From: a virus
DNA: 20,400 bases
Reading direction: 5' to 3' (one strand)
Virus record (IMG/VR): IMGVR_UViG_3300044951_001565
Location: 1-20,400 of that record
Both the position numbers and the translations under genes were made by a program. This document shows, in pieces, positions 1-20,400 of the stretch (position 1 is the stretch's first letter; each line of letters opens with the position of its first letter). The notes under the pieces were generated by a model. That model was not told where the DNA came from. It did not search any database and saw only the letters and a program-made list of their open reading frames with translations.

Positions 1-1722
1 GTGATCGACCCCAGCGCCACCCACTTCACCGACATCGCAACCGCTTATGCGGCCGATGTCGTTGCCGGGAAAATCCCCGCCTGCAAGTGGCACCGCCTCG
101 CCTGCCAGCGCCACCTGAACGACCTTGCCCGCGCCGACTTCCGCTACACCTTCAACCCCGCGCTGGTCGACAGCAAAGGAAAAACCTACCGCCCGGCGGA
201 ACGGATCTGCAAGTTTGCCGAACTGATGCCGCATATCAAGGGTGACTGGGCCGCACGTAGTCAGTCCATCACCCTCGAACCGTGGCAGATATTCATCCTC
301 GCCAGCGCCTTCGGCTGGGTCGACAGAACCACCGGCAAGCGCCGCTTCCGCGTGGTCGACCTGTTTGTCCCGCGCAAGAACGCCAAGTCCACGCTGGCCA
401 GCGTCATCGGCCTGTACATGCTCGCCGTCGACGACGAATTCGGCGCCGAGGTGTACTCCGGCGCCACCTCGCAAGACCAGGCGCTGGAAGTCTTCCGCCC
501 CGCCTTGCTGATGGCCCGCGCCACGCCGGGATTCCGCGCCGCGTTCGGCGTCACGCCCAACGCCAGCAACCTCAGCGTGATCGAGACCAACAGCAAGTTC
601 GAGCCGGTGATCGGCAAGCCGGGCGACGGTGCATCGCCGTCCTGCGCCATCGTCGACGAATACCACGAACACAAAACCGCCGAACTCTACGACACCATGC
701 AGACCGGCATGGGCGCGCGCTCGCAGCCGATGATGCTGGTCATCACCACCGCCGGCAGCGACATTTCCGGCCCGTGCTACCAGCACCAGGTGGAGCTGCA
801 AAAAATCCTCGAAGGCGTCATCGAAAACGACCAGCGCTTCGGCATCATCTTCACCGTCGACGAAAAGGACGACTGGACCAGCGAAGACGCCCTGCGCAAA
901 GCAAACCCCAACTTCGGCGTCTCGGTCGATGCCGAATTCCTGCGCACACAGCAGCGGGACGCCATTGCCGACCCGCGCAAGCAGAACGTCTTCAAAACCA
1001 AACACCTCGACATCTGGGTTGCCGCCGCCTCGCCCTGGATCAACCTGCACGCCTTCCAGCAAGCCGGCGACCCCACCCTAAAACTGGACGATTTCCGCGG
1101 TGAATCCTGCGTCATCGGCCTCGACCTGGCCAGCAAACAAGACATCGCCAGCGCCGTATGGCTGTTCAAGCGGCCCGGAACCGAGGCCGGAAAGCCGCAT
1201 TACTACGCCATCAGCCGCAACTTCGTGCCAGCAGATGCCGTCGAGAAACCGGAAAACGCCCACTACCAGGCCTGGGTCAACGCCGGTTACCTGGTCGCCA
1301 CGCCCGGCAACATGATCGACCTCACCCAGATCGAAGAAGAAATCCTTACCAGCTCAGAGATCGTTGTCGTTGCCGAAGTCGCCAAAGACCCCTGGGGTGG
1401 CCAGCAGCTCGGCGCCAACCTCGCCGCCGAAGGCTTCCAGGTGGTCGACATCCCGCAACAGGTGCGCTACCTCAGTGAACCGATGAAAGAGATCCAGGCG
1501 CTGGTCGACGCCGGTCGCTTCCACCACGACGGCAACCCCGCCTTCGTCTGGATGTTCAGCAACGTCGAAGTCAAGGAAGACCGCAACGAAAACATCTTCC
1601 CGCGCAAGTTGCGCCCGGAAAACAAGATCGACGGTGCCGTCGCCACTGTGGTGGCGATGAACCGCGCCATGGTCGGTGCGGCGGCGGAAGAGAAATCCTT
1701 CTGGGAAACGGAAACAGCATGA
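1..1722 (+). CDS. terL: Phage terminase large subunit (packaging ATPase/nuclease)
   Basis: This is the motor that cuts concatemeric phage DNA and pumps it through the portal into the prohead. The 573-residue product has a Walker A-type motif PRKNAKST (about residues 124-131), a Walker B segment CAIVDEYHEH (215-224, acidic pair D219/E220) and a likely coupling motif ITTAG (248-252). The C-terminal RNase H-like nuclease half shows GLDLASKQD (373-381, D375) and a late acidic KIDGA (542-546). Length and motif order fit the HK97/P27-like Terminase_1 family. The GTG at base 1 is a plausible start because the N-terminus (AADVVAGKIPACKWHRLACQ) is usual for the family, but the window begins there, so a slightly earlier start cannot be excluded. 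The small subunit should lie just upstream. The stop overlaps a mini-ORF that leads into the portal gene. Confidence 0.95.
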   Translation: MIDPSATHFTDIATAYAADVVAGKIPACKWHRLACQRHLNDLARADFRYTFNPALVDSKGKTYRPAERICKFAELMPHIKGDWAARSQSITLEPWQIFILASAFGWVDRTTGKRRFRVVDLFVPRKNAKSTLASVIGLYMLAVDDEFGAEVYSGATSQDQALEVFRPALLMARATPGFRAAFGVTPNASNLSVIETNSKFEPVIGKPGDGASPSCAIVDEYHEHKTAELYDTMQTGMGARSQPMMLVITTAGSDISGPCYQHQVELQKILEGVIENDQRFGIIFTVDEKDDWTSEDALRKANPNFGVSVDAEFLRTQQRDAIADPRKQNVFKTKHLDIWVAAASPWINLHAFQQAGDPTLKLDDFRGESCVIGLDLASKQDIASAVWLFKRPGTEAGKPHYYAISRNFVPADAVEKPENAHYQAWVNAGYLVATPGNMIDLTQIEEEILTSSEIVVVAEVAKDPWGGQQLGANLAAEGFQVVDIPQQVRYLSEPMKEIQALVDAGRFHHDGNPAFVWMFSNVEVKEDRNENIFPRKLRPENKIDGAVATVVAMNRAMVGAAAEEKSFWETETA

Positions 1723-1751
1723 ACGGAAGCCGCATGAAGGAAACCGCGTGA
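1719..1751 (+). other. Ten-codon mini-ORF coupling terL to the portal gene
   Basis: An ATG at 1719 overlaps the terL stop as ATGA. It opens a 10-codon frame whose TGA (1749-1751) overlaps the portal GTG (1748-1750) as GTGA. The portal Shine-Dalgarno AAGGAAAC lies inside it. A ribosome finishing terL could restart here and be delivered to the portal start. I infer a coupling device. It may equally be chance, and there is no evidence for a functional peptide. Confidence 0.35.
1738..1747 (+). promoter_or_regulatory. Ribosome binding site of the portal gene (AGGAAACCGC)
   Basis: AGGAAACCGC sits immediately before GTG 1748. It decides the portal start against the upstream in-frame ATG at 1676, which lies inside terL. 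The identical 10-mer precedes the capsid ATG (5939-5948) and, with one extra base of spacing, the holin ATG (8434-8443). Confidence 0.7.
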
Positions 1752-3325
1752 AATTCCTCGACAAACTATTTGGCCGCAAAGCCGCCGAGCTGACCTACGA
1801 CCAGGTCGCCAACCTGATCGACGGATTCAGCGGCGGCCAGGTGGCTGGCGTCACCGTCACCGACAAGACCGCATTACAGGTCTCCACCGTGCTGGCCTGC
1901 GTCAAAGTCATTGCCGACGGTTGCGCCACGCCGGACCTGCATGTCTACCGCGAACAAAGCGACGGCACCCGCAAGAAAGCTGCGGACATCCCGGAATATC
2001 GCCTGCTCAACCGCCGCCCCAACGAATGGCAGACCGCCTTCGAATGGCGGCGGCAGATGACCATTCACGCCGCGCTCACCGGCGCCGGCCTCTCCATCAA
2101 AGTACGCGACGACAAAGGCCGCGTGCGCGAACTGATCCCGGTCATGCCTGGCCAGTGGGACATGCGGCGGGTCAGCCGCTATGACGTGCGCTATCGCTGC
2201 TGGGATCAGTTTGGCCAGATCGGCGACTTCGCCCCGGAAGACGTATTTATCCTCAACGGCGTGCAATGGGACTGGATCGGCAGCATGAACGCCGTCGTAC
2301 TCGCCCGCTCCGCCATCGGCCTCGCCATCGCCACCGAAAAAAGCCAGGCCGCCATGCACGCCAACGGCCTGCGCCCGAGCGGCGTCTACACCGTCGAAGG
2401 CAACCTCACCCAAGAACAACACGAACGCCTGGCCGCATTCCTCAAACGCAAATCTGGCGCCGACAAAGCCGGCGACCCGCTGGTACTCGACCGCTCAGCC
2501 AAATGGACCAGCACCGCCATCAACGGTGTCGACGCCCAGCACGTCGAAACACGCCGCCTACAGATCGAAGAAATCTGCCGCGCCTACGGCGTCTTCCCGA
2601 TCATGGTCGGCCACTCCGACAAGTCCGCCACCTTCGCCAGTTCCGAGGCCTTCTTTGCCGCCCACGTCAAACACACGCTGGCCCCCTGGCACCAAGCCTG
2701 GATGCAGCGCATTGACGAAATGCTGCTCGATGGCAACGGCCCGCTGTTCGCCGAATTCGACACCCGCTACCTGATGGCCGGCGCCATGAAAGACCGCGCA
2801 CTCTGGGCCCGCACCATGGCGGAGATGGGCATCTACACGCGCAACGAAATCCGCGACGAAGAAGGCAAAGACCCACTACCCGGCCTGGATGAACCGCTCA
2901 CCCCGCTGAACATGAGCCAAGGCAAAGGAACCACCAATGAACCAGACCCCGCCGAGCAAGACAAGGCGTTTAATCGCTTGGAGCGCAAGCTAGAAGCCCT
3001 GAGCCAGCGCCCGCCGGTGATCGTAAACAACCACCTGCCAGAGCAGCGCAACGAAATCAATGTACGCAACGAAGCCCCGGCCGCGCCCAACGTCACAGTG
3101 AACACGCCACCGGTAGAGGTGCGCAACGCAATCAACGTGCCGGAAACAATCGTAAATATAGAGGCGGTCATGCCCGAGCAAAAAGCGCAGCAAGCCGTAG
3201 TCAACATCGAAGTACAACCGGCGCCAGTCACTGTGAACAACGCATTTGCGCGCAAAGCCGTGCAAGTGGTGGAGCGTGATGGCAATGACGAAATCACGCA
3301 AACAACAACCCGATACGAGGCCTAA
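1748..3325 (+). CDS. Phage portal protein (HK97 family) with C-terminal beta-repeat extension
   Basis: The portal forms the dodecameric ring at one head vertex through which DNA enters and to which the tail attaches. From GTG 1748 the product is 525 residues and begins VKFLDKLFGRK. The core carries family features such as STVLACVKVIADGCA near the N-terminus, NRRPNEWQTAFEWRRQM and ICRAYGVFPIMVGHSDKSA. HK97-type portals are usually a little over 400 residues. Here roughly the last 128 residues (398-525) form an extra region: a charged helix (AFNRLERKLEAL), then short alternating hydrophobic units such as EINVRNE, VTVNTP, EVRNAINVP, TIVNIE and VVNIEVQ, ending KAVQVVERDGNDEI. I chose the GTG because of the well-placed AGGAAACCGC. 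The longer ATG-1676 form would overlap terL by 47 bases. Core function is firm. The role of the tail extension is unknown; a fused accessory domain or beta-helical appendage is possible. Confidence 0.93.
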   Translation: MKFLDKLFGRKAAELTYDQVANLIDGFSGGQVAGVTVTDKTALQVSTVLACVKVIADGCATPDLHVYREQSDGTRKKAADIPEYRLLNRRPNEWQTAFEWRRQMTIHAALTGAGLSIKVRDDKGRVRELIPVMPGQWDMRRVSRYDVRYRCWDQFGQIGDFAPEDVFILNGVQWDWIGSMNAVVLARSAIGLAIATEKSQAAMHANGLRPSGVYTVEGNLTQEQHERLAAFLKRKSGADKAGDPLVLDRSAKWTSTAINGVDAQHVETRRLQIEEICRAYGVFPIMVGHSDKSATFASSEAFFAAHVKHTLAPWHQAWMQRIDEMLLDGNGPLFAEFDTRYLMAGAMKDRALWARTMAEMGIYTRNEIRDEEGKDPLPGLDEPLTPLNMSQGKGTTNEPDPAEQDKAFNRLERKLEALSQRPPVIVNNHLPEQRNEINVRNEAPAAPNVTVNTPPVEVRNAINVPETIVNIEAVMPEQKAQQAVVNIEVQPAPVTVNNAFARKAVQVVERDGNDEITQTTTRYEA

Positions 3326-3330
3326 ACTCA

Positions 3331-3768
3331 ATGTCAAAAGCCAACGCCACAGAAAACGACTTTGTAAAGTTTGTTTTCAACGCCGTCGCCATGCCGTCAT
3401 ACGGTGCGGTGCTGCAACTCAATTTTCACACGGCAGACCCCGGCGAGGCAGGCACTGCAACGACCAGCGCCCCGACACCAACCAGCTACGCCGCACAAAC
3501 GGTCACCCGCGACGACACGGGCTGGATAATTTGCGACACCAACGGCACGCCAAACGCCTCAGGCAGCGCAGTCAAAAACGCCGCACAGGTGACCTTTCCC
3601 GAGGTTGAAAGTGGATTTGTAGGCACCGAGACGTGGACGCACGGCAGTGTCTCGGTAGTGGCGACAGGCCAGATTCTGTACAGCGGCGCGCTCACCCAGC
3701 CCATCATCGTATCGGCGCTGACAACGCCGCTATTCCCGGCTGGAACCGTGATGTTTTCCGAGGATTAA
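3331..3768 (+). CDS. Small phage protein of the 'HTADPGE' type, putative structural/fibre-like
   Basis: The 145-residue product starts five bases after the portal stop. It contains LNFHTADPGEAGTAT followed by a Tyr-containing segment, QTVTRDDTGW, and a C-terminal half of short beta-like strands (VTFPEV, ILYSGALTQPIIVS, FPAGTVMFSED). From memory, the motif 'HTADPGE-G', then a Tyr, then 'V' strands and 'FPEA' is shared by small phage proteins often labelled tail fibre or hypothetical. Their function is not settled. There is no signal peptide or membrane segment. The Shine-Dalgarno is weak (gagg inside the portal end), so coupling to portal translation is likely. Its place between portal and protease favours a virion component such as a head decoration or head-associated fibre, but that is inference. 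Confidence 0.7.
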   Translation: MSKANATENDFVKFVFNAVAMPSYGAVLQLNFHTADPGEAGTATTSAPTPTSYAAQTVTRDDTGWIICDTNGTPNASGSAVKNAAQVTFPEVESGFVGTETWTHGSVSVVATGQILYSGALTQPIIVSALTTPLFPAGTVMFSED

Positions 3769-3771
3769 GCC

Positions 3772-4392
3772 ATGCCTGAGAGTTTCACCCAAGTCCCGCC
3801 CAACTCATCGGGCAACAAAATGCGCACGCGCTCACGGGTCATTGGCGCAGACACCGTGCATGAGCAAGCGGTGTTCAACGGCGCGCTGCCCACCTATTAC
3901 GCGCTGGCCGATGCCGTGGCGTTTGCGGCCAACAAGCACATGATCAGCATCCACAACGCAGCGGGCACGGGCAAGATGGTGGTGCTGAAAAAGATGTTCC
4001 TGATCAATCTGGCACTCGCCGCCATCACGGGCGTGGCCTTGCGCCAGGATGTCAAGCGGTTTTCTGCGGTGCATACGGGTGGCACGGCCATCACACCAAT
4101 ACCATGCGATAGCGCCAACGCCGCGCTGCCAGCAGGCATTACCTGCAAGACGGGTGCCACACTGACCGATGTCACGCTGCTGTTCCCCATCACCTTCACC
4201 AACGATGAAACGGGCGCGACCCAGGCGTTCCCTTCCACCATGCTGCAAGCCGGTATCAACTGGTTGCCAGAAGGCTCAGAGGTGCAAGAAATCCGCTTGC
4301 GTGAAGGCGAAGGGATCACCATCAAGAACATCACCAGCACCACCCTTGGCAGCTACGCTTACCTGATCGTGTTCACAGTGGACGACCTGTAA
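3772..4392 (+). CDS. Hypothetical phage virion-type protein (206 aa)
   Basis: I do not recognise this family with confidence. The start is three bases after the preceding stop, with GAGGA about ten bases upstream. The product is 206 residues, soluble-looking and without a signal peptide. It is rich in Thr, Ala and short beta-like stretches (MISIHNAAGTGKMVVLKKMF, SAVHTGGTAITPI, VTLLFPITFTNDETGA) and ends LGSYAYLIVFTVDDL. The N-terminus (NKMRTRSRVIGADTVHEQAV) and the Pro/Gly/Thr composition suggest a beta-rich structural protein. It is the second gene of a four-gene block lying between portal and protease, where HK97-type phages usually have nothing or one gene. A decoration, accessory head or neck protein is the most reasonable guess. 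Confidence 0.75.
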   Translation: MPESFTQVPPNSSGNKMRTRSRVIGADTVHEQAVFNGALPTYYALADAVAFAANKHMISIHNAAGTGKMVVLKKMFLINLALAAITGVALRQDVKRFSAVHTGGTAITPIPCDSANAALPAGITCKTGATLTDVTLLFPITFTNDETGATQAFPSTMLQAGINWLPEGSEVQEIRLREGEGITIKNITSTTLGSYAYLIVFTVDDL

Positions 4393-4394
4393 CG

Positions 4395-4880
4395 ATGCTG
4401 CTGGCCTACGAAACGCTGACCTACTATGGCCCTGGCGCAGTTGCGCTGGTAGCCGACAGTGGCAGCGGCGCGGTGGTAGCCGCTCAGCCGGTCATGGCCA
4501 AGCGAACCAGCGCCGCTGCAAGTGGGTTAGGTACAGCGAATGTGTTACGCCCTTACCGTGGGCGGGCCTTTGCGCTGGTCAACGGTGGCATCGCAGAACT
4601 GACCGCCCAGCCGCGCAAGCGCCAACGCTTCGGCTTAACGGTATCCATAGGCGGCGCACTGACACAAGACGGCGTCACCGGCGCCGTCTTGGAAGCGCCG
4701 ATCGAAGGCGGCCTGTCACTTAAACAAGCCCTCCGCATATTACTGGCCCAAGCAGCCGGAAACGCCACCGGTCTAGAGGGCGTCAGCCCGGAATTCCGCG
4801 CGGTCGACGGCAGCAAGGTGCGAATTGCGGGCACCTACAGCAGTGGCACCCGCACGGTAACCACCCTGGACGGATCGTAA
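4395..4880 (+). CDS. Hypothetical phage protein with conserved C-terminal 'FRAVDGSKVRI' domain
   Basis: The 161-residue product starts two bases after the previous stop, with no good Shine-Dalgarno, so it is probably translationally coupled. The N-terminal part (residues 1-100) is Ala/Gly/Val-rich and low in complexity. The C-terminal part has a helix (SLKQALRILLAQAAGNATG, about 108-126), then PEFRAVDGSKVRI and TYSSGTRTVTTLDGS. This helix-plus-'FR-VDG-K-RI' arrangement recurs in small phage proteins of unknown function encoded near head or tail genes, as far as I can recall. The following gene, which is likewise Gly/Ser/Trp-rich, appears to be its partner. No catalytic motif is visible. Confidence 0.7.
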   Translation: MLLAYETLTYYGPGAVALVADSGSGAVVAAQPVMAKRTSAAASGLGTANVLRPYRGRAFALVNGGIAELTAQPRKRQRFGLTVSIGGALTQDGVTGAVLEAPIEGGLSLKQALRILLAQAAGNATGLEGVSPEFRAVDGSKVRIAGTYSSGTRTVTTLDGS

Positions 4881-4883
4881 GCG

Positions 4884-5213
4884 GTGGCCTCCAAATGGTT
4901 AGGGCAGTGGCAAGGAAGCTGGCAGGGATCGGGAGCCGATGCGGGCAGCTCGATGGCGGCCGCCGCGCTCAAAGTCAGCGGCATTGGCAGTGGGATATTT
5001 ACAGCGGCACAGAGGATACGAGCAGCGCTCAATGCGCCAGGCAGCAGTGATTATTTGATGTCGGCAACCACTGAGGCGACGCCGCCTCAGCCCGAGAACG
5101 GCCCCTCTGGTGGATCGCGTTGGCTGAGCGGCTACACGCCGAAGTTTGATGACACTCGGCCAAAAACCAAGCGGCGCAATCGGCGAGATGAACTGCTGTT
5201 TTTAACAGCGTAA
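4884..5213 (+). CDS. Hypothetical Trp/Gly-Ser-rich small phage protein
   Basis: The 109-residue product uses GTG at 4884, three bases after the previous stop. The N-terminus is a short Trp/Gln/Gly repeat (KWLGQWQGSWQGS) followed by GADAGSSMAAAALKVSG and a mixed Ala/Gly segment. The C-terminus is strongly basic (RPKTKRRNRRDELLFLTA). I do not know its function. The pattern (aromatic-glycine repeat, alanine-rich middle, basic tail) occurs in poorly described phage proteins near head genes. A nucleic-acid-facing or capsid-associated role for the basic tail is only a guess. Confidence that it is a real gene is moderate: the close spacing and protein-like composition support it. Confidence 0.6.
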   Translation: MASKWLGQWQGSWQGSGADAGSSMAAAALKVSGIGSGIFTAAQRIRAALNAPGSSDYLMSATTEATPPQPENGPSGGSRWLSGYTPKFDDTRPKTKRRNRRDELLFLTA

Positions 5214-5223
5214 GGGGACAAAG

Positions 5224-5937
5224 ATGCAACAGCACAGAGAACTGAAAGAGTCACCCGGCGGTCATGAGATCCGCTCCTATGCCTTGAGCATCAAAGCGAC
5301 CGGGGACGACGGCACGATTGAGGGCTATGGCTCCGTGTTCGGCGTGCGCGACAACTATGACGATGTCATCGCGTCGGGCGCGTTCATGAACTCGCTGCAA
5401 AGGCACAAGGCAGCAGGCAGCATGCCCGCCATGCTCTGGCAGCACAACGCCGACGAACCGATCGGCATCTGGACCGACATGGTCGAAGATGCCAAAGGCC
5501 TGCGCATCACAGGCATGCTCGCCCTCGACACCGTGCGCGGCAAAGAAGCGCACGCACTACTCAAGCTGGGCGCGCTCAACGGCCTCTCCATCGGCTTCAT
5601 GAGCAAGCAATGGGCCTACGACCGCGAAGCCGAAGTGCGTACATTGACCGAAATAGATCTATGGGAAGTATCCCTGGTCACCTTCCCGGCAAACGAAAAA
5701 TCCCGCGTCACCAACGTAAAAGCCGACATCAAGGTCGCGCCAGACGAAATTAACGCCCCGAAAGATGCCGAAAGAATCCTGCGCGAGGCCGGATTCAGCA
5801 AGTCCGACGCGACAGCCATCGTCAGCCGCGTCATGCGAATGGGAGAAGCGCGGAGTGATTCCGCCAATTCGACCGCCGCCGCCATGAAAGCCGCCAGCCA
5901 ATCTGCCACGCGGCTGCTGAACTCACTTACCTCCTGA
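5224..5937 (+). CDS. HK97-family prohead protease
   Basis: This serine protease (the HK97 gp4 type) is packaged in the prohead, removes the delta domain of the capsid protein and then digests itself. The 237-residue product shows IEGYGSVFGVRDNYDDVI (32-49), a His in MLWQHNADEPIGIW (H74), a Ser in NGLSIGF (S122) and the strand WEVSLVTFPAN (147-157). These are the usual family landmarks, with His and Ser as the expected catalytic residues. The C-terminal segment after about residue 165 is helical and alanine-rich, as in other members where it may act as a scaffold. The start follows AAGGGGACAAAG. It lies 11 bases before the capsid gene, the standard order. Confidence 0.95.
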   Translation: MQQHRELKESPGGHEIRSYALSIKATGDDGTIEGYGSVFGVRDNYDDVIASGAFMNSLQRHKAAGSMPAMLWQHNADEPIGIWTDMVEDAKGLRITGMLALDTVRGKEAHALLKLGALNGLSIGFMSKQWAYDREAEVRTLTEIDLWEVSLVTFPANEKSRVTNVKADIKVAPDEINAPKDAERILREAGFSKSDATAIVSRVMRMGEARSDSANSTAAAMKAASQSATRLLNSLTS

Positions 5938-5938
5938 A

Positions 5939-5948
5939 AGGAAACCGC
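5939..5948 (+). promoter_or_regulatory. Ribosome binding site of the capsid gene (AGGAAACCGC)
   Basis: AGGAAACCGC lies directly before ATG 5949. It is identical to the element before the portal GTG and the holin ATG. The strong purine core suits a high-copy product. Confidence 0.7.
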
Positions 5949-7328
5949 ATGAAAAGCAAAACACTCCTGGCCATCATGGCCGCCCACTTCGCCGTCTTCC
6001 AGGCCAACGCCGCCAGCGTTTACGAAAAGCGCGAAGACCCCAGCATCAAATCGGTTGCCGACGCGCTCGACAAGATCGCCACCGCGTTTGATGAGTACAA
6101 GAAAACCAACGACGCCCGCATCGAAGCTGTCAAAGCCGGAAAAAGCACCGCCGACTTCGACGCCAAGCTGGCCAAGATGGACGACCACATGAACAGCCTG
6201 AGCGAAATGAAAGCCAAGCTGGAAAAGGTCGAAACCAAACTCGCCCGTCCAGGCGCATTCTCCGGCGGCAAGGCAGAAGGCGAAGGCAAAGAAGAGACTG
6301 AATATCGCCACGCCTTCATCGACTGGATGCGCGCCCCGGCTGACCACGACCGCCAGCAACGCACCGCCCAGGCCGCCAAAGCGCTGGAAGCCAAATCCAA
6401 AGCCGACGGCCGTGAAACCCGTTCGGCTCAGGCGGTCACCTCCACCGGCGCTGCCGGCGGCTTTGCCCTGCCTGAATTCATTGAAAGCGCCATCGCCCGC
6501 CTGTCGGTCGATATCTCCCCGATCCGCCAGATTTCCACCGTCCGCACGGTCGGCACCTCGGACTACAAAGAACTGTTCGACATCAACGGCGCCGCCTTCG
6601 AGTGGGTTGGCGAAACCGACACCCGCAACCAGACCAACACGCCAGACCTGGCTGAAGTCGCCCCCACCTTCGGCATGGCCAGCGCCAAACCGCAGGCATC
6701 GGAAGAGTCGCTGGATGACCTGTTCTTCAACGTCGAAGACTGGTTGATCAGCTCCGCCGCCGAAGCCATGGCCGCCGGTGAAGGTGCCGCGTTCGTCTCC
6801 GGCAACGGCACCAAAAAGCCCACCGGCTTCCTCGCCGGCCCCACCCCGGTCAGCACGGTAGACGCCTCGCGCGCCTTCGGCACGCTGCAATACATCGCCT
6901 CCGGCCAGGCAGCGGCCATGCCCACCAGTGCAGACCTGTTTTACGACCTCATCTACAGCCTGCGCGCCCGCTACCGTAACAACGCGCAATGGGTCACCAA
7001 CAAACTGGTTCTGGCCGCCATGCGCAAATACAAGGACACCGCCAACCAGTATCTGTGGCAACCCTCGCTGGTGGCCAGCCAGCCCGCCACCTTCCTGGGT
7101 TACGGTGTAACCGAAGCGGAAGACATGCCCGCCGTTGGCGCCGGCACCTTCCCGCTGGCGTTTGGCGACTTCCGCGAAGGCTACCTGATCGCCGATCGCG
7201 TCGGCCTGCGCATCACTCGCGACGAAATCACCACCCCGGGATTCGTCAAGTTCTACGTGCGCAAGCGGGTGGGCGGCAAGTTGCGCAACACCCAGGCCAT
7301 CAAGCTGCTGAAGATCGCCGCCTCCTGA
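5949..7328 (+). CDS. Major capsid protein, HK97 fold, with N-terminal delta domain
   Basis: This builds the icosahedral head shell. The 459-residue product has a charged, coiled-coil-prone N-terminal region (about residues 28-100: LDKIATAFDEYKKTNDARI, LAKMDDHMNSLSEMKAKLEK) expected to be the delta/scaffolding domain removed by the protease. After a basic linker, the HK97-type shell domain begins near residue 155-170 (TSTGAAGGFALPEFIESAI). Family landmarks follow: ISPIRQIST, FEWVGETDTRNQTNTPDLAEV, FNVEDWLISSAAEAMAAGEG, GNGTKKPTGFL, LRARYRNNAQWVTNK and the late FGDFREGYLIADRVGLRI. The extreme N-terminus (MKSKTLLAIMAAHFAVF followed by QANA) looks like a secretion signal, which is odd for a cytoplasmic protein. 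A strong terminator follows 16 bases after the stop, matching the need for large amounts of this message. Confidence 0.96.
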   Translation: MKSKTLLAIMAAHFAVFQANAASVYEKREDPSIKSVADALDKIATAFDEYKKTNDARIEAVKAGKSTADFDAKLAKMDDHMNSLSEMKAKLEKVETKLARPGAFSGGKAEGEGKEETEYRHAFIDWMRAPADHDRQQRTAQAAKALEAKSKADGRETRSAQAVTSTGAAGGFALPEFIESAIARLSVDISPIRQISTVRTVGTSDYKELFDINGAAFEWVGETDTRNQTNTPDLAEVAPTFGMASAKPQASEESLDDLFFNVEDWLISSAAEAMAAGEGAAFVSGNGTKKPTGFLAGPTPVSTVDASRAFGTLQYIASGQAAAMPTSADLFYDLIYSLRARYRNNAQWVTNKLVLAAMRKYKDTANQYLWQPSLVASQPATFLGYGVTEAEDMPAVGAGTFPLAFGDFREGYLIADRVGLRITRDEITTPGFVKFYVRKRVGGKLRNTQAIKLLKIAAS

Positions 7329-7344
7329 TCCGCAACTAAAACCC

Positions 7345-7381
7345 AAAGAAAGCCCCGCCCCAGCCGGCGGGGCTTTCTTTT
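7345..7381 (+). terminator. Rho-independent terminator after the capsid gene
   Basis: A perfect 15-bp inverted repeat (7345-7359 with 7366-7380) encloses a 6-base loop CCAGCC. The stem has a GC-rich middle (GCCCCGCC / GGCGGGGC), and the right arm ends in CTTTCTTTT. The matching A-rich left flank makes it potentially bidirectional. It should end or attenuate late transcription after the capsid gene and protect the 3' end of that message. Confidence 0.85.
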
Positions 7382-7446
7382 GAGGAAACCATGGCATCGC
7401 CCGGCCGAAATGTCGGGCGCGGATTGAAAAAAACGAGGAAACCATG
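7382..7446 (+). repeat. Duplicated translation-start box GAGGAAACCATG
   Basis: GAGGAAACCATG occurs at 7382-7393 and again at 7435-7446. Only the second leads into a real gene, the connector. The first opens a frame of about 50 codons that runs into the connector gene out of frame and encodes a low-quality Pro/Lys/Ser-rich sequence. Between the copies lies a small inverted repeat (CGCCCG ... CGGGCG). A tandem duplication or a decayed small gene would explain this. Confidence 0.5.
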
Positions 7447-8010
7447 CCCGCCATCTGCACCGTCGCCCCCGCCGAAGAACCCATCAGCCTCGCCGAAGCG
7501 CGCGCGCACCTGCGTGTCGACCACACCACCGACGATCCGCTGATTAGCGGCCTGATCATCGCCGCGCGGGAAGCGGCCGAATCACGCACCGGCCGCGCAA
7601 TGGTCACGCAGCAATGGCGCCATACCGCATCCGCCTGGACGGATCAAATTACCCTGTCACCCGCGCCGCTGGCCAGCGTCGAAGAAATCACCTACCTGGA
7701 TGCGGACGGCACCCGGCAAACGCTGGCGGAATCGTCTTATCAAGTGGTCACCGACACCCTGCAAGGCAGCGTCTGCCCCGCCTACGGCGCCAGCTGGCCC
7801 AGCGCCCGCAATGAACCCGGCAGCATCCGCATCGACTACACCGCCGGCTATGGCAGCGCCGCCGATGTCCCGCAGGCCATCAAGGTCTGGATGCTGTTGG
7901 TGATCGGCACCTGGTACAGCCAGCGCGAAGGCATTGTCACCGGCGTCAACGTCTCGGAAATACCGCGTGGCTTCTGGGAAGGCCTGCTCGACCCCTACAA
8001 GACATTCTAA
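7444..8010 (+). CDS. Head-tail connector protein (HK97 gp6-like)
   Basis: This forms the ring placed under the portal after packaging. The 188-residue product begins in the typical way (EEPISLAEARAHLRVDHTTD, then DPLISGLIIAAREAAESRTG, about residues 30-51), followed by a beta-strand part (LSPAPLASVEEITYLDADG). It continues with IRIDYTAGYG and a helix (VPQAIKVWMLLVIGTWY) and ends GLLDPYKTF. These are the landmarks of the gp6-like/phage connector family, here somewhat longer than the roughly 100-residue HK97 protein and closer to the longer 'connect_1' forms. The start is fixed by GAGGAA eight bases upstream. The stop overlaps the next start as TAATG, so the lysis gene downstream is probably coupled to it. 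Confidence 0.9.
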   Translation: MPAICTVAPAEEPISLAEARAHLRVDHTTDDPLISGLIIAAREAAESRTGRAMVTQQWRHTASAWTDQITLSPAPLASVEEITYLDADGTRQTLAESSYQVVTDTLQGSVCPAYGASWPSARNEPGSIRIDYTAGYGSAADVPQAIKVWMLLVIGTWYSQREGIVTGVNVSEIPRGFWEGLLDPYKTF

Positions 8011-8435
8011 TGAACCCCACACCCCGCATCATCCTGGCCGATTATTTCGCCGGCCACGCCGGTCATCCCGCCATCACCGCAGAACATCGCGCCAGCGCAG
8101 AAATGCTGCTGGTGCAAGTCAACGCCCTGCTCGCAGAGATCATCGCCAGCGGCAACGCCGATATAGACCTCAACCCCAAAACAGGCAGTCTGATCAGCGG
8201 CAGCAAAAACGGCGGCTGGCGACCGCCTAACTGCCCGGAAGGCGCACCCAACAGCAGTCACAAAGAAGGCCGTGGCGTTGATATCTACGACCCGGATGGC
8301 GACCTGGACGCCGCTTGTCATGATGACCTACTCGCCAAACATGGGCTTTATCGTGAACACCCGTCGCAGACTAAAGGGTGGCTTCACCTCACCAACCGCG
8401 CCCCTCGCTCCGGCCGGCGCACGTTTTACGCATAG
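8010..8435 (+). CDS. M15-family peptidase, putative endolysin
   Basis: This is predicted to cut peptide cross-links or side chains of host peptidoglycan for lysis. The 141-residue product has the zinc peptidase M15 pattern: SSHKEGRGVDIYD (residues 82-94, H84 and D91 as metal ligands) and a later GWLHLT (123-128, H126), with RPPNC and GSKNGGWR before the first motif. Length fits the small M15_3-type phage endolysins. There is no signal peptide or membrane segment, so release would need the holin encoded next. It overlaps the connector gene by one base (TAATG) and is followed nine bases later by the holin. A virion-associated peptidase role is a less likely alternative, given the adjacent holin. 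Confidence 0.85.
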   Translation: MNPTPRIILADYFAGHAGHPAITAEHRASAEMLLVQVNALLAEIIASGNADIDLNPKTGSLISGSKNGGWRPPNCPEGAPNSSHKEGRGVDIYDPDGDLDAACHDDLLAKHGLYREHPSQTKGWLHLTNRAPRSGRRTFYA

Positions 8436-8443
8436 GAAACCGC
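8434..8443 (+). promoter_or_regulatory. Ribosome binding site of the holin gene (AGGAAACCGC)
   Basis: This third exact copy of AGGAAACCGC overlaps the endolysin stop codon (TAG 8433-8435) and stands one base before ATG 8445. It suggests that the holin has its own good initiation signal rather than relying only on coupling. Confidence 0.6.
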
Positions 8444-8444
8444 C

Positions 8445-8855
8445 ATGTGGCCCGCACTGATCCCCCTGTTTGGTAGCCTGATCGAGAAGTTCATCCCCGA
8501 CCCGCAAGCCGCCGCCGACGCCAAACTGCGCATGCTGGAAATGGTGCAGAAGGGCGAACTGGCCGCGCTTGATGCCGACATGAAGCTCGCCCTCGGCCAG
8601 ATGGAAATCAACAAAGCCGAAGCCGCGCAAGACAACTTTCGCGGCGGCTGGCGCCCCGCCACCGGCTGGGTCTGCGTCGCAGGCCTCTGCTATCAATTTC
8701 TGCTGATGCCGATCCTGCCCTGGCTCATCACCGTCGCCGGTGGCCAGGTGCCGCCGCTGCCGCCCATCGACAACGACACGCTAATGGTATTGTTGACCGG
8801 CATGCTGGGCCTGGGTGGCATGCGCACGTTTGAAAAAGTGAAGGGTTCCGCATGA
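8445..8855 (+). CDS. Holin, GTA-type three-transmembrane family
   Basis: This is predicted to permeabilise the inner membrane at a set time so that the endolysin can act. The 136-residue product has an amphipathic/hydrophobic N-terminus (ALIPLFGSLIEKFIPDP, 4-20), a charged helical stretch (AAADAKLRMLEMVQKGELAA, then MEINKAEAAQDNF), the conserved FRGGWRPATGWV and a membrane span (about 72-95). A second span (about 112-128, LMVLLTGMLGLGG) is followed by MRTFEKVKG. This layout, especially 'F-GGWRP-TGWVC' and 'G-RT-EK-KG', is that of the GTA_holin_3TM family. The stop overlaps the next start as ATGA. Confidence 0.85.
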   Translation: MWPALIPLFGSLIEKFIPDPQAAADAKLRMLEMVQKGELAALDADMKLALGQMEINKAEAAQDNFRGGWRPATGWVCVAGLCYQFLLMPILPWLITVAGGQVPPLPPIDNDTLMVLLTGMLGLGGMRTFEKVKGSA

Positions 8856-9313
8856 GCGATAACGCCAGGCGATCGTCTGACCACGAATCAAGCGCGCTAA
8901 AAAACGAAATCCTGAATGCGCTTGGACAAGTATCTGACCCATCGCACCGGGTTGTACTGACGTTGCTCATCAGAGTGATGGACGAAATCAGCGGCAAGCT
9001 GGATCGTGTCCTGAGCGACGAGGACAAGATCAAACACATCGTACTCAACGGTCACTCCACCGAGCATGATGCGCACCACGATTGGGTAGCGAACCAGATC
9101 GCCTATGAGATCAGCAACCCGCAAATGATCGAGCTCGCAAAAGATCGGCATCGGCACGGCGGTTACTGTGACTACGCAAGCCGCAAGAAAAAAGAAGAAG
9201 ACGCCAGCATCGACTCATCACGCAAGATCAAGAATGGCGTCATCGAACGAATCATCTGGGCGGTCATCATGATGATAGTCGGTGCAATCGGCAGTGCGTA
9301 TCTACACCTATGA
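8852..9313 (+). CDS. Hypothetical phage membrane protein, C-terminally anchored, in lysis block
   Basis: The family is not firmly recognised. The 153-residue product has a polar, charged body with a central HDAHHDWVANQI segment (72-83) and a basic stretch (SRKKKEEDASIDSSRKIKNG). It ends in a single C-terminal transmembrane helix (131-150, IERIIWAVIMMIVGAIGSAY), so it is probably tail-anchored with the bulk in the cytoplasm. Phage lysis regions often carry small proteins with 'H-HH-W' followed by one C-terminal helix, whose role is unknown. There is no lipobox or N-terminal anchor, so a spanin assignment is not supported. ATGA overlaps on both sides (8852-8855 and 9310-9313) place it tightly in the lysis operon, where a holin regulator or accessory membrane protein is a fair guess. 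Confidence 0.7.
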   Translation: MSDNARRSSDHESSALKNEILNALGQVSDPSHRVVLTLLIRVMDEISGKLDRVLSDEDKIKHIVLNGHSTEHDAHHDWVANQIAYEISNPQMIELAKDRHRHGGYCDYASRKKKEEDASIDSSRKIKNGVIERIIWAVIMMIVGAIGSAYLHL

Positions 9314-9540
9314 CCGACGCAATCCTCCGCTGGCTGATCTGGCTCGACATGACTATCAACGACAAATGGTTGGGTGGACGCTTTGAAACCCTCAGCGGCC
9401 GACTCTACCGCCGGCAAGCGACCAAAGACTGCGCCGGCTGTCGCTGGCTCTGCGCGCTGCTGGACAAGGTCGACCGGGATCACTGCCGCAAGTCGTACTT
9501 CAATGACCGAATTCGCAATCCCACCCTCCCCTGGATTTAA
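9310..9540 (+). CDS. Small Cys-rich conserved phage protein (76 aa), possible zinc binder
   Basis: The 76-residue product starts in an ATGA overlap with the previous gene. It begins with a hydrophobic/aromatic helix (ILRWLIWLDMTINDKW), then GGRFETLSGRLYRRQ, then CAGCRWLC (C41, C44, C48) and DRDHCRKSYF (H58, C59), ending NPTLPWI. The 'ETLS-R' plus clustered Cys and 'HC' pattern is, as far as I recall, shared by small uncharacterised phage proteins found beside lysis genes. The Cys/His set could bind a metal, or form disulphides if exported, but no signal peptide is clear. Function is unknown. The close coupling says it is expressed with the lysis genes. Confidence 0.7.
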   Translation: MTDAILRWLIWLDMTINDKWLGGRFETLSGRLYRRQATKDCAGCRWLCALLDKVDRDHCRKSYFNDRIRNPTLPWI

Positions 9541-9552
9541 AGGAGCGCCCCC

Positions 9553-9882
9553 ATGATCGCCGCCGGAAACCTGGATCGCCGCATTACCTTGCAGCGGCAA
9601 ACCCCCAGCCGCGACAGCGTCGGCGGTGTCGTCGAAACCTGGACCGATGTCGCCACCGTCTGGGCCAGCGTGCGCAGCCTGTCCGGCAAGGAAAGCGCCA
9701 TCGCCCAGCAAGTGCAAAGCCAGGCCAGCCTGGTGGTGGGCATCCGCTGGCGCAACGACATCAGCAACGCCATGCGTGTGCAGCTCGAAGACGGCCGCAG
9801 CGCACAGATCACCTGGCAGCAAGAGATCGGCCGCAAAGAACGGCTCAACCTGTATTGCGAGGTGGTCGATGCTCGAAATTAA
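9553..9882 (+). CDS. Head closure / head-tail adaptor protein
   Basis: This plugs or closes the connector and offers the docking surface for the tail. The 109-residue product has the classic Phage_H_T_join layout: MIAAGNLDRRITLQRQTPSR, a loop with GGVVETWTDVATVWASV, then SGKESAIAQQVQSQASLVVGI, a basic strand (RWRNDISNAMRVQL) and a final GRKERLNLYCEVVD. Length is typical at about 110 residues. AAAGGAG 8-14 bases upstream gives a strong start. It overlaps the next gene by 14 bases. It is functionally separated from its partner connector (7444-8010) by the inserted lysis block. Confidence 0.92.
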   Translation: MIAAGNLDRRITLQRQTPSRDSVGGVVETWTDVATVWASVRSLSGKESAIAQQVQSQASLVVGIRWRNDISNAMRVQLEDGRSAQITWQQEIGRKERLNLYCEVVDARN

Positions 9883-10396
9883 CATCCAGGGCCTGGCCGA
9901 CTTGAACAAGCTGCTGCAAGAGCTGCCGGCCAAGATCGAAGCCAACGTGCTGCGCGGTGGTTTGCGCGCCGGCGCCAAGGTCATCGAAGCCGAAGCCAAA
10001 CGGCAAGTACCAGTCGGGCAAGCCCGCGTCACCCGTAACAAAAGCGGCGCGGTCACCTTGCACAAACCCGGCGCCCTGCGCGACTCCATCCGCATCTCCA
10101 TGCGCAGCCGCCTCAAAGCCGGCTGGCTCAACATCAACATCAAAGCCGGCAACGGCGAGGCCTGGTACGCCCACCTGGTCGAGTTCGGCACCGCCCGCCA
10201 CTGGATCAAACCGAAGAACCGCAAAAGCCTGTTTTTCGCCGGCCTCGCCAAAGAGATCGTCGACCACCCCGGCGCCCGGCCCAAACCCTTCATGCGCCCC
10301 GCCTTCGACGCCGCACACCGTGCCGCGCTCGATGCCATGGCGGACTACATCCGCACCCGTTTACCCAAAGAATTCAATAAAGCAGCCAAAAAATGA
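9869..10396 (+). CDS. HK97 gp10-like tail completion/connector protein
   Basis: This joins the head-completion complex to the tail. From ATG 9869 the product is 175 residues: LEINIQGLADLNKLLQELP, a helix (ANVLRGGLRAGAKVIEAEAK), VPVGQARVTRN, GALRDSIRI, AWYAHLVEFGTARHW and RPKPFMRPAFDAA. 'GALR-SI', 'Y---VEFGT' and 'PFMRPAFD' are the usual HK97-gp10 landmarks. The frame is open further upstream to 9626, but that part would lie wholly within the head closure gene and reads as low-quality Pro/Ser/Ala sequence, so ATG 9869 is preferred. The 14-base overlap with the previous gene and the ATGA overlap with the next indicate coupled translation. Confidence 0.92.
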   Translation: MLEINIQGLADLNKLLQELPAKIEANVLRGGLRAGAKVIEAEAKRQVPVGQARVTRNKSGAVTLHKPGALRDSIRISMRSRLKAGWLNINIKAGNGEAWYAHLVEFGTARHWIKPKNRKSLFFAGLAKEIVDHPGARPKPFMRPAFDAAHRAALDAMADYIRTRLPKEFNKAAKK

Positions 10397-10791
10397 CCGC
10401 AGAACGCATCATCTACACCCTGCTCACCGGAAATGCCGGGCTGGTGGCGTTGGTTGGAACGCGCATTTACTACGACGCCCGGCCCGAAGACGACCCGCTG
10501 CCGGCCATTGTCTACAGCAGCATCAGCGACACGCCAACGCCCCCCATCGACAGCACCACAGGTCTAGAGCCGTGCACGGCACGCCTCCAGATCAACTGCC
10601 TGGCAACGACAGCCGCCGCGCGTCAACAACTGCTCGAAGGCGTGATCGCCGCGCTACACAAGCAAAGCGGCAGCATCGCCGGCAACACCACCCAAGCGGT
10701 ACTGCAAAGCACCGCCGGCCCCAGTCAATACGACGCCCTGCTCGGCATATACAGCCTCAGCGTCGACTTTACCGTGCATTACCTGAGATAA
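10393..10791 (+). CDS. Tail completion protein, DUF3168 (SPP1 gp17-like)
   Basis: This small tail-terminator/completion protein sits at the head-proximal end of the tail. The 132-residue product begins ERIIYTLLTGNAGLVALVG, then RIYYDARPEDDPLPAIVYS, a strand with CTARLQINCLA, a helix (TAAARQQLLEGVIAALHK), and ends LLGIYSLSVDFTVHYLR. These features and the length fit DUF3168. The start overlaps the gp10-like stop as ATGA. The stop TAA shares its last A with the first unit of a 10-bp tandem repeat, and a terminator follows about 100 bases on. Confidence 0.88.
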   Translation: MTAERIIYTLLTGNAGLVALVGTRIYYDARPEDDPLPAIVYSSISDTPTPPIDSTTGLEPCTARLQINCLATTAAARQQLLEGVIAALHKQSGSIAGNTTQAVLQSTAGPSQYDALLGIYSLSVDFTVHYLR

Positions 10792-10850
10792 CCCGGAACA
10801 ACCCGGATCAACCCGGATCAACCCGGATCAACCCGGAACAACCCAGGTCA
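10791..10850 (+). repeat. 10-bp tandem repeat, six units (ACCCGGATCA)
   Basis: Six back-to-back 10-bp units begin at the stop codon of the tail completion gene: ACCCGGAACA, three copies of ACCCGGATCA, ACCCGGAACA, and a degenerate ACCCAGGTCA. They lie between that gene and the terminator. Unit length is close to one helical turn. It could be a minisatellite made by slippage, a spacer, or a set of phased protein-binding sites. Confidence 0.9.
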
Positions 10851-10860
10851 CCCCACATAG

Positions 10861-10910
10861 ACAGCGGCCCCCGCTGCTGTCTTCATTCACCCGCCACGGC
10901 GGGTTTTTTT
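10861..10910 (+). terminator. Rho-independent terminator before the tail tube gene
   Basis: CCCGC (10890-10894) pairs with GCGGG (10899-10903) around a 4-base loop, followed by seven T (10904-10910). A second GC-rich hairpin precedes it (ACAGCGG near 10861 with CCGCTGCTGT to 10880). It ends the head-completion transcript 20 bases before the tail tube start. Tail genes would then need readthrough, antitermination or their own promoter, which I cannot identify. Confidence 0.8.
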
Positions 10911-10930
10911 ATGCCTGAAAGGAACCCATC

Positions 10931-12157
10931 ATGGCTCTAGCAACTGGTGTCGCCAAGCAAGTCCGCTACAAACTCGAAGCCACCTACGGCACTTTACCCG
11001 GCCCGACGACCGCCCAATTATTGCGCCGCGTGCAATCCACCCTCGACCTCTCCAAAGACACCTACCAATCCAACGAAATCCGCGATGACTACCAGGTCGC
11101 CGACTTCCGTCATGGCGTGCGCAAAGTTGGCGGCTCGATCAATGGCGAGTTCTCGCCCAAAACCTATTCCGACTTTATCGCCGCCGCCTTGCGCCGCGAC
11201 TTCGCCGCAGTCAGCGCGATCACCGCCCTATCCATCACCATCGCCGCCGGCTCGCTGCTGGGCGGCATGCAGACCTACACCGTCACCCGCGCCGCCGGCG
11301 ACTTCCTGTCTGGTGGCGTCAAGATCGGCGACGTAGTGCGTCTCACCGCCGGCACCTTCAACGTCAACAACCTCAACAAAAACCTGATGGTAGTAGGCCT
11401 CACCGCCACCATCGCCACCGTCGTCGCCCTCAATGCCACCGCACTGACCGCCGAAGGCCCCATTGCCTCCGCCACCCTCAGCGTGGTGGGCAAAAAGACC
11501 TACGTACCGACCAGCGGCCACACCGACAAATCGTTCAGCGTCGAACACTGGTTCAGCGATGTCGCGCAAAGCGAAGTGTTCACCGGCTGCAAGGTCAATA
11601 CCGTGGGCATCAAGCTGCCCGCCACCGGCATGGCCACCATCGACGTTGGCCTGGTCGGCAAAGACCTGGTCACCGCCACCAGCCAGTATTACACCAGCCC
11701 CACCGCCGCCACCGCCACCGGCGTGGTGGCCGCAGTCAACGGCGTGCTGGTCGTGGGTGGTGTGCCCATGGCCATCTGCACCGGCATCGACCTCAACATC
11801 GAAGGCGGCTACAGCGGCGAAGCGGTGGTCGGCGCCAACACCGTGCCCAACCAGTTCCCCGGCCGCGTCAAGGCCAGCGGCCAGTTCACCGCCTACTTCG
11901 AAAACGGCACCCTGCGCGACGCCTTCCTGAACGAGACCGAAATCAACCTCATCGTCGTCATGACCGCCAACAACGACGCCGCCGCCGACTTTATCGGCTT
12001 CACCCTGCCGCGCCTCAAACTGGGCGGCGCCAGCAAAGGCGACGGCGAAAGCGCCATCGTCGCCACCTTCCCGTTTCAGGCCCTGTTCAACAGCGCCGGC
12101 GGCACCGGCGTCAACAGCGAAAAAACCACCCTGGTCGTGCAAGACAGCCAGGCCTGA
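10931..12157 (+). CDS. Major tail tube protein
   Basis: This forms the stacked rings of the non-contractile tail tube. The 408-residue product begins MALATGVAKQVRYKLEATYG, followed by LLRRVQSTLDLSKDTYQS and RHGVRKVGGSINGEFSPKTY, the usual opening of the Phage_tail_3/TTP_2-type tube proteins. The rest is Thr/Val/Ala-rich beta structure (SFSVEHWFSDVAQSEVFTG, GVPMAICTGIDLNIEGGYSG, VKASGQFTAYFENGTLRDAF) ending in PRLKLGGASKGDGESAIVAT and FPFQALFNSAGGTG. AAAGGAA ten bases upstream gives a good start. It is somewhat long for the family. The repeated beta segments may include an added Ig-like domain, but I cannot confirm that. Placement just before the chaperone pair and tape measure is canonical. 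Confidence 0.92.
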   Translation: MALATGVAKQVRYKLEATYGTLPGPTTAQLLRRVQSTLDLSKDTYQSNEIRDDYQVADFRHGVRKVGGSINGEFSPKTYSDFIAAALRRDFAAVSAITALSITIAAGSLLGGMQTYTVTRAAGDFLSGGVKIGDVVRLTAGTFNVNNLNKNLMVVGLTATIATVVALNATALTAEGPIASATLSVVGKKTYVPTSGHTDKSFSVEHWFSDVAQSEVFTGCKVNTVGIKLPATGMATIDVGLVGKDLVTATSQYYTSPTAATATGVVAAVNGVLVVGGVPMAICTGIDLNIEGGYSGEAVVGANTVPNQFPGRVKASGQFTAYFENGTLRDAFLNETEINLIVVMTANNDAAADFIGFTLPRLKLGGASKGDGESAIVATFPFQALFNSAGGTGVNSEKTTLVVQDSQA

Positions 12158-12168
12158 TGTGTGTTTGA

Positions 12169-12190
12169 CGGAATAGCCACGGCTATTCCG
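12169..12190. repeat. Intergenic 10-bp perfect inverted repeat after the tail tube gene
   Basis: CGGAATAGCC (12169-12178) is followed after two bases by GGCTATTCCG (12181-12190). RNA would form a tight hairpin 11 bases after the tail tube stop. There is no T-run, so it is not a standard terminator. It may stabilise the tube message, cause partial attenuation, or be a protein-binding palindrome. It ends 28 bases before the next start. Confidence 0.75.
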
Positions 12191-12218
12191 CCTCCCCTCA
12201 CCCAAACAAGAGACCCTC

Positions 12219-12623
12219 ATGCTCGACATCAACGCCGTACACGAACAACCCACAGCCACCATCGACATCCTGCACCCGGTCACGCAAGCGCCGCTGGGCG
12301 CCCAGGTGACGCTGGCCGGCCCGGAACACCCGGACCGCAAGCGCATCCAGTTTGCCCGTCAACGCCGCGCCCGAGCCGCCTTTGCCAAACGCGGCCGTCT
12401 TGAGTTTGACGACCCGGAAGACGAACTGCAGGACGAAATCGACTACCTCGCCGCCTGCACGCTGGGCTGGACCGGAATCGCCAAGGACGGCACCCTGATC
12501 GAACACAGCAAAGCCGCTGCCCGCGATCTGTATGCCAAACCGGAAATGCGCTGGCTGCGCGTGCAACTGGCCGCCGCGCTGAACGACCTGGAAAATTTTA
12601 TCGTCACCTCCGGCAGCGACTGA
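12219..12623 (+). CDS. Tail assembly chaperone, G-like (short form)
   Basis: This is the equivalent of lambda gpG, which keeps the tape measure protein soluble during tail assembly and is absent from the virion. The 134-residue product begins MLDINAVHEQPTATIDILHP, has a basic middle (PDRKRIQFARQRRARAAFAK), DDPEDELQDEIDYLAACTLG and a C-terminal helix (MRWLRVQLAAALNDLENF). Size and place (after tail tube, before tape measure) fit. The 3' end carries a slippery heptamer A AAT TTT (12593-12599) 21 bases before the TGA. An open frame continues in -1 through to 12946, so this gene very probably makes both G and a longer G-T protein. Confidence 0.85.
   Translation: MLDINAVHEQPTATIDILHPVTQAPLGAQVTLAGPEHPDRKRIQFARQRRARAAFAKRGRLEFDDPEDELQDEIDYLAACTLGWTGIAKDGTLIEHSKAAARDLYAKPEMRWLRVQLAAALNDLENFIVTSGSD
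12593..12599 (+). promoter_or_regulatory. Putative -1 ribosomal frameshift site A AAT TTT
   Basis: In the G frame the codons are GAA AAT TTT ATC, so A-AAT-TTT matches the X XXY YYZ rule exactly. A -1 slip re-pairs as AAA TTT and continues TAT CGT CAC in the downstream frame. That frame has no stop until 12944-12946, while the G frame stops at 12621-12623. A small hairpin is possible downstream (GCGAC 12616-12620 with GTCGC 12632-12636), a modest stimulator at best. Lambda-like phages use such a site to make G-T at a fixed ratio to G. Confidence 0.75.
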
Positions 12624-12946
12624 TCGACCGCGTCGCAGCAGAAGCGCGTCTGTCCGCCCGCCAGCCGGACGGCCAGACGCTGGCGCAGCATCTGATGGCC
12701 GCCTGGCGGGCCAGCGGACGCCAGCCGGAGGAACTGAATTTGCCGGATGTGCCGGGTATTGCGCTGGGGGTGTATCAAGCCTGGCGCAACTTGTCGGAAT
12801 CACGCCCGTCCGGGTTTGGCAAAGCGCAGGTGAGTTATGGCGAAATTGATGCCTGGCAGCGCGTCAACAACGTGCGGCTGACGCCCTGGGAACTGGAAAC
12901 ATTGATCGAGATGGACCGCGCCGGGCTTCAGGCGTCTGGCGAGTAG
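12599..12946 (+). CDS. Tail assembly chaperone T domain, made as G-T frameshift fusion
   Basis: This is the -1 frame continuation of the G gene. The fusion would be 242 residues: 127 from G, then about 115 from here (YRHLRQRLIDRVAAEARLSA, LMAAWRASGRQPEELNLPD, RVNNVRLTPWELETLIEMD). 'R---V--LTPWE---I--MD' resembles the C-terminal domains that link the chaperone to the tape measure/tube in other phages. An internal ATG at 12695 would give an 83-residue product but has no Shine-Dalgarno. The protein-like frame extends well upstream of that ATG and past the G stop, so frameshift expression is the better reading. Its last 19 bases overlap the end of the antisense immunity-type gene. Confidence 0.75.
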   Translation, partial: YRHLRQRLIDRVAAEARLSARQPDGQTLAQHLMAAWRASGRQPEELNLPDVPGIALGVYQAWRNLSESRPSGFGKAQVSYGEIDAWQRVNNVRLTPWELETLIEMDRAGLQASGE

Positions 12947-13113
12947 CGGGGCGCCAGGCTGCTGTTCAATGCCTGAAACCAGAAAACCACGGTCCAGCCA
13001 AACAGTAGGTTAAGCCAGACGATGGCGTCCCACCCGGGAACACGCCTAGCCATAGCGATCACGCTGGGCAGGACGTACAGCACAGGCAACACCGCAAAAA
13101 TCAGTTCGATCAT
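12928..13113 (-). CDS. Superinfection immunity-type membrane protein, antisense to the late operon
   Basis: The 61-residue product is read on the minus strand. It has two hydrophobic segments (about 3-20 IELIFAVLPVLYVLPSVI and 29-49) and the signature WLNLLFGWTVVFWFQAL (33-49), preceded by ALPSVIAM-type residues and a short basic turn (MARRVPGWDAI). This matches the Imm_superinfect pattern ('LP-iiA--R', 'aI--lNlllGWT--GW--AL'), relatives of T4 Imm, which blocks DNA entry by further phages. The start has a near-ideal AGGAGGTG (13118-13125 on the plus strand), a strong reason to call it real. It converges on the T end with a 19-base overlap and diverges from the tape measure start by 39 bases. 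No convincing promoter is visible; TAAACT (complement of 13132-13137) is a weak -10 candidate. It looks like a 'moron', a lysogeny-expressed accessory gene. Confidence 0.82.
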   Translation of the reverse strand: MIELIFAVLPVLYVLPSVIAMARRVPGWDAIVWLNLLFGWTVVFWFQALNSSLAPRYSPDA

Positions 13114-13117
13114 CGGA

Positions 13118-13125
13118 CACCTCCT
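13118..13125 (-). promoter_or_regulatory. Strong ribosome binding site of the minus-strand immunity-type gene
   Basis: The minus strand reads AGGAGGTG, then GTCCG is shared into the spacer before ATG (13113-13111). This near-consensus anti-16S match, absent from most plus-strand genes here, is what separates this ORF from the many antisense shadows in the window. Confidence 0.8.
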
Positions 13126-13152
13126 GTCTGCAGTTTAGTTGAGGAATGGATC

Positions 13153-16100
13153 ATGGCCATTGAAATTGGAAGTCTGGTGGTGGAACTGTCGGCCAATGTC
13201 GCGCGTCTGTCCGCCGACATGAACAAAGCCACCGGCATCGTCAGCGGCAGCATGAAAAACATGTCCGACAGCATCCAGGGAATCAGCAACCGCATGAATC
13301 TGATTGTCGGAAGCCAGGTATTTCAGTCCCTTGATCTGCTGGCCAGGCGTGGCATGGAAGCGTTTTCCGCCATCAAGCACAGCGCCATCGATGCCGCCGA
13401 TGAGCTCAACAAGCTGTCGCAGAAGACCGGCTTCAGCACCGAATCGTTGTCTGGCCTCAAATACGCAGCAGAACTATCCGACCTCAGCCTGGAAGGCATG
13501 ACCAAAAGCCTCAAGAGCTTATCGGTCAACATGGTGGAAGCCAAAGGCGGCAGCAAGGAAATGGCCGGTATCTTCAAGCAACTGGGGGTGTCGATGGACG
13601 ACCCGGAAGCTGCGTTGCTGCAACTGGCCGAACAATTCCAGCAGATGCCGGATGGCGCCCAGAAAGCCGCCCTGGCCGTCAAACTGTTCGGCAAGGAAGG
13701 CCTGACCATGATCCCCTTCCTGAACCAGGGCCGCGATGGCATTGCCGAACTGACGGCAGAAGCGCAGCGGTTTGGGCTGGTAATCGACAGCGAAACCGCG
13801 CGCCAGGCCGAAGCCTTCAACGACAACCTGACCCGACTGAAAGCCAATGTTGGCGGCTTGGTGCAGCAGCTTGGCATGTCGATGTTGCCTATGCTGATGT
13901 CGTTGTCCGAGTCGTTGCTTTCCGCAAAAACGGCGGTCGGCGGGTTTGATGACAATGTCCGTCAGATCGTCGGCCGCCGCGCAGGTGTGGAAGGGTTCGT
14001 CGAGAGCTTCGCCAGAGGCATGGCGCATCTGTACAACATGATCATGCCGGTCATCGTCATTGGCCGGCAGCTATACGATGTGCTCAAGGGCATCGCCATC
14101 GAGGGCGCTGGCTGGGCCGCCCAGATTGGCGCCCTGGCCAGCGGCAATATCAGCGGCTTCCGCGCCATCCGCGAAGCCGTCTCGCGTGACGCAGAACAGC
14201 TACGCAAAGACTCTGATGCATTCATCGCGCGCATCTCGTCTTCAGCCCAAGGCGCTGCCGGCAATGTCACCAAGTTTTTTGACGAGCACCGCCGCACCGT
14301 CCGCAGCGGCAGCCAGAAATACCTGATGGCCAGCGAACAAGACGCACGGTTGCTGCAAACCGCCATCGACAAAGCCTATAAAGGCGCCGGGAGATCCGTC
14401 AAGGATTTCGACTCGGTGCTGTCGGCCAGTAGCAACAACAGCAAGAAGGTGGCCGACGAAGCCGCCCAGCGTCTGGCGTCCATCAAAAACGCCGATCTCG
14501 ATCTGGACTTTGCCAAAGTCGCGGCAGAAACCGAAGCGATCTATGCGCGCTCGCAAGTGCTGGTGAAGCTGCAACAGCACGCCATCGATGCCTATGCCGA
14601 CTCGCTCAACGAAGCCGCCTTCGCCGCTGCCGACCTGCAGATCAAGTTCAATGGCATGGTCGACGCCAATGCCCAGGCCATGACCGAAACGGCACAATCC
14701 ACCGTGGCCAGCCTGGGCGAAGAGATCGAAGGCCTGCGGCTGCGCAACGAAGAAATCGGCCTCACTGCCGAGCAGCTGGCCCTGCTCACGCAAACCCGGC
14801 TGGACGCCACCATTGCCAGCAAAGAACAGCTTTATGCCGATACCGCGCTGACCGAGCAGAATGCAGATTACCTGGCGGCATTGGCCGAGCAAATCAAACT
14901 GCTGCGCGAAAAGAAAGGGTTGTTGGGCCAAGGGGCCGCCCGCCAACTGATTGCCGATGAAGCCCGCACGGCGCAGGATGAATGGAAGCGCGCGGCGGAC
15001 GACATTGAAAAGAGCCTCACAGACGCCCTGATGCGCGGCTTTGAAGGCGGCAAAGATATTGGCCGCAACTTCGTCGACACAATCAAGAACTACCTCAAGG
15101 CCGCATTCCTAAAACCGATTTCGGTGCAGATCAGCACCACACTTCTTGGCGCGGTGGGCATGGGCGGCACAGCCCAGGCAGGAGGAATTGCGGGCGGCAG
15201 TTCAAGTACGATTGGCGTCGCAGGCGGGTTGAAGGCGCTATATGACAGCGTCGCCGGCGGCTTCGCCGCGCTGGGAAATAGCGTAGCGTTTGCCACCGAA
15301 GCGGCGGGCAATTGGTTGGTGACCAACACCACAGGTGCGCTGAATTCGGCCGGGTCATCTTTAATGGCCAACTCCGGCGCTGTCGGCTCTGCCGCTTCCG
15401 CGCTCGGCGGCGCAGCCGCCGGCTTTGTCCTCGGCAAGATGATCAGCGGCGGCTACAGTGTAATCGGCAAGAGTGGTAATACAGCCGTGGCACTGGGCAC
15501 GGCCATCGGCTCGATATGGGGGCCGATCGGCTCGGTCATCGGCGGCGCCATCGGCGGCCTGGTAAACCGCGCATTCGGCATGGGGGCAAAAAAATCCACC
15601 GGCGATGGAATTAGCGGCACGTTTGCGGGCGAAGACTTCAGCGGCTCAGAATGGGCAACCTGGAAACAAAAAGGTGGCTGGTTCCGCTCCGATAAAAGCG
15701 GCATCGACACCGGGCCGCTTTCCAATCAAGCCACCAGGGCAATGTCCGACGAGTTTGCCTGGCTGAAGCGCGCGACGACGGATTACGCCCATGCGATGGG
15801 CCTCCAGACCGATAAAATTGTGGCGTACACAAAGAGCATCAACGTCAGCCTAACGGGGCTGGATGAGGCGGGCAGGCAAGCCAAATTCACCGAGGTTTTC
15901 GCCGAAATGGCGAATGACATGGCAAACCTGGCACTGGGGACGGTAAAGTACACCCGAGCCGGCGAATCCTCCGCACAAACACTGGAGCGCTTGGTTGTCC
16001 ACTTGACCGCTGTCAACGCGACGATGGCCAGCCTGTCCCGCAACGCCTTCTCCGCCAGCCTGTCTGGTGCGGACATGGCAAACCAACTGGCTGATTTGGC

Positions 16101-17808
16101 CGGTGGCATGCAGGCGTTTATCGACCTCTCAGCCGGGTATTACCAGAATTTTTACAGCGAAGGCGAACGCTTCACTGCCGCTGTGGCCGGTATGCGTGAC
16201 AGCCTGATCAATATCGGCGTCAAAACCATGCCGACCACCATCGCCGCATTCCGCCAGTTGATGGAGGCGCAAGACCTCACCACCTTGAGTGGCCGCGCCA
16301 CCTATGCCGCGCTGCTGAATGTATCAGCCGGGTTTGCCGAGTTGGTCAACAACATCTCCGGGCAACTGCACGAGCTGGAAGCCGAGCAGTTGAAACTGGC
16401 ACAGGAAATCTTAGACGAACGCAACAACCTGGAAAAACAAATGTTCGCCCTGTTGGGCGACGAAGCCGCCCTGCGCGAACGCGAACTAGCCAGCATCGAC
16501 CCGCTGAACCGCGCCCTGTTCTTGCATGTACAGGCGCTGAGCGATGCAAAAACGGCAAATGAGGCCTACACCGACCAACTGAACGCGCTCGCCAGCGCCG
16601 GCCAGGGCGTGGCGAGTTTTATCCGCGAACTTCGCGCCGACCTAACCTCTCCAGGCAGCACGTTAAACAGCCTGCGTAGTGCCTATAACGCAGACCTAAG
16701 CCGCGCCAAGTTGGGTGATTTCGACGCCAGCAACGCGATTGCCGACAGCGCCAAAGAGTACCTTGATGCCGTGCGCAACCAGGCCAAGAGCCGCACCGAG
16801 TACGACATCGCCGCGACCCGCATCGCCAACGAGTTGGAGAAGTTGCCGGCCACCGAGAGCTATGCCAAGCAACAACTGGCGGCGCTGCAGAACCTGCACA
16901 CCCAGGCCAACAGCCTGGACGCGCTCGATGCCGCACGGCAGGAAGCAGCAAAGCGCGTGCTAGGCAACGTCGACGCCAACACGGTGGACCTGTCAACACA
17001 GACCGATCGCCAGATCGACCAATTACGCCAGTTGGTGGGTGAGAGCATCACCAACAGCGCCCGCATCCTGCAACTGAATAGTTCGATGGATGCGCTGAAA
17101 AACGCCATTGTGGCCATGACCGCTGCGGAGAAAACCAAAGCCGACATCGCCAACGGCAATATGTTGCTGAAGGCGCTGACCGAGCAGCAGGCGGGGGCGA
17201 TTGCGGGGGTGAACGCGGGTATTGATCGAATCTGGCAACTGCAATCCCTGTATGGCAGCGGGCAATACATCAACGCCAAGGCGGGGCCGTTGGATTACTC
17301 CAACAGCGCGCAATTTGCGGTTGTTGACGGTCTATATAGTCAGCAATACGGTCAGCACTCATACGCCACGATGACCGGCTACAACAACATCAGTGCTTTC
17401 AAAGCCGCCTACGCCGCTGAAAAGCTCTCCGACAAGACGCTAGGCCAAGCCAGCACCCTCAAAGACCTGAAAGACCAGATCGAAGCCCAGCGATCTGCCA
17501 TCCGCGCTCTCGGCGGCATCCCGCAATTTGCCGTCGGCACCAACTGGGTACCGCGTGACATGACCGCGCGCATCCACGAAGGCGAACGCATCATCCCCGC
17601 CGCCGATAACTCGGAATTGATGCGCCGGCTGTCCAGCCCGCGCGAGAACAACACCGCGCTGCTGGCCGAACTCAAAGCCCTGCGCGCCGAGGTGGTGCAG
17701 CTGCGCGCCGAAACCCGCGCCACCGCGCAGCACACCGGCAAGGCGGCACGCCTGCTCGACCGCGCCATGCCGGACGGGGATGCGCTCAGCGTGAGGGCTA
17801 CAACATGA
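13153..17808 (+). CDS. Tail tape measure protein
   Basis: This sets tail length and is threaded inside the tube, leaving first at DNA ejection. At 1551 residues it is the longest gene of the window. The N-terminal region has IEIGSLVVELSANVARLSAD and a PhageMin_Tail-like part (about 102-190: GLKYAAELSDLSLEGMTKSL, VKLFGKEGLTMIPFLNQG). Long helical, coiled-coil-prone segments follow (about 430-660). A Gly/Ala-rich hydrophobic zone (about 666-816) holds membrane-like stretches (AGFVLGKMISGGYSVIG, ALGTAIGSIWGPIGSVIGGA). Helical regions continue to a C-terminal FAVGTNWVPRDMTARIHEGE (from about 1459) and a last coiled coil (LLAELKALRAEVVQLRAET). At the usual 0.15 nm per residue the tail would be roughly 230 nm, an inference only. 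GAGGAA supports the start, and the stop overlaps the next start as ATGATG. Confidence 0.95.
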   Translation: MAIEIGSLVVELSANVARLSADMNKATGIVSGSMKNMSDSIQGISNRMNLIVGSQVFQSLDLLARRGMEAFSAIKHSAIDAADELNKLSQKTGFSTESLSGLKYAAELSDLSLEGMTKSLKSLSVNMVEAKGGSKEMAGIFKQLGVSMDDPEAALLQLAEQFQQMPDGAQKAALAVKLFGKEGLTMIPFLNQGRDGIAELTAEAQRFGLVIDSETARQAEAFNDNLTRLKANVGGLVQQLGMSMLPMLMSLSESLLSAKTAVGGFDDNVRQIVGRRAGVEGFVESFARGMAHLYNMIMPVIVIGRQLYDVLKGIAIEGAGWAAQIGALASGNISGFRAIREAVSRDAEQLRKDSDAFIARISSSAQGAAGNVTKFFDEHRRTVRSGSQKYLMASEQDARLLQTAIDKAYKGAGRSVKDFDSVLSASSNNSKKVADEAAQRLASIKNADLDLDFAKVAAETEAIYARSQVLVKLQQHAIDAYADSLNEAAFAAADLQIKFNGMVDANAQAMTETAQSTVASLGEEIEGLRLRNEEIGLTAEQLALLTQTRLDATIASKEQLYADTALTEQNADYLAALAEQIKLLREKKGLLGQGAARQLIADEARTAQDEWKRAADDIEKSLTDALMRGFEGGKDIGRNFVDTIKNYLKAAFLKPISVQISTTLLGAVGMGGTAQAGGIAGGSSSTIGVAGGLKALYDSVAGGFAALGNSVAFATEAAGNWLVTNTTGALNSAGSSLMANSGAVGSAASALGGAAAGFVLGKMISGGYSVIGKSGNTAVALGTAIGSIWGPIGSVIGGAIGGLVNRAFGMGAKKSTGDGISGTFAGEDFSGSEWATWKQKGGWFRSDKSGIDTGPLSNQATRAMSDEFAWLKRATTDYAHAMGLQTDKIVAYTKSINVSLTGLDEAGRQAKFTEVFAEMANDMANLALGTVKYTRAGESSAQTLERLVVHLTAVNATMASLSRNAFSASLSGADMANQLADLAGGMQAFIDLSAGYYQNFYSEGERFTAAVAGMRDSLINIGVKTMPTTIAAFRQLMEAQDLTTLSGRATYAALLNVSAGFAELVNNISGQLHELEAEQLKLAQEILDERNNLEKQMFALLGDEAALRERELASIDPLNRALFLHVQALSDAKTANEAYTDQLNALASAGQGVASFIRELRADLTSPGSTLNSLRSAYNADLSRAKLGDFDASNAIADSAKEYLDAVRNQAKSRTEYDIAATRIANELEKLPATESYAKQQLAALQNLHTQANSLDALDAARQEAAKRVLGNVDANTVDLSTQTDRQIDQLRQLVGESITNSARILQLNSSMDALKNAIVAMTAAEKTKADIANGNMLLKALTEQQAGAIAGVNAGIDRIWQLQSLYGSGQYINAKAGPLDYSNSAQFAVVDGLYSQQYGQHSYATMTGYNNISAFKAAYAAEKLSDKTLGQASTLKDLKDQIEAQRSAIRALGGIPQFAVGTNWVPRDMTARIHEGERIIPAADNSELMRRLSSPRENNTALLAELKALRAEVVQLRAETRATAQHTGKAARLLDRAMPDGDALSVRATT

Positions 17809-18701
17809 TGCAATTTATCAAGCCGGTGCAAATCGGCGATGCGCAATTCATCAGCAGCACGCGCGCCGAAAACGATCACGCCGCCTGGAGCGGCGCGACC
17901 ACCTACGCGCAGGATGCGCGCGTCATTCTCGCCAGCACGCACCGGATTTACCTGAGCACGCAGGCCGGCAACCTCAACCACGATCCGGCCACCGATGATG
18001 GCACCTGGTGGCTGGATGTTGGGCCTACCAACCGATGGGCGATGTTAGACGCCGTGGTCGGCACGGTCACCGCTCAAGCCTCACCGCTCACCGTGACGCT
18101 GAAACCCGGCTTTATCACCTCACTGGCGCTGCTGGATATTGCTGGCACCTCGATCACGGTGACCATGACTGACGGCCCAGGTGGACCAACGGTCTATAAC
18201 CGCAGTTTCGACGTATCCGACACCGCCATTTTGACTGACTGGTGGGAGTATTTCTACGCGCAAATCACCCCCAATAAGACGCTGGTCATCAGCGATTTGC
18301 CGCCCTACGAAACAGGCCACCTGAGCGTGAGTATCGCCGCCGCCGGCACGGCGCAATGTGGCACGTTGGCGGTGGGGCAGGCAGTGGACGTGGGCGACAT
18401 TGCCTACGGCGCGCGCATTGGTATTACCGATTACTCACGCAAGGAAACCGATGATTGGGGCGGCAGTTACGTCAGCCAACGCGCGTTCGCCAAGCGATTC
18501 GAAGTCATCGCAAGTATCCCCGCTACCCGAGTTGATTACGTTGCGGCCCAGTTCGCCGCCATCCGCGCCACGCCGGTGATTTGGCTGGGTGGCACGCAGT
18601 ACGACTCCCTGCTCGCGTTCGGCTGGCTGCGCGATTGGGGTATCAACATCGCTTATCCGACCTATTCCGAGGCATCCATGACGATTGAGGGACTGACATG
18701 A
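17805..18701 (+). CDS. Minor tail protein with N-terminal carbohydrate-binding-like module
   Basis: This is probably a tail-tip component. In the 298-residue product, after QFIKPVQIGDAQFISSTRAE, residues 27-80 read AAWSGATTYAQDARVIL, HRIYLSTQAGNLNHDPATD and DGTWWLDVGPTNRWAMLD. This resembles the small aromatic-rich chitin/carbohydrate-binding modules (CBM 5/12-like) common in phage tails (W28, W68, W69, W78). The rest is beta-rich (TVTLKPGFITSLALLDIAG, DTAILTDWWEYFYAQIT) and contains a conserved-looking end (YGARIGITDYSRKETDDWGG, RFEVIASIPATRVDYV, TPVIWLGGTQYDSLLAFGW). I infer a baseplate/tip role from its place directly after the tape measure; sugar binding is not proven. It overlaps both neighbours by four bases. 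Confidence 0.8.
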   Translation: MMQFIKPVQIGDAQFISSTRAENDHAAWSGATTYAQDARVILASTHRIYLSTQAGNLNHDPATDDGTWWLDVGPTNRWAMLDAVVGTVTAQASPLTVTLKPGFITSLALLDIAGTSITVTMTDGPGGPTVYNRSFDVSDTAILTDWWEYFYAQITPNKTLVISDLPPYETGHLSVSIAAAGTAQCGTLAVGQAVDVGDIAYGARIGITDYSRKETDDWGGSYVSQRAFAKRFEVIASIPATRVDYVAAQFAAIRATPVIWLGGTQYDSLLAFGWLRDWGINIAYPTYSEASMTIEGLT

Positions 18702-19165
18702 CCATTAGCGCACTACCCCCCGCGCCGACGCGCGAAGACGCCGCCGACTTCCGCACCCGCGCCGACGCGTTTTTGTCTGCGTTGCCGGCGTTTGGCACGC
18801 AGGCCAATGCGCTGGCGGCGGATGTGACCGCCAAGCAGTCGGATGTAACCACCAAGCACGACTCGGTCATTGCCGCCCACACCACCGCCATGGCGGCAGG
18901 CCTGGCCAACGCCGCAACCAACGCCAGCACCGCCACCAGCAAAGCTACCGAAGCTGCCGCCAGCGCCAGCAACGCACAAGCCGCCTGGACCGCCGCCCTA
19001 GCAGCCAACCCCGATCTCAACCCTGTGATCCGCATGAACCCCCGCGTGGCCAGTGAAAACACCACCATCCCCAGCCACTTCAACGCCTACAGCGCCGGCC
19101 CGCTGGAAATCGCAGCCGGCACCACCATTACCCTTGAAGACCATTCCACCTGGAGCATTTTATGA
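18698..19165 (+). CDS. Tail fibre stalk-type protein, coiled coil plus C-terminal beta cap
   Basis: The 155-residue product begins TISALPPAPTREDAADFRTR, a start common in phage tail fibre proteins. It continues in an Ala/Thr/Ser/Lys-rich helical repeat (about 35-100: ADVTAKQSDVTTKHDSVI, NAATNASTATSKATEAAA) typical of trimeric fibre stalks. The C-terminus (NTTIPSHFNAYSAGPLEIAA, GTTITLEDHSTWSIL) matches a recurring phage fibre ending: 'N-y--GP--Ia-G-tvti--gs-W-i'. There is no receptor-binding domain of its own, and the next gene, starting in an ATGA overlap, probably supplies it. It most likely forms a short linker fibre between tail tip and adhesin. Confidence 0.82.
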   Translation: MTISALPPAPTREDAADFRTRADAFLSALPAFGTQANALAADVTAKQSDVTTKHDSVIAAHTTAMAAGLANAATNASTATSKATEAAASASNAQAAWTAALAANPDLNPVIRMNPRVASENTTIPSHFNAYSAGPLEIAAGTTITLEDHSTWSIL

Positions 19166-20400
19166 GCAACCTGATCTTACGCAGCATCACCGGCAAGGAC
19201 GGCCAACCAGTCTATTTTCCTAACGGCATCGCCATCGGTTCCGGCAATTCCGGCGGCGTCAATGATATCGGCCTTCCCGGCCAGCGCGGCTTCGGTGTTG
19301 GCATCTGTCCAGAGGCCCTGCCCACCGGCATGGTGGAGCTGTCCGGCACGCGCGATCCGGCGTCCGACAATTACGGAAATTATCAGTTTTCGGACGGTAG
19401 CATCATGGTCTGGATGCCGGCGTTTTTTTACAAGTTCGGCACCGGGGTAAACGGGCTGGCGATCAACATTGTTGACATCAAGCCGTTTTCCACCTACGCC
19501 AGCATCGCCTCCGCCACCTCAGCCGGCTATGCGTTGCACCGAGCGTTCTACGATGGCGGCGCAATCAAATCCGGCGTGTTTGTCGATAAATACCTCGCCA
19601 CCAACAACGCTGGCACTGCCAGCAGCCTGCGTAACGGCAACCCGCTCAGCAGTGCCCTTGCACATAATCCGTTTAACGGCCTCACCGGCGCACCCGCAAA
19701 CACGTATGCCGGCGCAATTGCAGCGGCAAAAACGCGCGGCGCGAACTTCTTCTGCAACTCGCTGTTCATTTTCAAAGCGCTGGCTTTGCTTTCCCTGGCA
19801 CACGGCCAATCCAGCACCAGCACCACATTTAATGCCTGGTATTCCAGCAGCACCAGCAACTTCCCGAAGGGCTGCAACAACAACGCACTGAGCGATGCGC
19901 AGGATGCCATGCTGACATTTGTGTGGGATGGCTACGCCGCCAACAACTCATGCAAAACCGGTAGCGCCAACCTGTTCGCGCGCACCACACACAACGGGCA
20001 GAACTGTGGCGTGGCAGATCTTAATGGCTGCATGTGGGAGATCACCCCGGGCTTGACGGTAAACAATAACGATCCCGCAGTCGGCAATTTTTATGTGCTG
20101 AAAACCGCCACGGCGATGCGCAACGTGACAGGCGGCAACGCCCTGGCGACTGATCTGTGGGGCGCAACCGGCCTAGCCGCGCTGTATGACGATCTCGGCC
20201 TGATGAACAACTTCACCGGCTATGCGCTGAATTTTTCCGACCGCACATTAACGATGGGCAGCGCCAGCCAAGCGCTCAGCGCCGCCACCAGCGGCACCGC
20301 ATGGCAGATGACCGGCGCGGGCGTTCCGCTAGTGGCAGGCGGGTCAAACATGTTCGGCAATGACACCCTAAACGATTTCAGCACGGCGGATTCGTGCCCG
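19162..20400 (+). CDS. Receptor-binding tail protein, FGE/C-type-lectin-like, DGR-target type; 3' end outside window
   Basis: From ATG 19162 (ATGA overlap with the previous stop) the frame stays open for 413 codons to the last base, so it is truncated by the window edge. The N-terminal part (about 36-92: IGLPGQRGFGVGICPEALP, DNYGNYQFSDGSIMVWMP) is a fibre-type attachment region. From about residue 138 it reads like the formylglycine-generating-enzyme/C-type-lectin fold: SGVFVDKYLATNN (137-149), AIAAAKTRGANFFCNSL, FVWDGYAA, and the hallmark NGQNCGVADLNGCMWEITPG (278-297; D286-G289). It continues with ATDLWGATGLAALYDDLGL and GSNMFGNDTL. Phage proteins of this kind usually end in a variable segment ('G-W--gs-aG---L', 'GFR') that diversity-generating retroelements mutate. 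That end, and any reverse transcriptase, would lie to the right. The adhesin role is a family-based inference. Confidence 0.8.
   Translation, partial: MSNLILRSITGKDGQPVYFPNGIAIGSGNSGGVNDIGLPGQRGFGVGICPEALPTGMVELSGTRDPASDNYGNYQFSDGSIMVWMPAFFYKFGTGVNGLAINIVDIKPFSTYASIASATSAGYALHRAFYDGGAIKSGVFVDKYLATNNAGTASSLRNGNPLSSALAHNPFNGLTGAPANTYAGAIAAAKTRGANFFCNSLFIFKALALLSLAHGQSSTSTTFNAWYSSSTSNFPKGCNNNALSDAQDAMLTFVWDGYAANNSCKTGSANLFARTTHNGQNCGVADLNGCMWEITPGLTVNNNDPAVGNFYVLKTATAMRNVTGGNALATDLWGATGLAALYDDLGLMNNFTGYALNFSDRTLTMGSASQALSAATSGTAWQMTGAGVPLVAGGSNMFGNDTLNDFSTADSCP

Follow-up and report, generated by a model that had tools for sequence, protein, structure and literature searches.

Four small genes (g1–g4) that lie between the portal and prohead protease genes of a tailed phage are, on balance, probably a transferable side-fiber module akin to fiber I of the podophage GP4, in which g1 would supply the beads, g3 and g4 the rope, and g2 a variable tip. 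The evidence is drawn from the family membership of g1, the recurrence of the gene order, the edges of DNA similarity between phages, and the replacement of g2 within an otherwise similar block.

Gene Organization of the Block

The block was analyzed in a 20,400-nt window of the virus record IMGVR_UViG_3300044951_001565, which was treated as a virus record by the genome tool. The window carries a run of head and tail genes from a tailed phage whose head is of the HK97 type, and in this run the portal is followed by g1–g4, the prohead protease, the major capsid protein, head-tail connectors, the tail terminator, a tail protein, and the tape measure (Table 1). In HK97-type phages, the protease normally adjoins the portal. 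The initial annotation reported four small, tightly spaced genes at this site, and the open reading frames, their coordinates, and the flanking families were all confirmed, as were the motifs (HTADPGE in g1, FRAVDGSKVRI in g3, and a Trp/Gly repeat with a basic tail in g4). The intergenic gaps, from portal through g1, g2, g3, and g4 to protease, are 5, 3, 2, 3, and 10 nt. Because profile homologues of g1–g3 recur with this order preserved across dozens of distinct contigs, g1–g4 are considered true genes as opposed to chance open reading frames. A terminase-like gene, judged by eye, heads the gene run of the window.

Table 1. Features of the four-gene block and of the genes that flank it (positions in the window).
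Feature	Position	Strand	Description
Portal	ends 3325	+	Phage_portal / TIGR01537
Portal C-terminal extension	2930..3325	+	Common to portals of other PHROGs; possible, unproven partner of the block
g1	3331..3768	+	145 aa; Gp80 family (GP4 fiber I protein); bead in the proposed model
g2	3772..4392	+	206 aa; N-terminal arm (~1–35) and beta sandwich (~37–206); putative exchangeable tip or adhesin
g3	4395..4880	+	161 aa; N-terminal ~21-residue repeats (putative rope); conserved C-terminal segment with FRAVDGSKVRI
g4	4884..5213	+	109 aa; GTG start; putative junction or anchor
g4 layout	N to C		Trp/Gly N-terminus, repeat, basic stretch, acidic-hydrophobic C-terminus (RRDELLFLTA); A6 alignment
Prohead protease	starts 5224		Peptidase_S78 / TIGR01543
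Major capsid protein	3' of prohead protease		Phage_capsid / TIGR01554

g1 and the Gp80 Family

The amino acid sequence of g1 places this protein in the Gp80 family. The protein matches Pfam PF23140 ("Podophage GP4 fiber I protein gp80") with an E value of 8e-12 and 46 bits (cut-off 27) over positions 3–126 of the 128-position model, and a g1 profile (A1, built from 22 homologues) matches chain 8jou_a of GP4 with an E value of 3.4e-12, where ten such chains are present in that entry. A match to PHROG_240, labeled "head protein", was also observed (E 7e-9), in looser agreement with PF23140. In GP4, fiber I is said by Zheng et al. in 2023 to be built of gp80 dimers that an elongated rope protein holds together. 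A search with the GP4 gp80 segment matched 260 phage records, 220 of which are mycobacteriophages, with Bcep22-like phages at the top. Mycobacteriophage relatives of Gp80 were already known, and the window now places a member of this family in an HK97-type phage that has a tape measure and tail genes. The g1 homologues in bacterial genomes are mostly found without g2 and g3 (a g2 match at 1 of 39 loci, and a g3 match at 1 of 39), and consequently g1 appears to work with other partners as well.

The initial annotation called the block uncharacterized and proposed that its products are virion parts. The first description does not hold for g1, given its Pfam family, and stands for g2–g4, which belong to no named family: searches with these three proteins returned nothing meaningful in Pfam, PHROGs, or NCBIfam, and their profiles returned chance-level rows only against the PDB (no chain better than E 0.097). 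The second is supported for g1 by its fiber family and by the gp80 homologue gp53 of phage JC1 (64.6% against the GP4 gp80 segment), which Table 6 of PMC9144972 lists among the proteins detected by mass spectrometry in CsCl-purified virions (59% coverage from 5 unique peptides). The products of g2–g4 are candidate virion parts. Clear homology to known non-structural families, which was named at the outset as evidence against a structural role, was not found for any part of the block in Pfam, PHROGs, or NCBIfam.

Predicted Structure of g2

The AF2 model of g2 (42 sequences) is all beta and has a mean pLDDT of 80. Averaged over blocks of 10 residues, the pLDDT is 88–93 for residues 41–140 (except for 72 at residues 81–90) and 87–92 for residues 171–206, with values of 54–82 in between and 56–65 for residues 1–40. 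In this model, a low-confidence N-terminal arm precedes a beta sandwich. This arm is the most conserved part of the protein, with a mean identity over 703 pairs of 61% for residues 1–35, compared to 45% for residues 36–170 and 50% for residues 171–206. Similar arms open proteins with other bodies (loci L101, L103, L104, L106, L107, and L109), which would fit a function of the arm as a docking part. Based on identity to the window protein, the g2 proteins of 38 loci split into two groups of 22 and 16.

Comparison of the g2 model with known structures yields matches to mixed families. No PDB match from Foldseek falls below an E value of 0.001 (best 7.6e-3), and the top VIA-align Z score of 7.2 is shared by a tail-fiber domain of phage 7-7-1 and part of the KP1 baseplate, followed by a viral turret (7.0), C1q heads (~6.5), and chain 8h89_J of a GP4 capsid entry (6.4). 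All of these scores lie under 8, the range in which a match may reflect a common arrangement, and the VIA-align search does not exclude families outside the listed matches. With these best values and mixed families, a TNF/C1q-like fold or a viral jelly roll is a tentative candidate for g2. Against a library of viral models, 25 matches were observed below 0.001, most of which are to unnamed or "uncharacterized" viral proteins.

Conservation and Mobility of the Block

The distribution of the block was probed with scans of viral contigs using g1, g2, and g3 together with a g2 profile, the results of which were read with profiles. The g2 homologue set contains 52 distinct members above 180 bits, and the g2 profile scan also lists all g2-bearing contigs from the earlier g1 and g3 scans; relatives at 100–180 bits (4 of 56) are outside the fractions given here. 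Order counts were anchored on g2 at loci L001–L110, leaving out phage-collection loci, duplicates (identical over the final 120 residues of g2), and relatives that scored below 100 bits (among them L096, L101–L104, L106, L107, and L109). The initial annotation suggested that the four genes may act together and pointed to co-occurrence as a check. This suggestion is supported by a gene order that is kept beside differing neighbor genes, as g1 lies directly upstream of g2 in 42 of 50 distinct loci with enough sequence and g3 lies directly downstream in 39 of the 50 that are testable. The 8 g2 loci without g1 (L065–L071 and L073) have similar scores (196–208 bits), and in the three that were inspected (L065, L069, and L073) the surroundings of g2 are the same; in L065, PHROGs assign the genes ahead of it to a tape measure and a hub-like tail protein. 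These 8 loci and L017, L036, and L064 are those in which g3 is missing next to g2. At L017 the sequence is broken, and at L036 a second g2 copy stands between g2 and g3.

The genes that surround the block differ from phage to phage. The adjacent portals belong to PHROGs 12 (in the window), 1216, 145, 113, 21, 156, and 12082, the last of these (L023) being separated from the block by three genes. The block is located after a tail protein gene (PHROG 5616 or 290) in L007 and ~1 kb downstream of a tail fiber gene (PHROG 31) in L037. At the DNA level, the window is matched by L015 at positions 3212–4932, by L022 at 3330–4910, by L003 at 3329–4874, and by L002 at 3325–4873, and no other same-strand match of these four loci to the first 7.4 kb of the window was found at E 1e-5. 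Likewise, the DNA match between L091 and L087 consists solely of positions 5574–7157, which extend from the start of g1 to ~50 nt into g4. The more distant loci L005, L009, L028, L030, L060, and L062 match parts of the block, with the match in L030 starting from 3110, inside the portal tail. In several phage pairs, then, DNA similarity begins at or near g1 and ends at or near the start of g4. Searches of the phage collection gave no match to the block DNA, and single-protein searches of the same collection returned a single weak relative of g2, a single partial match to g3, and nothing for g4. A literature search found no description of the block, which is no proof of absence, as most subscription papers lie outside that search.

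The capsid proteins found with the block bear on the main rival explanation, in which g1 and g2 are surface proteins on the capsid lattice and g3 and g4 aid their docking. Decoration was also among the functions suggested in the initial annotation. The location of the block among head genes, the "head protein" label of PHROG_240, and the match of the g2 beta sandwich to 8h89_J are all in keeping with this explanation. However, a protein that binds the lattice should follow the capsid, and the capsid proteins that accompany the block belong to seven PHROGs (10, 212, 1328, 334, 9953, 267, and 617, the last of which is a protease-capsid fusion), where different PHROGs are no proof of unrelated folds. 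The g1 and g2 of L002 are 89% and 87% identical to those of the window, yet the capsid protein of L002 belongs to PHROG 212 and that of the window to PHROG 10. Furthermore, the match to 8h89_J is probably unspecific, since the accessible text of PMC9698820 describes the GP4 cement protein as Ig-like, and a group of g2 homologues occurs without g1 and g3, in the case of L065 after tail genes. A capsid decoration function is consequently regarded as rather unlikely.

Exchange of g2 within the Block

The sequence histories of g1, g2, and g3 were compared for the 38 distinct loci that contain all three genes. The identities of g1 and g3 are correlated (Spearman / Mantel 0.37, with 0 of 999 permutations as high), compared to values of -0.01 for g1 and g2 (587 of 999) and 0.04 for g2 and g3 (186 of 999), in a test that carries no correction for shared descent. 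g3 thus tracks g1 better than g2 does, though g3 also varies. Among the 79 pairs in which g1 identity is above 75%, g2 identity is below 45% in 38 pairs and g3 identity is below 45% in 37, indicating that variation is not confined to g2.

The pair L051 and L091 illustrates the replacement of g2 most clearly. In this pair, identity is 93% for g1, 87% for the repeat region of g3, and 93% for the g3 C-terminus, but 37% for g2. BLAST matches extend from g1 into the first 99 nt of g2, and again from the last 93 nt of g2 through g3 into the start of g4. The DNA identity is 0.85–0.95 across most of g1, 0.6–0.7 at both ends of g2, 0.39–0.45 across most of the g2 middle, and mostly 0.83–0.91 in g3; within the block, the strong DNA match is lost across g2 only. 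No match is present just outside the block, and weaker matches are observed further away. On the evidence of such comparisons, g2 has been replaced in some pairs that retain g1 and g3. The poorer match at both g2 ends, together with the variation in g3, slightly lowers the confidence in the side-fiber model and in its broader version described below. In the proposed model, g2 would be exchanged because it touches the host.

Partly different histories of g1, g2, and g3 might also be expected of unrelated small accessory genes that share a hot spot and have no joint function, as might the occurrence of g1 elsewhere without the others and the failure to recognize g4 in 18 of 38 loci. The recurrence of the gene order beside different neighbors argues against this explanation, as do the DNA matches that, in several pairs, run the length of the block and end close to its borders, making a set of unrelated genes very improbable.

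Repeats in g3 and g4

The AF2 model of g3 has a pLDDT of 48 and shows no confident fold, and the proposed function of this protein is based on its repeats and its neighborhood. Residues 1–95 of 13 proteins of the g3 family have their best self-match at a lag of 21 (Z 10.9), 11 g4 proteins at a lag of 20 (Z 6.7), and the genes next to gp80 in 7 Bcep22-like and related phages, which are candidate ropes, also at a lag of 20 (Z 12.2); 9 g1 proteins used as a control peak at Z 4.2, and all of these Z values are inflated by the relatedness of the homologues. Profile-profile comparisons of the rope candidates with g3, of the rope candidates with g4, and of g3 with g4 revealed no similarity. Pairwise scores are slightly raised, with the highest mean z (1.7) for g4 against g3 and values of 0.65 and 0.66 for g3 and g4 against the ropes, compared to -0.38 to 0.26 for the controls. 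Given the lack of profile similarity and the weak pairwise signal, a rope function for g3 and g4 is inferred from repeat length and neighborhood. The rope candidate itself has no PDB match as a sequence and one chance-level row as a profile.

A gene was called as g4 after g3 in 20 of the 38 loci with room for it and is absent or unrecognized in the others; these calls rely on either a Trp/Gly pattern or a profile of g4, each built from these same sequences. The Trp/Gly pattern alone, applied as a control to 98 ends of g1 or g2, was found at 3 of them. The g4 members have a conserved Trp/Gly start followed by a variable middle, and an acidic-hydrophobic signature at the C-terminus is present in 14 of 17 members, compared to 678 of 3341 in the background, although this signature was picked after the sequences had been inspected.

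The repeats help to distinguish a fiber from a second rival, a receptor-binding complex of the four proteins at the tail tip or neck that lacks a rope-and-bead layout. Such an adhesin set would account for the exchange of g2, for the location of the block past a tail fiber gene in L037 and of g2 after a hub-like gene in L065, and for the match of g2 to the tail-fiber domain of phage 7-7-1, which is tied with others. In contrast, the relationship of g1 to GP4 fiber I and the repeats of g3 and g4, which suit an extended part, favor a fiber, and nothing in the analysis pointed to a neck structure, as had been suggested in the initial annotation. An adhesin set of this kind is judged unlikely. In the side-fiber model, g1 would form beads that are strung along an extended, repeat-bearing rope made of g3 and extended by g4, while g2 would be positioned at the exposed end, where its beta-sandwich domain may touch the host.

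Possible Attachment to the Virion

The adaptor of GP4 fiber I would offer one route of attachment. The protein gp57 of BcepIL02 matches chain 8jou_D (E 3e-20), and in L007 an 8jou_D-like adaptor gene is found where g4 ends (E 2e-6), with others in loci that have g1. This adaptor was sought in the 20.4-kb window and was not found; consequently, the block is not filed as a GP4 fiber I assembly, though it may work like one. Besides the adaptor, the sequences suggest two candidates for an anchor, g4 with its conserved ends and the C-terminal tail of the portal, neither of which is proven. It is proposed that the Trp/Gly start of g4 binds the module, while the phage-specific remainder of g4 (or the portal tail) would dock the fiber at the head-tail vertex.

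The portal tails of the window and L015 are 55% identical over 71 aa in blastp, and these two portals otherwise show no match to each other at E 1e-3. A scan for portal tails returned 49 loci, 46 of which were examined (L001, L010, and L176 were left out), representing 31 distinct loci. Among these 31, a few of which have under 700 nt of downstream sequence, g1 is present anywhere in 8, within 300 nt in 6, and within 200 nt in 3. The portal tail has no 20-residue period (best lag 32, z 3.1). The proposal that this tail is the block's own anchor, or a rope, is weakened by these results, as portal tails are mostly found without g1 and lack the period.

A broader version of the fiber model can be put forward tentatively, and its correctness is doubtful. 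The block might be a plug-in kit for a beads-on-rope side fiber with an exchangeable tip, moving as one unit among phages with differing portals, heads, and tails and docking via short, generic peptides (in g4, its Trp/Gly start and its acidic-leucine end, or else arm-like portal tails). Were this true, a swap of g2 inside the kit would produce a new surface contact and leave the phage's own tail fibers untouched. If the side-fiber model is correct, genes annotated as hypothetical would become a recognizable unit with a testable structure, and host contact would gain a second, modular layer beside the classical tail fibers. The swapping of g2 amid similar g1 and g3 genes could then be viewed as a natural experiment, in which host contact should fall to the exchanged part, and g2, nameless in Pfam, NCBIfam, and PHROGs at the thresholds used, gains a working hypothesis.

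Comparison with Related Systems

The closest comparison is with fiber I of the Ralstonia podophage GP4 (gp80, PDB 8JOU, PF23140). The block resembles this fiber in the family membership of g1 by sequence, in the repeat-bearing gene that adjoins gp80 homologues in Bcep22-like phages, and in the 8jou_D-like adaptor after the block in L007. The differences are that the window phage is HK97-type with a tape measure and tail genes, that g2–g4 are without a PDB match and the window is without the adaptor, and that g3 and g4 are only candidate ropes.

A second system is the "extra structural module" of phage LSH1 (gp34-gp35-gp36), whose genes, according to the accessible text of PMC13243795, always occur together in those LSH1-related genomes that have them. 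The same text reports an HHpred match of gp35 to 8JOU_g (E 0.0075) and a predicted dimer. Compared by description only, the partners in that module are a beta-helix lyase-like protein and an Ig-fold protein, whereas those in the window are a beta sandwich and two repeat proteins.

The Bcep22-like phages have a gp80 homologue, a repeat gene, and an adaptor in a row (gp55-gp57 in BcepIL02 and gp53-gp55 in JC1). These phages differ from the window in that their gp80 homologue and repeat gene are not separated by any annotated gene, whereas the window has g2 at this position, and their candidate rope has no profile alignment to g3 or g4. The detected virion proteins named in the accessible text of PMC9144972 do not include gp54, the candidate rope of JC1, whose counterparts in BcepIL02 and BcepMigl are annotated as virion-associated.

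Parts of the Block in Other Contexts

The second gene of the four-gene block, g2, which is predicted to encode a beta sandwich behind a conserved N-terminal arm, is also found apart from its usual neighbours. In one group of loci (L065–L071 and L073) it occurs without g1 or g3; the L065 copy lies after a tape measure gene and a hub-like one. A 210 kb viral contig (L100) carries a tandem of five g2-like genes. The g2-like arm, Q/R-V-P-P-[DN]-S-[TS]-G-x-K, also forms the start of proteins with different bodies. Two of these were scanned (L101 and L104), and their PHROG matches are to families of head decoration and virion structural proteins. In a Nitrosovibrio genome (L120), one of the proteins encoded downstream of g1 has the C-terminal sequence DEDEELLMMVI, which resembles the C-terminus of g4, the last gene of the block.

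Coordinates of block-related features and of additional window genes
Feature	Locus	Position	Remark
Tandem g2-like genes	L100	5992–8748	
Arm-bearing proteins with non-g2 bodies	L101, L103, L104, L106, L107, L109	from about 5992	
Protein with g4-like C-terminus	L120	8657–9625	
Portal tail	window	2930–3325	
ORF before holin	window	8010–8435	
Holin	window	inside 8010–9313	among head-tail connector genes; PHROG 3427
ORF	window	about 19160–20400	open at 3′ end

Proteins Upstream of g1

A motif resembling K-x-I-x-R-D-x-x-G-x-I ends 18 of the 55 proteins located upstream of g1 (55 loci), compared with 37/723 genes of at least 100 aa in the same loci, a comparison that counts in the g1-upstream neighbours and uses a loose pattern yielding some false calls. 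Several of the motif-ending proteins are portals, and in the window the region concerned is the C-terminal portal tail. The portal-tail scan showed that in several loci other small proteins occupy the place of g1 after the shared tail; these are perhaps alternative fibre parts.

Other Window Genes

The lysis genes of the window seem to lie inside the morphogenesis run. The ORF just before the holin, which had no match in PHROGs, presumably resembles an M15-type peptidase. The ORF at the 3′ end may encode a C-type-lectin-like tail-end protein such as those varied by diversity-generating retroelements.
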